The notes under the pieces: model-generated
Seen by the model: only the letters and a program-made list of their open reading frames with translations
Told to the model about the DNA's origin: nothing
Databases searched by the model: none
Assembly (NCBI GenBank): GCA_011523385.1
Contig: WTGX01000025.1
Span: forward strand, 62,001 to 126,000
Source of the DNA: Nitrospira sp.
GTDB lineage: Bacteria > Nitrospirota > Nitrospiria > Nitrospirales > UBA8639
Direction: 5' to 3'
Length of the DNA: 64,000 nt
Shown: one piece after another, positions 1 to 64,000 of the stretch
How positions within the stretch are numbered: the first letter of the stretch is position 1
Layout of the letters: every line of letters begins with the position of its first letter
Made by a program: the position numbers and the translations under genes

Positions 1-1247
1 TGGATGAGAAGGGCCTCAATAACGAGTCTCAAGTCAACATCCAGAATAATAGCCGACTCTTTCTGAAACGCATAGCAAAAGAATTACACAACGATGCGCA
101 ACAGATAAAGGAATTTGTTGCATTTCTCTTGCAGCGTTGCTTTCTCGTCGCAGTATCCACACCCAGTCAACAATCGGCATTCCGTGTGTTTTCTGTCATG
201 AACAGCCGAGGATTAGACCTCCAGCCAACCGACATTATTAAGGCGGACATCATTGGTCAGCTGGCTACGGATAAAGAGCGGGACGAATATAATGAGCGTT
301 GGGAAGATATGGAGGTCGAGCTAGGACGCGGCGGTTTTAACGATCTTTTCACCTATGTACGAATGATATACGCCAAAGAAAAGAGCAAAAAATCACTGTT
401 AGAGGAATTCCGTACTCATGTGCTATCGGCAGTTAAAAAGCCAGAACCGTTAATTAGTGAAGTTTTAGAACCATTTGCGAGTGCGCTTGCGACTGCTCAG
501 AGGGCTAACTATGAGGCCGCTTCGGACTCCGAGGAAGTAAATGCCTATCTGAGATGGCTTAACCGCATTGATAATTCGGACTGGCTGCCTGTCGCGATAC
601 TGTTTCTGTCCAGAAACAAGAATGAGCCGCGATATGTCTCTTGGTTCTTCAGCAGATTGGAAAGGTTGGCGGCCTACATGCACGTTTGTGCGCTGAACAT
701 CAACGAGCGTATTGAACGCTACAACAATGTCATAGAAGCTGTGGAAGATGCTCATAGCCTCTCGTCGCCTGTGCAAGCGGTAGAACTGACAGGCGATGAA
801 AAGAGCGAGATGCTAACTGCTCTAAATGGCAATATTTATGAGCTAACGCCAAGACGCAGGAACTATTTGATTCTTAGGCTTGATGCTTTCCTTTCTGACG
901 GCGGCGCTTCCTACGACCCAAGTGTTCTCACTATTGAGCATGTGTTACCCAAGACAGTGAATGCCGGTAGTGAATGGGCTGAATTGTGGCCGGATGAACA
1001 GGTTAGAATGGATTGGGTGCACAAGATAGCAAATCTCGTACCCCTCAATCGCCGAAGAAATTCTCAGGCACAAAACTACGACTTTGCCGAGAAGAAATCA
1101 GCTTATTTCTCTGGCAAGAAAGGGATCTCATCGTACGTGCTGACGACCCAAGTGCTTAATAGCCCGCAATGGACGCCAGAGTATGTGGCTGCCCGACAGA
1201 AAGAGCTTCTGGAAGTGCTCGAAGAAAACTGGAGGCTAAGCGATTAG
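1..1247 (+). CDS. GmrSD-like restriction enzyme (DUF262-DUF1524), 5' end outside window
   Basis: The reading frame is open from base 3, so the protein starts before the window. Near the visible N-terminus is a DUF262-type (GmrS, ParB/Srx-like) segment with the pattern FSVMNSRGLDLQPTDIIKAD, which normally binds nucleotide. The C-terminal third has a DUF1524 (GmrD) HNH-type nuclease core: IEHVLPK, then a HKIANLVPL segment and an N-x-x-AQNYDFAEKK tail. In characterised members this fusion is a type IV restriction enzyme that cleaves glucosylated or otherwise modified phage DNA. The DGQQR motif of the DUF262 part is not visible and should lie upstream. It is the first gene of a run of defence-type genes reaching to tRNA-Leu. 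The family call is solid; the substrate is inferred from the family. Confidence 0.82.
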   Translation, partial: DEKGLNNESQVNIQNNSRLFLKRIAKELHNDAQQIKEFVAFLLQRCFLVAVSTPSQQSAFRVFSVMNSRGLDLQPTDIIKADIIGQLATDKERDEYNERWEDMEVELGRGGFNDLFTYVRMIYAKEKSKKSLLEEFRTHVLSAVKKPEPLISEVLEPFASALATAQRANYEAASDSEEVNAYLRWLNRIDNSDWLPVAILFLSRNKNEPRYVSWFFSRLERLAAYMHVCALNINERIERYNNVIEAVEDAHSLSSPVQAVELTGDEKSEMLTALNGNIYELTPRRRNYLILRLDAFLSDGGASYDPSVLTIEHVLPKTVNAGSEWAELWPDEQVRMDWVHKIANLVPLNRRRNSQAQNYDFAEKKSAYFSGKKGISSYVLTTQVLNSPQWTPEYVAARQKELLEVLEENWRLSD

Positions 1248-1620
1248 TATGCTTGCGCGTCCCTCCTTTTAGGTTCACGTCGAGGGTGAGGAAATGGCCG
1301 AATTATAGCCCCCCTGATGGCTGGGGGGTAGACTTGGCCCCGCGAGAGCGGCGGTGAGGCAGAGTCCCACCGCCTTGTAGCCGCGGCCTACTTTGACAAC
1401 GTTGAAATAGGTACCGCCAACGCATCGGGGGCTTTGGCTCAGAGGATGCGATCAACCAAGCTGATGAAGGGTCCTGCTACGTGGCGTTGATTTTAGGGAT
1501 GGAGATTGTTTCAACTATCAAGTTACGATAAATTTGGCCACGCCGAATCTGATTTGCCATGCCCCAATGGTTCCGCAAAGAAGTGTGCTAGAACAGGCAT
1601 AGTTGAGACTAAGCGGAAAA
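1248..1620. other. Intergenic stretch, no supported gene
   Basis: No reading frame here looks like a real protein. One feature is a short hairpin with six C at 1309-1314 and six G at 1323-1328 around an 8-base loop, just past the GmrSD-like stop. It has no U-run, so it is at best a weak terminator. Confidence 0.4.
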
Positions 1621-2499
1621 ATGGACTGGAGGCAATACGAGCAGGAAATTTACGACGAACTCGTTTCGTTGTTTCCCGATGCGCATGTCCTCCGAAACCA
1701 AAGTAGGATAGGGCGGTCTGGAATGATGAGGCAACTCGACATCCTTGTGGAAGAACGTGTTGCTGGACGATCGCTGTCCATTGTTTGGGATGGGAAATAT
1801 TTTTCCTGTAGGGTAGATGTCGGAGAGGTCGAGGCGTTCACGGGTTTAGTTCGAGATGTTGGTGCGCACAAGGGTGTCCTTGTGACCAATATCGGTTACA
1901 CGGCCGGTGCGTTGAAGCGGGCGCAAAGCGAGGAGTGGGACATTGAGTTGGATATCCTGACCCCAGCAGAATTAGAGAGATTTCAGGCGAAGTGCGCGAT
2001 ACCCCATGCTGATTCATGGGGCGTTTTGTTACCCGCGCCGTTTGGGTGGGTGGTCGACGGCTCCAGATTCCCGGGGGGTGGGCCTTTGGCAACCATGTAT
2101 CGTCGGGGCTTACGCTCCTTTAATCACGCTCAGCATGAGACCGAATTTATGTATGTAGATTTCTGGCATAAACATAACAAGACGGACACGCTGAATAACT
2201 TGCTGGCTCAACAAAAGACGAACTTGACGGACTACTATTCCGAAAAGGTCGAAGTGACGTATCCCCCCTCCCTAGTGTTTCGACAGGATGCGGAAACTCG
2301 TATTCGGCTCGCACGAATTTGCAACAAGGTAGGGAATATTCTACTAGAATATAGCGGATTTATTGATTTCCCGAAATTCATTTTCTTCGTAGTTCTCTTG
2401 ACAAGGGAAACGACGGCAATGAGAAACTTGAGGAAATTAGAGTACGTTATAGAAAAGGCACTTCCCATACCGATTGTGCATTTGTCATCGTCCGCCTAG
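1621..2499 (+). CDS. Mrr-like restriction endonuclease-fold protein
   Basis: 292 aa from the ATG at 1621; a TTG 18 bases upstream has no better context. The N-terminal half shows a PD-(D/E)XK nuclease pattern of the Mrr group: RQLDILVE, then the strand IVWDGKYF supplying the catalytic Lys (the usual E/Q before xK is replaced by WDGK), then EVEAFTGLVRDVGAHKGVLV and GYTAGALKRA, typical of the Mrr core. About residues 150-292 match nothing I recognise and may bind the target or a partner. Mrr-fold enzymes cleave modified or foreign DNA. It lies between a GmrSD-like gene and an Eco57I-type remnant. Fold assignment is moderately sure; activity is unproven because the catalytic triad is atypical. 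Confidence 0.65.
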   Translation: MDWRQYEQEIYDELVSLFPDAHVLRNQSRIGRSGMMRQLDILVEERVAGRSLSIVWDGKYFSCRVDVGEVEAFTGLVRDVGAHKGVLVTNIGYTAGALKRAQSEEWDIELDILTPAELERFQAKCAIPHADSWGVLLPAPFGWVVDGSRFPGGGPLATMYRRGLRSFNHAQHETEFMYVDFWHKHNKTDTLNNLLAQQKTNLTDYYSEKVEVTYPPSLVFRQDAETRIRLARICNKVGNILLEYSGFIDFPKFIFFVVLLTRETTAMRNLRKLEYVIEKALPIPIVHLSSSA

Positions 2500-2720
2500 C
2501 AGTCCGTTGAATCAACTCGTGCTTGCATTCCACTCTCGCGATTTCTTTTGCAGTTAGGCTGTGGAGCGCATAGAACAGCCCTTCTACTTCCAACTCGGGG
2601 GTATGTACTTTTGAGTCGATAACTTTGGCCTTCAGAATACCGCTGACCATGTGGACTAAAAATCAAGGTCCACTCACTTAGCCTCAATGGGCAAGCCAAC
2701 GGAATATGAGCAGCCACAAG

Positions 2721-3485
2721 TCAGGCCGCTACACTCAAGGCTCTTACATGTTCAGATTTTTTCGTCAGACGTTTCATCCTTTGGAATAAGCGGTACTCTT
2801 CCGGTCTGACATATCGCCAGGACTGTGGAACAACAAAATCCGGGAATCGATTTCCTAGAGTGTTCAGGCTTACAGGGTTTTTATATTCCCAAACAAAAAA
2901 TTCCTTGGTAGTTTTCTCAACGCTGAAGGCATCCTCCAGGTCTTTGAGCGTTGGTTGGCCCTCGTCGTCCAACAGAAGCGGCAGAAGGCGACTCTGGGCG
3001 GTGTGGCTGGTTTCGTTTTTGCCCACTAAAAAGGAGTAGCGGCGGGCGGGGGTAAATTCTTCTTCAACCTTCCCTTTTTCATTGAATGTGTATTCCATTT
3101 TGATGAAAGAGAATCGCCAGTCTTCGCCGTCCGGTGGGACGAACGCCACCAGCGCCGCGTTTTTGAACATGCCGCCGCGACTGCCCTTCAAGTATTTGGA
3201 AACGAAATTTCTCTGCTTGGTCCTGGCGCGTTCCAGCGAGGTTTCTTTTTGCAGATGGATGACGAGAATATCCACTAACTTCTCGTCAGGCCCCTTATAC
3301 TTGCCTATGCGCTCGACCAGCTTGATGGAGTCTTGAAAATCAGAAAAGATGTACTGGCCTTTGTAAGTGAAAGGCGCTTCCTCAACGTGATTGAGTATGT
3401 TTTTGATCAAAGAGACAAAGCGTTCCTTGCTAAAGGAACTTTGGAGCGTTTCGCGCACCAGTCTTTGAGCGGCGACTTTGTCCAT
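2721..3485 (-). CDS. Truncated Eco57I-type restriction-modification protein (N-terminal part only)
   Basis: 254 aa. Residues 1 to about 197 follow the N-terminal domain of Eco57I-like type IIG restriction-methylases (normally about 1000 aa or more): a nuclease-type segment with KLVDILVIHLQKETSLERAR, then the RNFVSKYLKGSRGG, DGEDWRFSFIKMEY and FTPARRYSFLVGKNETSHTA blocks. After TTKEFF the sequence stops resembling the family and ends with about 57 unrelated residues. The methyltransferase, helical and specificity regions are all absent. It is therefore probably a deletion product: a fragment of a selfish RM gene, possibly inactive. The ATG at 3485 follows directly on the stop of a 23-codon frame ending EVILSEYLISE, the same peptide end found upstream of fic. 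The 220 bases downstream hold no supported gene. Confidence 0.7.
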   Translation of the reverse strand: MDKVAAQRLVRETLQSSFSKERFVSLIKNILNHVEEAPFTYKGQYIFSDFQDSIKLVERIGKYKGPDEKLVDILVIHLQKETSLERARTKQRNFVSKYLKGSRGGMFKNAALVAFVPPDGEDWRFSFIKMEYTFNEKGKVEEEFTPARRYSFLVGKNETSHTAQSRLLPLLLDDEGQPTLKDLEDAFSVEKTTKEFFVWEYKNPVSLNTLGNRFPDFVVPQSWRYVRPEEYRLFQRMKRLTKKSEHVRALSVAA

Positions 3486-3498
3486 TTATTCACTGATG

Positions 3499-3521
3499 AG
3501 ATATTCGGATAAAATGACTTC
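3499..3521. repeat. 23-bp direct repeat, left copy (flanks fic)
   Basis: An exact 23-base match to 4650-4672. Read on the minus strand it encodes EVILSEY within a frame that closes just before the Eco57I-type fragment. With the other copy it brackets the fic gene. Confidence 0.85.
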
Positions 3522-3569
3522 GCTTGGCCTGAACGCGTGCGCGGACAATACCCTCATTGCTACCCTTAT

Positions 3570-4631
3570 TTAAGCGTTACTACCCTTATTCTTGCGGAAA
3601 CGCCACCGTGCCCCCGGCCCTCGGCCCCTACATGCCACGTCCCCGGATTTTTTCAACTCGGCCAAGAGGGTGCGAATCCATTCGCGGCCGACACCGGGAC
3701 AGGCGCGCTCCAAGTCGCTCAGGCGAAATTCGTCCGGTTGTGCACGAATGGCATCGAGCACCCGCTCGGATTTGGTACCCCGCGGGGCCTTGATCTGGCC
3801 GGCGCGTTCTTCCAACTCGACGTACGCTCGGCGGATGATCCCGAGCATAAAATTGAGCCAAGGCGTCGGTTCGTGTTTGCCATCGTGCCAGCGTGAGGAG
3901 CTGAGCCGGAGGCATTCGTAGTAGTCCTCCCGAGAATCCTCAATGAGGCGTTCCAAGCTGATGTAGCGACCAACCTCGTAGCCGTGCTGATAGAGTGCCA
4001 GCAGAGTGAGGAGCCGGGACACGCGACCGTTGCCGTCCCGGAATGGATGAATGCAGAGGAAATCCAAGATGAGCGCGGCGAGGGCGATGAGCGGCGGGAT
4101 ATTCTCCTCGTTGAGGGCGTGCCGGTACTGCCGACAGAGTTCTTCTACCGCCACCGGAGTCTTCTCGGCCTTCACGCAGTGAAACCGGACAACCGGAGCT
4201 TGCCCGGGCAGGTATTCCACGATGTCGTTATCGACTCGTTTGAATTGTCCCGCGTCGCCGCTGGTGGATTGGCAAAGGGCATGCAGGCGTTGCAAGGTGT
4301 CCGGCATGATGGAAAGTTCGGCGTGATTGGAGTGAATCTCGTTCAAGGCGCGGCGATAGTCCTGAACCTCCTGCTCTGAGCGGTCCCGGGGTTTCGATTG
4401 ACCGAGCACCAGTGGGTACAGGCGAGCCGGGGCGACCGTCACACCCTCAATGCGGTTGGAGGACTCGGCGCTCTGAATGATGGCTGTATCGCGGAGTGCT
4501 TTGAGTGCTTGGGGTGACTGCCGCGTGAACAATGCCTGTTTTCCCTTCGCCTCGGCGATATCGTTGAGCAGCCACACCGTGCTCATGGGTATGGCATGGT
4601 TGTGTAGGCGGTTGTTGCGGAACGAATTCAT
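3570..4631 (-). CDS. Fic family protein (AMPylation enzyme, class II)
   Basis: 353 aa. The Fic core motif HPFRDGNGRVSR (consensus HPFx[D/E]GNGRxxR) is intact, so transfer of AMP from ATP to a target hydroxyl is expected. An N-terminal inhibitory helix motif SNRIEG (S-x-x-x-E-G) marks it as a class II, self-inhibited Fic protein. The N-terminal part is a Fic/DOC_N-type domain. The C-terminal about 70 residues look like a winged helix (SERVLDAIRAQPDEFRLSDL..), common in chromosomal Fic proteins that act as regulators or toxins. The ATG at 4631 overlaps the stop of an upstream frame (ATGA), implying coupled translation. A reading through tRNA-Leu would give a longer protein but is rejected. Its target is unknown. 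Confidence 0.9.
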   Translation of the reverse strand: MNSFRNNRLHNHAIPMSTVWLLNDIAEAKGKQALFTRQSPQALKALRDTAIIQSAESSNRIEGVTVAPARLYPLVLGQSKPRDRSEQEVQDYRRALNEIHSNHAELSIMPDTLQRLHALCQSTSGDAGQFKRVDNDIVEYLPGQAPVVRFHCVKAEKTPVAVEELCRQYRHALNEENIPPLIALAALILDFLCIHPFRDGNGRVSRLLTLLALYQHGYEVGRYISLERLIEDSREDYYECLRLSSSRWHDGKHEPTPWLNFMLGIIRRAYVELEERAGQIKAPRGTKSERVLDAIRAQPDEFRLSDLERACPGVGREWIRTLLAELKKSGDVACRGRGPGARWRFRKNKGSNA

Positions 4632-4814
4632 TGTTCTGCTTCGCCAATCAGATATTCGGATAAAATGACTTCCCTCGGACCGGCGACGTGGGCGGCGCTT
4701 TCCGCGATGTGACTTTCCAGAAATGCCTCGGGGACGTTGTTTTGCAGAAGCGCGAGCACCTGGCCGGCCCCGAATCCATGGTCGTCGGAACGAAGTAAGA
4801 CACTTGCGGGAGAA
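4632..4814 (-). pseudogene. Remnant C-terminus of an unknown gene upstream of fic
   Basis: Between the tRNA-Leu 3' end and fic is an open frame whose last codons read PREVILSEYLIGEAEQ before a TGA overlapping the fic ATG. It has no start of its own outside the tRNA, so it looks like the tail of a gene whose front part was lost at the tRNA junction. The same tail peptide (EVILSEYLI) recurs just 5' of the Eco57I-type fragment. I do not recognise the family. Confidence 0.45.
4650..4672. repeat. 23-bp direct repeat, right copy (flanks fic)
   Basis: Second exact copy of the 23-base sequence at 3499-3521. It lies in the final codons of the frame preceding fic. Confidence 0.85.
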
Positions 4815-4903
4815 TGGTGCTGGAGGCCGGACTTGAACCGGCACGCTTCTTGCGAAGCACGGGATTTTAAGTCCCGGGTGTCTGCCTGTTTCACCACTCC
4901 AGC
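4815..4903 (-). tRNA. tRNA-Leu(UAA)
   Basis: Minus strand: acceptor GCTGGAG pairs with CTCCAGC, discriminator A, and CCA encoded at 4815-4817. The anticodon arm CGGGA/TCCCG has loop CTTAAAA, giving anticodon UAA. A long variable arm of class II type and T-arm GCCGG-TTCAAGT-CCGGC are present. Its 3' end faces the accessory block at 1-4815, the usual polarity of integration at tRNA genes. Confidence 0.95.
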
Positions 4904-4964
4904 ACGGGAAATTCACTCTATCATCACGCTACCGGAGTGGCAAGAATTCACACGGATGAGTTCT

Positions 4965-5993
4965 TCATCGCCCTAACACACTCTTCTGATACCATGCCCA
5001 AAACAGGCTGATTCCTTCGCGCACCGGGATTTGCGGAGCATAGCCCAATAGCTCTCGCGCTCTGGAAATATCGGCGCAAGTGGAAACGATATCGGCCTCC
5101 GGCATGGGAGCGGAAACGACGTGCGCTTTTTGTCCAACGCATTCTTCAATCACTTGAACAAATTCAGCCAATGAAACGGGCTCTCCCCGTCCGAGATTCA
5201 AGATCTCGTACCCGAACGGCCGGTCGACAGCGCTCACCACGCCATGAACAATATCGCTCACGAACGTCCAGTCCCGGTGCATGTTTCCCGAATTATAGAG
5301 CGGGACATCGTGACCGAAAAAGATATTGTCCAGTACCTTGTAAGCCATCATATCCGGGCGTCCCCTGGCGCCGTACACCGTGAAAAACCTGAGAGCCGTA
5401 AACGGTAACCCATACACGTGATGATACGAATAGCCCAACAATTCTCCGGCTTTCTTGCTGGCGGCATACGGAGCCAGGGGGCGATCACATCGATCGCTTT
5501 CGCGAAAAGGAATCGCTTCCGTATTGCCGTACACGGACGAAGTCGAAGCAAACACGAAGGTGGGCAAAGTATCACGCCGGTCTCGACGCCCAAGCCTTCC
5601 AACGGCGGCATCCAGCAAATTCAGCGTCCCGTTGATATTCACGTCGCAGTAGAGATGGGGGTTCTCAATCGAAACTCGAACCCCGGCCATCGCCGCCAAG
5701 TGAACAATTCCATCGAACTCATGAGACGAAAAGAGTTTTTCCACGGTCTGCCGGTTTCGAATGTCTCCCTGGATGAACGTAAAGGCTTCTCCTGAGCCAC
5801 TTTGACTCAAGGCTTGGCGGACTTCATCCAGATTGGCGCGTTTCCTGGCCGGGTCATAATAGTCGTTCAGGTTATCCAGACCCACGACCCGGTCGCCTTG
5901 AGCGACCAACGTCTGGACGGTGTGACTACCGATAAATCCCGCCGCCCCCGTCACTAACAGGTTTCTACTCAAGCCCCCTCCCTTGTCCACCAT
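4965..5993 (-). CDS. NAD-dependent sugar-nucleotide epimerase (UDP-glucuronate 4-epimerase-like)
   Basis: Extended short-chain dehydrogenase, about 342 aa. The Rossmann motif GAAGFIG lies at the N-terminus, followed by GLDNLNDYYDPARK, the sugar-binding HLAAMAGVR, the catalytic ASTSSVYG Ser/Thr and the YAASK Tyr/Lys pair. The NDYYD and RFFTVYGARGRPDM segments are typical of UDP-glucuronate 4-epimerases (CapI/GalE-like), which supply galacturonate for LPS or capsule. I place the start at the ATG at 5993: the alternative at 6041 would leave only 9 bases to the divergent gene at 6051. A TTG just downstream, behind a GGAGG run, is another option. UDP-glucose 4-epimerase activity cannot be excluded. 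Confidence 0.85.
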   Translation of the reverse strand: MVDKGGGLSRNLLVTGAAGFIGSHTVQTLVAQGDRVVGLDNLNDYYDPARKRANLDEVRQALSQSGSGEAFTFIQGDIRNRQTVEKLFSSHEFDGIVHLAAMAGVRVSIENPHLYCDVNINGTLNLLDAAVGRLGRRDRRDTLPTFVFASTSSVYGNTEAIPFRESDRCDRPLAPYAASKKAGELLGYSYHHVYGLPFTALRFFTVYGARGRPDMMAYKVLDNIFFGHDVPLYNSGNMHRDWTFVSDIVHGVVSAVDRPFGYEILNLGRGEPVSLAEFVQVIEECVGQKAHVVSAPMPEADIVSTCADISRARELLGYAPQIPVREGISLFWAWYQKSVLGR

Positions 5994-6050
5994 GCAAACG
6001 TGACGCAACGCACGTCCCGTATTGTGCGATAGACGACTCATGAGTACAAT

Positions 6051-6368
6051 ATGGCGTTATTGACATGCCGTATGAGCAATCTTCCCACCGCAGAAGTGAC
6101 GGAAGTCACGGAACAGGAAACCGGTCAGGGTACCGGCCGTGACTTTGAAGCAGAAGTGATCGTGTACAATTGCGATTGTCACACGTATCAACAAGTCATC
6201 GACTTGTTTTGCCGGCACATTCCCGGCATGACCTCGTCCAAAGCTTTTGAGTTGGCTTGGCGGATCGACCATCACGGAAACGCCCAAGTCTATCAGGGAA
6301 CTCAAAAGACGGCTGAAACGATCGCCCATAAACTTGCAGCCGGCGGGTTGCGAGTCTCCGTTCGCTAG
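6051..6368 (+). CDS. clpS: ClpS-like ATP-dependent Clp protease adaptor
   Basis: 105 aa from the ATG at 6051, or 98 aa from the ATG at 6072; the start is uncertain. After a disordered acidic leader (about 30 residues), residues 33-105 follow the ClpS fold: the EVIVYNCDCHTYQQVIDLF stretch corresponds to the N-D-x-T-P segment of classical ClpS that binds N-degron residues, followed by helix SSKAFELAWRIDHHG and the strand AQVYQGTQKTAETIAHKL. ClpS delivers N-end-rule substrates to ClpAP or ClpCP. The substrate-pocket Asp/Asn region is altered (NCDCH instead of NDDYT), so specificity may differ. No clpA lies next to it. It is divergent from the epimerase gene. Confidence 0.7.
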   Translation: MALLTCRMSNLPTAEVTEVTEQETGQGTGRDFEAEVIVYNCDCHTYQQVIDLFCRHIPGMTSSKAFELAWRIDHHGNAQVYQGTQKTAETIAHKLAAGGLRVSVR

Positions 6369-6386
6369 CGTAAATGTTCACTAATT

Positions 6387-6410
6387 CCCTTCGACTTCGC
6401 TCAGAGCAGG
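6387..6410. repeat. Dispersed REP-like repeat (partial)
   Basis: The sequence CCCTTCGACTTCGCTCAGAG at the convergent gap between clpS and the H1-like gene belongs to the same family as copies near 26655, 51923 and 60401. Confidence 0.6.
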
Positions 6411-6440
6411 CAAAGGGTCGGAAGGAACAGGCGGAAAGTG

Positions 6441-7028
6441 TCAACGAGATCGCTTTGCTCTTGAAACCGGCGCGGGTCTTGCCTTGTTCGTCGCCTTGGT
6501 CTTCCCTTTGGTTTGGGCTTTTGTCTTCGATTTCACTGGAGTACGAGGCTGTGCCCGCGGCTTGGAAGTGGATTTGCGCGCACTCCGCTTTTGCGCCACA
6601 CTCTTTTTCTCCACATCTTTAGAAGAAGCCTTGCGAGAAACCTTTTTGGGGGTAGGTTGAGCCTTGAGGGACGCCTTCGCTTTTCGAACGGGCTTAAGGG
6701 ACTTGACCTGCTTTTTGGAAGTAGTTTTTGTTTTCGGCTTGGATGATGCAGACTTTGAAGTTGCTTTCGAAGCTGCGGGCCGTGTCGCTTTCGGTGCGGC
6801 TTTAGATTGTTTTGCCGCAACGTTGTGTCTCTTGGCAGGCTTTGTCTTGGAAGAAGACGGCGTTTCCTTGGGCTTGGGAGGGCTCAGAACCGGTAGTGAT
6901 TTGCGAATCTTCAGGGATTTGAGACTGTCACCGCTATATACCCGAACCTGATACAACTCCATGAGTTGATTGACGGCCTGTTGGTCCCCTTTCCGAGCCA
7001 GCTCCAGCAAGTGCCGGCGCTGATTCAT
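6441..7028 (-). CDS. Histone H1-like Lys/Ala/Ser-rich basic protein
   Basis: 195 aa from the ATG at 7028, which is preceded by a GAGG-type ribosome binding site; an upstream in-frame ATG at 7067 lacks one. Residues 1-45 form a short predicted helical head (LLELARKGDQQAVNQLMELY). The remainder is low complexity, almost wholly K, A, S, T, P and R, with many SKxK, AKxS and KPK repeats ending SRAKRSR. This is the composition of bacterial histone H1-like proteins, which bind DNA or RNA nonspecifically and compact the nucleoid. The function is inferred from composition. A role in ribosome or polyphosphate binding is also possible. Confidence 0.65.
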   Translation of the reverse strand: MNQRRHLLELARKGDQQAVNQLMELYQVRVYSGDSLKSLKIRKSLPVLSPPKPKETPSSSKTKPAKRHNVAAKQSKAAPKATRPAASKATSKSASSKPKTKTTSKKQVKSLKPVRKAKASLKAQPTPKKVSRKASSKDVEKKSVAQKRSARKSTSKPRAQPRTPVKSKTKAQTKGKTKATNKARPAPVSRAKRSR

Positions 7029-7148
7029 TTCTTCTTCCTCAGTATGGGATGTGACTCGTCTTTCCATTCCTGGGCCCTACAATATCCGTACGACACGATC
7101 TTTCACGTCAAACACCGCGAAAACACACCGATGACCGTTCCGGACCAG

Positions 7149-7337
7149 CTATTTTTTATCGCTGAAAACTGCGGCATCACACGAAAAATACTTCAATTGC
7201 TTGAGGGGAATGATGATAACTTCCTTGGGAGTGTCAATTTCCAGGATTTCCATATCATCGCTGATCGTATGACGAAGAGCATCACTGACCATGAGTTCCT
7301 GGTTATCGGTAAACACCACTTTGACCCAATACTGCAC
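7149..7337 (-). CDS. Small conserved-type protein of unknown function
   Basis: 62 aa starting at a GTG that has a clear AAGGAG site 6 bases upstream. The sequence is mostly beta strands (WVKVVFTDNQELMV, EVIIIPLKQLKYFSC) and looks like a compact single-domain sandwich. There is no signal peptide. It sits between proC and the H1-like gene on the same strand and may share a transcript with proC. No family name can be given. Confidence 0.6.
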   Translation of the reverse strand: MQYWVKVVFTDNQELMVSDALRHTISDDMEILEIDTPKEVIIIPLKQLKYFSCDAAVFSDKK

Positions 7338-7419
7338 AATGAACTCCTTTCTTCTCTTCGCGCCCGCTTGAACTGTACTGTTCCAAGGCGATTCTCCGCC
7401 ACGTCCCTTGACGGCAATT

Positions 7420-8292
7420 TCACGTCATGGTCCGCTTTGCTTGCCGAGATGCAACGGAGGATTCCCTGGAGACCATAGCCTGTTGTCGTAATTCCTGACA
7501 ACGAAGGGTTGCAGCTTCAACGGCGCCGATCACCGTTCCTCGCAGTCGTCCTTTTTCGAGCCGGTGCAAGCCGGCAATTGTCGTCCCGCCGGGGGAAGCC
7601 ACCTGGTCTTTTAACGCCCCGGGATGGACCTTCGTTTCGACAACCATTTTGGCCGCACCCAACACCGTTTGCGCCGCCAGGAGTTGGGCATGCGCACGGG
7701 ACAGCCCCATTTTTACACCGCCGTCGGCCAATGCCTCGATAAACAGATATACGTACGCCGGTCCGCCTCCGCTCAGGCCAGTCACCGCATCCAGGAGCGG
7801 CTCATCAACCACCACGACTTGTCCCATGGCCTCGAACACCGCCCGGGCCACCTTCATTTGGTCGGTCGTCACCCCGGGTCCACCTGCGAGAGCCGTCGCA
7901 CCTTCCAGGACAACAGCCGGAGTATTGGGCATGGCCCGGACCACACGAGCCTGAGAATGCAACCCGGCAATAATCGTTGCGATAGAAACTCCCGCCGCCA
8001 CGGTAATAATGAGTTGACCGGAACCTCGAGATAGCTCCAAGCCGTCCAAAACCTCATTCATAACTTGAGGTTTTATTGCTAATAGAATGATATCGCTGGA
8101 TGCGGCAGTCTCTTGATTATCGCGTGATACCCGGACCTTAAAGATCTTGCGGAAATACGTTAACCGTTGGGCATCCACGTCCGTGGCACAAATCTGACTG
8201 GGGTTCACAATACCTTTTTTTAACAAACCGGAGATAATGGCTTCCGCCATGTTCCCCGCCCCGATGACGGCTATTTGCTTTTTCTTCAACAT
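7420..8292 (-). CDS. proC: Pyrroline-5-carboxylate reductase
   Basis: 290 aa. It catalyses the last step of proline synthesis, reducing 1-pyrroline-5-carboxylate with NAD(P)H. The Rossmann motif IGAGNMAEAII is at the N-terminus, ILLAIKPQ follows the NADP region, RAMPNTPA and the C-terminal substrate domain GLSGGGPAYVYLFIEALADGG and VASPGGTTIAGL are all intact. The ATG at 8292 places the Rossmann motif at residue 8, as usual; upstream codons are not needed. A tail of about 20 polar residues extends past the normal end of the family. The gene is likely monocistronic or linked to the small gene downstream. Confidence 0.97.
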   Translation of the reverse strand: MLKKKQIAVIGAGNMAEAIISGLLKKGIVNPSQICATDVDAQRLTYFRKIFKVRVSRDNQETAASSDIILLAIKPQVMNEVLDGLELSRGSGQLIITVAAGVSIATIIAGLHSQARVVRAMPNTPAVVLEGATALAGGPGVTTDQMKVARAVFEAMGQVVVVDEPLLDAVTGLSGGGPAYVYLFIEALADGGVKMGLSRAHAQLLAAQTVLGAAKMVVETKVHPGALKDQVASPGGTTIAGLHRLEKGRLRGTVIGAVEAATLRCQELRQQAMVSRESSVASRQAKRTMT

Positions 8293-8356
8293 GATGCCGG
8301 TAAGTATATCGTGGATTGCACACCCATTCAACTTAAGGAACCTCTTGAAAGACGTG

Positions 8357-8384
8357 TTGCTTTTTTACGAGGCGGGAGTATAGT
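8357..8384 (+). promoter_or_regulatory. Candidate sigma-70 promoter for the secreted repeat-protein pair
   Basis: TTGCTT at 8357-8362 and TATAGT at 8379-8384 are separated by 16 bases and lie about 60 bases before the start of the first secreted gene. Confidence 0.45.
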
Positions 8385-8446
8385 AAAAAGCACCCTTGAG
8401 TAGCCCATCCTCATGGCATGCCAACCCATGCAAAAGGAGGCTTCTT

Positions 8447-9547
8447 TTGAAAAATCTGGTTTTCATAATCTGCGCGATCTTCAGCGCTTCGCTCATTTTT
8501 GTCTCTCAAAGTTCTGCTCGCCGAACCCACTTGACTCCGGAACAAAAGCAACAACTCCAGAAAGCTCAGACCGTATTCGTGAACGCACTTGCGCTCACGG
8601 AAAAAGGGCGAACCAACTCCGAACCACTGCAGGCTCTCGTCTCTCAGCGGCTCACGGAAGTCGGATTTTCCATAACCGCCGACCGCAAACAAGCCCACGA
8701 CGTCGAATTCAAGGTGAAGTGTGAAGAGCGGAAAACGTGGACCGGCACCACAGCGGAAGGAGGCGATGCCGAACTGCTTGATGCGCCGGCGCGGCTCTGG
8801 AAAGGGCCGGCGTGTTTATTGACCTATCTGGTCGATGGGAAAAACCTTGGATGGTATAAGGAAGTCAGGACTTCCTTCCAGGATGCCATGGAGGCCGCCA
8901 AAGAGGCCGGGGCGAAAGACCCAGGGGACTATGCTCTGACCAAATTGGCCGAACGTCTCAATCAATATGATTTTCCGGTGCTGCTGGCTGCAGAATGGGG
9001 GCAGCCCGACCGGCTCATACAACTGATCGACGCTCCGGACACGCCCAAAATCCGGAAACTGTATATCCTGTCCGCGCTGAGCGAAATCGAAGCCGAAGCG
9101 GCGCTCCCACATTTGACCAAGCTGATGCAGGATAAGGATCTGGCCCAGGAAGCCGTGGAGGCGCTTACCGGCGTAGGAGAAGATTCCATCCCGTTTCTGA
9201 CCGACCTCTTTCAATCGTCGACGCAACCCGAGATCCAAGCTGCAGCCGCCAAGGCCTTGGGTGACGTGGCCGGAAGCAGCGGAAACCCCACGGCAATTCC
9301 CCCTTTGCTTGAATACCTGAAAGCCGCCTTAAAGAACTTCGATTCCTCCGACGATATTAATTTCCCCGTTTTAACCGAAGTTGTCTGGAGTCTCGGCAAA
9401 CTGAGAGACGAGCATTCAATCGAACCCATGGATGAACTGAATCAGAAAGTTTGGTTAATCAGAGATAACTCACAAGAAATGGCAAACCTCCGAGAGGCGG
9501 CGAATTGGACGTATAAGCAGCTCGATCTGGACGGGCACGTCAGTTAA
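8447..9547 (+). CDS. Secreted HEAT-like repeat protein, paralogue 1
   Basis: 366 aa. I chose the TTG at 8447 because AAAGGAGG sits 6 bases before it and the protein then opens with a clean signal peptide (KNLVFIICAIFSASLIFVSQ, cleavage after SSA). The mature protein begins RRTHLTPEQ. Residues 30-170 form an N-terminal domain with conserved DVEFKVKCEERKTW and LWKGPACLLTY blocks. Residues 190-300 contain helical repeats of the HEAT/PBS type (ALPHLTKLMQDKDLAQEAVEAL). The next gene is a close paralogue. It is likely a periplasmic scaffold or binding protein; no enzyme motif is visible. Confidence 0.75.
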   Translation: MKNLVFIICAIFSASLIFVSQSSARRTHLTPEQKQQLQKAQTVFVNALALTEKGRTNSEPLQALVSQRLTEVGFSITADRKQAHDVEFKVKCEERKTWTGTTAEGGDAELLDAPARLWKGPACLLTYLVDGKNLGWYKEVRTSFQDAMEAAKEAGAKDPGDYALTKLAERLNQYDFPVLLAAEWGQPDRLIQLIDAPDTPKIRKLYILSALSEIEAEAALPHLTKLMQDKDLAQEAVEALTGVGEDSIPFLTDLFQSSTQPEIQAAAAKALGDVAGSSGNPTAIPPLLEYLKAALKNFDSSDDINFPVLTEVVWSLGKLRDEHSIEPMDELNQKVWLIRDNSQEMANLREAANWTYKQLDLDGHVS

Positions 9548-9740
9548 CCCCCCAAGTCCCGAAATCACGCGTCGCAACAACCATTCGCATCATGCCGGAC
9601 ATGCGGCCATGAAGTCCGGCCATGAGATGCCCTGCGATAGGAATATCCCCTCTTTCCATGCATACCCATTATTCGGTACTATTCATATTCCAGTTGCCGG
9701 TTTCCCAGGTTCACCCTGATCCCTGTCAGGAGGATTCATA

Positions 9741-10841
9741 ATGAGATACGTTTCAGGAATACTTGTCTGTTTACTACTTTTGGCGGTCACGACCGAAAGC
9801 ATGGCACGCCGAAGCCACATCACAAACGAACAAAGGGCCCAATTGGCCAAGGTCAACACGCTATACCTCAATGTCCTTGCGCTGACGGAGAACGGTCGAG
9901 TCCCGTCGGCCAATCTGCTGACCACGGCAAAAACGCGGTTGGAAGCCATCGGATACAAAGTTGTCACCGACCGGAAAGAGCCCCATGACGTGGAGTTTCG
10001 GATCAAGTGCGAAGAACGAAAACGGTGGGCGGGCACCACGCGCTCCGGTGGAGACGCGGAATTGGCCGACGCCCCTGCTCGCCTGTGGAAGGGACCGGCG
10101 TGTCTCTTCAATTATCGCCTCGAAGGCCGGGACTTGGGTTGGTATAAGGAAACCCGGACTGATTTCGTGGACGCCTACGCCGCGGCACAAAAGGCCAAAG
10201 CCAAAAGCTCCGGACAATACGCCTTGGAACAATTGAACCTGAAGCTGCAGGAGTTCGATTTTCCGGTCATGATCGCCACGGAATGGAGACATACCGACCG
10301 TTTGGCTCAACTCCTGGAGAATCCGGATACGGATAAACGCCGCAAATTGCGGATTCTCTCCACGCTTTCACGGATTCAATCAAAGCAGGCCTTCCCCCAT
10401 TTGGTAAAATTGGCGAGAGACGAAAACGCCGAGTATGCTGAAGAAGCGATTATCGCCCTGGCCGGACTCGGCAGGTCGGCAACTCCCATACTCACGGACA
10501 TCTTTGTCACGACACAAAATTCGAAAATTCAAGCTGCCGCGGCCAAAGGATTGGGCTTGGTCGGCGCTCACACCGGAGACCCCGACATCACTCCACCGTT
10601 GCTCGATTATCTCAACAAGAATTTGGAAGACATGGACGAATCCTCGGACATCGATTTTCCGGTGCTCACCGAAGTCGTCTGGTCGATAGCCAAACTCCGA
10701 AACGATAAATCCATCGAACCGATTGAACAGCTCAACATCAAGATCTGGCTCATCCGGGACACGTCGGAGGCAATGAAAAAACTCCGGGAAGCCGCCAACG
10801 TCGCCACCAAAATGGTGGACCTCGACTATCAAATCATGTAA
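9741..10841 (+). CDS. Secreted HEAT-like repeat protein, paralogue 2
   Basis: 366 aa, ATG at 9741 behind CAGGAGG. The signal peptide is ILVCLLLLAVTTESMA. The domain order matches the preceding gene, with shared blocks such as RRxHxTxEQ, DVEFxxKCEERKxWxGTT, DAPARLWKGPACL, GWYKExRT, DFPVLTEVVWS and LNxKxWLIRD. The two arose by tandem duplication and then diverged, most in the helical repeat part. The gap between them (about 190 bases) holds no obvious promoter or terminator, so they may be co-transcribed. The function is unknown; two retained copies suggest binding of different partners in the periplasm. Confidence 0.75.
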   Translation: MRYVSGILVCLLLLAVTTESMARRSHITNEQRAQLAKVNTLYLNVLALTENGRVPSANLLTTAKTRLEAIGYKVVTDRKEPHDVEFRIKCEERKRWAGTTRSGGDAELADAPARLWKGPACLFNYRLEGRDLGWYKETRTDFVDAYAAAQKAKAKSSGQYALEQLNLKLQEFDFPVMIATEWRHTDRLAQLLENPDTDKRRKLRILSTLSRIQSKQAFPHLVKLARDENAEYAEEAIIALAGLGRSATPILTDIFVTTQNSKIQAAAAKGLGLVGAHTGDPDITPPLLDYLNKNLEDMDESSDIDFPVLTEVVWSIAKLRNDKSIEPIEQLNIKIWLIRDTSEAMKKLREAANVATKMVDLDYQIM

Positions 10842-10896
10842 TCCCTCTCGCGGCAACCGACTCGGCACCGAACCCGCCATTCACTCGTTGCAAAAA

Positions 10897-11409
10897 ATGA
10901 AGGGGCTCCAAAATTCCACACTCAATCGGAGCCCCTTCACTTTCACCCTAACGCTCCTCCTGCTCGTTGCCGGAATTCCACCGGACCCGGCCAGGACAAC
11001 GGATGGAGAGAGAGAGCTCTCGCGGCTCCAAGCGAAATCCGAAGATGCCATGGCTCAGGGTGATCCCCAGGGCGCGGCCAACAGCATCGGCAGGGCCGCT
11101 TTGTTGGCCTCCCAACTCGACAAGCAGTCTGACTCAACCCAGCCGCCCTACCGAATCCTGGTCGATCTGTTTCGAGCACAGGAACAGGTGTATCGCGCCA
11201 TTGCCCTGTTTCAACAGAGTGGAGAGCGAACTCCGGCCTCCTCCGGAATTTGCTCTTTACTCTCCCAAGGCAGGCAGCATGCCTTCCGGGCACTGGAGAA
11301 CCATTCCGCTACGTCCTCGGACCATGCCGTTCATGACCACCTTCTTCAACAAACCATGGAATGGCAGGAAATCATACAGGAATTGCAGCACGATTGGGAT
11401 TGCAGGTAG
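10897..11409 (+). CDS. Putative exported protein, unknown
   Basis: 170 aa from the ATG at 10897. A hydrophobic N-terminal segment (FTFTLTLLLLVAGIPP) suggests a signal peptide. The rest is mostly helical with a TPR-like feel (ELSRLQAKSEDAMAQGDPQGAANSIGRAALLASQL) and ends DWDCR. The start codon is the first base-paired position of a 12-bp perfect inverted repeat covering the first 14 codons, so initiation could be hairpin-controlled. It follows the two secreted repeat proteins by 55 bases and probably belongs to the same periplasmic group. Confidence 0.6.
   Translation: MKGLQNSTLNRSPFTFTLTLLLLVAGIPPDPARTTDGERELSRLQAKSEDAMAQGDPQGAANSIGRAALLASQLDKQSDSTQPPYRILVDLFRAQEQVYRAIALFQQSGERTPASSGICSLLSQGRQHAFRALENHSATSSDHAVHDHLLQQTMEWQEIIQELQHDWDCR
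10898..10939 (+). promoter_or_regulatory. 12-bp perfect inverted repeat over a start codon
   Basis: TGAAGGGGCTCC at 10898-10909 pairs perfectly with GGAGCCCCTTCA at 10928-10939 across an 18-base loop. It begins inside the ATG of the exported-protein gene. Only a weak T-rich tract follows, so it may be a terminator for the upstream pair or a translational control hairpin. Confidence 0.6.
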
Positions 11410-11486
11410 CTGACGTTATCAATAAACCGCAAGCCTTCTTTCAATCATCGCACGACCTCTTCTCGTCATCCGTTCATGGCCGGGAC

Positions 11487-12863
11487 TCAGGCGGACGGCT
11501 TCTGCGCGTCAAAATAGTCCCGCGTCACCTTGAAGACCATCGGCGCCAGCAACAACAAGCCCACCAGATTGGGCACAGCCATCAAGCCGTTGAGGGTGTC
11601 CGACAAATTCCAGACGAACGCCACCTTCACGTTGGCAAAACCCAGTGCCGCGACCACCCACAAAACGCGGTAGACAATCAGGCTGTTTTCACTGAACAGG
11701 TATTGCCAGCATCGCTCGCCGTAATAGGACCAGCCGAGAATAGTGGTAAACGCAAAGACGGCCAGCGCAATGGTCACGATGTATTGCCCACCGGCAATGG
11801 ACGCGTGAAAGGCCGTGGACGTAAGCGCCGCACCGGTCAGGCCCGCTCCGTCTTCACCGGTGACGGTCCAGGCGCCGGAAGTCAGAATCACCAGCGAGGT
11901 CATGGTGCAGACAATGATGGTATCGATAAAGGTGCCCAGCATGGCGATAATGCCCTGGCGCACGGGGTTGTTCGTCTTGGCCGCGGCATGAGCGATGGCG
12001 GCGGACCCCAAGCCGGATTCATTGGAAAACACTCCGCGAGCCACCCCGAACCGGACAGCCGCGGCTACGGCCGCCCCGGCAAAACCGCCCGTCGCCGCCG
12101 CGGGAGTAAAGGCGTGCTTGAAAATCAAGGCCATGGCCTGAGGCACTTCGGTGATATTGATGAGGATGACCAGCAAGGCGGACCCGGTGTAGAGCACAAT
12201 CATGGCCGGCACCAGTGTACCTGCCACCTCGGCGATTCTCCTGATGCCGCCGATGATGACGAACCCCACCAGCGCAGCCACCATGACGCCTGTCACGAAC
12301 TTGGGCACGCTGAAGCTCTCTCCCAGGGCGACCGCCATTGAATTCACCTGCACCGCGTTACCGATGCCGAATGCGGCCACGGCCCCGAACGCGGCAAAAG
12401 CCAGCCCCAACCATTTGCCCAACTCGGGGGCAAACGCACCCACACCGTTCCGCAGATAGTACATCGGGCCGCCCACGTATTTGCCCGCCTTATCCACTTC
12501 ACGATACGTCACGGCGCACACAGCTTCGGCGTACTTGGTGGCCATGCCGAACAGCGCGATGAGCCACATATAGAAAATGGCGCCTGGCCCGCCGAGGGCG
12601 ATGGCCGTGGCGACGCCGGCAATGTTCCCCGTCCCGACGGTGGCGGATAACGCCGTCATGAGTGCGTTGAACGGTTTGACTTCCCCCTTGTCGCCGGGGT
12701 CGGTCTTCTCGAGCAGCAACCTGAAGCCGTAACCCACTTTTCGCCACGGCATGAAGACCAGGCCAAGGGTCAGCAACACACCCGTGACACCCAGCATGCC
12801 GAGCATGGGCGGACCCCATGCAAACGCATTGACTTCATTGATGAACGCATTCAATTGTTCCAT
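11487..12863 (-). CDS. Sodium:alanine/glycine symporter (AGCS family)
   Basis: 458 aa integral membrane protein of the AGCS family (AlsT/DagA type), which imports alanine or glycine with Na+. The ATG at 12863 follows GGGAGG. Diagnostic segments are NALMTALSATVGTGNIAGVATAIALGG split over TM2-3, KYAEAVCAVTYRE, GGPMYYLRNG, RGVFSNESGLGSAAIAHAAA and the late TILGWSYYGERC block. About ten to eleven hydrophobic segments are visible. No riboswitch-like structure was seen upstream. The gene stands alone between a convergent exported-protein gene and a divergent small gene. Confidence 0.93.
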   Translation of the reverse strand: MEQLNAFINEVNAFAWGPPMLGMLGVTGVLLTLGLVFMPWRKVGYGFRLLLEKTDPGDKGEVKPFNALMTALSATVGTGNIAGVATAIALGGPGAIFYMWLIALFGMATKYAEAVCAVTYREVDKAGKYVGGPMYYLRNGVGAFAPELGKWLGLAFAAFGAVAAFGIGNAVQVNSMAVALGESFSVPKFVTGVMVAALVGFVIIGGIRRIAEVAGTLVPAMIVLYTGSALLVILINITEVPQAMALIFKHAFTPAAATGGFAGAAVAAAVRFGVARGVFSNESGLGSAAIAHAAAKTNNPVRQGIIAMLGTFIDTIIVCTMTSLVILTSGAWTVTGEDGAGLTGAALTSTAFHASIAGGQYIVTIALAVFAFTTILGWSYYGERCWQYLFSENSLIVYRVLWVVAALGFANVKVAFVWNLSDTLNGLMAVPNLVGLLLLAPMVFKVTRDYFDAQKPSA

Positions 12864-12999
12864 GATATCCTCCCGATACGTACGCCGGAGGGTTCGTAGG
12901 AAATGCAGAAAACAGGGGTTTGCTTGCAACGCCGGCAAAAACTGGCGCATTCTAGCAAAGATTAGGCTACACGGCTAGTTACAGGCCGGAACGGCGGAG

Positions 13000-13017
13000 C
13001 GTTATTCGACAATAACG
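13000..13017. promoter_or_regulatory. 7-bp perfect hairpin upstream of the 56-aa gene
   Basis: CGTTATT-CGAC-AATAACG forms a perfect stem with a 4-base loop, 45 bases before the GTG at 13063 and about 140 bases upstream of the divergent symporter. It could be an operator for either gene. Confidence 0.4.
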
Positions 13018-13062
13018 AAATCCAACAGCGATACCAATTATCTGGAAAAAGGAGAAGAACCC

Positions 13063-13233
13063 GTGGCGGAAGTCAAAATTGAAGATGGAATACTCAAGGT
13101 CACTGAATTGGACGTCCAGGATCCTAAAATCGTAAAAATTCTGGAGGAATACCCACCCAACCGGTGGTGTGAAATCACGCGCCGGGCCATTAAGATCGGG
13201 CTTGGATATTTGCAGGGCGGAGCCCAGGACTAG
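13063..13233 (+). CDS. Small protein of unknown function (56 aa)
   Basis: 56 aa, GTG start with AAAGGAGAAG about 8 bases upstream. The sequence opens with an acidic strand (AEVKIEDGILKVTELDV) and closes with an amphipathic helix (WCEITRRAIKIGLGYLQGG). The codon use resembles neighbouring genes and the ribosome site is strong, so I regard it as real. No domain is recognised. The short strand plus helix could form a dimerising regulator. Confidence 0.6.
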   Translation: MAEVKIEDGILKVTELDVQDPKIVKILEEYPPNRWCEITRRAIKIGLGYLQGGAQD

Positions 13234-13313
13234 CCGTACGATACGAAGTCCTCTTCCTTGAACAAGATGCGTGAAAGGGGACGACTCAAACGGTTCACGA
13301 GACTCCCGTTAAT

Positions 13314-14870
13314 ATGTCATTGCAAGTTGAAATCGAAACAAGCCTGACATCACAGGACCGCCGGCATCTCAAGGAGCGTGGTATTTCCGTCCAAACGCTC
13401 GAAAACCAGCTTGCGACGTTCCAACGCGGAATTCCTTTTGCAAGACTCAAACGGCCATGTCATCCAGGCGACGGGATCAACTTGCTCCGTTCATTGGATA
13501 CCCCCGCCGTGATACAAAATTTTGAACGGGCTAGAACCGCGGGGCGTATCATGAAGTTTGTGCCTGCGTCCGGCATCGGTACGCGCATGTTCAAGTTCCT
13601 GGAGGTTGCTCGTCTCCGGAGAACATCCAATGCTCCTGCAGCCACGGAGCAATTGAAACTTTTTTTTTCCAGTCTTCCGAAATTCGCCTTTTATCATGAT
13701 CTGCAGAAGATGCTGTCGGGGCAAGGACAGCAACTCGACGGACTCCTTGCCAAGAACAATTATCGTCCTGTCATCGATGCCCTCCTGGACTCACTGAACT
13801 ATGCCAGGCTGCCAAAGGGCTTAATGGCATTTCACAGATATACCGACACAACCAGAACCCCGATCGAAGAACATCTGGTAGAAGCCGCGGATTACGCCAA
13901 AGACAACGAAGGTCGTGCCCGCGTCCATTTCACGGTTTCGCCGGACCAGCAACTTGCCATCCAACAACATATCGAGAAAGCCCGTCACGCACTCGGTCTG
14001 GATCACGTCTCGTGGGCCGTCGGCTGCTCCGCTCAAAAACCCTCGACGGATACCGTGGCCGTTACCATGAACAACAGCCTCTTCCGCGATTCCGACGACA
14101 ATCTCCTGTTTCGACCGGCAGGACATGGCGCGTTACTCTCGAATCTTCACGAACTTCACGGCGACGTGGTGTTCATCAAAAACATCGACAACGTCGTGCC
14201 CGATCATCTAAAAGAAACCTGCTCTCACTATAAAAGAATACTTGGAGGGCTCCTCATCGAGTTGCAAGACACGTTGTTTTCATTCTTAACGCAACTCAAA
14301 TCCGGCGCGGCGTCACCGGCTCTCCTCGAACGGATAACGGAATGGGCCAACCAGTCGCTTGCCCTTACCATACCCAATCGATGGAACGCGGGTACCGTCT
14401 CACAAAAAGCGCAGTGGCTGTTCACGTGGCTGAACCGGCCCATCCGAGTCTGCGGCATGGTCCCAAACGTCAACCACCCGGGTGGCGGACCATTCTGGGT
14501 CGAACGGGAGGACGGCACCACCTCATTGCAGATCGTGGAAGCCTCCCAAGTCGATCCGGATTCTCCAACTCAACAGAAGGTCTTCGCATCGTCAACCCAC
14601 TTTAACCCGGTGGATATGGTGTGCGGCGTTCGGGACTATCAAGGCAAGCCTTTTAACCTTGACCGGTTCGTCGATCCCGATACGGGGTTCATTGCTCAAA
14701 AATCCTACAAAGGCAGAGAGTTGAAAGCTCTGGAGTTGCCCGGCTTGTGGAACGGAGGGATGGCCAAATGGCATTCCGTCTTTGTCGAGATACCACGCGA
14801 GACGTTTAATCCGGTCAAGACCGTAATGGACCTGCTCTTGTCCGAACACCAACCGCCGAAACGTCTCTGA
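13314..14870 (+). CDS. DUF4301 family protein (nucleotidyl-sugar-transferase-like)
   Basis: 518 aa, the usual length of DUF4301. Near residue 82 the motif VPASGIGTRMFKFL resembles the G-x-G-T-R-M-x-K nucleotide-binding loop of sugar nucleotidyltransferases. Further conserved blocks are LPKGLMAFHRY, RTPIEEHLVEAADYA, VHFTVSPDQQ, QKPSTDTVAVTMNN, LFRPAGHGALLSNL, VVFIKNIDNVVPD, RVCGMVPNVNHPGGGPFW and ELKALELPGLWNGGMAKW. The family is known mainly from Bacteroidota and has no assigned reaction; the core suggests NTP-dependent transfer to a sugar or similar substrate. It precedes the acetyl-CoA synthetase gene by about 100 bases on the same strand. Confidence 0.9.
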   Translation: MSLQVEIETSLTSQDRRHLKERGISVQTLENQLATFQRGIPFARLKRPCHPGDGINLLRSLDTPAVIQNFERARTAGRIMKFVPASGIGTRMFKFLEVARLRRTSNAPAATEQLKLFFSSLPKFAFYHDLQKMLSGQGQQLDGLLAKNNYRPVIDALLDSLNYARLPKGLMAFHRYTDTTRTPIEEHLVEAADYAKDNEGRARVHFTVSPDQQLAIQQHIEKARHALGLDHVSWAVGCSAQKPSTDTVAVTMNNSLFRDSDDNLLFRPAGHGALLSNLHELHGDVVFIKNIDNVVPDHLKETCSHYKRILGGLLIELQDTLFSFLTQLKSGAASPALLERITEWANQSLALTIPNRWNAGTVSQKAQWLFTWLNRPIRVCGMVPNVNHPGGGPFWVEREDGTTSLQIVEASQVDPDSPTQQKVFASSTHFNPVDMVCGVRDYQGKPFNLDRFVDPDTGFIAQKSYKGRELKALELPGLWNGGMAKWHSVFVEIPRETFNPVKTVMDLLLSEHQPPKRL

Positions 14871-14972
14871 AGAGGGAATCTTGCACCGGCATTCGGACCT
14901 GCGCATAATGCACGCATCATCGTCAATGTGCTCTCTTTTCTTCCACGATTGACCCGTTATGAGGATCCATCC

Positions 14973-16859
14973 ATGGCAGAACAAATTGAAACATTATTGA
15001 AAACGTCGACCGTATATCACCCGACGCAAAAAACCCTTGAGCAAGCTCATATCAAAGACTACGAATCCGCCTATAAGGAGTCCATCGCCGATCCCGAAAA
15101 GTTTTGGGACGGTGTGGCCAAGGATCTGGAATGGTTCGCTCCGTGGAACACGGTGCTGGAGTGGAATTATCCCTGGGCAAAATGGTTTTTGGGAGGACGT
15201 TGCAATATTTCTTATAACTGTTTGGATCGTCACGTGAATTCATGGCGACGGAACAAGGTCGCGGTCATCTGGGTGGGCGAGCACAACGAAGAACGGATCT
15301 TCACCTATGCCGAGTTGCACCGCCAGGTCAACCGCTGCGCCAATGCCCTCAAAACCCTCGGGATGAATAAAGGTGATCGCGTCACGATTTATCTTCCGAA
15401 AATTCCGGAACAAATCGTGGCCATGCTGGCCTGTGCGCGCCTCGGCCTGATTCATTCCGTGGTCTATTCGGGCTTCAGCGCGCCCGCGCTGGAATCCCGC
15501 ATCAATGATGCGGAAGCCCGGCTCGTTATCACCGCGGACTATGGATATGATCGCGGCAAACACGTGCCGCTCAAAACGGTGGTGGATGACGCGATTACAA
15601 ACTGTTCCACCATAGAAAAGACGATCGTGGTGCGACGGGAAAAACCGGGCATCGACCTGGACGCCGGCAAAGAACTCGATTGGGATGACTGGCTCGACGG
15701 CCAGTCAACGACCTGTGACGCGGAACAGCTTGACGCCGAAACCCCGCTCTATTTTCTCTACACTTCGGGCACCACGGGCAAACCCAAAGGCGTGGTCCAC
15801 GTCCACGGCGGATATATGGTGGGAACGTATATCACCGCAAAATACGTGTTCGACCTGAAAGACGAAGACGTGTATTTTTGCGTGGCCGACCCGGGCTGGG
15901 TCACGGGTCACAGTTACATCGTGTACGGCCCACTCCTGAATGGCGCGACTATTCTGACGGCTGAAGGCAAACCCGACTACCCCAACCCTGGCCGATGGTG
16001 GGATCTCATCGAAAAACACGGCGTATCGATTTTCTATACCACCCCAACGGCCATCCGTCTCCTCATGAAATACGGTGAAGACTGGCCCGGGAAATATGAT
16101 CTCTCGACCCTGCGCGTCCTGGGGTCGGTCGGCGAACCCATCAACCCCGAAGCCTGGGAATGGTTTCATCGCGTGACCGGCGGAGACAAACCGATTATGG
16201 ATACCTGGTGGCAAACGGAAACCGGAGCGATTCTGGTGACGCCTCTCCCCTGTGTCCCCCTGAAACCGGGGTCGGCCACTCGCCCCTTCTTGGGAATCGA
16301 GGCGGACGTTGTGGATAAGAGCGGCAAGAGTATCGGAACCGGCGGAGGGTTCGCAGTCATAAAAAAACCGTGGCCTTCCATGATGCGGACCATCCACAAG
16401 GACCCCGACCGGTACTTGGGTTACTGGAACAACATTCCGGGCTGTTACACCGCAGGCGACGTGTGCCATAAAGATGAAGACGGTTATTTCTGGTTTATGG
16501 GGCGGGCCGATGACGTGGTCAAAGTCGCAGGCAATCGTATCGGGACCGCTGAAGTAGAAAGCGCGCTGGTCAGTCACGACGCGGTAGTGGAAGCGGCGGT
16601 CATCGGCAAACCGCATAAAACCGCAGGAGAGATGATCAAAGCCTTCGTTATCCTGAAACAGGGTCAAAGCGAAAGCGCGGAACTACTCACAACGCTCAAA
16701 TCCCACGTCCAAACGGAATTGGGCAAAATCGCGGTTCCTCGAGAAATAGAAGTGGTAACCTCGCTTCCCAAGACCCGGTCCGGCAAAATCATGCGTCGTG
16801 TCTTGAAAGCCAAGGAACTCGGGCAGGATCCCGGAGATATTTCAACGTTGGAAGAATGA
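14973..16859 (+). CDS. acsA: AMP-forming acetyl-CoA synthetase
   Basis: 628 aa from the ATG at 14973, which has GAGGATC upstream. It activates acetate with ATP and CoA to acetyl-CoA. The adenylate-forming motif YTSGTTGKPKG, then DPGWVTGHSYIVYGPL, WWQTETGAI, the hinge GRADDVVKVAGNRIG and the C-terminal SGKIMRR with the catalytic, acetylatable Lys are all present. N-terminal WFLGGRCNISYNCLDRH binds CoA. The protein is slightly shorter than many Acs (about 650 aa). It may allow acetate assimilation; no acetyltransferase or deacetylase regulator is adjacent. Confidence 0.96.
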   Translation: MAEQIETLLKTSTVYHPTQKTLEQAHIKDYESAYKESIADPEKFWDGVAKDLEWFAPWNTVLEWNYPWAKWFLGGRCNISYNCLDRHVNSWRRNKVAVIWVGEHNEERIFTYAELHRQVNRCANALKTLGMNKGDRVTIYLPKIPEQIVAMLACARLGLIHSVVYSGFSAPALESRINDAEARLVITADYGYDRGKHVPLKTVVDDAITNCSTIEKTIVVRREKPGIDLDAGKELDWDDWLDGQSTTCDAEQLDAETPLYFLYTSGTTGKPKGVVHVHGGYMVGTYITAKYVFDLKDEDVYFCVADPGWVTGHSYIVYGPLLNGATILTAEGKPDYPNPGRWWDLIEKHGVSIFYTTPTAIRLLMKYGEDWPGKYDLSTLRVLGSVGEPINPEAWEWFHRVTGGDKPIMDTWWQTETGAILVTPLPCVPLKPGSATRPFLGIEADVVDKSGKSIGTGGGFAVIKKPWPSMMRTIHKDPDRYLGYWNNIPGCYTAGDVCHKDEDGYFWFMGRADDVVKVAGNRIGTAEVESALVSHDAVVEAAVIGKPHKTAGEMIKAFVILKQGQSESAELLTTLKSHVQTELGKIAVPREIEVVTSLPKTRSGKIMRRVLKAKELGQDPGDISTLEE

Positions 16860-16889
16860 AAGGAAACAGGCCCGCCTTTTTGAAATATG

Positions 16890-17624
16890 CTACTGGCGCA
16901 CAAAATGGCCGCGTCGATTTTGCTTCCAGCAACTCGGTTCGGATTCCGTGCAAAACGGCCTTTCTTTCCCATAGCTGACAATGTGAATTCTGGATTCTTC
17001 GATTCCCAGATCCACCAAATAATCCTTGACAGCTTGGGCACGCCGTTTCCCTAATTCCAAGTTGTACTCCACCGTCCCGCGTTCATCACAATGGCCTTCA
17101 ATCAGCACACTGGAGTCTTTATAAGTACTCTTGAGGAGTTCGGCATCTTTCTCCAACACGGGTACGGCATCCGGACGAATCGCATATTCATCAAGGTCAA
17201 AAAAGACGTCTGCCAAAACTGAATCGACTGCTTGATCCGGCGCTGGCTCCGGTGCCGGCTCTGGCTCAGGCTCTTCCGGAACGAAATCGGAAGGCTCCAG
17301 TTTGGCGATCTCGGGTTCAGGGGCCGGAGGCGCCGGTTTCGGTTCAGGGGCCGGAGGCGCCGGTTTCGGTTCAGGGGCCGGAGGCGCCGGGAGGGCTGGG
17401 GGCTCGGGCTCAGGTACCGGGAGGGCCGCGGGCGCCGGCTCGGGCTCAGGTGCCGGGAGGGCCGCGGGCGCCGGCTTCGGTTCGGGGGCCGGGGGGGCTT
17501 CAGCCTTGGCACGTAAATCTTCGGTGCTCATGATTTCGGCATGTCTGGATCCTTCACACGCCGACAACGTCACCAGAAGGCTCATGCCGATAACCAAGGC
17601 CACCCAACCCTTGACCGTTCCCAT
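16890..17624 (-). CDS. pal: Pal-type peptidoglycan-associated lipoprotein with Pro/Ala/Glu repeat region
   Basis: 244 aa from the ATG at 17624 behind AAAGGAG. The signal peptide ends in a lipobox LSAC, so Cys would be lipidated and the protein anchored in a membrane. Residues 40 to about 125 are a proline-rich linker built of repeated PAPEPKPAP and PPAPEPK units. The C-terminal OmpA/Pal domain has DVFFDLDEYAI, VLIEGHCDERGTVEYN, LGKRRAQAVKDYL and ISYG-like HIVSYGKERP, which bind diaminopimelate in peptidoglycan. Pal couples the outer membrane to the cell wall in the Tol-Pal system. No tol genes are adjacent. The linker, longer than in E. coli Pal, would extend reach across the periplasm. Confidence 0.88.
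   Translation of the reverse strand: MGTVKGWVALVIGMSLLVTLSACEGSRHAEIMSTEDLRAKAEAPPAPEPKPAPAALPAPEPEPAPAALPVPEPEPPALPAPPAPEPKPAPPAPEPKPAPPAPEPEIAKLEPSDFVPEEPEPEPAPEPAPDQAVDSVLADVFFDLDEYAIRPDAVPVLEKDAELLKSTYKDSSVLIEGHCDERGTVEYNLELGKRRAQAVKDYLVDLGIEESRIHIVSYGKERPFCTESEPSCWKQNRRGHFVRQ
17314..17390. repeat. 27-bp tandem repeat in the pal linker
   Basis: Two full and one nearly full copies of a 27-bp unit (17314-17340, 17341-17367, 17368-17390) encode PAPPAPEPK. Related 36-50-bp GC-rich repeats follow to about 17490. Confidence 0.85.
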
Positions 17625-17777
17625 CTTGAAATCTCCTTTCATTACACTTCTCTTATCGGCATAAATTTTAGAGCCTCCCGAAATCGTCGGTTTTTCATGT
17701 CTCTGTACTTGCTGAAACAGGGATAGGTAACAACCGGAAGAAGAGAACATTCTATCTCAAGAATAGAAAGCTACTTC

Positions 17778-17806
17778 ATTAAAAGATAATCCGGCAGACT
17801 TGTCAA
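17778..17806 (-). promoter_or_regulatory. Near-consensus sigma-70 promoter for pal
   Basis: On the minus strand TTGACA (17806-17801) and TTTAAT (17783-17778) are 17 bases apart. Transcription would begin near 17770, giving a leader of about 145 bases before the pal ATG. Apart from this signal, the gap 17625-17972 shows nothing else I can support. Confidence 0.7.
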
Positions 17807-17972
17807 CAGAAAATCTGGTATTATTTCTCAATTTTCCCAAGTTCAGGAGTCATCTTGACGAAGACCTGTCCTCCCAGTATGCTCTTCTACCCTGCCGTAC
17901 TTGGTATCCCAAGACTCGATCAGGCTGACGATATATCCTGGGAAGTACCTGATTTTCCCCTTCTGTGGCTTC

Positions 17973-18953
17973 ATGATTGCCGTACAACACGTTTCAAAAC
18001 ACTATGGACACCACACGGCCCTTGACGATGTAACGTTTCACGTCAAGAAGGGCGAGATTCTGGCTTTCCTGGGTCCCAACGGGGCAGGGAAAACCACCAC
18101 GATGCGCATTTTAACCTGCTTTATGCCGCAAAGTGAAGGCTCGGCGACGATTGCAGGGTTCGATTGTCTGGACCAGCCGATGGACGTCAAACGACACCTC
18201 GGCTACTTGCCCGAAATACCGCCTCTCTACCCGGAACTCACCGTTGACGAATATTTGACGTTCGTGGGCCGATTAAAGCGATTAACGCCACAACGCTTGG
18301 CTTCACGGAGGTCCCACGTGATCGACCAAGTGGGACTGGGGCACGTGCATAACCGCGTCATCGGTCACCTGTCAAAAGGATACCGCCAGCGGATCGGTCT
18401 GGCACAGGCTCTCATACACGATCCTCCCGTGCTGATTCTGGACGAGCCCACCGTCGGGCTCGATCCCAAACAAATCATCGAGATACGTGAACTGATCAAG
18501 AGTCTCGCCGGATCACACACCATCATTCTGAGCACCCATATTCTCCCCGAGGCCATGGCCATCTGTGACCGCGTCGTGATTATTCACGAAGGACGCATTG
18601 TGGCGGAAGATGCGCCCGATCGACTTTCCAGCCGGTTGCGCCAATCCGAGAAAATGAGCCTCACGGTCAAACAGCCGCAACCCGATTGGCTGGAACGTCT
18701 CGGGATGCTTCCCGGCGTCCTCGACGTCCTGCCGACTGCCAACCCCAATACCTGTACCATTGCTTGTGAACTGGAGCAGGACCTCCGCGAAAAGCTCTCA
18801 CAATTTGTCGTCAGCCAGGGGTACGGACTCCTCGAACTCAAACCCCTCTCCCTTTCCCTGGAAGAAGTCTTTCTCAAACTCACGCACCAGGAGGAAGACG
18901 CCGGACCGGGTGAATCCGACCATCCCGATTCAAGTGGACAACCACCTGCATGA
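17973..18953 (+). CDS. ABC transporter ATP-binding protein (GldA-like)
   Basis: 326 aa from the ATG at 17973, which starts at the canonical first strand (MIAVQHVSKHYG). Walker A GPNGAGKTT, Q-loop region LPEIPPLYPELTV, signature LSKGYRQR, Walker B VLILDEPTVGLDP and switch His STHILPE are intact. The C-terminal about 85 residues form the extension seen in ABC-2 type drug or gliding exporters. It powers the permease encoded by the next gene, which starts within its stop codon. The four-gene set resembles gldA-gldF-gldG clusters of gliding bacteria, yet similar operons occur in non-gliders; the substrate is unknown. Confidence 0.9.
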   Translation: MIAVQHVSKHYGHHTALDDVTFHVKKGEILAFLGPNGAGKTTTMRILTCFMPQSEGSATIAGFDCLDQPMDVKRHLGYLPEIPPLYPELTVDEYLTFVGRLKRLTPQRLASRRSHVIDQVGLGHVHNRVIGHLSKGYRQRIGLAQALIHDPPVLILDEPTVGLDPKQIIEIRELIKSLAGSHTIILSTHILPEAMAICDRVVIIHEGRIVAEDAPDRLSSRLRQSEKMSLTVKQPQPDWLERLGMLPGVLDVLPTANPNTCTIACELEQDLREKLSQFVVSQGYGLLELKPLSLSLEEVFLKLTHQEEDAGPGESDHPDSSGQPPA

Positions 18954-19720
18954 CGCCGTTCCAAACCATCCTCGCAAAAGAATTGCGCTGTTTTTTCGTC
19001 TCACCCGTTTTATACGTCGTCGGGACGGTTTTTCTTTTCATTTCCGGTTTGATCGCTCACCTGATGACGGTGAACGCCGGACAACAAGCCGTTCGATTTT
19101 TGCAGGTCCAAAACACCTACGCCCAACTGAACCTGAATGAGTTGGTGTTCCGTTCACTGTTTTACAGTTTGGATTTCGTCCTCATGTTTCTCCTCCCGAT
19201 TCTGACGATGCGGCTGTTCGCGGAAGAACGGAAGTCGCACACATTTGAGCTCCTGCTCACTTCGCCTATCGGGATTAATGAACTGATTTCGGCCAAATAC
19301 ATGAGCGTGTTGGTCATCTATTTGGGATTGCTCTCCCTGACGAGCCTGACCCCCATCATCCTGTCCTTGTACGCCAGCTTTCATTGGCACCCTATTCTGA
19401 CCGGCTACGTGGCGCTGGCATTCCAAGGCGGCTTGTTCCTGGCCTGCGGCCTTCTGGCCTCCACCACGACTGAAAATCAGGTGGTCGCGGCGTTTTTGAG
19501 TTTCGGGATGATCCTGCTGATCTGGCTACTCGGTGAGCTTGGTTCATTATTGGGCGACACGACAATCGGAACCATCCTGTCCTACGTATCGTTCAGCGAA
19601 CACTACGACCGGCTCGTTCGCGGCCTTCTGGAAGCGAAAGACATTGTGTACTACCTGTCCGGCATCGTGCTGACGTTATTCATTGCGCATCGCGTCGTCG
19701 ATTCACACCGATGGTCATAA
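18950..19720 (+). CDS. ABC-2 type permease (GldF-like)
   Basis: 256 aa with six hydrophobic segments. It overlaps the ATPase gene by 4 bases (ATGA) and the following gene by 10. The block NELVFRSLFYSLDFVLMFLLPILTMRLFAEERKSHTFELLLTSP (first and last parts visible as separate motifs) is the standard ABC-2 transporter turn, with ERK-TFELL in the cytoplasmic helix. It would form the membrane channel of the ABC complex with the ATPase upstream. Confidence 0.88.
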   Translation: MTPFQTILAKELRCFFVSPVLYVVGTVFLFISGLIAHLMTVNAGQQAVRFLQVQNTYAQLNLNELVFRSLFYSLDFVLMFLLPILTMRLFAEERKSHTFELLLTSPIGINELISAKYMSVLVIYLGLLSLTSLTPIILSLYASFHWHPILTGYVALAFQGGLFLACGLLASTTTENQVVAAFLSFGMILLIWLLGELGSLLGDTTIGTILSYVSFSEHYDRLVRGLLEAKDIVYYLSGIVLTLFIAHRVVDSHRWS

Positions 19721-21228
19721 AACACCTCTTACCCATCCTCGGCATTCTGGGAGTCGGCACGGGAATCGGCGGACTGCTCCTGCCCCAAACCACGGCCCAA
19801 AGCACGGCCTTCTTGTTGGAAGGGGTCGCGTTGGTGTGTCTCGTGATCTATTTTGCCGGGAACTGGACACGACTCAAAACCTTTTCCGGCTCACGGTCGA
19901 CGCGACTCGGATTCAACGGCATGCTGGCCATCCTGCTCATGACCGGCATCCTGACCATCATCAATTTTTTGGTGATCCGACACGGCGGCCGGTGGGACTT
20001 GTCCGAAACCCGGAACTTCTCATTGGCCCCACAAACCCTGCAAGTGCTTGGACAACTCGGACAAGACGTCCGGGTGCTGGTGTTTGCTCATGAACGAAGT
20101 CCGGGATTCCGGATGTATCGTGACCTGCTGGAAGGCTACGCCTATTCAAGCCCGCGAATTTCCGTCACCTATGTCGATCCTGAGAAAGAACCGGGCTTGG
20201 CTCGCGAATATAAGATTTCCAAAATCGACACGGCCGTCTTTGAAAGTGGTGAACAGACCGTCCACGTCCCCAAACCCAGCGAATCGAACCTGACAAGCGC
20301 CTTAATCCGGGTGACGACCGCAGACGTCAAGCGCCTCGTTTTTTTGGAAGGACACGGCGAGCGCCAGATCACGAACCAGGAACGCGGCGGGCTGTCATTG
20401 GCCAGGCAAAACCTCGAAGCACAAGGATATCGGGTCGCCCGTGGCTCAATCCGGAAAGACCCGGCATTGCTCGACGATACCGCGGTCCTCATCATTCCCG
20501 GTCCTCGCGAGTCCGTTGAACCGGAAGAATTGACACACATGGCAAACTTCACGGCCAAGGGTGGACGGGTTCTCCTCCTCCTCGACCCGCAGGTGACGAA
20601 TGGTCTCGAAGAGTGGATTTCGCAATGGGGATTGACGCTTGGACCGGGGATCGTTGTCGATCCCGAAGACCGCGTGGCCCAAGGCAGCCCGACGGCTTTA
20701 CTCGTCCGTCGATTCACCAACCATCATATTACCAAGGGCTTTACCTCTCCAATCCTGCTGCCCGTCCTGCAACCGGTTTCATTTGAGCAAACTCCGGATA
20801 CCAATCTGGAGTTCACGTCTCTTTTGCAATCCTCGGAAGAGAGTTGGGCCGAAACGAATTTTGTGGGGACCACTCCGGAATTTGACAAAGATGCCGATGA
20901 GAAAGGTCCGTTTGCGCTCGCCGGCGCATTGAGCAGGAAACGCACCGGTTCGGAGCCGGCTCCCGCGATGGTGGTCATCGGCAATTCGGCTTTTGCCAGC
21001 AACACCTATGTGCAGTTTCCGGGGAACACCGATTTCCTGTCCAATGCCATTGCCTGGTTGGCGAATGAAAACACGCTGATTTCGGTCAGCCCCAAAGAAT
21101 CCGCCTTCCCGCCGTTTATTCCGAATCCCACCCAGGAACATATGCTGTTCGCCGTACAGGTTTTTTCGGTGCCGTTCCTGATGCTCTTGTCGGGCCTGAC
21201 GGTGTGGCGACAACGCCGTCGTCTCTGA
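19711..21228 (+). CDS. GldG-like ABC accessory protein (DUF4350/ABC-type auxiliary)
   Basis: 505 aa. Two N-terminal membrane helices (LLPILGILGVGTG and LAFLLIM-like GMLAILLMTGILTIINFLV), then a large extracytoplasmic region with the GldG signature RWDLSETRNFSLAPQTLQVL, DPEKEPGLAREYKI, KRLVFLEGHGERQI and VVIGNSAFASNTYVQFPGN, and a final membrane helix followed by RQRRRL. The domain is thought to present or bind the exported substrate in the periplasm. It is translationally coupled to the permease. The name is by family likeness, not proven gliding function. Confidence 0.85.
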   Translation: MVIKHLLPILGILGVGTGIGGLLLPQTTAQSTAFLLEGVALVCLVIYFAGNWTRLKTFSGSRSTRLGFNGMLAILLMTGILTIINFLVIRHGGRWDLSETRNFSLAPQTLQVLGQLGQDVRVLVFAHERSPGFRMYRDLLEGYAYSSPRISVTYVDPEKEPGLAREYKISKIDTAVFESGEQTVHVPKPSESNLTSALIRVTTADVKRLVFLEGHGERQITNQERGGLSLARQNLEAQGYRVARGSIRKDPALLDDTAVLIIPGPRESVEPEELTHMANFTAKGGRVLLLLDPQVTNGLEEWISQWGLTLGPGIVVDPEDRVAQGSPTALLVRRFTNHHITKGFTSPILLPVLQPVSFEQTPDTNLEFTSLLQSSEESWAETNFVGTTPEFDKDADEKGPFALAGALSRKRTGSEPAPAMVVIGNSAFASNTYVQFPGNTDFLSNAIAWLANENTLISVSPKESAFPPFIPNPTQEHMLFAVQVFSVPFLMLLSGLTVWRQRRRL

Positions 21229-21236
21229 TCATTCCC

Positions 21237-22607
21237 ATGACACCGTTCCGAACCACGCTCCTCCTGGCGTTCATCTTTGTGGTGCTGGGAATTTACGTCT
21301 ATACCATCGAAGTTCCAACCATGAAACAGGACGTGCTCCGGGAAACCGAGGCGCAGCGGCTCCTGCCTTTCGACTACCGCGACGTGACGCATCTGGCGTA
21401 TGCCACGCGCACCGAACGAATCCTGATGAACCGTGACGAACGCAACCGTTGGCGGATCGTCGAACCCGTGGAGGCCCGAGGTGACGCGCGTGAAATCGAA
21501 AGCGTGTTGCGTGCCCTGGAAATCGGCAAAATCTCCCGCATCATTCAAAGGAAAGGGCAGGAGCAAGACTCGACCGCCGAACAATACGGATTGCAATCTC
21601 CCTACGTCACCATCGACCTGGCCACGCCGGAATACACCGAATCATTAGCCTTGGGTCATACGGGACCCTTATCCTCCACCCTCTACGCGCAACGGAGCTC
21701 GGATCAGAACATTCTGCTGACCACGCTCATGGTCGGGGATTTTCGGGCAAAAACCCTGGACACCTTTCGTCTGAAAGACATCCTCTTCTTCGACAGGACA
21801 CGTGCCGAACGCATCCAACTGCAAACAACGGGGCAAACCATCACACTCCAGCGTGGAGCCGGATTCCATGGCCCGGTTTCCGAGTGGAATTTCACGTCTC
21901 CGGTGAACGCCCCTGCCGATAAAACCGCGGTCGGCATTCTATTGATGACACTTGAAGATCTGACGGCAACGGGCTTTATCGATTCACAAGCCGAGAAAGA
22001 AGCACTCCTCATGAAACTCGAAACCCCGTCCTTGACGGCGACCGTTCATACCAAACAACGTGGCCATCACGTGGCCTTCTTCAAACCGGTCGTTCCCGGT
22101 GAAGAAGCGTACGCCGTCACGACCTCGAACGATCCCATCTACCGGATACCGGCCCACGTGCTCCAAGATCTGCCGCGTGAAACGTTTCACTTGCAGGACA
22201 AACGCTTATTCGGCATGGAAATGGGGGAGGTCGCGCTTTTGACCGTCACAACCAATGGCTCGCAATACACCCTGATTCAACAGCACGAGGAATGGTATCT
22301 CGAAGGAAAGGAAGCGGAGTCGATCGACCAGCAACACGTCACATTGTTCGTCAGCCGTGTCGTGGATCTTCCGGCGGAACTGCCCGTCAGTGAAACCAAC
22401 GATGAGCCGGGGCAATACGGTCTGGCGTCACCCACTATCGAAATCGCAGGCATCGACCGAAAAGGCCGGCCCCGCGGACACTTGGCATTGGGAATACGTG
22501 AGAAAGGCTTGGTCTACGCCACGGGAGCCGGCTTGCCCGGCATTTATCAGACCCGCTCCTTGATACTGGGTCAGATCCCCACTCCCGAAACACTGCTGGG
22601 CCAATAA
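21237..22607 (+). CDS. DUF4340 domain protein of the ABC operon
   Basis: 456 aa from the ATG at 21237, 8 bases after the GldG-like stop. One N-terminal membrane anchor (TTLLLAFIFVVLGIYVYTIE), then two DUF4340-type repeats, each with DVTHLAYATRTER/VALLTVTTNGSQY-like strands and a YGL-x-x-P motif (QYGLQSP and QYGLASP). DUF4340 proteins usually follow GldG-like genes and are taken to be periplasmic parts of the same machine. The role is unknown. It is the last gene before a convergent cupin. Confidence 0.85.
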   Translation: MTPFRTTLLLAFIFVVLGIYVYTIEVPTMKQDVLRETEAQRLLPFDYRDVTHLAYATRTERILMNRDERNRWRIVEPVEARGDAREIESVLRALEIGKISRIIQRKGQEQDSTAEQYGLQSPYVTIDLATPEYTESLALGHTGPLSSTLYAQRSSDQNILLTTLMVGDFRAKTLDTFRLKDILFFDRTRAERIQLQTTGQTITLQRGAGFHGPVSEWNFTSPVNAPADKTAVGILLMTLEDLTATGFIDSQAEKEALLMKLETPSLTATVHTKQRGHHVAFFKPVVPGEEAYAVTTSNDPIYRIPAHVLQDLPRETFHLQDKRLFGMEMGEVALLTVTTNGSQYTLIQQHEEWYLEGKEAESIDQQHVTLFVSRVVDLPAELPVSETNDEPGQYGLASPTIEIAGIDRKGRPRGHLALGIREKGLVYATGAGLPGIYQTRSLILGQIPTPETLLGQ

Positions 22608-22610
22608 TGG

Positions 22611-22931
22611 CTACGAAGGGTTAGGGGCCATGAAGACGAGCACACGCAGTCTGCCACCGGAATGATTGGTGACGGCGTGTTCTTCACCCGCGGGGGCTAA
22701 TGTCCCCTGCCCCGGTCCCAGGACCTGTTCTTCGTTGCCGACGCGAAAGGTGCCCTGCCCCTCCAGCACCATGTAGATTTTGTCTTCGTTGGCATGAATG
22801 TGCCCTTTCTGCACTTGATCCGGTTCAAAACAGTAGACGTCGCAAAAGAATCGCGGCGTTTCAAACACGTTCTGTTTTTTCATTTTTTCACTGGAAAAGC
22901 CTTGGAAATCAGCCAAATTGATGACTTTCAT
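22611..22931 (-). CDS. Single-domain cupin protein
   Basis: 106 aa, ATG at 22931. The two cupin motifs are GHIHANEDKIYMVLEG (first His, His, Glu set) and GEEHAVTNHSG (second His), enough for a metal site. Small cupins bind or isomerise small molecules or act as regulators; no specific activity can be assigned. The stop lies 3 bases from the stop of the convergent DUF4340 gene. Confidence 0.85.
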   Translation of the reverse strand: MKVINLADFQGFSSEKMKKQNVFETPRFFCDVYCFEPDQVQKGHIHANEDKIYMVLEGQGTFRVGNEEQVLGPGQGTLAPAGEEHAVTNHSGGRLRVLVFMAPNPS

Positions 22932-23128
22932 CTTTCCTGAACCTCCCTTCCTGAACACGCATCCGTAGTAAAATCGTCAACTCGACTATTCTATCAAAGG
23001 CACGTGACGTTCCCAAGCACGTCAGGGACAGGCTGAATCGAAAATTCATGGGTTTTGCTCCATCGCTGGCACTCATGATACCGTGGTCATTGCGGCACAG
23101 GTTTTTGCATCCAGTCAAGGAGCGATCA

Positions 23129-23764
23129 ATGAACGTTATGCAACAAAAAAGAACCGTTCTGGTGTTCGGAATCGTGTTCCTCCATCTGTCAGTCGTGGGC
23201 GTCCAGGCTACGGATCGCTTGCCGGGGGAGTACGAGGTCATAAAGGGTGAACCTTCTCTTCATACACCGGGAAAAGTCCTTCTCCTGGAATTTGCGGATT
23301 TTTATTGCCCTCATTGCCATCTGTTCGAAAAGGTCGTAACTTCCAAATTGACAAAAGAATTCGGCGAACGACTGGAAGTCCGGTTGATCGGATTTCCCGT
23401 CATTCGCGGAAAACTGCCCACGGCTTTTGAAATGTATGAGCAAGCCAGGGCCATGGGGAAAGGTTCCGAAATGAAGTCGGTCCTATTCCGTACGATCCAT
23501 AAAAAGCAGATTCACGTGTTGGACCGGGGCCTCCGCTCATTGCTGCTTCGCGAAGTCGGACTGGACGCCAAAACCTTCGAGGATGGACTGGCCAGTGGCG
23601 AGCCGTACAAAGCCCTGGAACAAGGCATCGCCTGGGGTCTACGGGTTCAGGTCAAGCATACCCCCACCGTCGTTCTGGACGGCAACCTGCGCGTCTCGAA
23701 TCTGGATATCGACAATCTCCGCACCGTGATCAACGGCATTCTCGAGAAAGACAAAAAATCATAA
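23129..23764 (+). CDS. DsbA-like periplasmic thiol:disulfide protein
   Basis: 211 aa. I chose the ATG at 23129 since AAGGAG lies just upstream and the signal peptide (TVLVFGIVFLHLSVVGVQA) then begins near residue 10. The thioredoxin-fold active site is FYCPHCHLFE, the CPHC of DsbA. The helical insert (KSVLFRTIHKKQIHV) and cis-Pro region VKHTPTVVLDG are present. It would oxidise or isomerise disulfides of exported proteins, or serve as a dedicated reductant. No DsbB or DsbD is adjacent. Confidence 0.88.
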   Translation: MNVMQQKRTVLVFGIVFLHLSVVGVQATDRLPGEYEVIKGEPSLHTPGKVLLLEFADFYCPHCHLFEKVVTSKLTKEFGERLEVRLIGFPVIRGKLPTAFEMYEQARAMGKGSEMKSVLFRTIHKKQIHVLDRGLRSLLLREVGLDAKTFEDGLASGEPYKALEQGIAWGLRVQVKHTPTVVLDGNLRVSNLDIDNLRTVINGILEKDKKS

Positions 23765-23834
23765 GGTTCGTCACGGCAAAGCGTGGCTATCGACACCATG
23801 ATTTGCCTGGCATGCCTATCGGAGGAACATTTCC

Positions 23835-24047
23835 ATGAGCAAAAAAAAGTTACCGAAAGTCGCCATCCCCGAATTGGAGGCCATGCTCAAAGACATGGAA
23901 GAATTACTCACAGACGAATATGGGAATCCCCTCCCGCCTGATCATCCACAGGTCAAAAAACTGCAATTGCTCGCGGCGCAACTGGGAACCGATGCGCCAT
24001 CCGTACCTGAAAACGAAAGCGGTGATTCGTTGTCGGGTCATGCGTAA
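23835..24047 (+). CDS. Small acidic protein of unknown function
   Basis: 70 aa, ATG behind GGAGGAAC. It is charged, with one helix (IPELEAMLKDMEELLTDEYG), then NPLPPDHPQVKKLQLLAAQL and a disordered tail. There is no signal peptide. It lies just after the DsbA-like gene and before tRNA-Ser. It may be a small regulator; no family was recognised. Confidence 0.55.
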   Translation: MSKKKLPKVAIPELEAMLKDMEELLTDEYGNPLPPDHPQVKKLQLLAAQLGTDAPSVPENESGDSLSGHA

Positions 24048-24197
24048 GAACAGAGGCTGTTTGGCTACGCGACGTTAACCCGGCCTGCGGAACTGCTAGA
24101 GGTAGACTTCTTCGAAGATTTCGCCTAGAGTGCACATTGTCGATGACAGACCGAGCGCGGAAAATTTAAAGCAATACATCAGGAAGAACGTGGTGTC

Positions 24198-24288
24198 GGA
24201 GAGGTGGCCGAGCGGCCGAAGGCAACGGTTTGCTAAACCGTCGTAGGCTAACCCCCTACCGCGGGTTCAAATCCCGCCCTCTCCGCCA
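24198..24288 (+). tRNA. tRNA-Ser(GCU)
   Basis: Acceptor GGAGAGG pairs with CCTCTCC, discriminator G, CCA encoded at 24286-24288. Anticodon stem ACGGT/ACCGT with loop TTGCTAA gives anticodon GCU. It has a long class II variable arm and T-arm GCGGG-TTCAAAT-CCCGC. Confidence 0.96.
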
Positions 24289-24365
24289 TTCACCAATCCC
24301 TTCCGCCTTCCTTTTTTCTCTCCACCCAAACATGCAAGTCTACCCAAGGCTCAATCAGCTTCTTC

Positions 24366-25448
24366 ATGTTTTGCGGGAATGCCGGCATGCGTGAGCAACG
24401 CTGGGAATCTCGTCAATCATTGAGTTTCCCTCAGGTCCTCGACCTGCTCGACCGTCTGCGCACCAGAGAATTGCGTCCCGTTGATCCTGATAAAGAAGGC
24501 ATCTGTTACATCGAGGAGTGGCCGGTTCCATCGCCTGACGCCATCCAACGACTCGATCAATGGCCTCTGGAAGACGTGACGATGATTCATGTACTCGATG
24601 ACTGGAAAGACGATTTCTTTCTTCTGGCCGGCCGCTACCATTCGATTTTCCAACGCCGCCAATCCGTCAGCGCGTATTGCTCCATCAGCCACCCGTGGCA
24701 CCTTTCAGGCCATTTGGCCACCCTTCAGCCTCTTGCCATGTTCTGGGTCGGATTCCGCCATACGCACTCATTCATCAGGGTCCGGTTCCATACCGCGACG
24801 ATTATTGCCCAAGGTGAATCCTATGCCACCCACCAACGGCCGATCTGGCTGGATGAGCGACAAGCAGCGTTCCGCGAAGCAATTGACCTGCTTGATTTAC
24901 CGATAGACGTTTCGATTCAAAAGGACCGGATCACGCTTCGCAACACCCACGAAGAAGTTCCGTTTTTTTGTTCCTGGCCGGATGCGTTCGGACCATGCCA
25001 ATTCGAATTCAATTCCTCTGACCCATTCGCCTTCCTCGTACCGGCCAGCGGATTGGCTTCGACGCATCGACTGCCGTCGGCAACGGTTCGAATCTATTTG
25101 ACCGGCTTTTCCCGGGAAACCCTGAATGAATTCAAGACCATCGAGCCCGGCGTACGAACAGTCTACCGCTGCTCCGCGCATACCTGCCTGACGGACCTTC
25201 CGGCTCTTTTGGACATTGCGGGAAAGGGCGGCCGACTGTACACCACCGTTGCCGAATTTCGAACACAAGCGATTCTTCCCAACCATCCCGATGCCGCCGC
25301 CATTGTCGGAATCATGGGGACGGACAATCACTATCAACTCGAAGTCCGGTTGAACATGATGCCTCTGCCCATGACCGCGATGACCGCTTGGCTCGAGGAG
25401 TTGTTCACCTATCCCATGACCTATGCTCCGCTCTCCCCTTTTCCGTAA
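24366..25448 (+). CDS. Conserved-type protein of unknown function
   Basis: 360 aa from the ATG at 24366; the ATG at 24387 is also possible, and neither has a clear ribosome site. There is no signal peptide and no membrane span. The sequence is well balanced, rich in aromatics and His in the middle (HPWHLSGHLATLQPL, HTHSFIRVRFHTATII), with a C-terminal alpha/beta part ending TYAPLSPFP. Two HP/HTH-rich stretches could bind metal. It is convergent with lpxK (29-base gap). I cannot assign a family. Confidence 0.65.
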   Translation: MFCGNAGMREQRWESRQSLSFPQVLDLLDRLRTRELRPVDPDKEGICYIEEWPVPSPDAIQRLDQWPLEDVTMIHVLDDWKDDFFLLAGRYHSIFQRRQSVSAYCSISHPWHLSGHLATLQPLAMFWVGFRHTHSFIRVRFHTATIIAQGESYATHQRPIWLDERQAAFREAIDLLDLPIDVSIQKDRITLRNTHEEVPFFCSWPDAFGPCQFEFNSSDPFAFLVPASGLASTHRLPSATVRIYLTGFSRETLNEFKTIEPGVRTVYRCSAHTCLTDLPALLDIAGKGGRLYTTVAEFRTQAILPNHPDAAAIVGIMGTDNHYQLEVRLNMMPLPMTAMTAWLEELFTYPMTYAPLSPFP

Positions 25449-25476
25449 AACGGATAGCAACCGGTTTCCCCCTTAC

Positions 25477-26502
25477 CTACAAAGCCGCCAACGCACTTTC
25501 CAATCGACTCTCACCATCCAAAAACTCCAACTCGAGACAAACAGCAAAAAGAGGAATGGGAACCGACCAATTCGATTGAACCTTTATCAAATCCTTTTCC
25601 GTCGTGAGCACCACGTCCGGACGGCTCCGCTCAACGTGTCGATAAATCTCCGCAACCCTGGAAGGGCCGTACGCTTCATGATCCCGAAAGACGAGTTCAT
25701 CCACCACCTGCACACCGAACTCAGTCACCATCCGCCGAAACTGTTCGGGGTTCCCGATACCGCTGAAGAGAAGCGCCCGTTTCCTGCGAACATCGGAAAG
25801 CGGTATCGATTCCGATGCCCCCATCAATGTTTTGGGCGCGAATCTCGTGGTGATGGGATCGATCGCGGAACCCAGAGCCGCCTGGATCGGATCCAATACG
25901 TCAGCAATCATGGATTCATCTTCAACCCGGGTCAGAACAATATCCGAAGCTCTTCTGGCTTCGCCAAGCGGTTCCCGCAGTTTTCCCACGGGAAGCAACG
26001 CCTTTATTCCGGCAGGCTGGGAACTATCCACCAACAGCAGGTTCACGTCACGGCGGAGGCTCAAATGTTGGAAACCGTCATCCAGAACGAAACAGTCAAT
26101 GGGTATGTGGCTCAATACCCAACGACCCAGTTCATATCGATCAGCGCCAACGGCCACGACGACACCCGGACATCGCGTCGCCATCAGATAGGGTTCGTCA
26201 CCAGCCTCCAGCGGTCCGGCAAGGACCGACGTTCCATCGGAGACCAGCAAAAATTTCCGTTGACTTTTGCGACGGTATCCCCGGCTGAGGATGCACGGCT
26301 TTTTCCCTTGCTTCAGCAGTTTTTCCGCTACCCACATCGTTATGGGCGTTTTACCCGTTCCACCGACCGTGAGGTTCCCCACGCTGACCACCGGACAAGG
26401 CAACCGGCGTCGTGCCAACCATCCTCGTTCATACAGCCACGTCCGAAAACACGTTGCGAATCGATACGGGCCGATCAGCATCGACATCCATCCGTTCATC
26501 AT
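25477..26502 (-). CDS. lpxK: Tetraacyldisaccharide 4'-kinase
   Basis: 341 aa. It phosphorylates the 4' position of the lipid A disaccharide using ATP at the inner membrane. The P-loop GNLTVGGTGKTP, ILSRGYRRKS, DEPYLMA, DRYELGRWVL-, VLDDGFQH and VLTTEKDLIK motifs are intact; Asp of DDGFQH is catalytic. The N-terminus has the usual hydrophobic anchor region. It is the last gene of the envelope cluster, separated from kdtA by 191 bases carrying palindromic repeats, which may uncouple its transcription. Confidence 0.94.
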   Translation of the reverse strand: MMNGWMSMLIGPYRFATCFRTWLYERGWLARRRLPCPVVSVGNLTVGGTGKTPITMWVAEKLLKQGKKPCILSRGYRRKSQRKFLLVSDGTSVLAGPLEAGDEPYLMATRCPGVVVAVGADRYELGRWVLSHIPIDCFVLDDGFQHLSLRRDVNLLLVDSSQPAGIKALLPVGKLREPLGEARRASDIVLTRVEDESMIADVLDPIQAALGSAIDPITTRFAPKTLMGASESIPLSDVRRKRALLFSGIGNPEQFRRMVTEFGVQVVDELVFRDHEAYGPSRVAEIYRHVERSRPDVVLTTEKDLIKVQSNWSVPIPLFAVCLELEFLDGESRLESALAAL

Positions 26503-26565
26503 GGGTTCGTCATCTCTTTGCTTCCCGTCTCTCCCTCCCCTCGCCCCTCTCCCCGATTAAACACA

Positions 26566-26605
26566 GCCTGCCCTCGACGTTTGTAATCGGGGGTCGAGGA
26601 CAGGC
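26566..26605. repeat. Palindromic repeat between kdtA and lpxK
   Basis: Arms GCCTGCCCTCGAC (26566-26578) and GTCGAGGACAGGC (26593-26605) pair with one mismatch across a 14-base loop containing GTTTGTAATCGG. The loop sequence with CGACGTTTGTAATCGGGG is shared with the element at 48451-48511. Confidence 0.75.
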
Positions 26606-26654
26606 TTACAAAGGAGGGGAATGGAAAGGCATGCCATCCTGTCCCTCCCTTTTG

Positions 26655-26693
26655 CCTGTCCTGAGCGGAGCCGAAGGAAGCGTAGTCGAAGGG
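26655..26693. repeat. Dispersed REP-like repeat
   Basis: CCTGTCCTGAGC followed by a GTCGAAGGGC end forms a palindromic repeat of the type common between genes in many environmental bacteria. It directly abuts the kdtA stop. Confidence 0.75.
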
Positions 26694-27995
26694 CTAATCC
26701 GACATACAACGACTCAAGCCGACGACTTGCTCGACCATGGCCAAATTTCTCTCGACCACGCCTTGATTGTCATCGATGACTTTTCGCGCGTTCAGCCCTA
26801 TATGAGACACCCAATCCTGATTCTGTATCCCTTTGACGAACGTTTCGGTCAATTCCCGGCCATTGCGGACTCGAATGCCGCCGCCGGATTCGATCAATAA
26901 ATCCGCAATCTCATGACAGTGATCGGTATACGGTCCGAAACACACGGGCTTCGCCCAAACCGTCGGTTCCAGGAGATTGTGCCCTCCGACGGGGACCAGC
27001 GTCCCTCCCACAAATGCCATGAACGCCAGCCCGTACACTTGAGCCAATTCTCCTCGGGTATCAAGAAGGATGACCCGTGGTCCCACGGCTTCCTGAGCAA
27101 CCCCTTCAAGCAGGCGACTTCGTCTCACTGCGGAAAATCCGAACTCCTTGATTGTCCTAGCCAGCACGTCGCTTCGTTCAATATGTCGTGGAGCCAACAG
27201 CAAGACAACGTTGCGGAAGGAACGAGTCAAGTCCCGGTAACTTTCCAAAAGAATTTCTTCCTCGGTGGGATGTGTACTCCCCGCGACAATCAGCCGTTCG
27301 TCTTCCGACACCCCGAATGCCGACCGCTCAACCAACGATTGAGAAACACAATCGCCGTTCATCGCCAGGTCGAATTTCATGTTCCCCGTCCGGTGCATCC
27401 GGTCCGGCAAAGCCCCTAACTCGACGAACCGGCGTTCATCCCTGCAGGATTGCAACAGCCCCAACGCTACGGTCGAAAGAATCTGCCGCATGAACGGCCT
27501 GACCCATTGGTAGCGCGAAAAGGAACGGGACGACAATCGTCCGTTAATGATAACGGAAGGAATTCCCCGGCGGGAGAGCGAACGCAACAAGTTCGGCCAA
27601 AGTTCGGTTTCGACGACTAAAAACCCCATCGGGTTCAGGGAAGCAATGAACCGGTTGACGATCCAAGGATAATCCAGGGGCAGGAAACAATGCGTGGCGA
27701 CGCCGGCCAAGCGTTGTCGCACGGCTTCCCGTCCGGTTTCCGTGACGGTCGATACGATGATCTTGAGCGCGGGATATCGCTGATGAAGCGTCGTCACAAA
27801 CGGCACGATGGCGGCAACTTCTCCCAAGGACACGGCATGAATCCAGAGCACGTTTTGCTGAGAGCCCCACCCTCGCGGCACAACCCATCCTATCCGTTGC
27901 AACAGGCCGGAACGGCACCGTTTCTTGATCAGCAACGCGCAAAGAATGAACGGAAACGCGAGGATGAGGAGCACGTTATATAGACCGTACCACAT
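26694..27995 (-). CDS. kdtA: 3-deoxy-D-manno-octulosonic acid (Kdo) transferase
   Basis: 433 aa. It adds Kdo from CMP-Kdo to lipid IVA. An N-terminal membrane anchor (LYNVLLILAFPFILCAL) precedes IGWV-PRG and the WIHAVSLGEVAAIVP motif. The N-terminal Glycos_transf_N domain has TVTETGREAV, PLDYPWIVNRFI and VVETELWPNLL; the C-terminal half has GSTHPTEEEILL, LLLAPRHIERS, AFVGGTLVPVGGHNLLEP and FGPYTDHCHEIADLL. The stop falls within a dispersed repeat that may have supplied the last codons. Mono- or bifunctional activity cannot be told from sequence. Confidence 0.95.
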   Translation of the reverse strand: MWYGLYNVLLILAFPFILCALLIKKRCRSGLLQRIGWVVPRGWGSQQNVLWIHAVSLGEVAAIVPFVTTLHQRYPALKIIVSTVTETGREAVRQRLAGVATHCFLPLDYPWIVNRFIASLNPMGFLVVETELWPNLLRSLSRRGIPSVIINGRLSSRSFSRYQWVRPFMRQILSTVALGLLQSCRDERRFVELGALPDRMHRTGNMKFDLAMNGDCVSQSLVERSAFGVSEDERLIVAGSTHPTEEEILLESYRDLTRSFRNVVLLLAPRHIERSDVLARTIKEFGFSAVRRSRLLEGVAQEAVGPRVILLDTRGELAQVYGLAFMAFVGGTLVPVGGHNLLEPTVWAKPVCFGPYTDHCHEIADLLIESGGGIRVRNGRELTETFVKGIQNQDWVSHIGLNARKVIDDNQGVVERNLAMVEQVVGLSRCMSD

Positions 27996-28095
27996 CTCGA
28001 CATGAACCCGGATTAAAAGGAAATGCCGGTCCTCCCGTTTTCAACGGGAGGCATCAGGAATCGTCTCGTCCGGCATCGGTCGGAGCAACGGCCGG

Positions 28096-28754
28096 CTATG
28101 CACTCGCATCATCACACATCGCTTCCGCTTCGGATGACAGGGAGCGGAGGGTGGTTTCCAACTCTACCCGTATCCGTTCCAAGGTCTCGGCATCAGCATC
28201 ACGTTCAACCCGAATCGGGTCGCCCCACAGAAAGACTCCGCTGGAAAACGGATACGGGACTATGAACCGGTCCCAACTGGAAAAGACTTTTTTTTTGAGC
28301 ACGCAAACGCCAGGGGAACGATGGGCAGACCCGTGAATTTGGCGAGCGCGACGATCCCCGGCTGAATGCGATGTCTGGGCCCCTTGGGGCCATCGGGCGT
28401 AATGACGAGATCAACACCAGCCTGGCCCAGGCGAATAAGTTGACGCAATGCCTTGTGCCCCCCCCTCGTGGCCGACCCGCGGACTGCTCCGTATCCGAAT
28501 CGTTTGACGATTCGATAGATCAGTTCTCCATCGCGGTGCTGGCTGATCAGAATCTCGGGGTGAGGGCCACGGTAGCCTAACGGTATCATCAATTGTTGCC
28601 CGTGCCAGAATGCGAGGATGATATTGCATCCTTCCCGGTATATCCGGTCGACCGGTTCGAATCCATGCGACTTCAAGGACATCGACTTGCCGAGAAGCCG
28701 AATCGTGGCCGCGCCGAGAAACGACAGGATGCTCAATTTCAGCCGGTTCATCAT
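28096..28754 (-). CDS. Lysophospholipid acyltransferase-type protein (DUF374), frameshifted
   Basis: The first frame (28754 to 28260) carries a DUF374/LPLAT acyltransferase: hydrophobic N-terminus, AFWHGQQLMIPL (the H-x5-D-like start), HRDGELIYRIVKRFGYGAVRGS, DGPKGPRH and GIVALAKFTGLPIVPLAFACS. At nine A (28288-28296 as T on plus) the frame breaks to KSFPVGTGS. One extra A restores KKKVFSSWDRFIVPYPFSSG and runs on to 28096, giving the normal family C-terminus. In lipid A clusters such proteins are acyltransferase-like partners (possibly secondary acylation). Either a homopolymer sequencing error, a recent mutation or slippage at the A run; sequence alone cannot decide. It sits 23 bases after msbA. 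Confidence 0.75.
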
Positions 28755-28777
28755 CTAAGCTGCTGGCCTTTCATTGG

Positions 28778-30535
28778 CTATCGCACCGTGTGCGTTGCGG
28801 GAACGTCGTGGAATTGGGTCTGGTACAGGCGCGTGTACATCCCGTTTCGACGAAGTAACTCATGATGGAGACCCTCTTCCACAATGCGCCCTTCGTCGAG
28901 AACGATAATACGGTCTGCATGCTGAACGGTCGAGAGGCGGTGCGCAATCACGAGCGTCGTCCGGTTTTTCATCAATTCGGCCAAGGCGGCCTGGACGTTG
29001 CGTTCGGATTCGGTATCCAAGGCTGAGGTGGCTTCATCGAGAATGAGCACCGGAGGATTCCTCAACATCGCGCGGGCGATGGCCAACCGTTGACGTTGCC
29101 CTCCGGACAGGTTGACGCCGTTCTCTCCAATCAGCGTATCCAACCCATCGGGTAATTCTTCTATAAATTCCCACGCGTGTCCTGCCCGCGCCGCCCGGAT
29201 GATGTCCTCCTCGGACGCTTCCGGACGCCCGTAGGCGACGTTGGCCCGTACGGTTTCATCGAACAGAACCGTCTCTTGAGAGACGATGGCAATTTGTGCC
29301 CGCAGGGAGGTCAACGTCACGTCCCTGATGTCCCGGCCGTCGATCAGGATGCGTCCTTCGGATGGATCATGGAACCTCGGAACCAAACTCATCAGGGTGG
29401 ATTTGCCGCTCCCGCTCTTCCCGACCAACGCCACCACTTCACCGAACTCGACGGTGAGGTGAACGTGTTCGATCTCCGGTTCATCACTCCCTTCATAAGA
29501 AAAACTCACGTTTTGAAACTCCAGGGAACGCGAGATGGCCGGCAATTCCGCACGCCCGTGATCATGAACGAATTCATGCTCTTGATCCAGCATTTCAAAG
29601 ACGCGATTCGCCGCGGCAATCGCACGTTGAACCTGGGAATTGGCGCCGGCAAGTTTTTTTACCGGGGTATATGCGATGAACATGGCCGCCAGAAAGGAAA
29701 AGAACTCACCGGGTTTCATTTGTTCGTCGATAACCAAAAACCCGCCATACCAGACGATAAAGGCAATCCCCCCTATCCCGATCGCCTCCAACAACGGCGC
29801 ACTCAGCGCACCCAATTGCGCCGACTTCATCACCGTCCGCAGATATGCGCTGTTCCCTTTGGCGAACCGCTGTTGTTCAAGGTGTTCGCCTCCATACGCT
29901 TTGACAATGCGAATCCCGGCGAAAGATTCTTTCAATGCCGAGGCCATATCCCCCATCGACTCCTGTCCCCTGGCGGCTAACTTTCGCAACCGCTTGCCGA
30001 TCTTGACGATGGCGTAGGTCGAAATCGGCATCACCAGGATCAGCGCCGTGGCCAACTTCCAATTCTGGTAAAACGCCACGCCGGTCAACGCAAGCAAGGT
30101 CAGCCCCTGTTGCAACAAATCTCTCACCACGTGCGGAATGGCATTGGCCATTTCATTGACGTCGTTGATGACCCGCGCGACCAATCGCCCGCTTGAATGT
30201 TTATGATGAAACGGCAACGACATGCGAAGAAAGTGACCGAACAGTTGCTGTCGGATTTCCGCCACCACGCGATTGGCCACGTAACTCATCAGGTAGGCTT
30301 GGCCATACGAGAAGAGCCCTTTCAACGTAGCCGCTCCAAAAATCACCAAGGGCAGGACCATGAGAAGCAGTTGATCCTTGGCGATAAAGACTTCATCCAG
30401 GACCGGCTGCACCAGCAAGGCATACAGGCCGGACATGCCCGCCACGCCAGCCGCGCAGATGCAAGCCGCGATCAACCGGACCCGGTACTCGCGCAGGTAA
30501 GACAGAATTCTGAAAAAAGCGGTCATGCCTGACAT
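28778..30535 (-). CDS. msbA: Lipid A export ABC transporter/permease
   Basis: 585 aa half-transporter that flips core-lipid A across the inner membrane. Six transmembrane helices (residues about 15-310) precede the nucleotide-binding domain with Walker A GKSGSGKST, Q-loop IAIVSQETVLFDET, signature NLSGGQRQR, Walker B VLILDEATSALD and switch His VIAHRLST. MsbA-type features include the coupling helix region RQQLFGHFLRMSLPFH. It overlaps lpxB by 13 bases, and lies directly upstream of the LPLAT gene. Confidence 0.94.
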   Translation of the reverse strand: MSGMTAFFRILSYLREYRVRLIAACICAAGVAGMSGLYALLVQPVLDEVFIAKDQLLLMVLPLVIFGAATLKGLFSYGQAYLMSYVANRVVAEIRQQLFGHFLRMSLPFHHKHSSGRLVARVINDVNEMANAIPHVVRDLLQQGLTLLALTGVAFYQNWKLATALILVMPISTYAIVKIGKRLRKLAARGQESMGDMASALKESFAGIRIVKAYGGEHLEQQRFAKGNSAYLRTVMKSAQLGALSAPLLEAIGIGGIAFIVWYGGFLVIDEQMKPGEFFSFLAAMFIAYTPVKKLAGANSQVQRAIAAANRVFEMLDQEHEFVHDHGRAELPAISRSLEFQNVSFSYEGSDEPEIEHVHLTVEFGEVVALVGKSGSGKSTLMSLVPRFHDPSEGRILIDGRDIRDVTLTSLRAQIAIVSQETVLFDETVRANVAYGRPEASEEDIIRAARAGHAWEFIEELPDGLDTLIGENGVNLSGGQRQRLAIARAMLRNPPVLILDEATSALDTESERNVQAALAELMKNRTTLVIAHRLSTVQHADRIIVLDEGRIVEEGLHHELLRRNGMYTRLYQTQFHDVPATHTVR

Positions 30536-31659
30536 TCGGTCAACACCACTTCCGCCGCTCTCAGGGAAGCCCCGGGAGATCCGAGCTTGGCGCGAATGCC
30601 GCCCAAGGCATCACGCATTTGATCATACCGTGTTCGGTCCTTCAGAAGCCGAAGCGCCTCCGCACTCAGTTGTTCCGCCGTCATCTCCGATTGCAATAAT
30701 TCCGGAACAACGCCGCGCCCGGCGACCAGGTTCACCAAACCCACGTGTTCGACGGTAAGGAGCATTCTGGCAAGAAGGTAGGTCAGCCGGGACACGCGAT
30801 ACGCCAGGATCATGGGCGTGCCGACCAGGGCTGCCTGCAACGTGGCCGTTCCCGACGCCACCAACAGCAAATCCGCGGCGGCCATGACCTCCTCGGGTCG
30901 ATTCGGTACCACGGTCACGGGAAGCGTCTTTTGGTCAATGACCTCGTTGACCCATTCTGCGGCCACCGTGGGGGCCTGTCCGATGACGCAATGAAGGTCG
31001 GGAAACGATTCCCTGATTCGTCCGGCCGCCTCCAGCATGATCGGCAGGAGTGACTGGATTTCGGAATGGCGGCTCCCGGGAAGCACCCCGAGAATCAAGC
31101 CTCGAACCGGAAGCCCCAATTGCTTGCGCAACCCGACCGCATCATGGCGTTGCGCCACGTCATCGAGTAAGGGATGTCCGACGAAACTGCACGGCACGTT
31201 GGCATCACGGTATATCGATTCCTCAAAGGGCAAAATCACGATCATCCGGCGTACCACGCGTTTGATCAGATTGATCCGGTGCCGGCCCCAGGCCCAAATC
31301 TGCGGGGCGATATAATAGATGACGCGATGACCGAACTTGGCCGCGACCCTCGCCAACCGGAGGTTCATGGACGGATTATCCACAAAAACCACGCCGTCCA
31401 GGGATTCCCGTCTGAAAAACCGCTTCAGGGTCGACATGTTGGCGAGTCCCTTCCAGATCATGAGCGGTCCCGGTATCCCGACGACGTCCAGACGGTGTAA
31501 GCCTTGAACCAGTTCCACCCCTGCGGCCCGCATGTGTTGCCCGCCTACCCCCACGAGTCTGACTCCAGGCCGAAGTTCCTTTAAGGCTTTCGCCAAATTT
31601 GCACCGTGGAGGTCGCCTGAGGCCTCACCGGTGACGATCATGATCGACAGACCAGCCAC
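30523..31659 (-). CDS. lpxB: Lipid-A-disaccharide synthase
   Basis: 378 aa GT-B glycosyltransferase that joins UDP-2,3-diacylglucosamine and lipid X. Motifs: VTGEASGDLHGANL near the N-terminus, GVGGQHMRAAG, VFVDNPSMNLRLA, YYIAPQIWAWG, PFEESIYRDANVPCSFVGHPLLD, LPGSRHSEIQ, LLVASGTATLQAALVGTPMIL. It is preceded within 9 bases by the Gfo/Idh gene and overlaps msbA. Substrates come from LpxI in the same cluster. Confidence 0.96.
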   Translation of the reverse strand: MAGLSIMIVTGEASGDLHGANLAKALKELRPGVRLVGVGGQHMRAAGVELVQGLHRLDVVGIPGPLMIWKGLANMSTLKRFFRRESLDGVVFVDNPSMNLRLARVAAKFGHRVIYYIAPQIWAWGRHRINLIKRVVRRMIVILPFEESIYRDANVPCSFVGHPLLDDVAQRHDAVGLRKQLGLPVRGLILGVLPGSRHSEIQSLLPIMLEAAGRIRESFPDLHCVIGQAPTVAAEWVNEVIDQKTLPVTVVPNRPEEVMAAADLLLVASGTATLQAALVGTPMILAYRVSRLTYLLARMLLTVEHVGLVNLVAGRGVVPELLQSEMTAEQLSAEALRLLKDRTRYDQMRDALGGIRAKLGSPGASLRAAEVVLTECQA

Positions 31660-31667
31660 GCCCTCCT

Positions 31668-32630
31668 CTAAGGTGCGACCTTTGAAAGCCCGGTCAGCGG
31701 ATACACTTTTCCACGGATGGACTGTTTGATCGCATGGACGAGTTCCAAAGCGGCCAACCCCTCTTCGCCGGAGACGCCGCCGGGAGCACCGGTCCGGATG
31801 GCTTGCGCAAAAGCTTGTAATTCACGTTTAAGCGGCTCTTCATCTCCTGCCCGGATCGCTTCTTCCTGAACGGACGATTCGTCGCTCTGGACTTGTCTAT
31901 ACACGATGCCCTGGCGGGAAAGAAAGTCAACGGAAAGATAGAGGCGCTCCTGAAAAAGACGCATTTTTCGCAAACGGCCGGTCGAGACGCGGCTGGCAGT
32001 CAAATTCACGACGCATCCCTTGTCAAATTCGACCCGGGCGTGCGCAAAATCAATTTTCGACGAAAGAACCTCAATACCCACGGCCGCTACGTTATTGACC
32101 AACCCCAGGCCAAAAGACAAAATCAGGTCAACGTCATGAATCATCAGATCCAGCACCACGTCGACGTCCGTGCCCCGTGCTTGAAATGGGGCAAGCCGGT
32201 GACATTCGATAAACCTGGGACAGGAGAGAAGATCTTGAACCAGATCCCTGACGGGATTGAAGCGCTCAACGTGCCCCACGTGCAAAATCAACCCGTTCTG
32301 TTTCGCCAAGTTGACCATCTGGCACCCTTCGTCCGGCGTGACGGCGATGGGCTTTTCGACCAATACGTGCACACCTGCATCGAGACAATCCAGCACGACT
32401 TCCCGGTGCTGCGACGTCGGCACGGCGACGCTCACCGCGTCGACCCGGCCCAACAGATTCCGGTAATCGCCAAAATGGGTTGCCCCGAAGCGGTTGCCGA
32501 TTTCGGCCCGCCGGGTCTCGTCAAGATCAGCTACGCCGACCAACCGGGTCTGGGGCAATTCGGAATAAATACGAGCATGATGTTGCCCAAGATGTCCCAC
32601 ACCGATAACCCCGGCTTTAATGACGTCCAT
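31668..32630 (-). CDS. Gfo/Idh/MocA family oxidoreductase in the lipid A cluster
   Basis: 320 aa from the ATG at 32630 behind GAGG. The NAD(P)-binding N-terminus has GVIGVGHLGQHHARIYSE, then SVAVPTSQHREVVLDCLDAG and HVLVEKPIA with the catalytic Lys-Pro, and the C-terminal GFO_IDH domain with VGHVERFNPV, LMIHDVDLIL and a late ALELVHAIKQSI. The family oxidises or reduces sugar hydroxyls; cluster members are thought to act on UDP-GlcNAc-type sugars (GnnA makes the 3-keto intermediate for 3-amino lipid A in some bacteria). No GnnB aminotransferase is adjacent, so a 3-amino product is only a suggestion. Confidence 0.85.
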   Translation of the reverse strand: MDVIKAGVIGVGHLGQHHARIYSELPQTRLVGVADLDETRRAEIGNRFGATHFGDYRNLLGRVDAVSVAVPTSQHREVVLDCLDAGVHVLVEKPIAVTPDEGCQMVNLAKQNGLILHVGHVERFNPVRDLVQDLLSCPRFIECHRLAPFQARGTDVDVVLDLMIHDVDLILSFGLGLVNNVAAVGIEVLSSKIDFAHARVEFDKGCVVNLTASRVSTGRLRKMRLFQERLYLSVDFLSRQGIVYRQVQSDESSVQEEAIRAGDEEPLKRELQAFAQAIRTGAPGGVSGEEGLAALELVHAIKQSIRGKVYPLTGLSKVAP

Positions 32631-32719
32631 GTTTCCTCTTGGCAAGAAATAGCCTCACTCAGGCCGCATCTCCCGTTCCCCTCCTTTACAAGCTGGATGC
32701 GGGAAAGTCCAACCCCCCA

Positions 32720-33571
32720 TTATCCCGGGACACCAATGACCGCGATGCCGGCCCGACGAGCTTTTTCCAGCGTCTCTTCTCGATCAAGCATAATGGTCTT
32801 GTAGGCCTCCAAGGCCAACACTGACGCCTTTGCTTCATCCATCGCGTCGATGGTTCGAGGACCGACCGCGGGCAAGTCAAATCGTAAATCCTGCTGGGGC
32901 TTGCAACACTTGACGACAACGGCTCCACTCCGAGCCAATCGACCGCCACGCCGAATCGTCTCATCCGTACCTTCGACCGCTTCAACCGCAACGATCACGC
33001 GCTCTTTGACCACCACGCATTGGCCAATATCCATACGGCCAATGTCTTTCGCAATACGCCATCCGTAGGATACGTCCTCCCGTTCCTTCCCGGACGCCTC
33101 ACGCCGGGTCAACGTGCCTTCGGGGACCACGAGATTCGAAAGCCCGAATGTGGACTCTCGAATCGTAATCCCTTCCTCTTTCAGATCGTCGGCCATGGCC
33201 CTGAGAATCTGATCATCCTTCCATGATTTCAGTTTGGCAAAAAACGCCATCGCCCGAAAATCCGGACGCACGCCGGAAAAGAGATGCGTTTTTTTCATCC
33301 CCCCCAGCATCACGGCCTGCTCGACGCCGTCACATTTGAGGGCCTGAATAACTTTCCCGAATTGACCAATGCGAACCCAATGCATCCGGTCGACCACCTG
33401 CTCCAACTCAGGAGAGGTTTCACCGCGATGAGCCACAGCCGACACGCGAAATCCGAGTTTTCTGGCGTTTTCGGCAAAGATGACAGGGAAGCGACCGTTG
33501 CCTGCAATAAGGCCTATCCAGGCTCCAGTGGGAGGAAGCGGCAAAGCTGACGACGACAAATCTTGAGTCAC
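32720..33571 (-). CDS. lpxI: UDP-2,3-diacylglucosamine diphosphatase LpxI
   Basis: 283 aa from the GTG at 33571; a longer frame to 33631 would overlap lpxA and add an arginine-rich leader not typical of the family. It hydrolyses UDP-2,3-diacylglucosamine to lipid X and UMP, replacing LpxH. Features: GLIAGNGRFPVIFAENA at the N-terminus, AVAHRGETSPEL, VMLGGMKKTHLFSGVRPDF, then the catalytic-type segment EGTDETIRRGGRLA and KCCKPQQDLRFDLPAVGPRTID. Flanked by lpxA and the Gfo/Idh gene. There is an 89-base gap to the downstream gene without obvious signals. Confidence 0.93.
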   Translation of the reverse strand: MTQDLSSSALPLPPTGAWIGLIAGNGRFPVIFAENARKLGFRVSAVAHRGETSPELEQVVDRMHWVRIGQFGKVIQALKCDGVEQAVMLGGMKKTHLFSGVRPDFRAMAFFAKLKSWKDDQILRAMADDLKEEGITIRESTFGLSNLVVPEGTLTRREASGKEREDVSYGWRIAKDIGRMDIGQCVVVKERVIVAVEAVEGTDETIRRGGRLARSGAVVVKCCKPQQDLRFDLPAVGPRTIDAMDEAKASVLALEAYKTIMLDREETLEKARRAGIAVIGVPG

Positions 33572-33585
33572 TGCGTGTGGGTCAC

Positions 33586-34407
33586 CTAAAATTCTTCCTG
33601 ATCGCTTTGACCTTTTCGCGCGGAACGACACATCCCGCGAGTCGAGGTTTCCAAAAACGTCAGCAGGATCAGGACGTCCGGACTATCATCGAATTGATGG
33701 CGGGCCAGTTTGATGCTATCGGCCATGCGCTGGTTTTTTCGAAACAGCAGGCTGTAGGCTTGTTTCAACACGCGAATGCGCTGAGCGGAAAACTCTCCCC
33801 GGCGAAGTCCAATGGCATTAATCCCATAGAGATCGGCCCGGTTGCCGACTGCGCGCATGAACGGAGGCACGTCCCTTGCGACTGCGGAACATCCGCCGAT
33901 CATGGCGTAGTCGCCGATCCGCACGTATTGATGCACGCCCACCAATCCACCAATCACGGCATGATTTCCGACGGAAACATGTCCGGCAAGCGTCGCAGCA
34001 TTAGCCATGACGACACCATCGCCGATGTGACAATCATGCGCCACGTGCACGTAGGCCATCAAAAAATTATGCCGGCCGATCGTCGTGACACCGCCACCGA
34101 ACGCCGTCCCGCGGTTCACCGTCACGTACTCCCGCAAAATATTTTCATCGCCGATACTCACGCGCGTCGGCTCATCATGGTACTGGAGGTGCTGGGGCGG
34201 AGCCCCGATTGAAACGTAGGGAAAGATTTTACACCGTTGTCCGATATCCGTATGGCCTTCCAGGCTTACGTGTGAGCACAGTTCAGTCCCGCGACCGATT
34301 TTCACGTGCTCGCCGATAACGCAAAACGGGCCCACGATCACGTCCTCGTCGAGTTCGGATTTCGGATGCACGATAGCCGTGGGATGAATGGACCTACTCG
34401 ACATCAT
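33586..34407 (-). CDS. lpxA: UDP-N-acetylglucosamine acyltransferase
   Basis: 273 aa from the double ATG at 34407/34404 behind AAGGATC; it overlaps the fabZ end by 14 bases. It starts lipid A synthesis by transferring a 3-hydroxyacyl chain from ACP to UDP-GlcNAc. The left-handed beta-helix hexapeptide repeats are clear (IHPTAIVHPKSEL, VIVGPFCVIGEHVKIG, GDGVVMANAATLAGHVSVG), with catalytic-type HVAHDCHIG and C-terminal helices carrying RLRR-like LRRGEFSAQRIRVLKQAY. Overlap with fabZ implies coupled translation. Confidence 0.96.
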   Translation of the reverse strand: MMSSRSIHPTAIVHPKSELDEDVIVGPFCVIGEHVKIGRGTELCSHVSLEGHTDIGQRCKIFPYVSIGAPPQHLQYHDEPTRVSIGDENILREYVTVNRGTAFGGGVTTIGRHNFLMAYVHVAHDCHIGDGVVMANAATLAGHVSVGNHAVIGGLVGVHQYVRIGDYAMIGGCSAVARDVPPFMRAVGNRADLYGINAIGLRRGEFSAQRIRVLKQAYSLLFRKNQRMADSIKLARHQFDDSPDVLILLTFLETSTRGMCRSARKGQSDQEEF

Positions 34408-34915
34408 GATCCTTAAGGTTGGGGTGTCCCGTTTCCGCCCTCGTGGAGTCGGCCTGTTCCGATTGCAGCATCGCCGTTGATTCAGCCTCGCACACCAGGT
34501 CATTTCCGACAAAAGCCCTGCCTTGCATCTTCCAGAACGGTGGCCGGCGTTTAATCACTTCGACCTCCAACCGTATCTGATCGCCGGGAATCACGGGTTT
34601 GCGAAACTTGGCCTTATCGATTCCCGTCAGGTACACAATCGGAGATCCCTCAACGGACGACGATCGAATGACCAACACTCCGCCCAATTGGGCAAGCGCT
34701 TCGACGATTAACACGCCGGGGAAGATGGGACGCCCGGGGAAATGGCCCTGGAAGTACGGGTCATTGACCGTGACGTTTTTCAATCCGACTGCCCGTCGCC
34801 CAGAGTCAAACGCTACGACCCGGTCCACGAGCAAAAACGGGTAACGATGCGGAAGGATAGCCTGCACTTCAATGGCATCCATCACGATGTCCGGTTCGGC
34901 TATCTGATCGCTCAT
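34394..34915 (-). CDS. fabZ: 3-hydroxyacyl-ACP dehydratase
   Basis: 173 aa. Hot-dog fold enzyme that dehydrates 3-hydroxyacyl-ACP in fatty-acid elongation and thereby competes with LpxA for its substrate. Motifs LPHRYPFLLVDRV (catalytic His), GHFPGRPIFPGVLIVEALAQLGG (second catalytic Glu, in the helix after FPGV) and IDKAKFRKPVIPGD are intact. The C-terminus has about 25 extra polar residues. An upstream GTG at 34924 could be the start instead of the ATG at 34915. Confidence 0.96.
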   Translation of the reverse strand: MSDQIAEPDIVMDAIEVQAILPHRYPFLLVDRVVAFDSGRRAVGLKNVTVNDPYFQGHFPGRPIFPGVLIVEALAQLGGVLVIRSSSVEGSPIVYLTGIDKAKFRKPVIPGDQIRLEVEVIKRRPPFWKMQGRAFVGNDLVCEAESTAMLQSEQADSTRAETGHPNLKDHDVE

Positions 34916-34988
34916 GGTTCCCACATACCCTCAGACCGGAAAGGGCCGTCGTCCGGCGTCACCGGTGTGACGCGCGCGACCTTGTTCC

Positions 34989-35597
34989 TCAGCGTAACGG
35001 GGTCCGGTCCAAAATTTCCAGCACGGTGGATGAAAAGTCCATACTCTTGTCATAGTACCGCGTCGACGTATTCTTCCCTTTTTCGACGACGAGTCTCAAC
35101 CCTCGTTCTTGGGCAATTTGTTCGACTACCATGTCGACCTGTTCGCGAAATTCGTCCAGCAACTCGGCCTGCTTGGTCTGAAACTCCCGTGACATATTAC
35201 CGGCTTTTTGCTGGTAGTCCAACATACGCTGGCGCAATTGCTCTTCCTTTTGTTGTTTGGCCGAAGGACTTAAGACGCTGCCTTGACGCAACAACTCATT
35301 TTCCAGGTTCCGCAGTTCCTGCTGTTCCAGTTCAAGCAACGTCTGCCGATCCTTCATAAACTGGTTGAGCGTATCATTGACCTGGCGGCCGAGTTTCGAC
35401 TCTTTCAATAACCATTGCGTATCCACGACACCGATGACAATACCGGAACCCGCCGGCCGCTCCGTCGTGACGGAAATTCCGGCAGGCTCAGAAGTAGACG
35501 CCGCGCAACCGGTGGCTACCGACGACAGAATGCTCAAGCCCACCCGAAGCACGATTCCCGGGCATGACAACCGATGCGAACCGCTCATGTGGCGCAT
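34989..35597 (-). CDS. OmpH/Skp family periplasmic chaperone
   Basis: About 202 aa; the exact ATG (35597 or 35588) is uncertain. An N-terminal hydrophobic segment ends in SSVATGC, a possible lipoprotein-type cleavage site. The rest is an OmpH domain: IGVVDTQWLLKESKLGRQVN, then a long coiled coil rich in Glu/Gln (LLELEQQELRNLENELLRQG to QTKQAELLDEF) and a final VVEKGKNTSTRYYDKSMDFS strand pair. Skp-type proteins hold unfolded outer-membrane proteins for the Bam complex, whose BamA gene lies immediately upstream (11-base gap). Confidence 0.88.
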   Translation of the reverse strand: MRHMSGSHRLSCPGIVLRVGLSILSSVATGCAASTSEPAGISVTTERPAGSGIVIGVVDTQWLLKESKLGRQVNDTLNQFMKDRQTLLELEQQELRNLENELLRQGSVLSPSAKQQKEEQLRQRMLDYQQKAGNMSREFQTKQAELLDEFREQVDMVVEQIAQERGLRLVVEKGKNTSTRYYDKSMDFSSTVLEILDRTPLR

Positions 35598-35607
35598 GCT
35601 TTGCACG

Positions 35608-37941
35608 CTAGAAGACGTTCCCAACGGAAAACTCAAAGACGCTGGATTGTTCTTGGGCCATGCGATCCAATTTGAGGCCCCATGCCGCACGTAAAGGTCC
35701 GAACGGTGAAATCCAGCGCACCTCTACTCCCGTTGCCTTTCGCAAATTGAAATTCAAATTTTCTTCTTCGGCAAAACCCTTCCCGTAATCAAAAAAGAGT
35801 ACTCCGTTCAATTTTGCCGCAGGAAGGACGGGGAAAATGAACTCGGTATTCACAATCAACTGTTTATTCCCTCCTGCCAACGTTCCGGAATCGGTCACGG
35901 GACCGGCTCGCCCGAATTGAAACCCGCGCATCGTATTGATGCCGCCGACAAAAAAGAGTTCCGTCAGGGGCACGGAATCTCCCGAATACCCGTCCGCCAT
36001 ACCGAACCGCCCACGGAACGCCATCCTGAGATCCCACATGGGTAACGGGATATATTTCAACCCATCAAGCGCGAATCGATAGAAATTATTGGTTCCTCCC
36101 AGCGCCTCGGTTCCGAAACCCAGGCGCAGCCCCGTTCTCGATCCGGTACGTGGGTCCTGGAAAAAGTCACGGGTATCACGAAAGATGCTCGAACGAAACC
36201 CCGTCGTGGATTGATCGCCAAGTTGGTTCCGAATGAACGACGTTGCGTCACTGGCCGCGTTTGTAATTCTGATTTGCTCGCCGACGAGAGTAAAACTTCC
36301 CGTGATATATTCGGAAAAGGCTCTTCCCCATTGGACCGTTCCGCCCTTTCTCTCTTCCTGGTACGTCAAGAAATTCGTTTGCGTGCTAAACCCGTCCGCC
36401 TGGAAGGAAGTAGGGCCGTCAAACAGCGCCGGATTCCTGAACGTCAGGACGCCGATCGTTCGACGAACGCCGACTTGTCCGCGAACTCGGACCAAATACC
36501 CCAAACCGAATAAGTTCCCTTCCGTGATATTGGCAATGGCCGTAAATTGATCGAGAGTGCTGAACCCGCCGCCGATACTGAATTGCCCCGTGGGCTTCTC
36601 TTTGACTCGCACTTGCACGTCGACCTTATCTTCCACCACGTGTTCGGGAACCAGCTCGACGGTTTCGAAGAAATTCAGATTATTGAGTCGTTGAAAACTG
36701 CGCTTGATGGCCGCGGAATCCAGGACTTCCTGTTCATCCACCCGCAGTTCCCGGCGAATGACGTTGTCACGCGTCTTATCATTCCCCGCAATGTGAATCT
36801 CTCTGACCCGAATCAGCGACCCTTCCGTGATCGTAAAGGTAATGTCCGTCGTCAACGTATCAGAGTCAGGAGACAGATTGGGCGTGACTTCGGCGAATGC
36901 ATAGCCTTCTGCTCCATATATGTCCGTTACGCGAGAAATTTCTTCACGGACCGTCGTACGTTGAAACACGTCATCGGGACGGATAAACGAATATCGCGCA
37001 AGGGCTTCGTCTTCAAAAACCGTATTCCCTTCATAGCGGACCGTTTGAACCGTATACGGTTGACCTTCACTGATTTGAAACGTCAGGTTCACGGATTCTT
37101 TATCGGCAATCAGTTCAATGGCAGGCGTCCCGACCTGGACGTCAAGATAGCCTCTATTCGAATAATATTCCTTGATCCGTTCAATATCGCTTGAGAGTTC
37201 TTCCTGGTGCAGGATCCCCGCGTCCGTGATGAGGGAGAGGAACGGGGTCCATTCCTGATTGGCCATCACACTTAATAAATCTTTTTTGTCGAACACGGTC
37301 ATGCCAACGAAATGAATCGTATCGATCGTGGCTCGCACTCCTTCCTGGATGAAAAAAGTCACACGATTGCGACTCTCCCGTAATTCCTGAATGATCGGAA
37401 TGACTTTGACCTTGTGATACCCGCTTTTTTCATATTCCGCCCTGATCTTCTCCGCACTCGCTTTGGCCGCTTGTTGATCGAGAAATACTTGATTCTTCAG
37501 CGTGATGACCTCTTTCAACTTGTCGTCCGACAACGCATCATTCCCATCAAAGACAATGGCCGTCACAAAGGGTTTTTCTTGCACCACGAAAGTGACCGCG
37601 ACGCCTTTCGCTGTCGTTTCCGTCTGTACTTCCACGTCGTCAAAAAAGCCCATATCGTAAATCCGTCGAATCTGCTGCTGCGTCACCTGAGGTGAAAGCG
37701 GATCTCCCGTTTTGAGGGTCACGTTCCCAAGAATCGCATCCGACTCGATTCGCTGATTTCCCGCAATGGCAATGCTTTCCACGATCACGTCCTGTGCCTG
37801 ACTCAACGCCGGTGAAGACATATTCATGAATAAGCATCCGGACGCGAGAATAATCCGCAGCACGCCACCGGTTACGGCTCTCACGGGGATTCCGGGGTTG
37901 AGAATCGTCGAACGCGGCTTCTTTGAACTGATTTCCATCAT
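35608..37941 (-). CDS. bamA: Outer membrane protein assembly factor BamA
   Basis: 777 aa from the ATG at 37941, at the head of the envelope cluster. A signal peptide (LRIILASGCLFMNMSSPALSQA) is followed by five POTRA domains (about residues 45-400; e.g. VESIAIAGNQRIESDAIL, VRYEGNTVFEDEAL, REIHIAGNDKTRDNVIRREL). The C-terminal 16-strand barrel has IGGGFSTLDQF, the loop motif MRGFQFGRAGP and a terminal Phe. BamA inserts outer-membrane proteins and is essential. A near-consensus minus-strand promoter lies about 150 bases upstream. Gap 37942-38342 holds only these signals and a small hairpin. Confidence 0.96.
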   Translation of the reverse strand: MMEISSKKPRSTILNPGIPVRAVTGGVLRIILASGCLFMNMSSPALSQAQDVIVESIAIAGNQRIESDAILGNVTLKTGDPLSPQVTQQQIRRIYDMGFFDDVEVQTETTAKGVAVTFVVQEKPFVTAIVFDGNDALSDDKLKEVITLKNQVFLDQQAAKASAEKIRAEYEKSGYHKVKVIPIIQELRESRNRVTFFIQEGVRATIDTIHFVGMTVFDKKDLLSVMANQEWTPFLSLITDAGILHQEELSSDIERIKEYYSNRGYLDVQVGTPAIELIADKESVNLTFQISEGQPYTVQTVRYEGNTVFEDEALARYSFIRPDDVFQRTTVREEISRVTDIYGAEGYAFAEVTPNLSPDSDTLTTDITFTITEGSLIRVREIHIAGNDKTRDNVIRRELRVDEQEVLDSAAIKRSFQRLNNLNFFETVELVPEHVVEDKVDVQVRVKEKPTGQFSIGGGFSTLDQFTAIANITEGNLFGLGYLVRVRGQVGVRRTIGVLTFRNPALFDGPTSFQADGFSTQTNFLTYQEERKGGTVQWGRAFSEYITGSFTLVGEQIRITNAASDATSFIRNQLGDQSTTGFRSSIFRDTRDFFQDPRTGSRTGLRLGFGTEALGGTNNFYRFALDGLKYIPLPMWDLRMAFRGRFGMADGYSGDSVPLTELFFVGGINTMRGFQFGRAGPVTDSGTLAGGNKQLIVNTEFIFPVLPAAKLNGVLFFDYGKGFAEEENLNFNLRKATGVEVRWISPFGPLRAAWGLKLDRMAQEQSSVFEFSVGNVF

Positions 37942-38053
37942 TTTGTGTTCCGGACAAAAACGTCCCCCTTTGGGACAGGGGCAATACAATCACAAGTGAG
38001 GACCGGCACTCAAGGGCGAGAAACGAACATACAGTGGTTTTCAGGGGACCGGA

Positions 38054-38073
38054 TTCAGATATTCAAATCTGAA
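38054..38073 (-). promoter_or_regulatory. Hairpin in the bamA leader
   Basis: TTCAGAT (38054-38060) and ATCTGAA (38067-38073) are a perfect 7-bp inverted repeat with a 6-base loop, between the bamA promoter and start codon. It could stabilise the leader or serve as an operator. Confidence 0.4.
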
Positions 38074-38096
38074 AGGATGCGATGAAAAGGTGCGTC

Positions 38097-38125
38097 ATTA
38101 TAGATCGACCCGTATGGCTTGTAAA
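38097..38125 (-). promoter_or_regulatory. Promoter of the bamA-lpx envelope operon
   Basis: On the minus strand TTTACA (38125-38120) and a perfect TATAAT (38102-38097) are 17 bases apart. The start site would lie near 38090, giving a leader of about 150 bases before bamA. Downstream genes to kdtA have small gaps or overlaps, so this may drive the whole cluster. Confidence 0.75.
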
Positions 38126-38156
38126 GTTTGGAAGGCTTGAGATGGAGCTTCTTTCC

Positions 38157-38186
38157 TTGACATTCATTTTTTTGTTTACCTACTAT
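38157..38186 (+). promoter_or_regulatory. Candidate promoter of lon
   Basis: TTGACA (38157-38162) and TACTAT (38181-38186) are spaced by 18 bases. They lie about 155 bases before the lon ATG and back to back with the bamA promoter. No heat-shock CIRCE element was seen. Confidence 0.6.
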
Positions 38187-38342
38187 TGAATGACTCGTTG
38201 AGAACAAACTCGACGACTGAAAGCTGCAATCCGTATGGGTGAATGACGGACAATTCCTGCCCCCGGTGGTGCTACCCCAAAAATTTGTTTGGCGCTGTGT
38301 TACACGTAACGTTTGCCGACTCGAAACTTCTCGCAACGATCA

Positions 38343-40790
38343 ATGACTGAAGAACTGCATCAGGCTCCTCCAAACGTTGATATTCCTGACGACCTGCCGT
38401 TGATCCCCGTGAGGGACATCGTGGTCTTTCCGTACATGGTGCTGCCCTTGTTTGTCGGACGGGAAATGTCGATCAAGGCGATAGAAACGGCCCTTGCCGG
38501 CAATCGAATGGTCCTTCTGGCGACTCAAAAAGCCCATGACACGGAAACGCCGGCGCCGACGGACATTTTCGAAACCGGTACGGTCGGCATGATTATGCGC
38601 ATGCTGAAACTCCCTGATGAGCGAATCAAAATTCTGGTCCAAGGCCTGACCAAGGCAAAGATCATCCACTATCTCCAATCCGAGCCGTTTTACTCCGTTC
38701 GCATTCAGCCCTTCCCGGCTTCTCGCGAACCGGCCGCATCCCTCGAAACCGAAGCCGTCATTCGAACCGCAAAAGAAGGGGTGGACCGTGTCGCCAGCCT
38801 GGGGAAAGTGATCATGCCGGACGTCATGGTGGTCATCGAAAACATGGATGAACCCGGCCGGCTGGCCGACCTCATTGTATCGAACCTTGGCTTGAAAGTG
38901 GAGGTGACCCAGGAAATTTTGGAAACCGACGATCCGGTGACCCGGCTGAAACGCGTGACGGAGATCCTCTCGAAAGAGATTGACGTATTGTCGATGCAAC
39001 AGAAGATCCAAGCCGACGCCAAAGGCGAGATCGATAAAACGCAACGGGAATACTTTCTTCGTGAGCAGTTGAAAGCCATTCAGAAAGAACTTGGGGAATT
39101 GGATGATCGGGCCGAAGAAGTGGCGGAATTTCGAAAACGCATTGAAGAGTGCCGCATGCCGGACAAGGTCCTGAAGGAAGCGGAAAAACAATTAAAACGT
39201 CTCGAAAAGATGCACCCCGACACCGCCGAGGCGGCGACCGTGCGTACCTACATGGAATGGATGGTGGAAATTCCGTGGAGCCACGCCTCCACGGACAATC
39301 TGGACATTGACGCCGCCAAGAAGGTGCTCAACGAAGACCACTATGACCTGGAAAAGGTCAAGGAACGCATCCTCGAATATTTGGCCGTCCGCAAACTCAA
39401 GGAAAAACTCAAAGGTCCGATTCTGTGTTTTGTCGGCCCACCCGGCGTGGGAAAAACGTCGTTGGGGAAATCCATTGCCCGGGCCTTGGGTCGGGAATTC
39501 GTGCGCATGAGCCTGGGTGGGGTGCGTGACGAAGCCGAAATCCGTGGACATCGCCGCACGTACGTCGGGGCCTTGCCCGGACGGATCATGCAAGGCATCA
39601 AGCAGGCGGGAACCAATAATCCCGTGTTCATGCTGGATGAAGTCGACAAAGTCGGCATGGATTTTCGCGGTGACCCTTCAGCGGCGCTGTTGGAAGTGTT
39701 GGACCCCGAGCAAAACCACGCGTTCACGGACCATTATTTGGGCGTCCCCTTCGACCTCAGCAACGTGATGTTTATCACGACGGCCAATCTCATGGACCCC
39801 ATTCTTTCGGCTCTCCGGGACCGGATGGAAATTATTGAAATCCCCGGATATACCGAAGAAGAAAAACTGGGGATTGCCCGGCGCTATCTCATCCCGCGGC
39901 AACTGGAAAAACACGGTATTTCAGAGAAACATTTTCGCGTCACCGATCTTGCCGTTCAAAGAATCGTGACCCACTATACGCGAGAAGCCGGCGTCCGCAA
40001 CCTCGAACGGGAACTCGCCAACGCCATGAGGAAAGTGGCCCGGCGCGTCGCCGAAGGCAAACCGAAACTCCAATCCATCACGCCGCGTTCCCTCCGCACC
40101 TACATCGGCATTCCCAAATACCTGCCGGAAACCGAAAAGGAAAAAGACCAGGTCGGGTTGGCCATCGGATTGGCCTGGACGGAAACGGGGGGGGAAACGC
40201 TGCACATCGAAGCCACGGGCATGCAGGGCAAAGGCAACTTGACCTTAACGGGTCATCTCGGCGACGTCATGAAGGAATCCGCTCAGGCCGCGCTCAGCTT
40301 TGTCCGGGCACAAGCCGGCGCGCTGGGCATCAAGGAAGAAACCTTCTCGACAACCGACATTCATATTCACGTGCCTGCCGGCGCCATCCCCAAGGATGGA
40401 CCTTCAGCGGGGATTACCATGGCGACGGCTCTCGCGTCGAATCTGGCGAATATTGCCGTCCGGCACGACGTCGCCATGACGGGAGAAATCACCCTCCGCG
40501 GACGCATTCTGCCCATCGGCGGGTTGAAAGAGAAAATCCTGGCGGCGAAGCGGGTTTCGATCCCTCGCATCATTCTGCCCAAACGAAACGAGAAAGATTT
40601 GGAAGAACTTCCCAAACACTTATTGAAAGGTATCAAAATCATATTCGCGGAAAGGGTGGACCAGGTCTTCGCGGCAGCGCTTCTGCGCCCGGTACGTCAC
40701 AAACCCAAGCCGCCTGCACGCGCCAAAACAGCAGCTTCAAACCGAAAACAACGGGTGGCTGCTCTGCCTGTAAAAAAGGCCCGGCGGTGA
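38343..40790 (+). CDS. lon: ATP-dependent protease Lon
   Basis: 815 aa from the ATG at 38343. N-terminal LON substrate-binding domain (LPLIPVRDIVVFPYMVLPLF), a coiled linker with QREYFLREQLKAIQKELGE, the AAA+ module with Walker A GPPGVGKTSLGKS, Walker B NPVFMLDEVDKVG, and the Lon proteolytic domain with the Ser-Lys dyad (PKDGPSAG and GLKEKILAA). It degrades misfolded and regulatory proteins in the cytosol. The stop overlaps the thiL GTG (GTGA), so both are co-translated. A basic, Lys/Ala-rich tail of about 30 residues follows the normal end. Confidence 0.98.
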   Translation: MTEELHQAPPNVDIPDDLPLIPVRDIVVFPYMVLPLFVGREMSIKAIETALAGNRMVLLATQKAHDTETPAPTDIFETGTVGMIMRMLKLPDERIKILVQGLTKAKIIHYLQSEPFYSVRIQPFPASREPAASLETEAVIRTAKEGVDRVASLGKVIMPDVMVVIENMDEPGRLADLIVSNLGLKVEVTQEILETDDPVTRLKRVTEILSKEIDVLSMQQKIQADAKGEIDKTQREYFLREQLKAIQKELGELDDRAEEVAEFRKRIEECRMPDKVLKEAEKQLKRLEKMHPDTAEAATVRTYMEWMVEIPWSHASTDNLDIDAAKKVLNEDHYDLEKVKERILEYLAVRKLKEKLKGPILCFVGPPGVGKTSLGKSIARALGREFVRMSLGGVRDEAEIRGHRRTYVGALPGRIMQGIKQAGTNNPVFMLDEVDKVGMDFRGDPSAALLEVLDPEQNHAFTDHYLGVPFDLSNVMFITTANLMDPILSALRDRMEIIEIPGYTEEEKLGIARRYLIPRQLEKHGISEKHFRVTDLAVQRIVTHYTREAGVRNLERELANAMRKVARRVAEGKPKLQSITPRSLRTYIGIPKYLPETEKEKDQVGLAIGLAWTETGGETLHIEATGMQGKGNLTLTGHLGDVMKESAQAALSFVRAQAGALGIKEETFSTTDIHIHVPAGAIPKDGPSAGITMATALASNLANIAVRHDVAMTGEITLRGRILPIGGLKEKILAAKRVSIPRIILPKRNEKDLEELPKHLLKGIKIIFAERVDQVFAAALLRPVRHKPKPPARAKTAASNRKQRVAALPVKKARR

Positions 40791-41833
40791 ACCGCTCATC
40801 CACGCGTGATTCCCTGGAGACCATCGGAGAATTCGGGCTCATCCGACAATTGCAACGCCAGTGGCCCGCGTCCTCTCCCTGGATTATCACCGGCATTGGC
40901 GACGACGCCGCCATGCTGAAAGCACCGCCGGGGCAACAGCTCCTAATCAGCACCGACGTCCTGATTGAAGACATCCATTTCGACTTGAACTATCAGACCC
41001 CGAAGGACCTCGGCTGGCGCGCGGGGGTGGCCAACCTCAGTGATATCGCGGCCATGGGGGGCACCCCGCTGTACCTGCTCGTCTCGATGGCCCTTCCCGT
41101 CCGGGTTCCACCTCAACACGTCCGTGAACTCTATCGGGGAATCCAAGCGGCCTGCCGCCCCTTCAACGTCGAATTGATCGGCGGGGACACCTCCTCATCT
41201 CCGTCGCAGATCTTTCTCAGCCTGACTATCATGGGATCGGTACGAGTGAATCGTGCGCTGACCAGAAACAATGCTGAAATCGGGGACCATATTTACGTGA
41301 CCGGAACTCTCGGTGATTCCAACGCCGGCCTCCGCATTTTGCAAACCCATTCGGCAAACCGGCGACAATTCCACGCGCCGGCCGTTGAAACGTTTCTCGT
41401 CCGGCGTCACCTGCGACCGGCCCCGCGGATTCACGTCGGACAACTCCTGGCCAACCGAAAGCTCGCGCACGCCGCGATTGATCTTTCCGACGGACTCTCT
41501 TCAGACGTAGGACACGTCTGCGAAGAAAGCCGGGTGGGCGCCGAGATCCGCGCAACCGCCCTTCCGCTTTCTTCCCAACTGCGCGCCTTTGCCCGGCGAG
41601 ACAAGAGAGACCCCGTAGAGATCGCTCTCCAAGGGGGGGAAGATTATGAACTCCTTTTTACCGCCCCTGCCAAACATCATCAGAACGTGTTGCGCGTCTC
41701 CGAACAAACAAAGGTGTCCATAACCTGTATTGGTGAAATCAAACCGAAGACCTTCGGTCGACAACTTGTGCTCCCCTCGGGCCGGAAACAAAAACTTTCA
41801 AGCGAGAGTTTTCGTCACTTCAACAATCGATAA
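40787..41833 (+). CDS. thiL: Thiamine-monophosphate kinase
   Basis: 348 aa, GTG start overlapping the lon stop by 4 bases. It makes thiamine diphosphate from thiamine phosphate and ATP. The PurM-type motifs GIGDDAAML, STDVLIEDIHFDLNY, WRAGVANLSDIAAMGG, GGDTSSS and VTGTLGDSNAG, DLSDGLSSDVGH and LQGGEDYELLFT are intact. No TPP riboswitch is apparent upstream, since it is translated behind lon. Confidence 0.95.
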   Translation: MNRSSTRDSLETIGEFGLIRQLQRQWPASSPWIITGIGDDAAMLKAPPGQQLLISTDVLIEDIHFDLNYQTPKDLGWRAGVANLSDIAAMGGTPLYLLVSMALPVRVPPQHVRELYRGIQAACRPFNVELIGGDTSSSPSQIFLSLTIMGSVRVNRALTRNNAEIGDHIYVTGTLGDSNAGLRILQTHSANRRQFHAPAVETFLVRRHLRPAPRIHVGQLLANRKLAHAAIDLSDGLSSDVGHVCEESRVGAEIRATALPLSSQLRAFARRDKRDPVEIALQGGEDYELLFTAPAKHHQNVLRVSEQTKVSITCIGEIKPKTFGRQLVLPSGRKQKLSSESFRHFNNR

Positions 41834-41853
41834 GACTTGCCGATTCCCGCATC

Positions 41854-42315
41854 GTGGTCACGCCCAACTATCTTCGCGCGAAAATACGCGAAGCGCTCCA
41901 TCTCGGAGAAACGCCTCAACGCACGGCCGTTGCCTTTGCCCTTGGAGTCTTCATTGCGTTCACCCCGACCTATGGGCTGCATACCGCGAGTGTTGTGTGC
42001 CTGGCCTGGGCTCTCCGGCTGAATTTTCCCGCTATCATGGCCGGCTCACTCATCAATAATCCCTGGACGGTCGTCCCGATTTTAGGAGCCACGATGTGGA
42101 CGGGATTTTCTCTGTTGGGCATCCGGGATATTCCGGACGTGTCCTGGAGTCACCTTTCCCTCACCACACTCTACGAAACGGTGCGGCCCTTCATTCTACC
42201 GTTTACCCTTGGGGCTTTGGCCCTGAGCATACTGGGTGCCCTGCTGGCCTATCCTTTGGCATTGTTCGTGATCGTCCGGTACCGCAAACAAAGCGCTCCT
42301 CAACCGACCAAATAA
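41854..42315 (+). CDS. DUF2062 domain membrane protein
   Basis: 153 aa, GTG start. DUF2062 is recognised by AVAFALGVFIAFTPTYGLHT, LINNPWTVVP and a C-terminal pair of membrane helices (FTLGALALSILGALLAYPLA). Three to four spans in total. DUF2062 proteins are small inner-membrane proteins of unknown role, often found near envelope or glycosyltransferase genes. It follows thiL by 20 bases and is probably in the same operon. Confidence 0.88.
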   Translation: MVTPNYLRAKIREALHLGETPQRTAVAFALGVFIAFTPTYGLHTASVVCLAWALRLNFPAIMAGSLINNPWTVVPILGATMWTGFSLLGIRDIPDVSWSHLSLTTLYETVRPFILPFTLGALALSILGALLAYPLALFVIVRYRKQSAPQPTK

Positions 42316-42463
42316 CGCCCCCGCAGCCCAACACATTCAAGACTCTTTATTCTATAAAACCAATTTACTTTGGGTTGATAAAATCAGGACAAGAGTTGTT
42401 CATTCCATAACGCTGAGTTAAGATTTCCATGGAGTGATTCGACCTCGTGCCACGCGAGACCTG

Positions 42464-43846
42464 ATGGCCAAACCAGTCCCTCACGACGTTTCTCTTATCG
42501 CCGACCCGATTCATCATTACATTCAATTTACAGTTCCCCAATCCTCACCGGGCTCAAACGAAATCACCGAAAAAGATCTGATTGATTCTCCCTGGCTCCA
42601 ACGCCTTCGGTACATCTATCAATTGCAAAGCGCACGATGGGTCTATCCGGCAGCGGAACACAGCCGGTTTCAGCATTCACTGGGCGCCATGCATCTGGCC
42701 GGGCAATATGCCAAGCACGTGTACCCCAGCCTGGCCCAAACGGTTCGTGACGTTCCCTCCCTCCCCTACGTCGAAGCGTTGCTCAGGATCACCGCCCTAC
42801 TCCACGACGTAGGACACGGTCCCTTTTGTCATTTTTTCGATCACCATTTTCTTCACCGATACGGGTTGTCTCACGAACACGTCAGTCAGGCCATTATTCG
42901 TCATGAAGTCGGCTCCCAAATCAAGCAAGTCCGCCGGAGTCCTTCAGGAACGTTGGCAGACCATGAAACACTCGACCCCGAGTACGTGGCGTTTCTGATC
43001 CTCAAAGAGCCTGACAAGCAGAATCGACGTTATCCCCGGTGGCTGCAACTGCTTCGACCGTTAATCGGAGGACTGTTCACCGCGGATAACTTCGATTACG
43101 TCCTGCGCGACTCCTACATGTGTGGGGTCGCGATCGGACCCGTGGATATTCCCCGGTTGATCCATTACACCCTGATCACGCCAAAGGGGTTGACCATTCA
43201 CAAGAACGGATTGCCCGCCCTCCAGATGTTCCTCAACGCCAGGCTCTATCTTTATGCCAACGTATATTATCACCGCACCTCACGCGCCATCGATCTCCAT
43301 CTCCTGGAGATTTTCCACGAAACGATGGAATGTATTTTCCCTTATAACCCCCTGCAACACATGCACCACTATCTTCGACTCACGGATTGGTCGTTGCTGG
43401 AAACGGTCCGCGCCTGGGAATCGTCAACAAATCGAAAAAGACGACGGATCGGAGAAGAATGGGCCCGTGTATTGGGACGACAAATCAAGTGGAAAACGGC
43501 GTACAGCAGGGTGCTGACGATGCGAGACTGCCGTCCACGAGGACCGGCGGCGACACCGGAGAAGCTGGAATCCCGCATTCGTCAACAATTACCTCGACGA
43601 CTGCGAGGGCTGACGTTTCGAGTGGACATCGCCAGCAAGGACACCCGGCCCTTCAACGTGTTGAACATGGGCCAATTTCAGTTTTATCTCTACGATCCCG
43701 CAACCGGGTCCGTTGAAAAGGAAAAACTTCAAGAGCTTCTTGAATTTTTACCCTCGCAGATTGTCCAACTCCGAATCTTTGCCGAAGATCATCAGGCCGA
43801 TGCCGCCTTAGCCATGGCAACCGAACAAGTCCTTCGGAAACGATGA
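42464..43846 (+). CDS. HD-domain phosphohydrolase (dGTPase/SAMHD1-like)
   Basis: 460 aa from the ATG at 42464; a GTG at 42434 is also in frame. The HD catalytic set is visible: RLRYIYQLQSARWVYPAAEH with RFQHSLG (first His), LLHDVGHGPF (His-Asp pair) and the distal DNFDYVLRDS (final Asp). The rest is helical, ending with a small alpha/beta tail. This family includes dNTP triphosphohydrolases and SAMHD1-like proteins; the substrate here is unknown. The gene lies about 150 bases after the DUF2062 gene and is convergent with lptD. Confidence 0.85.
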   Translation: MAKPVPHDVSLIADPIHHYIQFTVPQSSPGSNEITEKDLIDSPWLQRLRYIYQLQSARWVYPAAEHSRFQHSLGAMHLAGQYAKHVYPSLAQTVRDVPSLPYVEALLRITALLHDVGHGPFCHFFDHHFLHRYGLSHEHVSQAIIRHEVGSQIKQVRRSPSGTLADHETLDPEYVAFLILKEPDKQNRRYPRWLQLLRPLIGGLFTADNFDYVLRDSYMCGVAIGPVDIPRLIHYTLITPKGLTIHKNGLPALQMFLNARLYLYANVYYHRTSRAIDLHLLEIFHETMECIFPYNPLQHMHHYLRLTDWSLLETVRAWESSTNRKRRRIGEEWARVLGRQIKWKTAYSRVLTMRDCRPRGPAATPEKLESRIRQQLPRRLRGLTFRVDIASKDTRPFNVLNMGQFQFYLYDPATGSVEKEKLQELLEFLPSQIVQLRIFAEDHQADAALAMATEQVLRKR

Positions 43847-43868
43847 AGCCGGAAGAATGGCACGTCGA

Positions 43869-46187
43869 TCAGGACCACGGCAGGTCTCGCTCATCCTGAA
43901 AAAGCGGGCCCAGAATGCGTTTGAAGATTTGAGTGCCCAATCCGGTGGTGGCCCCCAGACCGCGCAACGTGAGGAAAAAATTGAATTGATTGCGTTCGGG
44001 AAGACCGTTGCCTGCAGATAAGTGAATATAATACAGCCCAAGCGACCAGCATTTGCAGGAGTTTTGATAGAAGCCCAAGACGTCCCATTCGGGGGTCCGG
44101 CCCGTAACAAAGTCATGATAGGCCCTGGTCCCCACCGTCCATCCCCATGGCAGACGGACGGCGCCACCCGCGGTGAAAAAGTTGATTTCCGGTTGAGCGG
44201 CCAGGACTTCATTAAAGGACACTGGATTCCAGACGTCTCCCCGGCGGGGGAGCAAACCTGATCGTGCATAGCGATACCCTACTTGCATGTAGGCCCGTTG
44301 GTGAGCCTGCACCATGACGTCTGAATTGAATTGCGATAATTCCCGGTACTCCGGATTATAGAACGTATCAAGACTCAGGCTGAAACGATCAAGAAGCTCC
44401 GGCAATTGCGTCGCCGGAAATTCAAACGTCGCCCTCCCCCACACATCCGAGAACTTTTGCGTTGAACCGGGTACGGAACCGAGATGATAACTTTGGGCGA
44501 TCATCACGTCCATCAACGTGGTTGACCGTTTCCCGCTCCGCTCATCCTGCAATCTGGTTCTCAAGGAATACGTCATCAGGTGTTTCCTCAGAAGGTTATC
44601 GGTCGCGTCGATCTGTAAAAGGTCGGACTGCCTCGTCGCCGGCACGTATTCATAGAACACGCGCGGCTCAATCGCGTGACGCAGCCGGTGCCCGGGCCCA
44701 ACCTGAAAACCGCGTGAGACGTTCGAGACCGCATCCAAGCCCAACCAAAACGTCCCACGATCCCGGGCGTCATCTTGAATCCGGCCACGGGAATAGAGAA
44801 CTTCCCTGATTTTGAATTGCGGGCGAAGACCGATCACGTGCCCCAAGTGCAACCCGTGAACGGCCAGGGACGGCATGACGTCGAAACGGCTCACGTTGCT
44901 CCCTTGCTCACGGGCGAAGTGGACAAACGTCGAGTCCAGTCCGACGTCGAGACCCACCGTTTCCGCGCCCAGGGTAAAACGATGCCCGAACCGGTGCCCG
45001 ATTTCCGGCAACCGTTGAAACGTATTCCGGCCTCCGGCATCCAGCGGTTGCAGGTATTGGGCGCTGAGATAGGCCGCGCCTCCCGGCAAACGGCGCGTGA
45101 CGTGCAACACGGATTCCTGGCTGGGCAACGCCCGGGAAATCCCGGAAGCACTCAGATCCCGTAAGAGTCTCCGGTCCGTGGCGTAATTGACCTTGGCTTG
45201 AATCAGCAGGTCGTCCTGCGCACGGTGAACGTGCGCCCCCGTCACTTGCGCACGGGACTGTTTTGCATCGGTATCATTAAACGCATTGATCAGCCATTGC
45301 CCTCTCGAGCGGCGATTCAGGACGTAACGATACCTCACGTCCCCTCCCTGACCCCGTTTGGTCAGGATTTGCGGGGCGATGGTCAGATCCTGGCTGGGAG
45401 AAAGCGCCCAATAAAACCCCTGTCGATATTGAACGCCCAATACGTTGTCGAATCCGATCGTCGGAACCAGAAACCCGGTTTTCCTGGCGTTCGGCATCGG
45501 ATAGCGGAGCACGGGGACCGGGAGGACCGGCTGGTTGCGAATGTTCAACCATGTATTTTTGGCGAAAACGCTGTCGCCCCGTTCCACGTCCACGTCCTGA
45601 AACGAAAAACTCCAATCGGGGATTTGCCCGTCATCCGCTTCGCAATTCGTAAACGTCCCGTCCTTTACACGATAGTGGGTTTCGGAAAATCGTTGGAGCA
45701 GACGGCCCCGGAGCCACGTCCCCGTCTCTTTCAAGAAAATTTTTCCGTTGACCACAAGAACGGATTCCGTATTCACGTTGATGGTCAGTTCCTCCGCCCA
45801 CACGTCATGCTCTTGATCCTTGAGATGAACGTGACCCGTGGCGGTTAACCGTCCGGAGAGCTTGTGAAGCGCGGCTCGGTCGGCGGTCAACCGCACGTCC
45901 CCCTGAGTCACGACCACCGAACCGACGGCTTTGAATTCCTCCGTGACATGATCGAATTCGGTTCGCTCAGCCGTGATGCGAAGAGCGGAAGCCGCATCAG
46001 GGCCGTCCGGCGTGACGTGAAGAGAGGACGTGTATTCCGTTTCCAAGGGTTCGGACACGGGAAACATGGGCAACGCATGAACCCAACTCACCATCATGAA
46101 CACGATCTGACCGGCGCACAGGACGCCGGTCCCGGCGACTCGCCGCACGTGACGCGCGTGGATTCGACTATCCCAGAACAGGTTCAT
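43869..46187 (-). CDS. lptD: LPS-assembly protein LptD
   Basis: 772 aa. It forms the outer-membrane barrel-plug that places LPS in the outer leaflet. After an N-terminal hydrophobic segment (GVLCAGQIVFMMVSWVHA) comes the OstA/LptA-like jellyroll (ITAERTEFDHVTEEFKAVGS, ADRAALHKLSGRLTATGHVHL), then FTNCEADDGQIPDWSFSF and the LptD barrel (PNARKTGFLVPTIGFDN, YRYVLNRRSRGQW, VPATRQSD). A Cys in TNCEA and the pair in SCKCW near the end recall the disulfide-forming cysteines of LptD. It overlaps folC by 20 bases. LptE is not in this window. Confidence 0.92.
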   Translation of the reverse strand: MNLFWDSRIHARHVRRVAGTGVLCAGQIVFMMVSWVHALPMFPVSEPLETEYTSSLHVTPDGPDAASALRITAERTEFDHVTEEFKAVGSVVVTQGDVRLTADRAALHKLSGRLTATGHVHLKDQEHDVWAEELTINVNTESVLVVNGKIFLKETGTWLRGRLLQRFSETHYRVKDGTFTNCEADDGQIPDWSFSFQDVDVERGDSVFAKNTWLNIRNQPVLPVPVLRYPMPNARKTGFLVPTIGFDNVLGVQYRQGFYWALSPSQDLTIAPQILTKRGQGGDVRYRYVLNRRSRGQWLINAFNDTDAKQSRAQVTGAHVHRAQDDLLIQAKVNYATDRRLLRDLSASGISRALPSQESVLHVTRRLPGGAAYLSAQYLQPLDAGGRNTFQRLPEIGHRFGHRFTLGAETVGLDVGLDSTFVHFAREQGSNVSRFDVMPSLAVHGLHLGHVIGLRPQFKIREVLYSRGRIQDDARDRGTFWLGLDAVSNVSRGFQVGPGHRLRHAIEPRVFYEYVPATRQSDLLQIDATDNLLRKHLMTYSLRTRLQDERSGKRSTTLMDVMIAQSYHLGSVPGSTQKFSDVWGRATFEFPATQLPELLDRFSLSLDTFYNPEYRELSQFNSDVMVQAHQRAYMQVGYRYARSGLLPRRGDVWNPVSFNEVLAAQPEINFFTAGGAVRLPWGWTVGTRAYHDFVTGRTPEWDVLGFYQNSCKCWSLGLYYIHLSAGNGLPERNQFNFFLTLRGLGATTGLGTQIFKRILGPLFQDERDLPWS

Positions 46188-47469
46188 AAGTCCTTCCCGT
46201 CATCAGGCTTTTCACGTGCCCGACAAGGAACAAGGAACCCGTCACACAGATCAGATCATTTTCACTCGCCAGACCCGTGGCCAGGTCAAAGGCCGCTTCC
46301 GGCGCCTCACACTCGTACGCCGGATGATCGATGACCGGCAGGGCCTCTTTCAGGGCACGCACGGTGGCTGCCCTGGAAGAATTGATCCGCGTCAGAATCA
46401 CCGCGTCGGCCAGCGGGGCCAAGGTCTTCAAAAATACGGAGAGATTCTTGTCCTGCATCATCCCGACCATCAGGATAAGACGACGCCCTTGTTCTTCGGA
46501 AAGCCGCGCTTGCAAATGGATTTTGAGACAGTCCGCCGCAGCCGGGTTATGGGCTCCATCACAGAGGATTTCAGGATGACGCCGAAGCCGTTCGAGCCGG
46601 CCCGGCCAGGAAACCTGCTCCAGGCCTTGCCTGACGGCCAGTTCAGGAATCCGGGTCCTGGGCATCACGCAGGCTTCGAGGAGAGCGACGGCACAGGCCG
46701 CATTCACCGTTTGATGCTCGCCGTCCAGCGCACAGTGAAGATTCATGTACTTGCGATGCATCCCGATGAAATCGAAGGCACCGGACGACCGGGAGATACG
46801 CCGAAAATCGTCACCGAATCTGAACGTCCGTGCCTGCTTCCGTCGTGCATGCTCCTCCAGAACGCCGGCAACCGGCAGATTGACCGGCCCTATGACCAAC
46901 GGAACGTTCCGTTTGACGATTCCCGCTTTCTCAAAGGCAATCGCTTCCAGGGATGAGCCCAGGTGCTTCTCATGATCGAATGAAATGTTGGTAATGATGG
47001 TTCCGATCGGCCTGCAGGCGTTCGTCGCGTCGAATCTCCCTCCCAGCCCGACTTCCAGTACCGCAATTTCTACGCATTCTTCGGCAAAATACTGAAAAGC
47101 CATGGAGGTGGCCACCTCAAAAAACGTGGGCGGCACGGCGAAAGACGGCAAGGCTTGTATGGTGTTGAACAGGTCGACGACTCGATCTTCGGGAATGCAA
47201 AGTCCTTGAACCTGGATTCGTTCGGGAAAATCAAGAAGATGCGGAGACGTATACAACCCAACGCGAATACCGGCTGCCTGCAGGATCGACGCCGTGATGG
47301 CCGCCACGGATCCTTTCCCGTTGGTTCCGGCAACGTGCAGGACCGGAATACGATCCTGGGGGTTTCCGAGTTCCGACAACAACGAGGAAATCGTGTCGAG
47401 TCCCAGGTGGATGCCGAATTGTTGCAACTCGTAGAGACGTTCTCGTGCGGCTTCGTAGGAAGGCTTCAT
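46168..47469 (-). CDS. folC: Dihydrofolate/folylpolyglutamate synthase
   Basis: 433 aa Mur-ligase type enzyme that adds glutamate to dihydropteroate or folates. The P-loop HVAGTNGKGSVAA, SPHLLDFPERIQVQG, SMAFQYFAEECVEIAVLEVGLGGRFDATN in separate blocks, ISFDHEKHLGSSLEAIAFEKAGI and the C-terminal CDGAHNPAA are intact. It lies between accD (114-base gap) and lptD (overlap), the frequent accD-folC pairing. Confidence 0.95.
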   Translation of the reverse strand: MKPSYEAARERLYELQQFGIHLGLDTISSLLSELGNPQDRIPVLHVAGTNGKGSVAAITASILQAAGIRVGLYTSPHLLDFPERIQVQGLCIPEDRVVDLFNTIQALPSFAVPPTFFEVATSMAFQYFAEECVEIAVLEVGLGGRFDATNACRPIGTIITNISFDHEKHLGSSLEAIAFEKAGIVKRNVPLVIGPVNLPVAGVLEEHARRKQARTFRFGDDFRRISRSSGAFDFIGMHRKYMNLHCALDGEHQTVNAACAVALLEACVMPRTRIPELAVRQGLEQVSWPGRLERLRRHPEILCDGAHNPAAADCLKIHLQARLSEEQGRRLILMVGMMQDKNLSVFLKTLAPLADAVILTRINSSRAATVRALKEALPVIDHPAYECEAPEAAFDLATGLASENDLICVTGSLFLVGHVKSLMTGRTYEPVLG

Positions 47470-47583
47470 CGACGATCCCCCGAACTGTCATTGGTATGAA
47501 AATAACCTCCCGAATCCGTCATGCCTTCACGTGCAGAGGGCAGGCCTGCATCGGGGCAGGGACGGTGGCCGCGTGACAGCCTG

Positions 47584-48429
47584 TCAGGCACTGGTACTGA
47601 GATGCCGAAAAACGGCGTGAAGCGTCTGCTGAAGATGGGGCCGGCTCACAATCGCGTCGATCATACCATGTTCGAGCAAAAATTCCGCGCGCTGAAACCC
47701 GTCCGGCAGCCGCTGTTTGATGGTTTGTTCGATAACGCGTGGCCCAGCAAACCCGATCAGCGCTTTCGGTTCAGCCAGGATGACGTCGCCCAACATTGCC
47801 ACGCTCGCGGTGACTCCCCCGAACGTCGGATCCGTCAGGAGCGAAATGAACGGCACGCCGGCTTCATGAAGCCGCGCCATAGCTGCCGACGTCCTGGCCA
47901 TCTGCATGAGAGAGAGGATGCCCTCCTGCATTCTCGCTCCGCCCGACGTGGTCACGAGTAAGAATGGCGTGTTCTCCTCGATGGCCCGGTCGACCGCGCG
48001 ACAGATCTTTTCTCCCACCACGGACCCCATGCTGCCGCCCATGAATCCAAAATCAAAAATCCCCGCGATGACCGGACAAGCTTGAAGCTTGCCTTCTCCC
48101 GTGACAATGGCATCACGTCTGCCGGTTTTCTTCTGAGAGATCTCGATTCGTTCGGGATAGGATTGCGTATCGACGAACGTCAGGGGGTCGCCGGGAGACA
48201 AGTCGGCGTCCCATTCCTGAAAACTGCCGGGATCGAACAAGACGCCAATACGTTCGGGGACCGACAGGGGAAAGTGGTACCCGCACTTGGGACAGAGTTT
48301 GAAGTTCTGATCGACTTCTTTTCGATAGACGATGGCACGGCAAAAGGCACATTTAATCCACATGCCTTCGATGATGTTCAGCTTGCCTTTTTCCCGTTGT
48401 TCCGACGAGCCCTTCTTAAACAAACCCAT
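47584..48429 (-). CDS. accD: Acetyl-CoA carboxylase carboxyltransferase subunit beta
   Basis: 281 aa from the ATG at 48429, preceded by AAAAGG. It forms the beta part of the carboxyltransferase that makes malonyl-CoA. The N-terminal zinc ribbon has two CxxC pairs (KCAFC and LCPKC), then MGSVVGEKICRAVDRAIEE, TTSGGARMQEGILSLMQMA, DPTFGGVTASVAMLGDVILAE and GFAGPRVIEQT. The start is chosen because the upstream extension lies in a repeat. accA is not in the window. Confidence 0.96.
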   Translation of the reverse strand: MGLFKKGSSEQREKGKLNIIEGMWIKCAFCRAIVYRKEVDQNFKLCPKCGYHFPLSVPERIGVLFDPGSFQEWDADLSPGDPLTFVDTQSYPERIEISQKKTGRRDAIVTGEGKLQACPVIAGIFDFGFMGGSMGSVVGEKICRAVDRAIEENTPFLLVTTSGGARMQEGILSLMQMARTSAAMARLHEAGVPFISLLTDPTFGGVTASVAMLGDVILAEPKALIGFAGPRVIEQTIKQRLPDGFQRAEFLLEHGMIDAIVSRPHLQQTLHAVFRHLSTSA

Positions 48430-48450
48430 CGAGACCTTTTCCCAGGCTTG

Positions 48451-48511
48451 TCCCCGACGCCTGTCCCCGACGTTTGTAATCGGGGATCTATTCGGGGATC
48501 TATTCGGGGAT
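48451..48511. repeat. Palindromic/tandem repeat element between moaA and accD
   Basis: It contains TCCCCGACG twice, then a CCCCGACG...CGGGG hairpin around TTTGTAAT, and two exact copies of CGGGGATCTATT followed by CGGGGAT. The CGACGTTTGTAATCGGGG core is shared with 26566-26605. Confidence 0.7.
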
Positions 48512-48537
48512 GCAAGAACCAACAACGGCGGGAACAA

Positions 48538-49605
48538 TCAGCCGCCGCGCGCGTGCATTTCCAAATGCGGGTCCTGGCGCAGTTCGTCAATCTGAATAAA
48601 TTGGCCTCGCCCGCTCGAGGACTCCAGCGCTTTGCGGTCTTCGGCACCGCGGTCGACCCGTTGCCGCCATCCCGACCGGATGCAGTCTCGCAGGGTCGCG
48701 TCATCGTTCATGCGGAGCGGTTCACGCAAATCAAATCCGTGCCTGGCATAGAGACACAGATACCACATGCCGTCCGCCGTCAAACGACTCCGGTCGCACG
48801 TCGCACAAAACGGCGTGGTCGTGGAGGGAATAATCCCGAACGTCGTGCCATCCGGCAATCGATAGCGCCGGGCCGGAGCCGAACTGTTTTCCCGAATGGG
48901 CTCAACCGAGCCGTACGCCTGCCGGAACGTCTGCAGGATCTCCGCCTGGGAAACGACTTTTTCGAGGCCCCAATCATTCGCGCCGCCGACATCCATGTAC
49001 TCGATGAATCGCACCTCCCCGTCGACGCTTTTTCCATATTCGATCAACTCGACGAGTTCGTCGTCGTTGAATCCTTTGATCGCGACAGTGTCGATTTTGA
49101 GTCCGGTCAATCCGGCCGTCCTGGCGTGCGCAATGCCCTGTAAGACCCGGTCAAACGTATCCCGTTTGGTAAGGTTCCTGAACTTGTCGGGTTTGAGAGT
49201 GTCCAGGCTGACCGTGATGCGATCCAAACCGGCGTCGCGAAGGGATTCGGCTTGCTCATCCAACAAAATGCCATTAGTGGTCAGGGCAACGTCCCGGATG
49301 GCGACCTGTCGCTTCAACAGGCGGATGAGGGTAGGCAGGTCACGACGAAGCAAAGGTTCCCCGCCCGTCAACCGGACTTTATCCACGCCGAACCCGGTGA
49401 AGATCTCCACCAACCGATTGATTTCTTCGAAGCTCAGGAGGGTTTCGCGGGGAAGCCATGCATACTCGTCCTCCGGCATGCAATAGCGACACCGCAGGTT
49501 GCACCGGTCCGTCACGGACACGCGCAGACTCCGCAGGGGGCGACCGAACGTGTCGAACAGATCCGCGCCCGTCGGCGCGGCATTCATGGATGTTGCTCGA
49601 CCCAT
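48538..49605 (-). CDS. moaA: GTP 3',8-cyclase (molybdenum cofactor biosynthesis MoaA)
   Basis: 355 aa radical-SAM enzyme that makes 3',8-cyclo-7,8-dihydro-GTP, first step of molybdopterin synthesis. The SAM-cluster motif TDRCNLRCRYCMPE, LTGGEPLLRRDL, the second cluster FCATCDRSRLTADGMWYLCL and the C-terminal Gly-Gly (HARGG) needed with MoaC are present. Start at 49605 follows a GGAG site and overlaps moaE by 22 bases; an inner ATG at 49587 is an alternative. Last gene of the moaC-D-E-A operon. Confidence 0.96.
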   Translation of the reverse strand: MGRATSMNAAPTGADLFDTFGRPLRSLRVSVTDRCNLRCRYCMPEDEYAWLPRETLLSFEEINRLVEIFTGFGVDKVRLTGGEPLLRRDLPTLIRLLKRQVAIRDVALTTNGILLDEQAESLRDAGLDRITVSLDTLKPDKFRNLTKRDTFDRVLQGIAHARTAGLTGLKIDTVAIKGFNDDELVELIEYGKSVDGEVRFIEYMDVGGANDWGLEKVVSQAEILQTFRQAYGSVEPIRENSSAPARRYRLPDGTTFGIIPSTTTPFCATCDRSRLTADGMWYLCLYARHGFDLREPLRMNDDATLRDCIRSGWRQRVDRGAEDRKALESSSGRGQFIQIDELRQDPHLEMHARGG

Positions 49606-50027
49606 ACTTCTCCGTCCGGCGTCTGTTCACATTTCCAGATCGGCGTAATCTGCTTCAGTTCGTCGATACACCATCTGCACGCCTTGAACGCATCAGCCCG
49701 ATGCATGGCGCCCACCACAATCAGGACAATGTTCTCTCCGATGTCGATCTCGCCGTACCGGTGCAGAATCAGCACTTCAATGACGTCAAAATCCTGCAAC
49801 GCACGCTCGCGGATTTCCCGGAGTTTCTTCTGGGCCATCCCTTCATAGTATTCAAACGTGATCCGGCTGACGTCCCGGTCATTCGAACGATCGCGCGCGG
49901 TGCCGAGAAAGGTCGCAATGCCGCCAATGCGCGTGGAACGGTTCCGGACCCGGTTGATTTCCTCGTCAATCGAAAAGTCCTCTCGTTGGACCCGGACCAA
50001 CGAGGCTTCGGTATCAACGGTAGACAT
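49584..50027 (-). CDS. moaE: Molybdopterin synthase catalytic subunit MoaE
   Basis: 147 aa from the ATG at 50027. It takes sulfur from MoaD thiocarboxylate to make the dithiolene of molybdopterin. Typical motifs: GGIATFLGTARDRS, FEYYEGMAQKKLREI, HRYGEIDIGENIVLIVVGA, HRADAFKACRWCIDELKQITPIWK split over blocks, with the catalytic Lys of PIWKCE. The ATG lies inside the moaD end (14-base overlap). Confidence 0.95.
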   Translation of the reverse strand: MSTVDTEASLVRVQREDFSIDEEINRVRNRSTRIGGIATFLGTARDRSNDRDVSRITFEYYEGMAQKKLREIRERALQDFDVIEVLILHRYGEIDIGENIVLIVVGAMHRADAFKACRWCIDELKQITPIWKCEQTPDGEVWVEQHP

Positions 50028-50307
50028 CGGCAAGCATCTCCCATGGTGTACATGATCCGCCGGAAAACGGCGGAAGCAACGCGATTTCATCAGTGCCGGC
50101 CAGTTTGGTTTCCCCGTGAGCAATCTCATGGTTCACCGACACGAGAATTTTTCTTTTCAGCAACAAGTCGCCAACGTCGGCATTCATCGACTGGATGGCT
50201 GCGATCAGATCATCCACCCGGCAACCCTGATCCAATGCCACCTTCAATTCGGATTCGTTGTGAAGCTGCGTTTTCAACATGCCGAACAACTTCACCGTGA
50301 CGATCAT
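50014..50307 (-). CDS. moaD: Molybdopterin synthase sulfur carrier MoaD with C-terminal extension
   Basis: 97 aa beta-grasp, ubiquitin-like protein. [46 protein letters not shown] and [12 protein letters not shown] fit MoaD. In the family the protein ends at the Gly-Gly, which MoeB adenylates and which becomes the thiocarboxylate. Here 14 more residues ([13 protein letters not shown] and one before) follow Gly82-Gly83. The extension overlaps the start of moaE. Either it is trimmed, or a mutation has lost the normal stop. The start at 50307 overlaps the moaC stop by 4 bases. Confidence 0.9.
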
Positions 50308-50834
50308 GACGATGCCCCATGGGCAGGGGCCAAGGCCTCGACGCCGGCTCGTTGATAGGTCCCGGACTTGCCGCCGGATTTCGAGACCAGACACACGTCT
50401 CCGACACTCATGCCTTTGTCCACGGCTTTACACATGTCGTAGATCGTCAACGCCGCCACCGCTACCGCGGTCATGGCTTCCATCTCAACCCCGGTCTGGC
50501 CGTTGGTCTTGACCGCAGCCTCGATGGTCAAGGAACATTGCCCCCTCTCATCGGGCGTCGCATGTTCCCGGAAGTCGATGTTCACGCTCGTCAATATCAA
50601 GGGATGACACATAGGGACCAGATCCGGCGTCCGTTTGGCGCCCATGACTCCGGCCACCTGCGCCACGGCCAGGACGTCGCCTTTAGCGATTTTCCCTTCC
50701 TGAATACGGCGTAGGGTTTCCGGAAGCATCGAAACCCGGCCTTGCGCCACCGCGATACGTTCGGTCGAACCTTTGGCTGACACATCGACCATCCTCGCAC
50801 GGCCGGATTCATTAAAATGCGTGAAATCAGACAC
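50304..50834 (-). CDS. moaC: Cyclic pyranopterin monophosphate synthase MoaC
   Basis: 176 aa from the GTG at 50834, 9 bases after a GGGGGAGGG stretch. The family opening [16 protein letters not shown] is directly at the start. Further motifs: [47 protein letters not shown] and [11 protein letters not shown], with the Lys and Asp of DKGM catalytic. It converts the MoaA product to cPMP. First gene of the moa operon; no Moco riboswitch-like structure was seen in the short upstream gap. Confidence 0.96.
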
Positions 50835-50947
50835 CAGGCACAACCCTCCCCCTTAAGCGTTCGGCCCTATTATAGGAGCCCTCCGAAAAGCGGGTCAAGC
50901 GGTTGGACTTGCTCTCGCCTGGTCGAAGCCGGGCAAGTCAACCGGGC

Positions 50948-50976
50948 TTGACACGTAATTTCCCCTCCTCGACAAT
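50948..50976 (+). promoter_or_regulatory. Candidate promoter of the folB-methyltransferase gene
   Basis: TTGACA (50948-50953) and GACAAT (50971-50976) are 17 bases apart. The expected start site falls at about the TTG/GTG start codons at 50980-50985, so the mRNA could be leaderless. Confidence 0.5.
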
Positions 50977-50982
50977 GCCTTG

Positions 50983-51951
50983 GTGTCCGAAGCCATCATC
51001 ATTGAAGGGATCAGATTTCAGGCGCGGTGCGGGGTCACGCCGGACGAACGGCAATGCCCGCAGCCGCTATTGGCGGACCTCGAACTCACCTGTTCGGTCG
51101 AAGACGCCATTCATTCCGACAGCCTCACCAAAACCGTGGATTACGCCCGAGTCGTGCAACGGGTGATTGACGTCGGAATCACCCATGAAAACGCGCTGAT
51201 CGAACGACTGACGGATCAAATCGCTCAAACGCTCCTGCTGGAATTTCCCATTCAACAACTGAGCATCTGGCTGCGGAAAGCCGCGCCGCCGCTCCCGGAC
51301 GTGTCAGGTTCGATCGGCGTCCGTCTGACGTACCCTCGCTCACGTGGAATCGATTCCGTTTCCTCTTTTCAACCTTCGCCGTTTCTGCACGCCGTCGCCC
51401 ACATGATCCCCAAAGGCAAAGTCCTGGACGTGGCCGCCGGAGAAGGCCGCCACGCCTTGTATCTGGCTTCTCAAGGACATGAGGTGACCGGTCTCGATCG
51501 AAACGAGCACGCATTAGCCACCCTGACGCGCAAGGCTGGCGAGCACCGCCTTCCCAATCTCTCGACGTGGAATACGGACCTGGAGAAAGACCCGACGGCG
51601 CCCCCTTCACTGGGCAATCAGGAATACAACGGGATCCTGGTGTTTTTCTATCTCTTCCGGCCGCTCTTTCCGTCTCTCCTGCAAGCTCTCAAGCCCGGCG
51701 GCGTCCTGATCTATGAAACGTTTCTAATCGACAACCACGTAAGGTACCAGCATCCCCGGAGGAAAGAATTCTGTTTGGAGCAGAACGAACTGCTGCACTT
51801 AACGCATCCACTGCGAGTGCTGCATTATGAAGAAGGCCCCTACCCTTCATCAGCGCATCAAGAGCCTGCCTTGGGCCCGTCGAAGGAACCGGCCATTACC
51901 GCACGGCTTGTGGCCCAAAAACCCTGCCCTGAGCCTGTCGAAGGGGCTTGA
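50983..51951 (+). CDS. Dihydroneopterin aldolase fused to a SAM methyltransferase
   Basis: 322 aa. Residues 1 to about 118 are a FolB/dihydroneopterin aldolase domain (IIIEGIRFQARCGVTPDERQ, KTVDYARVVQRV, LIERLTDQIAQTLL, IWLRKAAPPLP). Residues about 130-290 are a class I methyltransferase of the TehB/UbiE type: VLDVAAGEGRHALYLASQGHEVTGLDRNE in blocks and LVFFYLFRPLFPSLLQALKPGG. Both halves keep their key motifs. FolB takes part in folate and tetrahydropterin pathways. The final about 30 residues (ending CPEPVEGA) are translated from dispersed repeat DNA. An alternative TTG start lies at 50980. A regulated pterin-linked methylation is only a guess. Confidence 0.85.
   Translation: MSEAIIIEGIRFQARCGVTPDERQCPQPLLADLELTCSVEDAIHSDSLTKTVDYARVVQRVIDVGITHENALIERLTDQIAQTLLLEFPIQQLSIWLRKAAPPLPDVSGSIGVRLTYPRSRGIDSVSSFQPSPFLHAVAHMIPKGKVLDVAAGEGRHALYLASQGHEVTGLDRNEHALATLTRKAGEHRLPNLSTWNTDLEKDPTAPPSLGNQEYNGILVFFYLFRPLFPSLLQALKPGGVLIYETFLIDNHVRYQHPRRKEFCLEQNELLHLTHPLRVLHYEEGPYPSSAHQEPALGPSKEPAITARLVAQKPCPEPVEGA
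51923..51946. repeat. Dispersed REP-like repeat inside a coding end
   Basis: CCTGCCCTGAGCCTGTCGAAG supplies the last codons (PCPEPVEGA) of the FolB-methyltransferase fusion. It is of the same family as 6387, 26655 and 60401. Confidence 0.7.
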
Positions 51952-51990
51952 CCGGGACCCCGCCGGCTGCACGAAAGCAATCGCTCGTCG

Positions 51991-52833
51991 ATGGCACGCA
52001 TCGATCTTCACCTGCACACCCGCTACTCCGACGGCAGCCTGATGCCCGGGGAGGTCGTAGACCTGGCCCGTCAAGCAGGCGTCACGGCCCTGGCCATCAC
52101 GGATCACGACATCGTGGACGGCATTCCTCACGCCATGGAGGCCGCCACGCCGCTGGGCATCGAAATCATTCCCGGCGTCGAGTTGAGTTCCCGCCTGGAC
52201 GGACAAGAACTCCACGTCCTCGGCTATTTCTTCGACTGGCAGGATCCGGTCTTCCGGGATCACTTGGCTCAACAGCGTCTTTCCCGAAACGTCAGAATTC
52301 CCCGGACCATCGAACGGCTGAACGCCTTGGGGCTTGAACTGTCCGAGGACGAAGTCAGGGCCAAGGCCGGCTGCGGTTCCATCGGTCGCCCGCACGTCGC
52401 GCAGGTGTTGGTTGACAAGGGATACGTTCAGGATACCCGGGAAGCCTTCGAGCGATACTTGAAAGAAGGGGCCCCGGCCTATGTGCCGCGGGCGCTCTCC
52501 GACACACGGGACGTCATCGCCTGGCTTCGCAATGCGGGCGGCGTTCCGGTTCTGGCACACCCGACGTGGACCCTGTGTCGAGGAAAGCCCCTGTACCGCT
52601 TGTGTGCCTGCCTAAAGGAAGCCGGGTTGTTGGGCCTGGAAGTATTCTACAGCACCCATACGCGGACGCAAACGTCCCGGTATCTTGAAATGGCCAAACG
52701 ATTGGGCCTGCTGATGACCGGCGGCAGCGATTTCCACGGAGCGACAAACCCGGGCATTCAAGTGGGCCGAGGCAAGGGAAATCTCAAAGTACCGGACACG
52801 CTATTGGACCCCCTCCGACGCGCCGCCCGATAG
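51991..52833 (+). CDS. PHP-domain phosphoesterase (TrpH/RNase AM-like)
   Basis: 280 aa. The PHP motifs are complete: DLHLHTRYSDG (motif 1), TDHD (motif 2), ELS-HVLGYFFDW region with HVLGY (motif 3) and VLAHPTW and GSDFHG (motif 4), which bind a trinuclear metal centre. Proteins of this type (TrpH, YciV) hydrolyse nucleotide 3',5'-bisphosphates or trim RNA 5' ends. It ends 15 bases before the left edge of the accessory island. The ATG at 51991 is followed by the expected start (ARIDLHLH). Confidence 0.9.
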   Translation: MARIDLHLHTRYSDGSLMPGEVVDLARQAGVTALAITDHDIVDGIPHAMEAATPLGIEIIPGVELSSRLDGQELHVLGYFFDWQDPVFRDHLAQQRLSRNVRIPRTIERLNALGLELSEDEVRAKAGCGSIGRPHVAQVLVDKGYVQDTREAFERYLKEGAPAYVPRALSDTRDVIAWLRNAGGVPVLAHPTWTLCRGKPLYRLCACLKEAGLLGLEVFYSTHTRTQTSRYLEMAKRLGLLMTGGSDFHGATNPGIQVGRGKGNLKVPDTLLDPLRRAAR

Positions 52834-52847
52834 GGGTCCGGACACCT

Positions 52848-52908
52848 GCTAATTTTCCGGGGCCTCGACGATGTGGTTTTCGAAGCGGGTACACCCTTCG
52901 GTCAGCAA
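52848..52908. repeat. Left 61-bp direct repeat (displaced 3' gene end, island border)
   Basis: 56 of 61 bases match 57686-57746. Read on the minus strand it encodes LLTEGCTRFENHIVEAPEN with a stop, the same C-terminus as the gene at 57687. It is taken as the original gene end, displaced by insertion of the island. Confidence 0.85.
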
Positions 52909-53009
52909 GCTGTCAACGGGGCGTCATAAATAATTTCGGAACCTCTGATTTATTGCCCTATCGGGCGCATGGTTGCGTTGTGTCCTCGTTCAACCTTCAC
53001 TTTCCGCCA

Positions 53010-53169
53010 TGCTGGGCTGGATGCCTCCGCATTCAAGTCACTTCGGAAGGTACGAGAAATCACTCGCCACTGGATCACAGCATACAATGAGGACCACCCT
53101 CATAACAGCTTGGGAAGCATACCTCCTGCCATGTTCAGACGGCATGTCGAAAAAACCAGAAATTCTATT
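53010..53169 (+). pseudogene. IS3-family transposase C-terminal remnant
   Basis: A stretch reading SLRKVREITRHWITAYNE then DHPHNSLGSIPPAMFRRHVE is the C-terminal end of an IS3-type DDE integrase (pattern W-x3-YNxxRPHxSLGxxPP). Only this end remains; the catalytic DDE part and inverted repeats were not found. The left end is not clear. Confidence 0.7.
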
Positions 53170-53243
53170 TTAGAATTGTCTCATTGGCAGGAAAACTTAC
53201 ACTTAAATTTCAGGAAACTTGTGAAAATCTGTGTAGTGACGGA

Positions 53244-54179
53244 TCAAAATATTACAGCCCGGTGGATCGGATGAGTCGAATCGAACGTACTCTCGAACAC
53301 CTTCAGCAATTCCCTTGTGAAGTGATGCCCTTTGTTCTTGATCGCTCGAAAGGTTCGATCATCTCGATTCCCAATCTCCAACTTCTCCAAGTGTTTTCTG
53401 GTTTCAAGGTCTTCCAGTTTTTCTAGAAAAAAGTTATAGCTGGTTAGAACCGGCTCCATTGCAGCTTTACCGCATATCTTTATCATTCGTTCCATCACGG
53501 GACGGTCGAACAAGCCCTCCAGTATCTCGATCTTTTCGTCCCGTGCACGATCAGCCGTCATGGCAATGCTGAACAGGCCACTCGCGTAGAGAAGCTTCCG
53601 AGAGAAAACAAGCTTGATGTTCCGGATTGCCCACGGCTTCGGTTCACCGCTTCCGGAGGTCTTGAACTCGTAATCGACCGCTACGGTACGGTAGTACCTG
53701 ATGATGTCATTGAGCAGAAACAGCGCCAACTGATGATCCGTCATGCCTTCTCCAATATAGCGCTCAAGTATCTCTCGTCGGAAACTTCGCAGTCCTTCTT
53801 TGTTGAACAGCCACTCCCCTTCAAGGAGCAACAATATTCGCCGCGTGATGTTCTTGTTGCTGTCGTCGTCTCCTCCGATGTTGGCAAGAATTTCGCTTCG
53901 ATTGACTGTCGCACCAAAGGCACCACCTTCCGATGGACTATTGGGAACAATGCTGCGGATTTCGGAACGAACGCGCTCGTTCAGGTCAGGGGCCGTTTCT
54001 GTATCGTCGGACACCATGACGTAGTCGATATCCGATTGCTCTGACGCCTCACCCCGTGCATATGATCCACAACAAACCAGTAAGGCCGCGTTGTCAAGCG
54101 ATAACTCTTTGAGTCGATCTCTGATTTTAGAAAGCTGGCACTTGGAATATTCCAAACTGTGTTCATACGGCGTCGTCAT
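53244..54179 (-). CDS. Nucleotidyltransferase (MNT-like) paired with an HD protein
   Basis: 311 aa. The N-terminal nucleotidyltransferase core is clear: CGSYARGEASEQSDIDYVMV (GS-x10-D-x-D), which would bind two metals, followed by NRSEILANIGGDDD and NITRRILLLLEGEWLFNKE. The C-terminal half is helical with FLLNDIIRYYRT and a second helical block. The ATG at 54179 lies 17 bases inside the upstream HD gene, so the two are coupled in translation. It may transfer a nucleotide to RNA, protein or another nucleotide. HEPN toxin domains are not obvious. An antiphage or toxin-antitoxin function is inferred from the location. Confidence 0.8.
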   Translation of the reverse strand: MTTPYEHSLEYSKCQLSKIRDRLKELSLDNAALLVCCGSYARGEASEQSDIDYVMVSDDTETAPDLNERVRSEIRSIVPNSPSEGGAFGATVNRSEILANIGGDDDSNKNITRRILLLLEGEWLFNKEGLRSFRREILERYIGEGMTDHQLALFLLNDIIRYYRTVAVDYEFKTSGSGEPKPWAIRNIKLVFSRKLLYASGLFSIAMTADRARDEKIEILEGLFDRPVMERMIKICGKAAMEPVLTSYNFFLEKLEDLETRKHLEKLEIGNRDDRTFRAIKNKGHHFTRELLKVFESTFDSTHPIHRAVIF

Positions 54180-55257
54180 AGAACAAAACTCCCTGCGAAC
54201 CGGTCACAGCTTTAACCGCCGAATCGATCTTCATCTTCAACGTCAAAATATGTTTGCTACGACTGTGTCGATAACGAACATCGTCTTGTCGAGAAAAAAA
54301 ATCTCCTTCTCGGTCGATATAATAGTTGCGAAATACGTAGCAGACAGGTTCGTCGACCATGCGAATGACTTCGGCTTTGAACGAACGGCTCGTGAGCAAT
54401 TCTCTTAATCCCGGCAGTTGTTGAAACAGCTTGGTTTCGGTGCCGAAAAAAGACGTGCATTTAATTCGATCAAGATTCTTCCGAAGAAATGTCTTGCATG
54501 CAAAATCAGAAAGAACAGAATCTTCGGAATTTATAATCTCTTTATAGACCCAATCTTTACATTTCCAAAACGCATCTACGATATTCTTGTCTTTCTCGTT
54601 TTCTCGTTTTATTGCTGCATCCGTCACAATGTCCGGACTGGAGGCGCTGGGAGTTCTTCGTATGTATCTGTAGGAACGGAGGATACCTTCAATCGTGTCA
54701 AAATTGATCGGACCATGAAAGAAACCATCGAAGCTCGTGACCTCTCCGGAAACAACAGCAACCAATTCTTCAACATCTACACCATAGCGCCGAAGAATCG
54801 AAAAGACGTTCTTGCCGAGAGGCTTCCGACCGCAAATGATGTCCTTCGACGCAGTATGATGATCTATTCCGAATTTCTCTCTGAAAACGGATTCCACGGA
54901 ATGCGACAGCGGGGGATGGCCGATATCGTGCAGGAGGGCAGCTGCACACAGCAAGCGGCGCTCAGATCGCCGTATGTGGCGCCTGAGGCAGTACAGACGT
55001 GCCAACTGCATGACCCCGAGACTGTGCTCGTAGCGAGAGTAGCGGATTGCGCCGAGTTTGCCGTTTGGCCGAGGGATTAGGCAATAGTCGATGGCTCCGA
55101 GAAAACGAATATCCTTCAGACGCTGGAAGGCCTGAGTGTCGATAAGTTCCATCAGCAACGGATCTTTATCGGTTGCTGCAAGGAGGTCGGTCGGCTCACG
55201 GAAGCCATGTATCACCGATGGCGTTGATATGTCGAGTTGCGCTGACAAAACGGTCAT
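54163..55257 (-). CDS. HD-domain phosphohydrolase (SAMHD1-like), island gene
   Basis: 364 aa from the ATG at 55257; the frame runs upstream without a start that has good context. The HD set is intact: RLKDIRFLGAIDYCLI, RYSRYEHSLGVMQLARLYCL (first His), AALLHDIGHPPLSHSVESVF (His-Asp) and INFDTIEGILRSYRYI (last Asp). This is the dGTPase/SAMHD1 fold that removes triphosphate from dNTPs, or degrades other nucleotides. It is followed by, and overlaps, the nucleotidyltransferase gene. Compared with the HD gene at 42464 it has a different C-terminal part. Together the pair could make and remove a nucleotide product, or deplete nucleotides in infected cells. Confidence 0.82.
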   Translation of the reverse strand: MTVLSAQLDISTPSVIHGFREPTDLLAATDKDPLLMELIDTQAFQRLKDIRFLGAIDYCLIPRPNGKLGAIRYSRYEHSLGVMQLARLYCLRRHIRRSERRLLCAAALLHDIGHPPLSHSVESVFREKFGIDHHTASKDIICGRKPLGKNVFSILRRYGVDVEELVAVVSGEVTSFDGFFHGPINFDTIEGILRSYRYIRRTPSASSPDIVTDAAIKRENEKDKNIVDAFWKCKDWVYKEIINSEDSVLSDFACKTFLRKNLDRIKCTSFFGTETKLFQQLPGLRELLTSRSFKAEVIRMVDEPVCYVFRNYYIDREGDFFSRQDDVRYRHSRSKHILTLKMKIDSAVKAVTGSQGVLFYDDAV

Positions 55258-55347
55258 CACCAAGAATATCGTTGTCTGTCGCGAACCCGTGGTGCCACCA
55301 TATCTGACATCCAATGATGACTGTGTGAGAGGCTCATGACTATCTTG

Positions 55348-55370
55348 GAGTATTCCGATTCCGAATACTC
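55348..55370. promoter_or_regulatory. Inverted repeat upstream of the HD-nucleotidyltransferase pair
   Basis: GAGTATTC (55348-55355) and GAATACTC (55363-55370), a perfect 8-bp inverted repeat with a 7-base spacer, about 90 bases before the HD start codon. It may be an operator. Confidence 0.45.
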
Positions 55371-55860
55371 GCGGCCAAAATCCAGAGTACAAGGGCGAAA
55401 TCAAACTGGGCGACAAGGTTTCGTAGCTACGGCATAGGGCTTCGGATACGATACAGTCGAACTGACAGTCCTGAAGGACGAAGACTACAACGAGGTACTA
55501 TTCCAAACCGAGTGGCTTATGAAGATCTTTGGCCGCGTAGAGCCGCGTGGACCCCGATATCAAGGCAGAAAGGACCACCAACAACGATAGAGTTATAATA
55601 GTAGTGTCTATCATTTCCATGTGTCAAGCGAAACCACTCCGCGCTCCTCGACGACCACTAGCGTCTTGACTTGACGTCGCGCCCTGCTGCAGCCACCTCG
55701 ATAAGAACCAAGGGCGACTGAAAGACTGCACCCACTGCTAGGGCGCAGCCAAGCTTTCCGCGTCATGCGCCGCCGCACCCGTCACCCTGAAACCCACGCA
55801 GTTCAGTCCGGGGTGCCAAGGCACGACTCGGAGAACGGTGTGGTTGCTCGAAGGCCGCGA
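55371..55860. other. Decayed stretch without an intact gene
   Basis: No sizeable frame with coherent protein content. A short stretch (about 55440-55590, plus) reads DTVELTVLKDEDYN and FQTEWLMKIFGRV between stops and looks like a broken gene I cannot identify. Confidence 0.4.
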
Positions 55861-55864
55861 TTTT

Positions 55865-56338
55865 GTTATGGAGGGTGTTCCCCGTACCCCTCGAAGGAGC
55901 GAAAGACCTGTGGGAACGGGATAAGTATCACTTTCAAAATGGGCGTGGAGCAGGTGGACGGGTTTGTCACGACGCGTCGGTCCGGTGATGGCGGGATTGC
56001 CGGACGACTCTATTTTGTCGACGCATAAGCAGGAACTCCAAAGCATGGTGATCGAAGTGAAAGGCGGGAAACACGTCACCTTGAATCAAGTCATGGCCTT
56101 ACGGGGGTCTTAGAGCGTGAAGAGGCAGCCATGGCCGGATTGATCCTCATGGAGAAACCTGGCCTGACCCAGTTACGCAATTTTCGACGGGAGTTTTCCA
56201 AAGCCTGGAGCTTGGAAGTCCTAGGGGTCTCCTACCCTCGAATGCAAATGCTGACGGTTCGGGAAATCCTTATAGGCAAACACTTTCAGACCCCAACCGT
56301 GGCTGGCCGGAAGGCCGCGCAACCGGGGCTGTTTGGAT
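55865..56338 (+). pseudogene. Frameshifted C-terminus of a DNA methyltransferase (type III/Mod-like)
   Basis: Blocks characteristic of the C-terminal nuclease-like tail of site-specific adenine methyltransferases occur in order but in different frames: LEGAKDLWERDKYHFQ, then VEQVDGFVTTRRSGDGGIAGRLYF, then VIEVKGGKHVTLNQVMALRG, then VLEREEAAMAGLILMEKP and SYPRMQMLTVREILIGK. At least three shifts break the gene. The catalytic methyltransferase part is missing. It is a relic of an RM system in the island. Confidence 0.75.
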
Positions 56339-56355
56339 AGCATAGAAGAAACCCT

Positions 56356-56463
56356 ATGTCCGTGATGCAAGACATTAACTGGAAGCACGCCATTTTGTTC
56401 TGGCTTGCGGGTTTGGCTGTTGTTATCGTGCTTAGAGCCAGTTATGCAAAGGGGCGAACCTGA
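56356..56463 (+). CDS. Possible 35-aa single-span membrane peptide
   Basis: 35 codons, ATG to TGA: a charged start (MSVMQDINWKHA), one hydrophobic span (ILFWLAGLAVVIVL) and a basic end (RASYAKGRT). It overlaps the next gene by 20 bases. The ribosome site is weak. Toxin-like small membrane peptides have this shape, but this is only a possibility. Confidence 0.35.
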   Translation: MSVMQDINWKHAILFWLAGLAVVIVLRASYAKGRT

Positions 56464-56764
56464 AAACCCGCAAATCCTAGGAATGGAGTTTTCCTTAGAA
56501 CGCGGGAACAAGCAGTTTTGGGTGAGACGGATTGAGACCAAAGACCCAACACTCGAAATGACTCAGTACGGGCGGATTCTTCGCAAGCCCTATTACGTTT
56601 GCCAGACCTACCCTGAGGTCATGGCCAAAGACAAGAATGAGGAATCTGAGTTTTGGGGGCCACCGAGGTATCGAACGAAACAGGAAGCCGCCGAAAGGTG
56701 TATGGACCGATATTTCAGGGGCCTCGATCTTGAATTTGAGGGATCGACCTTAAATCCAACCTGA
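56444..56764 (+). CDS. Small unknown protein of the island
   Basis: 106 aa from the ATG at 56444 (ATG at 56483 also possible). A soluble, charged protein with a strand-rich middle (EFSLERGNKQFWVRRIET, ILRKPYYVCQTYPEVMAKD) and a C-terminal helix (RTKQEAAERCMDRYFRGL). No domain is recognised. It precedes another small gene by 7 bases, so the two are likely an operon. Confidence 0.45.
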   Translation: MQRGEPENPQILGMEFSLERGNKQFWVRRIETKDPTLEMTQYGRILRKPYYVCQTYPEVMAKDKNEESEFWGPPRYRTKQEAAERCMDRYFRGLDLEFEGSTLNPT

Positions 56765-56771
56765 AACACCT

Positions 56772-57101
56772 ATGCCAGACAAACGACCAGAGCAATTACC
56801 GCTCCTGCCAGAACATACACCCAACGATTTGCAGGAATGTTCGGGACCGCTTCTAGTTTACCGTGCCATTCTCTACGATCTGACCGGCTATTTACTGCAA
56901 CATGCCTCAGATAAAGAGCTGGTCGAACAGTATGGTAGAAACTGCGTGAAAGCTTTTGCCGACGATGGCACTGGCATTATGGCAAAGGGGGCAGTAGTTG
57001 CTCCAACATCGGACTGGCATAAGATCGCACAAGGCATTGAGAAGGCACGGCTAGATTTCCTTCGCATTCTCGATCACCTCAAGCAAGCCCATAACGTATA
57101 A
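56772..57101 (+). CDS. Small unknown helical protein of the island
   Basis: 109 aa, ATG 7 bases after the preceding stop. Opening MPDKRPEQLPLLPEHTP is extended, then helical: GPLLVYRAILYDLTGYLLQH, CVKAFADDGTGIMAKGAVV and IEKARLDFLRILDHLKQA. No motif is recognised. A partner of the previous gene, perhaps a toxin-antitoxin-like pair, is conceivable but unsupported. Confidence 0.45.
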   Translation: MPDKRPEQLPLLPEHTPNDLQECSGPLLVYRAILYDLTGYLLQHASDKELVEQYGRNCVKAFADDGTGIMAKGAVVAPTSDWHKIAQGIEKARLDFLRILDHLKQAHNV

Positions 57102-57207
57102 CTGCCATTATTTTTTTGGCGAACCGGGACAGACGGGGTCCAGTCACAGGATATACAAAACGCCGTGACAAGGCGACCCTCGCGTGAACATCCAAAATGC
57201 CAGGGGC

Positions 57208-57273
57208 ATGGCCAAACCATACCACGTCCGCCAGGTTCTGCGGGCGATAGCTCGTTTGGAGGCTGAATCATGA
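57208..57273 (+). CDS. 21-aa peptide coupled to hicB (possible HicA relic)
   Basis: ATG (57208) to TGA overlapping the hicB ATG: MAKPYHVRQVLRAIARLEAES. The AKPYHVRQVLRAI opening resembles the first helix of some HicA toxins, but the double-stranded-RNA-binding core with its His is absent. It may be the residue of a deleted toxin gene, or just a leader peptide. Confidence 0.35.
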   Translation: MAKPYHVRQVLRAIARLEAES

Positions 57274-57596
57274 GCAAAACATATGATCGTTACACGTACC
57301 GGGTCACGTGGTCCGAAGAAGATCGAGAGCACGTGGGTTTATGCGCTGAATTCCCCGGCCTGAGTTGGCTTGACCCGTCACCGGAGAAGGCGCTGACGGG
57401 TGTTCGCCGGATTGTCAGGGACTGCCTCAGAGATATGCGAAGAAACAAGGAGGACGTACCCGAACCGATTGCGCTGAAAAACTACAGTGGAAAGTTTATG
57501 GTACGAGTTCCGCCGGAAACGCACCGGATGCTCTCCGTTGAGGCGGCTGAGTCCGGGGTCAGCTTAAACCGGCTGGTAGCCGGCAAATTACGATGA
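57270..57596 (+). CDS. HicB-like antitoxin
   Basis: 108 aa. The N-terminal HicB fold has YTYRVTWSEEDREHVGLCAEF then PGLSWLDPSPEKAL and IVRDCLRDMRRNKEDVPEPI; the C-terminal part is a ribbon-helix-helix DNA-binding domain (SGKFMVRVPPETHRMLSVEA, VSLNRLVAGKL). HicB neutralises HicA RNase and represses its operon. No intact hicA lies next to it, only a 21-codon frame that overlaps its ATG, so it seems to be an orphan antitoxin or a regulator. Confidence 0.85.
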   Translation: MSKTYDRYTYRVTWSEEDREHVGLCAEFPGLSWLDPSPEKALTGVRRIVRDCLRDMRRNKEDVPEPIALKNYSGKFMVRVPPETHRMLSVEAAESGVSLNRLVAGKLR

Positions 57597-57685
57597 TGCG
57601 CCCCGAGGGACGTGGAAACACGCGAACCGGACCTGTATTGAAAATCACCCGAAGGATCTGCACAATGCAGCCGCCTGCCCGGCCC

Positions 57686-57746
57686 GCTAATTTTCCGGGG
57701 CTTCGACGATGTGGTTTTCGAAGCGGGTGCAACCTTCGGCCAACAA
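57686..57746. repeat. Right 61-bp direct repeat (current gene 3' end, island border)
   Basis: Matches 52848-52908 with five differences. It is the coding end (LLAEGCTRFENHIVEAPEN) of the unknown gene on the minus strand. Confidence 0.85.
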
Positions 57747-58700
57747 CCGGTTCGTCAGCATCTCACCCGGCCATTCGATGGGCAGGTCCGCGGTAAAGAC
57801 CCAGACGTCCGGCGAGGTCCAGATCGGGCCGTGATCTTCCGGCAGATCGGGATCGAACAGATCCGTCCAGACGGGCATGTAGACCCCGTTCCCGCATTGC
57901 GTGTGTAAATGGACGATAGCCCGACTCCTGACCGGAGGATCAAGGTCATGCCAGACCGCCGCCGTTTCATCGGCCAGTCGATGGAGCCTCACCGCGTTCT
58001 GCGCGTCGAACATGCCGTACGCGGCATACACCGGCACTTCCAACATATTCGGCGCCAAGGCAATTTCAGGGCATTGCGCCATCAGACCTTGAAGCAGAGT
58101 TTCCCGTTCTTTGTCGGGAATACTTTCCGGGAGGGACGAATCTCTTGCCCCGATCAATTCAAACAGCAAAAAGGCCGTTGACTCGACGGGCGGATGGAGA
58201 CGAGCGGTAATGGGTTGCCGGCGCTGGGAACCGGCCATGCAGGACAAATGTTCGTGAAGTTGCTGAAGGGTCAGGAAATCAAGCGTCGTATCGGTCAGCA
58301 ATCGCGGTTCGACCGTCACCACGGTTCCCGGGGGAACGTGTAAACACTCCCGGAGCAGTTCCGCAGTTTTTTCCGGATGAATTTTCAAGCCGAGAGGCGC
58401 GGTCAGATTCGCCTGCAGGGGCAACTCGATTGCGCCCAAAATGGCATAGGCCGGATCGTCGTCATGATCGCTCTCGATCGACACGGAACACGCGGCCTCC
58501 GCCAACAGGTCGAACAGCCATTCGGCCATTTCTTCATCCAACGCTGCCAGGACGGTGAGCACGTCATGCTCGCGGTCCTGTTCGAGCAACGCCTGCAGGA
58601 CTTCGATGGCGAGTTCGGAATCACCGTGATCGTGCCGGCGGGCATTGATCAGGTGAATCAGGTCTCGGGTTAGGGGGTCCGGGCGATACCAACTGGACAT
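57687..58700 (-). CDS. Conserved-type protein of unknown function, island target gene
   Basis: 337 aa, no signal peptide or membrane span. The first about 80 residues are helical with LIHLINARRHDHGDSELAIEVLQALLEQ and acidic EMAEWLFDLLAE. The middle is alpha/beta (LPLQANLTAPLGLKIHPEKTAELL, VPPGTVVTVEPRLLT). The C-terminal part has VYMPVWTDLFDPDLPEDHGP and ends ENHIVEAPEN. The last 20 codons are the repeat shared with the left border, so the gene end was replaced on integration yet kept intact. Its own role is unknown. Confidence 0.7.
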   Translation of the reverse strand: MSSWYRPDPLTRDLIHLINARRHDHGDSELAIEVLQALLEQDREHDVLTVLAALDEEMAEWLFDLLAEAACSVSIESDHDDDPAYAILGAIELPLQANLTAPLGLKIHPEKTAELLRECLHVPPGTVVTVEPRLLTDTTLDFLTLQQLHEHLSCMAGSQRRQPITARLHPPVESTAFLLFELIGARDSSLPESIPDKERETLLQGLMAQCPEIALAPNMLEVPVYAAYGMFDAQNAVRLHRLADETAAVWHDLDPPVRSRAIVHLHTQCGNGVYMPVWTDLFDPDLPEDHGPIWTSPDVWVFTADLPIEWPGEMLTNRLLAEGCTRFENHIVEAPEN

Positions 58701-58720
58701 GGGCGAAATTCAAAATCCAT

Positions 58721-58939
58721 GTGATCTCACTTCAACTCGAGAGTGAGGATGACATCAATTTGATATGCCGTCTTTTGTCTGTGACCGGTTACAGGATGCA
58801 TTCTGCATACGGAAAATCCGATATGCAAGCCATTTTCTCCAAAGGCAGGAACCGCGGACCTTCTCCAAGGGTTCTCCATACAGCACGCCACGCCCTCACG
58901 GGCCTGGCGCAGTTTGACATGCCTCAAGGTGAGTGGTAA
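58721..58939 (+). CDS. Possible small protein, 72 aa
   Basis: Frame from a GTG at 58721 to 58939, just upstream of the SH3-type gene. It opens ISLQLESEDDINLICRLLSV with a strand-helix look and ends LAQFDMPQGEW. The start is 20 bases from the divergent gene at 58700 and has no good ribosome site. It may be real but could be chance. Confidence 0.4.
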   Translation: MISLQLESEDDINLICRLLSVTGYRMHSAYGKSDMQAIFSKGRNRGPSPRVLHTARHALTGLAQFDMPQGEW

Positions 58940-58952
58940 GAAAAGAGGTATT

Positions 58953-59453
58953 GTGGCCATCGACCGTGACCTCGATTTCGACGACGACCTGGACGAGTTT
59001 GACGATCCTCGACAGAAACCTCCCCGCCGGTGGTTGACGTTCATCCTGGTCATCCTGTTGGCTGGGGGAACCTGGTACGTGCTAACGGAACCAGAGTTAC
59101 AGTCTTCCGTCATGCAAATGGTAGCCACGGTACGCGGCGCACTTGATTCACTCGCCGAAGATCCCGTTCCCCAACCCGGACCGAAAGTCCAGCCGCCGGT
59201 CCCGGAGGTCCCTCCCGTTCCGGCCTTTCACGAAGGGCAACTGGTCACCGTCGCGTTACGGGAAGGGCATCAGGCTCGCTTTCGGTTACGCAATGCGGCC
59301 GAAGGAGAACAAGTGGGGCCTCTCGTGAAAACCGGCGATGCCCTGACGGTGCTCGACGGAAGTCTCATCAAAAAACGGTGGGTCTACTTCGTCCAAACAC
59401 CTTCCGAAGACTCGGGATGGATTAAGGGCACGTACCTTCAATCTATGCCATAA
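58953..59453 (+). CDS. Membrane-anchored SH3-like protein
   Basis: 166 aa from the GTG at 58953, preceded by AAAAGAGG. An acidic cytoplasmic head (DRDLDFDDDLDEFDDPRQ), one transmembrane span (WLTFILVILLAGGTWYVL), a proline linker (PVPQPGPKVQPPVPEVPP) and a C-terminal SH3-like barrel (LVTVALREGHQARFRL through VYFVQTPSEDSGWIKGTYLQ). Such proteins often bind peptidoglycan or partner proteins. It ends 15 bases before the squalene-synthase-family gene. Confidence 0.75.
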   Translation: MAIDRDLDFDDDLDEFDDPRQKPPRRWLTFILVILLAGGTWYVLTEPELQSSVMQMVATVRGALDSLAEDPVPQPGPKVQPPVPEVPPVPAFHEGQLVTVALREGHQARFRLRNAAEGEQVGPLVKTGDALTVLDGSLIKKRWVYFVQTPSEDSGWIKGTYLQSMP

Positions 59454-59468
59454 ATTGCATCCACGCAG

Positions 59469-60353
59469 ATGCCCACCATCTCGGAAGCGCATTCCTATTG
59501 CACGTTAAAGGCGAAAGACAGCGGGAGCAACTTTTACTACTCTTTTCTCTTCTTACCCCGTCCCCGCCGGGAAGCCATGTATACCGTGTACGCGCTGTGT
59601 CACGAGTTGGACGCGGACGTGGATCACCCCCCTGACGGAGTGGATCCATGCGACCGGCTCGCGGAGTGGCGCCGGGAAATCGAGGCGGCGTATCAAGGCA
59701 TCCCGCAATATCCGGTGACCATCAGTCTCGCGGATCACGCCCGCAGGCTGGGCATTCCCCGGGACTATTTTCACGAACTGATTGCCGGCATGGAAATGGA
59801 TCTGACGATCAGACGGTACGCCACCTTTGACGATCTCTATCCGTATTGCTATCGCGTGGCCTCGATCGTCGGATTGATCTGCTTGAAAGTGTTCGGGACC
59901 GTGGACCCCCGTGCGCAAGACTACGCCGTCAACCTGGGCGTGGCTTTTCAACTGACCAACATCATTCGTGACGTGGGAGCCGATGCCGAACGCGACCGGA
60001 TCTACGTGCCGCTGGAAGATCTGGCCACATTCGGCTGTTCCGAGGAACAACTGTTGACCAAAACTGCTTCACCCGAATTCATCCGGCTCATGGAATTCCA
60101 GGCCGCCCGGGCTCACGACTACTATCGAAAAGCCCAAACCGTGCATGACGCCCTTTCATCGACCGATCGACAATCCTTGCTCGTCGCGGAAATCATGCGC
60201 GACATTTATTTCAACCTGTTGACGCGTATTGAAAACACGCGATTCGCCGTGTTTGCGTCCCGCATTCGCGTCCCTCCTTTTCATCGTGCAACTCTGGCCC
60301 TGACCACGTGGATGCGGAGATCGTTCCAAAACCGGTTGTCCCGCCGGACGTAA
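59469..60353 (+). CDS. hpnD: Squalene/phytoene synthase family enzyme (HpnD-like)
   Basis: 294 aa. Isoprenyl synthase fold: SFLFLPRPRREAMYTVYALCHELDADVD carries the first Asp-rich motif, and LTNIIRDVGADAERDRIYVP the second (DxxxD). HpnD makes presqualene diphosphate from two farnesyl diphosphates on the route to hopanoids; HpnC and HpnE, the other steps, are not in the window. Plain phytoene or squalene synthase activity is not excluded, but DVG-D-ER-RIYVPLEDL fits HpnD best. Confidence 0.85.
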   Translation: MPTISEAHSYCTLKAKDSGSNFYYSFLFLPRPRREAMYTVYALCHELDADVDHPPDGVDPCDRLAEWRREIEAAYQGIPQYPVTISLADHARRLGIPRDYFHELIAGMEMDLTIRRYATFDDLYPYCYRVASIVGLICLKVFGTVDPRAQDYAVNLGVAFQLTNIIRDVGADAERDRIYVPLEDLATFGCSEEQLLTKTASPEFIRLMEFQAARAHDYYRKAQTVHDALSSTDRQSLLVAEIMRDIYFNLLTRIENTRFAVFASRIRVPPFHRATLALTTWMRRSFQNRLSRRT

Positions 60354-60400
60354 CGTATCACCGGTCGATGGATATGCAAAGAACCAACGCCACTTCAGTT

Positions 60401-60456
60401 CTGTCATTCCGAGCTTGTCCTGAGCGAAGCGAACGGGCGAAGTCGAAGGGAATGAC
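60401..60456. repeat. Dispersed REP-like repeat with GTCATTCC/GGAATGAC ends
   Basis: GTCATTCC at the left and GGGAATGAC at the right form an inverted repeat around TTGTCCTGAGC...GTCGAAGGG, fourth member of the dispersed family. It lies between hpnD and the uracil-DNA glycosylase gene. Confidence 0.75.
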
Positions 60457-60529
60457 TGAACACATACAAGGATGACAGGAGGGGAAGTCGGGATGGTAAA
60501 TGTTCAACAAGGTAGCATGAGAGATCATT

Positions 60530-61141
60530 ATGTCGCTCGCTGACCTCTGCGAATCCCTGCGCAACTGCCAGCAATGTCGTCTGGCTTCCGGACGGACCCA
60601 GGTGGTGTTCGGGAGCGGGAACCCGGAAGCCTCGATCATGTTCGTCGGAGAAGCCCCGGGGTTTCATGAAGACAAGCAAGGGGTGCCGTTTGTCGGCGCG
60701 GCGGGAAAACTCTTGACGGAATTACTGGAATCGGTCGGGCTGTCCAGGTCCCAGATTTACATTGCCAACGTCATCAAATGCCGCCCTCCCCAGAATCGCG
60801 ACCCCGCACCCGATGAAGTGGAGACCTGCAAACCCTTCCTGCTCCAGCAAATTCAACTGATCAAACCGCATCTGGTGTGTTCCATGGGCAACTTTGCCAC
60901 TCAAACGCTGCTCGAAAGAAAAGTGGGGATCACCAAGGTCCACGGGCAACCGTTTCAATTAAAGGAGTTTCGACTGTTTCCGCTGTTCCATCCCGCCGCG
61001 GCCCTGCACAACGAACGTCTCCGGCCTCAGCTTCAGGAAGACTTTCAAAAATTGAAACGGCTCCTGGACGCGATGGCGGTTCCCCGGCAGGAACCGGCGG
61101 TTCCTGCAAGCGCCCAACCCGAGCAAATGGATTTGTTTTAA
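60530..61141 (+). CDS. Uracil-DNA glycosylase, family 4 (Fe-S type)
   Basis: 203 aa. It removes uracil from DNA. Four Cys for a [4Fe-4S] cluster are visible: NCQQC at the N-terminus, then IKCRPPQNRDP and VETCKPF. Catalytic and uracil-binding blocks: FVGEAPGFHEDKQGVPFVGAAGKLL and LFPLFHPAAAL. The family is typical of thermophiles and many environmental bacteria without classical Ung. The C-terminal tail (AVPASAQPEQMDLF) ends in a QxxDLF peptide, like the beta-clamp binding motif QLxLF. Confidence 0.93.
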   Translation: MSLADLCESLRNCQQCRLASGRTQVVFGSGNPEASIMFVGEAPGFHEDKQGVPFVGAAGKLLTELLESVGLSRSQIYIANVIKCRPPQNRDPAPDEVETCKPFLLQQIQLIKPHLVCSMGNFATQTLLERKVGITKVHGQPFQLKEFRLFPLFHPAAALHNERLRPQLQEDFQKLKRLLDAMAVPRQEPAVPASAQPEQMDLF

Positions 61142-61149
61142 CCCGGCTT

Positions 61150-61175
61150 GTCGGATTACGCTCCGCTAATCCGAC
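61150..61175. repeat. Small palindrome at convergent gene ends
   Basis: GTCGGATT (61150-61157) and AATCCGAC (61168-61175) form an 8-bp perfect stem with a 10-base loop between the ends of the glycosylase gene and the minus-strand gene. Likely a bidirectional terminator. It provides the last codons (RRSD) of the minus-strand gene. Confidence 0.7.
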
Positions 61176-61639
61176 CTACGTGGGCTGTCCGAATCCTGGG
61201 TTTTCTCCTGACCCTCCGCTTCGGGTTCCTCGGATTCTTCGTCGGATCCTTCGAATTCTTCTTCAGGCGTTTCGAACCACTTCACCAGCATCTCTTCCCA
61301 CCATACTTCATCGACATCCGCGCCGGGATCGAATCCCAAGAACGACACATCGGCTTCGGTCATGTCAGGATTGATGTCCGTGGGACGATGCCGGGCGCGA
61401 TCGACCACTTCCTTGGTCGCGTACCCGCCGACGATCCAGGACGGCGGATCAGCGCGCCGGGATTTATACGCTTGGAGTTGATGTTTGAAATAGACAAAAA
61501 TATTCCGTTGCGCGGCATCTTCAAACCCGCTGGGCGGCAGGCTCAGGATTTTCTCGATTTTTTTTCGCCATTCCCGCTGGTCGTAGCGCGAGGTGACCAA
61601 CTGCAAGGCTCTTGCTCCGTCTTCAACGTCAAGTGGCAT
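61166..61639 (-). CDS. Unknown protein with acidic tail
   Basis: 157 aa. The core (residues 1 to about 115) has REWRKKIEKILSLPPSGFEDAAQRNIFVYF and WWEEMLVKWF with helical character. The last about 40 residues are strongly acidic (TPEEEFEGSDEESEEPEAEG) and disordered. It ends in a palindrome. It lies downstream of pmbA by 27 bases and so is likely co-transcribed with it. No family was recognised. Confidence 0.6.
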   Translation of the reverse strand: MPLDVEDGARALQLVTSRYDQREWRKKIEKILSLPPSGFEDAAQRNIFVYFKHQLQAYKSRRADPPSWIVGGYATKEVVDRARHRPTDINPDMTEADVSFLGFDPGADVDEVWWEEMLVKWFETPEEEFEGSDEESEEPEAEGQEKTQDSDSPRRSD

Positions 61640-61666
61640 ACCGGCTCCTTCGGCTTACTCTCGCAT

Positions 61667-63025
61667 TCAATGACCGCCCACCATCATCTCGCGGATGCGG
61701 ATGGTGGGACTCGCCAGTTTCCCTCGAAACACCAAATCATTCCCGATCGACTCGATATCCTGAAACACCTGTTTCAAATTGCCGGCGATCGTCACTTCCT
61801 CAACCGGATAGGCCAATTCGCCGTTTTCAATCCAAAAACCGGAGGCCCCGCGAGAATAATCTCCGGTCACCATGTTCACGCCGAACCCGATCAATTCGGT
61901 GACGTACAACCCCTGGGTGACGGACTGAATGATCTCAGCGGGCGACTCGTCGCCGGGATGGAAAAACAAATTCGTCGGAGACACGGTTGGATTGTCGCCG
62001 ATGCTTCTGGACGCGTTGCCGGTGGACGCCATGCCCAACTTTCGTCCGGAATACGTATCCAACAGATAGCTGGAGAGCACGCCCCGGTCGAGGATCATGG
62101 TCTTGCGGGTGGGCAGCCCTTCCCCGTCGAACGGGCGGGACCCGAGCTTGCCGGGCAGGCAACCGTTGTCTTCGACGTTCACGTGTTTCGGGGCAATGGG
62201 TTTTCCCAACTGCCCCAGCAAAAACGAAGCGCCTTTATACAGGGAATACCCGGAGACCGCACTCGCGAGGTGCCCCAACACACTGCACGCCGTTTCCGGA
62301 TCGAAAATCACGGGAACCCGTTGGGTCCCGACCTTTCGAGCCCCCAGGCGCCGGAGCGTCCGCTCCGCCGCGATCCGTCCGATTGACTCCGGATCCTCCA
62401 ATTCACGCTGTTTCCGAGAAACCGTATACCAGTAGTCCCGCTGCATGCCTTGGTCATCAGGGCCTTCGGCCACGGGCGCCACGGACAAAGAAAACGTGGA
62501 ACTCCGGTGGTACCCCAGAAACCCATGCGTGTTCGCCAGCACCACCGCGCCATAGGCCGAACCACACTCCGCCCCCTCCGAATTGGTCACACGGGGATCG
62601 ACGTCCAGGGCGGCCCGTTCGGCTCGCTGCGCCACGTCAATGGCCTCTTCCACGGGCATGGTGGTGGGATCATACAGGTCCAGATCGGGCACGTCGGTCG
62701 CCATCGCAGCCTGTTCCGGCAATCCCGACGTTTCATCCTCGGCCACGGCCTTCGCGAGAGCGCAGGTATCGTCCACCAACTGCTTGAGCGAAGTCTCGGA
62801 AAAATCTGACGTGGACGCGCTGGCGGACCGCTTCCCGAAAAACACTCGAATTCCCAGATTCTTCTCCCGAGCCTTGCTCAACCGGTCCACGGTCGCCAAT
62901 CGAACCTGAACGGATACGGAATCCCCTTCCGCTACCATGACGTCGGCTTCCGTGGCACCGTGGGCCTTGACCCGGTCGATCAATTCGGCGGCCAGTATCT
63001 TCAGGACTTCCGGGGATTCATGCAT
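61667..63025 (-). CDS. pmbA: TldD/PmbA family protein (PmbA-like)
   Basis: 452 aa. The partner of TldD in a two-subunit metalloprotease that trims unfolded or tail-carrying peptides (such as microcin or antitoxin leaders). PmbA-type features: EKNLGIRVFFGKRSASASTSDFS, GGxR-like VIFDPETACSVLGHLASAVSG, then the C-terminal TYSGRKLGMASTGNASRSI and VTGDYSRGASGFWIENGELAYPVEE. The HExxxH zinc motif is absent here, as usual for PmbA. The next gene is TldD (62-base gap). Confidence 0.92.
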   Translation of the reverse strand: MHESPEVLKILAAELIDRVKAHGATEADVMVAEGDSVSVQVRLATVDRLSKAREKNLGIRVFFGKRSASASTSDFSETSLKQLVDDTCALAKAVAEDETSGLPEQAAMATDVPDLDLYDPTTMPVEEAIDVAQRAERAALDVDPRVTNSEGAECGSAYGAVVLANTHGFLGYHRSSTFSLSVAPVAEGPDDQGMQRDYWYTVSRKQRELEDPESIGRIAAERTLRRLGARKVGTQRVPVIFDPETACSVLGHLASAVSGYSLYKGASFLLGQLGKPIAPKHVNVEDNGCLPGKLGSRPFDGEGLPTRKTMILDRGVLSSYLLDTYSGRKLGMASTGNASRSIGDNPTVSPTNLFFHPGDESPAEIIQSVTQGLYVTELIGFGVNMVTGDYSRGASGFWIENGELAYPVEEVTIAGNLKQVFQDIESIGNDLVFRGKLASPTIRIREMMVGGH

Positions 63026-63087
63026 GATGCAGGGTGCCTGGAATTGGGTTTGAGGGCAGCGCGTTGAACGGTTTCTACGAGACGGGA

Positions 63088-64000
63088 CTAGGCGGACGTT
63101 CCTCCCACCGTGAGCTCATCTACTCGGATGGTCGGCAACCCGACGCCCACTGGAACGGACTGACCTTCTTTTCCGCAAGTCCCGATACCCGAATCCAATT
63201 GCAAATCATGGCCGACCATAGATACCTGCTTGAGCACGTCGGGTCCGCTCCCGATCAGGGTCGCCCCTTTGACCGGCTTGGTCACTTGGCCATCCTCGAT
63301 GAGATAGGCTTCACTCGCCGAAAATACGAACTTGCCGTTCGTGATATCCACCTGTCCGCCGCCGAACGACACGGCATACAGGCCTTTCTTGACGGAGCGC
63401 AGAATATCTTCGGGTTCGGACGTACCGGCCAACATGAAAGTATTGGTCATCCGGGGTAACACGATGCTGCGGAAATCCTCACGCCGGCCGTTGCCGGTCA
63501 AGGGAATGCCCATGAGCCTGGCATTCAGACGGTCCGTGATGTATCCGCGCAGGATGCCGTCTTCGATCAGGACGGTCCTGGTCGTGGGCGTGCCTTCATC
63601 GTCGATATTGAGCGACCCTCGCCTGGAGGGCAACGTGCCGTCGTCCACGATCGTGCACACGTCGGACGCGACGCGCTGGCCGATCAAATTGCTGAACGCC
63701 GATGTCTTCTTGCGATTGAAATCCGCCTCCAAGCCATGTCCGACTGCCTCGTGCAAGAGAATTCCGGGCCAGCCGCCCCCCAAGACCACGGGCAGAATGC
63801 CTGCGGGCGCGTCCACGGCGTCGAGATTCAGGATAGCCTGCCTGGCGGCTTCTCGTGCATACGCCCGCGCTCGATCCTGTTCATGGTAAAAGGAAAAGGC
63901 CACGCGGCCGCCGCCGCCGAAAGTGCCGGCCTGCCGATTGGTCCCTTCTTCGGCAATACACGTCACCTGAAGCCGGGATAACGGCTGCACGTCGCCGGCG
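63088..64000 (-). CDS. tldD: TldD metalloprotease subunit, 5' end outside window
   Basis: About 300 residues are visible; the frame is open at the right edge, so the protein starts beyond the window. The zinc motif [12 protein letters not shown] is present, along with [40 protein letters not shown] and [15 protein letters not shown]. TldD is the catalytic half of the TldD/PmbA protease. A conserved GGGW-type loop ([21 protein letters not shown]) precedes the zinc site. It lies directly upstream of pmbA, in the same direction. Confidence 0.92.

Follow-up and report, generated by a model that had tools for sequence, protein, structure and literature searches.

Prophage e14, which retains its putative integrase gene intE, is described in the icd gene of E. 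coli as having duplicated a 165-bp 3′ segment with 12 exchanges (PMC11148124). Homology-facilitated illegitimate recombination is reported to displace 3′ ends in Vibrio cholerae T6SS effector modules, and has been proposed for Rhs loci as well (PMC5361080). Hotspots that lack integrases and recombine at flanking core genes have also been published (PMC5635113).

The window analyzed here is a stretch of 64,000 nucleotides from a Nitrospira sp. genome (contig WTGX01000025.1; genome G000). It contains an insert between two convergent genes, and the 3′ end of one of these genes is found at both borders. As described for e14 in icd, the 3′ gene segment is duplicated at the far side of the insert and the gene product is kept; unlike e14 with its putative intE, the gap contains no integrase match and its cargo does not form a unit (PMC11148124). 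The locus shares with the integrase-less hotspots two conserved flanks, variable cargo, a gap without an integrase, and breaks in the flanks, here in one relative (G011). It differs in lying at the genus level, in uncultured Nitrospirales, and in retaining a visible scar in the form of one stranded gene end (PMC5635113). The likeness to the V. cholerae T6SS case, as proposed here, is that an incoming module would be anchored by homology on one side and push aside the resident's old 3′ end. Effectors and immunity genes are displaced there, whereas here the end of a 337-aa protein is almost unchanged, what was pushed aside amounts to a 64-nt scrap, and a homologous anchor is only proposed (PMC5361080). 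Rather than a new kind of mobile element, the locus appears to be the mark that everyday gene exchange left at a frequently used insertion site. As such, it gives a readable trace of the way in which accessory genes and candidate defence genes may come into one hotspot without an integrase in uncultured relatives of Nitrospira.

The border repeat and the stranded gene end

The left flank of the gap is a PHP-domain phosphoesterase gene (51991..52833, plus strand; Pfam PHP, 2.1e-13). It matches the NCBIfam 3′,5′-nucleoside bisphosphate phosphatase family at 3.1e-62, under the curated cut-off, and is present in 11 of the 14 genomes of the genus. The PHP gene diverges fast in all genomes compared. 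The right flank is a conserved Nitrospirales gene encoding 337 aa (57687..58700, minus strand), which a search of relatives recovered in 50 of 58 genomes in addition to G000. No Pfam, NCBIfam or PADLOC family matched it. Its reading frame is open across all 337 aa.

Segments 52848-52908 and 57686-57746 form a direct repeat that is identical at 56 of 61 positions, as the original prediction had reported. The match extends to 61 of 69 positions, and amounts to 55 of 61 when compared in the register of the 337-aa gene, from 52849. The best other 61-mer in the window reaches 32/61 on the plus strand and 31/61 on the minus strand. When the 200 nt surrounding the left copy were shuffled 2000 times, the highest score was likewise 32/61. 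A search of the G000 genome with the border found these two places only (E 7e-35 and 1.9e-19), and no third copy. Both copies encode the same peptide end followed by a stop, again as first noticed: the left copy reads in frame ..LLTEGCTRFENHIVEAPEN-stop and the gene at 57687 ..LLAEGCTRFENHIVEAPEN-stop, with 94.7% identity over residues 319-337. The left copy (52849..52912, minus strand) looks like a stranded piece of about 64 nt from the end of the gene, stop codon included, and the same relic occurs in G008.

Two relatives have an empty site. The stop of the 337-aa gene lies 8 nt from the PHP stop in G002 and 14 nt in G003, in keeping with the expectation that the gene would end next to the PHP gene where the island is missing. 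The stop of the stranded copy in G000 lies 15 nt from the PHP stop, that is, at the place of the empty site. The sequence comparison supports the view that the gene at 57687 formerly ended beside the PHP gene, and the relic is probably its original chromosomal 3′ end. The 15-nt spacer itself (52834..52848) is too short to prove orthology, because its best match, the gene flank of G013, which 3 of 1000 shuffles equalled, was picked from 12 flanks, and because its scores against the empty-site flanks of G002 and G003 are no better than those of shuffles.

The relic is followed by a joint segment (52914..52937), which a pattern search allowing up to 3 mismatches matched in G000 and G008 only, among 59 genomes. 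Between the G008 relic and the gene end of G000, 2 of the 49 positions compared are different, one inserted base having been removed before the differences were counted in the G008 comparisons. The G000 relic has 5 differences in 49 to each of the gene ends of G000, G004 and the distant G010. The letters of the relic do not settle its age, because the G000 relic is equally near to all three. The idea that the event dates back to the root of the genus was considered and dropped: the G008 relic is nearest to the G000 gene end, but the G000 relic is equidistant from the three. An argument for foreign origin from purifying selection on the relic was likewise set aside: of the five differences that separate relic and gene in G000, three fall at third codon positions, numbers too small to use.

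Content of the gap and its distribution among relatives

Between the repeats lies a patchwork of a MITE half, a transposase tail, a candidate defence pair, a broken partner ORF and HicB. The MITE 5′ half (52938..53000, plus strand) was recognized by a genome search, with 18 further matches in G000 at E 2.1e-5 or better, including one complete copy of 142 bp with inverted ends. It is followed by a C-terminal fragment of an IS3/IS481-type transposase (53001..53243, within the ORF 52969-53274, plus strand; Pfam rve_3, 3e-11), which matches NCBIfam IS3 at 3.8e-7, under the cut-off. A nucleotidyltransferase gene (53244..54179, minus strand; Pfam NTP_transf_2, 5e-9) encodes a candidate defence protein of the PADLOC type PDC-M70A (2.7e-56). 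It overlaps the gene of an HD-domain protein (54163..55416, minus strand; Pfam HD, 1.7e-11), whose true start probably lies further in, the G008 ORF being 365 aa. These two long intact ORFs make up 46% of the stretch and went unmentioned in the original prediction. The HD protein has its sole close match in the genus in G008, and weak matches elsewhere in all 14 genomes.

The degenerate stretch 55638..56430, delimited by the ends of alignment blocks, is mostly missing from G008, apart from one 24-nt match inside. In its place, G008 carries a DUF805 gene, together with a tail that by eye resembles a transposase. Two small ORFs of 119 and 109 aa (56405..57101, plus strand) have no family above the cut-off, and DNA homologous to this region is found within the genus in G008 only. 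A truncated ORF of the HicB partner (57102..57272, plus strand) lacks its start and contains an in-frame stop; it is intact, with 82 aa, in G004, G005 and G006. The HicB-family antitoxin gene (57270..57596, plus strand; Pfam HicB, 3.1e-14) is separated from the end of the 337-aa gene by a spacer (57597..57686) that is homologous to G006 as far as 57668. The transposase and toxin-type relics announced for the stretch are therefore real, in the form of the rve_3 fragment and the HicB antitoxin. The ORF supposed to be a methyltransferase relic (56131-56340) has no Pfam or PHROGs match. PHROGs matches elsewhere comprise HicB-like, transposase and function-unknown families, and a phage membrane-protein family for the DUF805 protein of G008.

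G008 shares a large part of the same island along with the relic. The identity between G000 and G008 is 90.3% over 52859-53084, 95.6% over 53238-55637, and 90.7% over 56431-57596. The nucleotidyltransferase and HD genes are 95.6-96.0% alike (95.6% nucleotide identity for the former), and HicB is 86.2% identical, less than the 90.5% between G000 and either G004 or G005. With HicB less alike and the nucleotidyltransferase and HD genes more alike between G000 and G008, inheritance of the island as a single block is too simple an account. None of the other relatives that were examined showed the relic, among them G004, G006 and G010, and G005 on its PHP arm.

The HicB module occurs in 7 of 14 congeneric genomes, in one copy each and always at this locus, beside the PHP gene, the 337-aa gene or both. 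In G004, on one branch, and in G006 and G010, on the other, the module occupies the gap between these two genes and no repeat is present; the branches are those of a left-block tree that includes recombined segments (G011) and whose branching is approximate. Should HicB have been resident in the recipient already, inherited vertically and lost several times, the stranded end would be on the wrong side of HicB for a simple import into an empty site, a counterpoint to the import discussed below. The order of elements varies too: the HicB module and the gene-side spacer precede the nucleotidyltransferase in G005, where a broken nucleotidyltransferase homologue adjoins the PHP gene, and follow it in G000. 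Both flanking genes are on one contig in seven genomes, two of which are empty and five occupied by about 0.7-5 kb of partly shared and partly different content. The locus thus has the conserved flanking genes and the variable content between them that characterize a hotspot.

Explanations for the stranded end

The explanation preferred here, in which confidence and doubt are about balanced, is that imported DNA recombined by homology at the gene side and was joined illegitimately within the final 64 nt of the resident gene. On this view, the PHP and 337-aa genes, which converge, flank an insertion hotspot, and related species swap its content by homologous recombination in these flanking genes. 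In the common ancestor of G000 and G008, an import may have carried the nucleotidyltransferase, the HD protein, the small ORFs, HicB and an end of the 337-aa gene. It would have recombined by homology on the side of the 337-aa gene, while an illegitimate joint on its other side would have fallen within the resident gene's 64 terminal nt and left these stranded beside PHP. The 337-aa gene would have remained whole because the import brought its own 3′ part.

Exchange in the flanks is visible in G011. Its identity to G000, G008 and G013 drops from the middle of folB-MT through PHP, with a second drop over the final ~254 nt of the 337-aa gene. Max-chi-square breaks are found on both sides of the gap, at the permutation floor. 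The two flank genes of G011 lie on separate contigs, and a single tract across the gap is what we infer from the two sides; this and the fast divergence of PHP count against the preferred explanation. The same kind of exchange presumably made the relic, with an illegitimate second joint. For G000, G008 and G013, the tests demonstrated no donor tract in the 337-aa gene. Four of ten triplets tested are significant, all with G011 as a parent, and the other six give p values from 0.11 to 0.88, among them G000 versus G013/G004 (0.11), G000 versus G008/G004 (0.14) and G008 versus G000/G004 (0.88). The final 200 nt of the gene in G000 look closer to G002 and G004, and a donor tract was considered there too, but the test is non-significant.

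A local origin is possible, though held only tentatively. A segment with the gene's final 64 nt at its end would have been duplicated in tandem, and all else in the first copy would have been lost through later insertions (MITE, transposase, nucleotidyltransferase-HD) and deletions. Duplication with a subsequent unequal deletion can yield the different order of HicB and nucleotidyltransferase in G005 and G000, and the G008 relic, at 2 of 49 differences after the dropped base, is close to the G000 gene end. However, such an origin requires an extra deletion that ended 15 nt from an intact PHP gene, near the empty-site spacing, and a genome with two HicB copies is not among the 14, which are mostly draft assemblies.

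The first idea, and that of the original prediction, was an attachment site: one element integrated at the 3′ end of the gene, which the element's own copy restored. An attP would match the last ~64 nt of the 337-aa gene, and the integrase would have been lost later. The direct repeat at both borders, the intact reading frame and the empty sites are as expected for such an element, e14 in icd offers a parallel with its duplicated 3′ segment (PMC11148124), and integrases exist elsewhere, with three Phage_integrase matches in G000 and four in G008 in a six-frame search. None of these lies in the gap, and a serine resolvase (Resolvase) search of the same kind gave no match in either genome, consistent with the earlier remark that no integrase is visible. 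The patchwork cargo also speaks against a single element. Furthermore, the content is not confined to the repeats. Relatives with island genes and PHP in the same order and without any border, which the original prediction named as evidence against itself, do exist, for the gene-side HicB part alone, which would sit at the element's end (G004, G006 and G010). The same border was expected elsewhere with an integrase-bearing element. In a survey of the best 80 of 178 loci, with 57 loci having both genes linked and 49 testable gaps, no independent insertion with this border was found; the sole match, L062, is the G008 contig. Site-specific integration is thus unlikely, and the case shows that relatives need to be compared before the duplication of a gene end beside an island is called an attachment site.

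It is very unlikely that integrase-less defence-gene cassettes use a dedicated, unrecognized mechanism to enter the gap repeatedly via the 337-aa gene's 3′ end, stranding the gene end each time, with most scars, perhaps including one in G013, erased later.

The most improbable origin is a target-site duplication made by a transposase, even though a transposase remnant and a MITE half adjoin the relic. Length and position of the repeat disfavour it: at 61-69 nt, the repeat greatly exceeds the target duplications that the transposon types present here produce, and it is imperfect, lies away from transposon ends and does not bracket the transposase piece.

Duplicated gene end and empty sites

The segments at 52848-52908 and 57686-57746 are identical at 56 of 61 positions, and the extended match covers 61 of 69. 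A search of the own genome (G000) with the repeat finds matches at these two places only. Elsewhere in the window the highest-scoring 61-mer reaches 32/61, and shuffling the 200 nt that surround the left copy 2000 times gives the same maximum. Both copies lie on the minus strand and terminate in ..EGCTRFENHIVEAPEN-stop. The right copy is held by an intact 337-aa gene (57687-58700). Its product is a conserved Nitrospirales protein, matched in 51 of 59 genomes including the own, and matches no family in Pfam, NCBIfam or PADLOC. The left copy is a solitary relic, and a 15-nt spacer separates its stop from that of a PHP-domain gene (51991-52833). The duplicated gene end predicted originally for both borders is thus present.

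Among the 14 genomes of the genus (G000-G013), the PHP gene is found in 11, with no match in G001, G007 and G009, and the 337-aa gene in all but G012 (13/14). The two genes share a contig in seven genomes; they are split over separate contigs in G005, G011 and G013, and the G012 contig stops 329 nt past PHP. The stop-to-stop distance is 8 nt in G002 and 14 nt in G003, so that in these relatives without the island the 337-aa gene ends directly beside PHP, as had been anticipated. The gap measures ~0.8 kb in G004, ~1.2 kb in G006, ~0.7 kb in G010, ~5.0 kb in G008, and ~4.9 kb in G000. In an empty site the 337-aa gene ends at the position of the left copy, which is therefore most simply read as the original end of the gene. 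The 15-nt spacer alone proves nothing in this respect: of 12 flanks compared, it best matches the gene flank of G013, with a score reached by 3 of 1000 shuffles, and against the flanks of G002 and G003 it does no better than shuffled sequence. The closest related stretches come from the metagenome bins Nitrospira sp. SB0662_bin_26, SB0677_bin_15, RHO3_bin_20, and bin75, plus Nitrospirales bacteria, all of which we take to be sponge-associated Nitrospirota.

Composition and history of the gap

G008 carries a relic in the equivalent place (53 nt, 90.6% identical to its own gene end). The relic is followed by the same joint (52914-52937 in G000), MITE half (52938-53000), and transposase piece as in G000, and then by nucleotidyltransferase and HD genes. 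Further on, the middle differs from G000, and two small ORFs and HicB are again shared. The shared blocks span 226 nt (90.3% identity), 2400 nt (95.6%), and 1166 nt (90.7%). In G013, no island or relic match is found in the 5.0 kb after PHP or the 0.9 kb before the 337-aa gene, and PHP is followed by repeats and a REP-associated transposase. The tree of left-hand genes groups G008 with G013 and places G000 as their sister. A single origin of relic and island before this split, with later loss in G013, is the simplest account; transfer between G000 and G008 is a possible alternative. The HicB genes of G000 (57270-57596) and G008 (16521-16847 of the related stretch L040) are 86.2% identical, versus 90.5% for G000 and G004 or G005. 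HicB is less alike in G000 and G008 than in G000 and these more distant genomes, despite much of the remaining island being shared, and the identities do not fit one block inherited together.

A 495-bp stretch that covers HicB and the last part of its partner ORF has a single match in each of seven of the 14 genomes. Every match adjoins PHP, the 337-aa gene or both, and G010 and G012 carry only parts. HicB is accompanied by a complete 82-aa partner ORF in G004, G005, and G006. From its position the partner is presumably HicA-like; these three copies match no Pfam or NCBIfam family, apart from one chance-level match (E 0.14). In G000, the partner ORF is truncated at 57102 and carries an in-frame stop. 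In G004, 4 nt separate the end of HicB from the 337-aa stop. No relic is present in G004, G006, and G010, where both genes lie on one contig, or beside HicB in the PHP arm of G005, the only arm seen. In these relatives the HicB module occupies the gap without the repeat; therefore, the repeat does not delimit one element, contrary to the original prediction.

The nucleotidyltransferase matches the PADLOC candidate PDC-M70A (2.7e-56); for the HD protein, matches to dGTPase models are weak. Close homologues of the nucleotidyltransferase within the genus are confined to G008 and G005; the G005 copy lies after HicB, is split into two frames, and is cut by transposase-bearing sequence. At 53244-55416 the two ORFs overlap, and with the strong PDC-M70A match of the first protein, the pair may be a candidate two-gene phage defence system. 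A literature search on PDC-M70 returned no paper using that name.

Recombination at the flanking genes

In six-frame searches of eight genomes, Phage_integrase matches occur in all eight (three in G000, four in G008) and Resolvase matches in G005 and G006 only. In neither G000 nor G008 does a Phage_integrase match fall inside the PHP-337 gap, and the earlier impression that no integrase is visible holds for the gap in both searches. Recurrence of the 61-bp border was assessed in the best 80 of 178 related stretches, own genome not included. A convergent PHP gene lies in the same locus in 57, of which 49 have a gap of 61 nt or more. Among these 49, a copy of the locus's own gene end is found only in L062, the G008 contig (49/61; next best 33). 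In the remaining 23 loci, where PHP is out of reach, the best match is likewise 33. The border expected elsewhere is thus confined to G008 in this set.

From moaA through the first half of folB-MT, G011 shares 90-99% identity with G000, G008, and G013. Identity drops to 66-90% across the rest of folB-MT and PHP, is 86-91% over the final 254 nt of the 337-aa gene, and beyond that returns to 89-99%. Over the final 127 nt of the gene, G011 is nearest G005 and G010 (92 and 93%). Max-chi-square testing places breaks in folB-MT (four triplets, each with the floor p of 0.001) and ~234-238 nt before the 337-aa stop. The latter break is supported at the floor p of 0.0005 by four of 10 triplets, in every one of which G011 is a parent; the remaining six give p 0.11-0.88. 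As the two G011 flanks belong to different contigs and PHP diverges rapidly in every genome compared, we infer, rather than observe, that one tract likely exchanged the whole gap. In the G011 stretch L058 (3556-7941), a very long gene of Calx-beta repeats comes after PHP; repeats of a similar kind occur on the G011 contig with the 337-aa gene, so the gap may hold a giant gene.

An exchange of this kind, with homology on the side of the 337-aa gene and an illegitimate joint inside its last 64 nt, would leave a scar as in G000 and G008. Max-chi-square triplets do not demonstrate an anchor tract in the 337-aa gene of these two genomes, and this step is therefore one that we infer. PMC5635113 describes integrase-less hotspots with recombination at flanking core genes, and PMC5361080 proposes, for Vibrio effector modules, one-sided homology that displaces the old gene end. 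The locus is a hotspot that lacks an integrase and retains a well-preserved scar; loci of this kind are already known. The displaced gene end of the original prediction is probably right, given the empty sites in G002 and G003; the integrative element is not supported, given HicB without the repeat and no integrase match in the gap.

Dispersed repeats and a neighbouring tract

The MITE family, whose 5' half lies at 52938-53000, has 18 other matches in G000 (E ≤ 2.1e-5). One complete copy (G000:C38:53063-53204, locus L159) measures 142 bp, with 18-nt inverted ends and a TACA target duplication as judged by eye.

The tract at ~60200-61141 of G000 contains the end of a presumably squalene-synthase-like gene and its neighbour at 60530-61141. 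In most windows it is nearer the distant G003/G005/G006/G010 branch (up to 92%) than G008, G011, and G013 (78-89%); from these identities it is a probable import.

A REP-like palindromic short repeat lies at 61147-61179 and, in related stretches, at ~3254-3286 of L060 and ~4341-4373 and 5013-5043 of L057. It borders the gap in several relatives, and in G013 a REP-associated tyrosine transposase lies between two REP-like copies, directly adjoining PHP.

Follow-up and report, generated by a model that had tools for sequence, protein, structure and literature searches.

A PDC-M70A-type nucleotidyltransferase paired with an HD phosphohydrolase in a Nitrospira insertion: a candidate conflict module

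Introduction

The pairing of a dNTPase with a nucleotidyltransferase (NT) was reportedly first noted by Nicastro et al. in 2023. Clover, described in 2025 as a defence system composed of the dNTPase CloA and the nucleotidyltransferase CloB, relies on p3diT synthesis and dTTP sensing (PMC12265719). In CloA, a relative of SpdGTPase (about 33%), dGTP is contacted by Q53 and Y246; the catalytic pair of CloB is D71/D73, and the HD enzyme is the toxic part of the system with the NT as its brake (PMC12265719). The effectors reported next to homologues of CloB vary (PMC12265719, Extended Data Fig. 1a). In the FaRel operon (toxSAS), the synthetase is toxic, and its product is neutralised by a hydrolase, ATfaRel (PMC11782079). 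PADLOC also contains a candidate system, PDC-M70, formed by an NT (PDC-M70A) and a xylose-isomerase-like TIM barrel (PDC-M70B), for which no paper was found in the literature. Here we examine a pair of HD phosphohydrolase and NT genes in a 64-kb window (the whole stretch of Nitrospira DNA that was analysed), which a sequence-only reading had proposed to be an undescribed antiphage or toxin-antitoxin-like module.

Results

Organization of the gene pair

Both frames of the pair, including the 17-base overlap claimed previously, were confirmed (Table 1), and the overlap likely results in translational coupling. The G+C content of the HD and NT genes is 48-49%, compared with 55% for the window. 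The inverted repeat that had been noticed upstream of the pair is present and may be regarded as a weak candidate for an operator; it carries little weight on its own because 21 inverted repeats of equal quality occur across the 64-kb window, and its interpretation as a strong regulatory element was dropped. Four promoter-like sites were observed in the region against 2.8 expected. A non-exhaustive look at the window recognised no known defence system beside the pair.

Table 1. Features of the HD-NT locus in window coordinates
Feature	Position	Strand	Remarks
HD phosphohydrolase, SAMHD1/EF1143 branch, 364 aa	54163..55257	-	upstream member of pair; PF01966, 2o6i match
Pol-beta-type nucleotidyltransferase (NT), 311 aa	53244..54179	-	downstream member of pair; PF01909, PDC-M70A
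HD/NT frame overlap, 17 bp	54163..54179	-	translational coupling likely
Perfect 8-bp inverted repeat GAGTATTC-7 nt-GAATACTC	55348..55370		~90 bp upstream of HD start
Promoter-like TTGACA-18-TACTAT	55598..55627	-	10/12 matches; just within end of sister-conserved block
Insertion with HD-NT pair, about 4.8 kb	52914..57682		direct repeats, empty sites
Left direct repeat, 69 bp	52845..52913		duplicates 3' end of core gene 57687-58700
Right direct repeat, 69 bp	57683..57751		at 3' end of core gene 57687-58700 (-)

Insertion at the end of a core gene

The accessory island assumed from the sequence was confirmed and could be sharpened to an insertion flanked by two 69-bp direct repeats (88% identity to each other), with single-copy empty sites in sister genomes. 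The core gene whose 3' end is duplicated is present in 13 of the 14 genomes of the genus, and among these 13 a second copy of its end was found only in the genome of the window (G000) and a sister genome (G197), which share the block 53238-55637 at 95.6% identity. In G200 and G900, the gene corresponding to 51991-52833 is joined straight to the core gene with one repeat copy, representing the empty site. Three other members (G065, G227, and G081) have partly different, HicB-like cargo at the same site, and G898 contains a broken NT adjoining a HicB-like gene. No integrase was recognised within the insertion.

Several additional observations concern this region. Across the genus, the 3' end of the core gene acts as a hotspot for insertions and is either empty or occupied by HicB-like or HD-NT cargo. 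A HicB-like antitoxin-type gene lies at 57270-57596 (plus strand) and was seen in several members of the genus, some of which carry the HD-NT pair and some of which do not. A segment at about 53040-53200 (plus strand), located between the left repeat and the NT gene, resembles the C-terminal end of an IS3-family transposase (HPHNSLG), and 53085-53237, part of this transposase fragment, is absent from the sister genome.

The HD protein belongs to the SAMHD1 branch

The HD protein matches Pfam PF01966 with an E value of 1.4e-11. A profile built from NT-linked HDs has EF1143 (2o6i, E 6e-15) as its best PDB match, also hits Aquifex 2hek and SAMHD1, and only weakly resembles dGTPases (SpdGTPase 9p8w, E 2e-4). 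The structure prediction that had been suggested as a check gave a model (pLDDT 69.5, pTM 0.74) matching 2o6i with Z 25.0 and rmsd 3.5 over 301 residues, and SAMHD1 with Z 21-23. Scores against the antiphage dGTPase model NF041026 (17.7 bits, cut-off 400) and TIGR01353 (25.4 bits, cut-off 152) are far below the respective thresholds, and the former led us to reject an identity as a single-gene anti-phage dGTPase. Thus, of the previously suggested dGTPase/SAMHD1 fold, the EF1143/SAMHD1 part holds, whereas the dGTPase branch should be replaced by the SAMHD1 branch.

All four metal ligands reported before (H78, H110, D111, and D187) are present and invariant across relatives, and R75, H78, H110, D111, H114, H119, E122, and D187, including the HE catalytic dyad (H119 and E122), are intact in 7 of 7 NT-linked HDs, two of which are near-duplicates of two others, leaving five independent lineages. 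In a tree of these seven proteins and 31 free-standing relatives, the NT-linked HDs are monophyletic (support 1.0) with a long stem. SAMHD1 holds the dNTP sugar and phosphates by Q149, K312, Y315, and D319. The corresponding residues are almost always Q, K/R, Y, and D in the 31 free-standing HDs, compared with F, T/S, G, and S/T/C in all seven linked HDs (F52 at the Q149 position and G191 at the Y315 position in the window protein). Because the metal-binding and catalytic residues are intact and the four recognition positions are replaced, the alignment indicates that the catalytic centre is kept in the NT-linked clade and the canonical dNTP pocket is not. Judging from these residues, the substrate has probably changed, and an ordinary dNTPase role, including the dNTPase activity proposed earlier, appears doubtful for the linked HDs. 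Many phyla commonly contain free-standing SAMHD1-like HDs that have no NT of the PDC-M70A family nearby. The window itself encodes a second SAMHD1-like HD (42434-43846, plus strand, 470 aa; best PDB match 2hek, E 2e-31) with no NT neighbour; it offers an in-window contrast, keeping Q, Y, and D at the dNTP-contact positions and having N at the K312 position.

The NT protein matches PDC-M70A

The NT protein matches Pfam PF01909 (NTP_transf_2, E 5e-9) and, across 10-296, PADLOC PDC-M70A (PDLC04778, E 2.7e-56). Its GS-x10-D-x-D signature had been recognised before, and G38, S39, D50, and D52 are indeed invariant in homologues. Over 12 members, the invariant acidic residues are E44, D50, D52, D106, E120, and D158. 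Compared with the motif [DE]h[DE]..h[DE]h of the Clover NTase, D50 and D52 form the DhD part, the next strand has no invariant acid, and D106 and E120 are invariant. The predicted NT model is poor (pLDDT 62.5, 3 sequences); its best Foldseek matches are ANT enzymes (E 0.14), and all VIA rows are below Z 8. Because of the poor model and the weak structural matches, we make no claim on the NT fold beyond a Pol-beta core. Profile similarity to ANT enzymes is also weak (E 5e-5), and the protein stays far below the curated cut-offs of the MntA (19.4 bits, cut-off 60) and Hailong HalB (18.7 bits, cut-off 190) models.

Recurrence of the HD-NT pair

The neighbourhood search proposed earlier revealed that the pair recurs outside the genus. 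HD and NT genes are adjacent and share a strand in two further families of Nitrospirota (L045 and L084, L046), on the 4.5-kb E. coli plasmid pISHS7_5 (NZ_CP092257; one of 5,426 complete E. coli genomes), whose annotated genes are the HD, the NT, and a rop-family gene only, and on an 11.3-kb IMG/VR virus contig, where a histidine phosphatase gene follows. This contig also encodes a Zot-like protein and, judged from its sequence, resembles a filamentous phage. Identity of the distant members to the window HD and NT proteins is about 29-42%. Two findings that would have spoken against the module, namely a pair that never co-occurs elsewhere and active sites that are usually lost, are thus not what was observed: the pair recurs and its active sites are intact. 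No match was found among deposited phages. A search of about 299 Bacillota, 296 Bacteroidota, and 251 Chloroflexota genomes with the NT profile or PDC-M70A, run with no positive control, yielded none; Pseudomonadota were outside this phylum sampling, and we make no firm statement on the host range of the NT family.

Exchange of NT partners

At every locus examined for both genes (13 adjacencies), the NT gene is located -32 to +26 bp from a phosphoesterase-type gene on the same strand, with varying gene order within the pairs. In Sinorhizobium and Mesorhizobium, the partner is the TIM barrel PDC-M70B (PDLC04779, E 3e-106 and 2e-105), which is weakly like the phosphodiesterase CbiR (E 0.0018); only these partners matched PDLC04779, and the window HD did not. 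The partner is a histidine phosphatase (PF00300, E 4e-31) in Rhizobium (L050) and a 2H phosphoesterase at L048 and L089 (PF13563, E 4e-5, under the Pfam cut-off). At L047, it is a DEDDh exonuclease related to RNase T, whose match to the PADLOC "Effector, Exonuclease" model PDLC00753 (E 9e-36) suggests a link between PDC-M70A-type NTs and CBASS-associated exonucleases. The exonuclease gene at this locus (L047, 792-2484) overlaps the PDC-M70A-family NT gene by 29 bp. The fold of the partner therefore varies among HD, 2H, DEDDh, histidine phosphatase, and TIM barrel, and the type of chemistry is constant, all being phosphoesterase-type.

Phylogenetic analysis of the NT family grouped the 2H- and DEDDh-linked NTs (0.997) and the TIM-linked NTs (1.0). 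The Rhizobium NT linked to histidine phosphatase is located among HD-linked NTs (0.825), implying that partners have probably been exchanged in this family.

Defence neighbourhoods

Neighbouring genes for the defence scan were picked by eye, and the counts carry no enrichment statistic. Relatives have among their neighbours HerA (E 9e-160), SIR2 (E 6e-161), and BilD (E 7e-111) at L052, AbiEii (E 2e-44) at L051, a type II methyltransferase (E 2e-70) together with SIR2-like and DUF262-like proteins at L063, PDC-M68A/B (E 5e-80 and 2e-196) at L064, and, by reading, an AbiEii-like gene at L066. By eye, no defence genes were seen at L065 and L050: the Nitrospirota member at L065 lies among apparent core genes, and the Rhizobium locus L050 is an apparent sugar/metabolite cluster with glycosyltransferases, an aminotransferase, and MFS transporters.

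Discussion

Considering that the pair is found on a plasmid, on a viral contig, and in defence islands and that the partner is exchangeable, we regard it as a candidate anti-phage or toxin-antitoxin module. This agrees with the sequence-only reading as far as mobile elements and defence neighbourhoods are concerned; the word "undescribed" is not fully justified because the NT corresponds to PADLOC PDC-M70A and Clover shares the layout (PMC12265719). As far as the tools used here show, the following points are new: PDC-M70A can have an HD enzyme as its partner, partners of at least five phosphoesterase folds are exchanged, the pocket of a SAMHD1-branch enzyme is re-tooled, and the pair is carried by an E. 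coli plasmid of minimal size and by a viral contig.

Our preferred reading, which is tentative, is that the HD-NT pair forms a mobile write-and-erase conflict module, either anti-phage or toxin-antitoxin-like. The NT would transfer a nucleotide to a target, in the simplest case an RNA 3' end such as that of tRNA, or would form a small nucleotide product; unchecked, its product would stop growth or phage multiplication, and the co-translated HD enzyme would remove it and thereby serve as the antidote. In relatives, this antidote role would be taken by the 2H, RNase T-like DEDDh, histidine phosphatase, or CbiR-like TIM-barrel enzyme. We infer all three elements, i.e., the NT as the harmful part, its target, and the reversal of its product by the HD. 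Partner exchange fits an antidote that may be anything hydrolysing the NT product, and the viral operon of HD, NT, and histidine phosphatase is what a two-step breakdown could need. The replacement of the linked HD pocket in all seven proteins (five lineages), together with the mobile and defence settings, also favours the write-and-erase reading, for which the FaRel/ATfaRel operon may provide a precedent by analogy (PMC11782079). Against it stand the Clover operon, an analogous HD-NTase pair that works in reverse, and the metabolite-cluster and core-gene settings of L050 and L065. Moreover, partner exchange alone does not indicate erasers because CloB homologues adjoin differing effectors (PMC12265719). 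We propose with greater reserve that at least five unrelated phosphoesterase folds may have been recruited to undo one NT product and that a SAMHD1-type enzyme may have been re-tooled to that product.

A Clover-like arrangement, in which an NT signal restrains or activates an HD effector that hydrolyses nucleotides and the other partners are alternative effectors under the same signal, is possible, if somewhat doubtful. It agrees with the two-gene layout of CloA/CloB and the varying effectors adjoining CloB homologues (PMC12265719), with the intact metal ligands and HE dyad of the HD, and with the exonuclease partner that matches a PADLOC effector model. However, the HD is on the SAMHD1 branch, scoring only 17.7 bits where the antiphage dGTPase cut-off is 400, and has G and F at the positions matching Y246 and, probably, Q53 of CloA; in addition, partners of the histidine phosphatase, CbiR-like, and 2H types are unlikely to serve as effectors and have no evident sensor domain. 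The partner set and the altered pocket favour the write-and-erase reading, whereas the published precedent with the same layout favours the Clover-like one. It is unlikely that the NT is an aminoglycoside-type nucleotidyltransferase for resistance or biosynthesis, with the phosphoesterases as accessory enzymes of the same small-molecule pathway: the weak ANT similarity in profile and structure (best E 5e-5 and 0.14, respectively) and the clustering of the Rhizobium member with glycosyltransferase, aminotransferase, and MFS transporter genes would agree with it, but biosynthesis genes are missing from the remaining loci, where the pair stands by itself on a tiny plasmid, on a virus contig, or next to defence genes. 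It is very improbable that the HD is an ordinary dNTPase of the nucleotide pool that adjoins an unrelated NT by chance in an accessory island. Although SAMHD1-like HDs commonly stand alone, with no NT of the PDC-M70A family nearby, in many phyla, the same HD clade is paired with the same NT clade repeatedly, in Nitrospirota families, in E. coli, and on a virus contig, and the linked HDs are monophyletic with a replaced dNTP pocket; on recurrence and HD monophyly, this explanation was rejected.

If the write-and-erase reading is true, the family would be a defence or toxin-antitoxin family that conserves the chemistry of its antidote, not the fold, and the partner set would tell what the NT makes. 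If the Clover-like reading is true, nucleotide-regulated dNTPase defence would extend to the SAMHD1 branch, that of the human antiviral enzyme. The two readings predict opposite toxicity patterns in single-gene expression, and under either of them the pair from the E. coli plasmid allows the question to be addressed directly in a laboratory host.

Comparison with known systems

Clover resembles the window locus in being a two-gene operon of an HD hydrolase and a Pol-beta NTase, in the intact metal ligands and HE dyad, and in its mobile or defence-island setting. It differs in the branch of its HD enzyme (dGTPase for CloA, SAMHD1 for the window HD) and in the dGTP contacts Q53/Y246 of CloA, where the window HD has F/G at positions matched by spacing with CloA unaligned (Y246 is D242+4 as SAMHD1 Y315 is D311+4; the Q53 match is probable). 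The catalytic pair is D71/D73 in CloB and D50/D52 in the window NT. At seven loci opened for plasmid- or phage-borne dGTPases, no annotated NTase was found beside the dGTPase gene. A lone anti-phage dGTPase adjoining ssb was observed in a P1-like Punavirus phage (L094, 2489-3844) and a phage-plasmid-like E. coli record (L100, 2483-3836), and the gene is split into two frames in the Punavirus record.

The window NT matches PDC-M70A nearly full length, and its partner is an HD enzyme instead of PDC-M70B. MntA/HepT (type VII toxin-antitoxin) and Hailong HalB share a Pol-beta core with GS...DxD; unlike in MntA/HepT, the partner of the window NT is an HD enzyme and there is no HEPN. SAMHD1/EF1143 dNTPases have the HD fold and the metal and catalytic residues in common with the linked HDs, which are shorter, show four replaced recognition positions, and have an NT neighbour in every clade member found. 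The likeness to FaRel/ATfaRel would be one of working only, namely a nucleotide-transferring toxin and a hydrolase, there a small alarmone hydrolase antidote, that removes its product; the enzyme families are different, and no sequence kinship is claimed.
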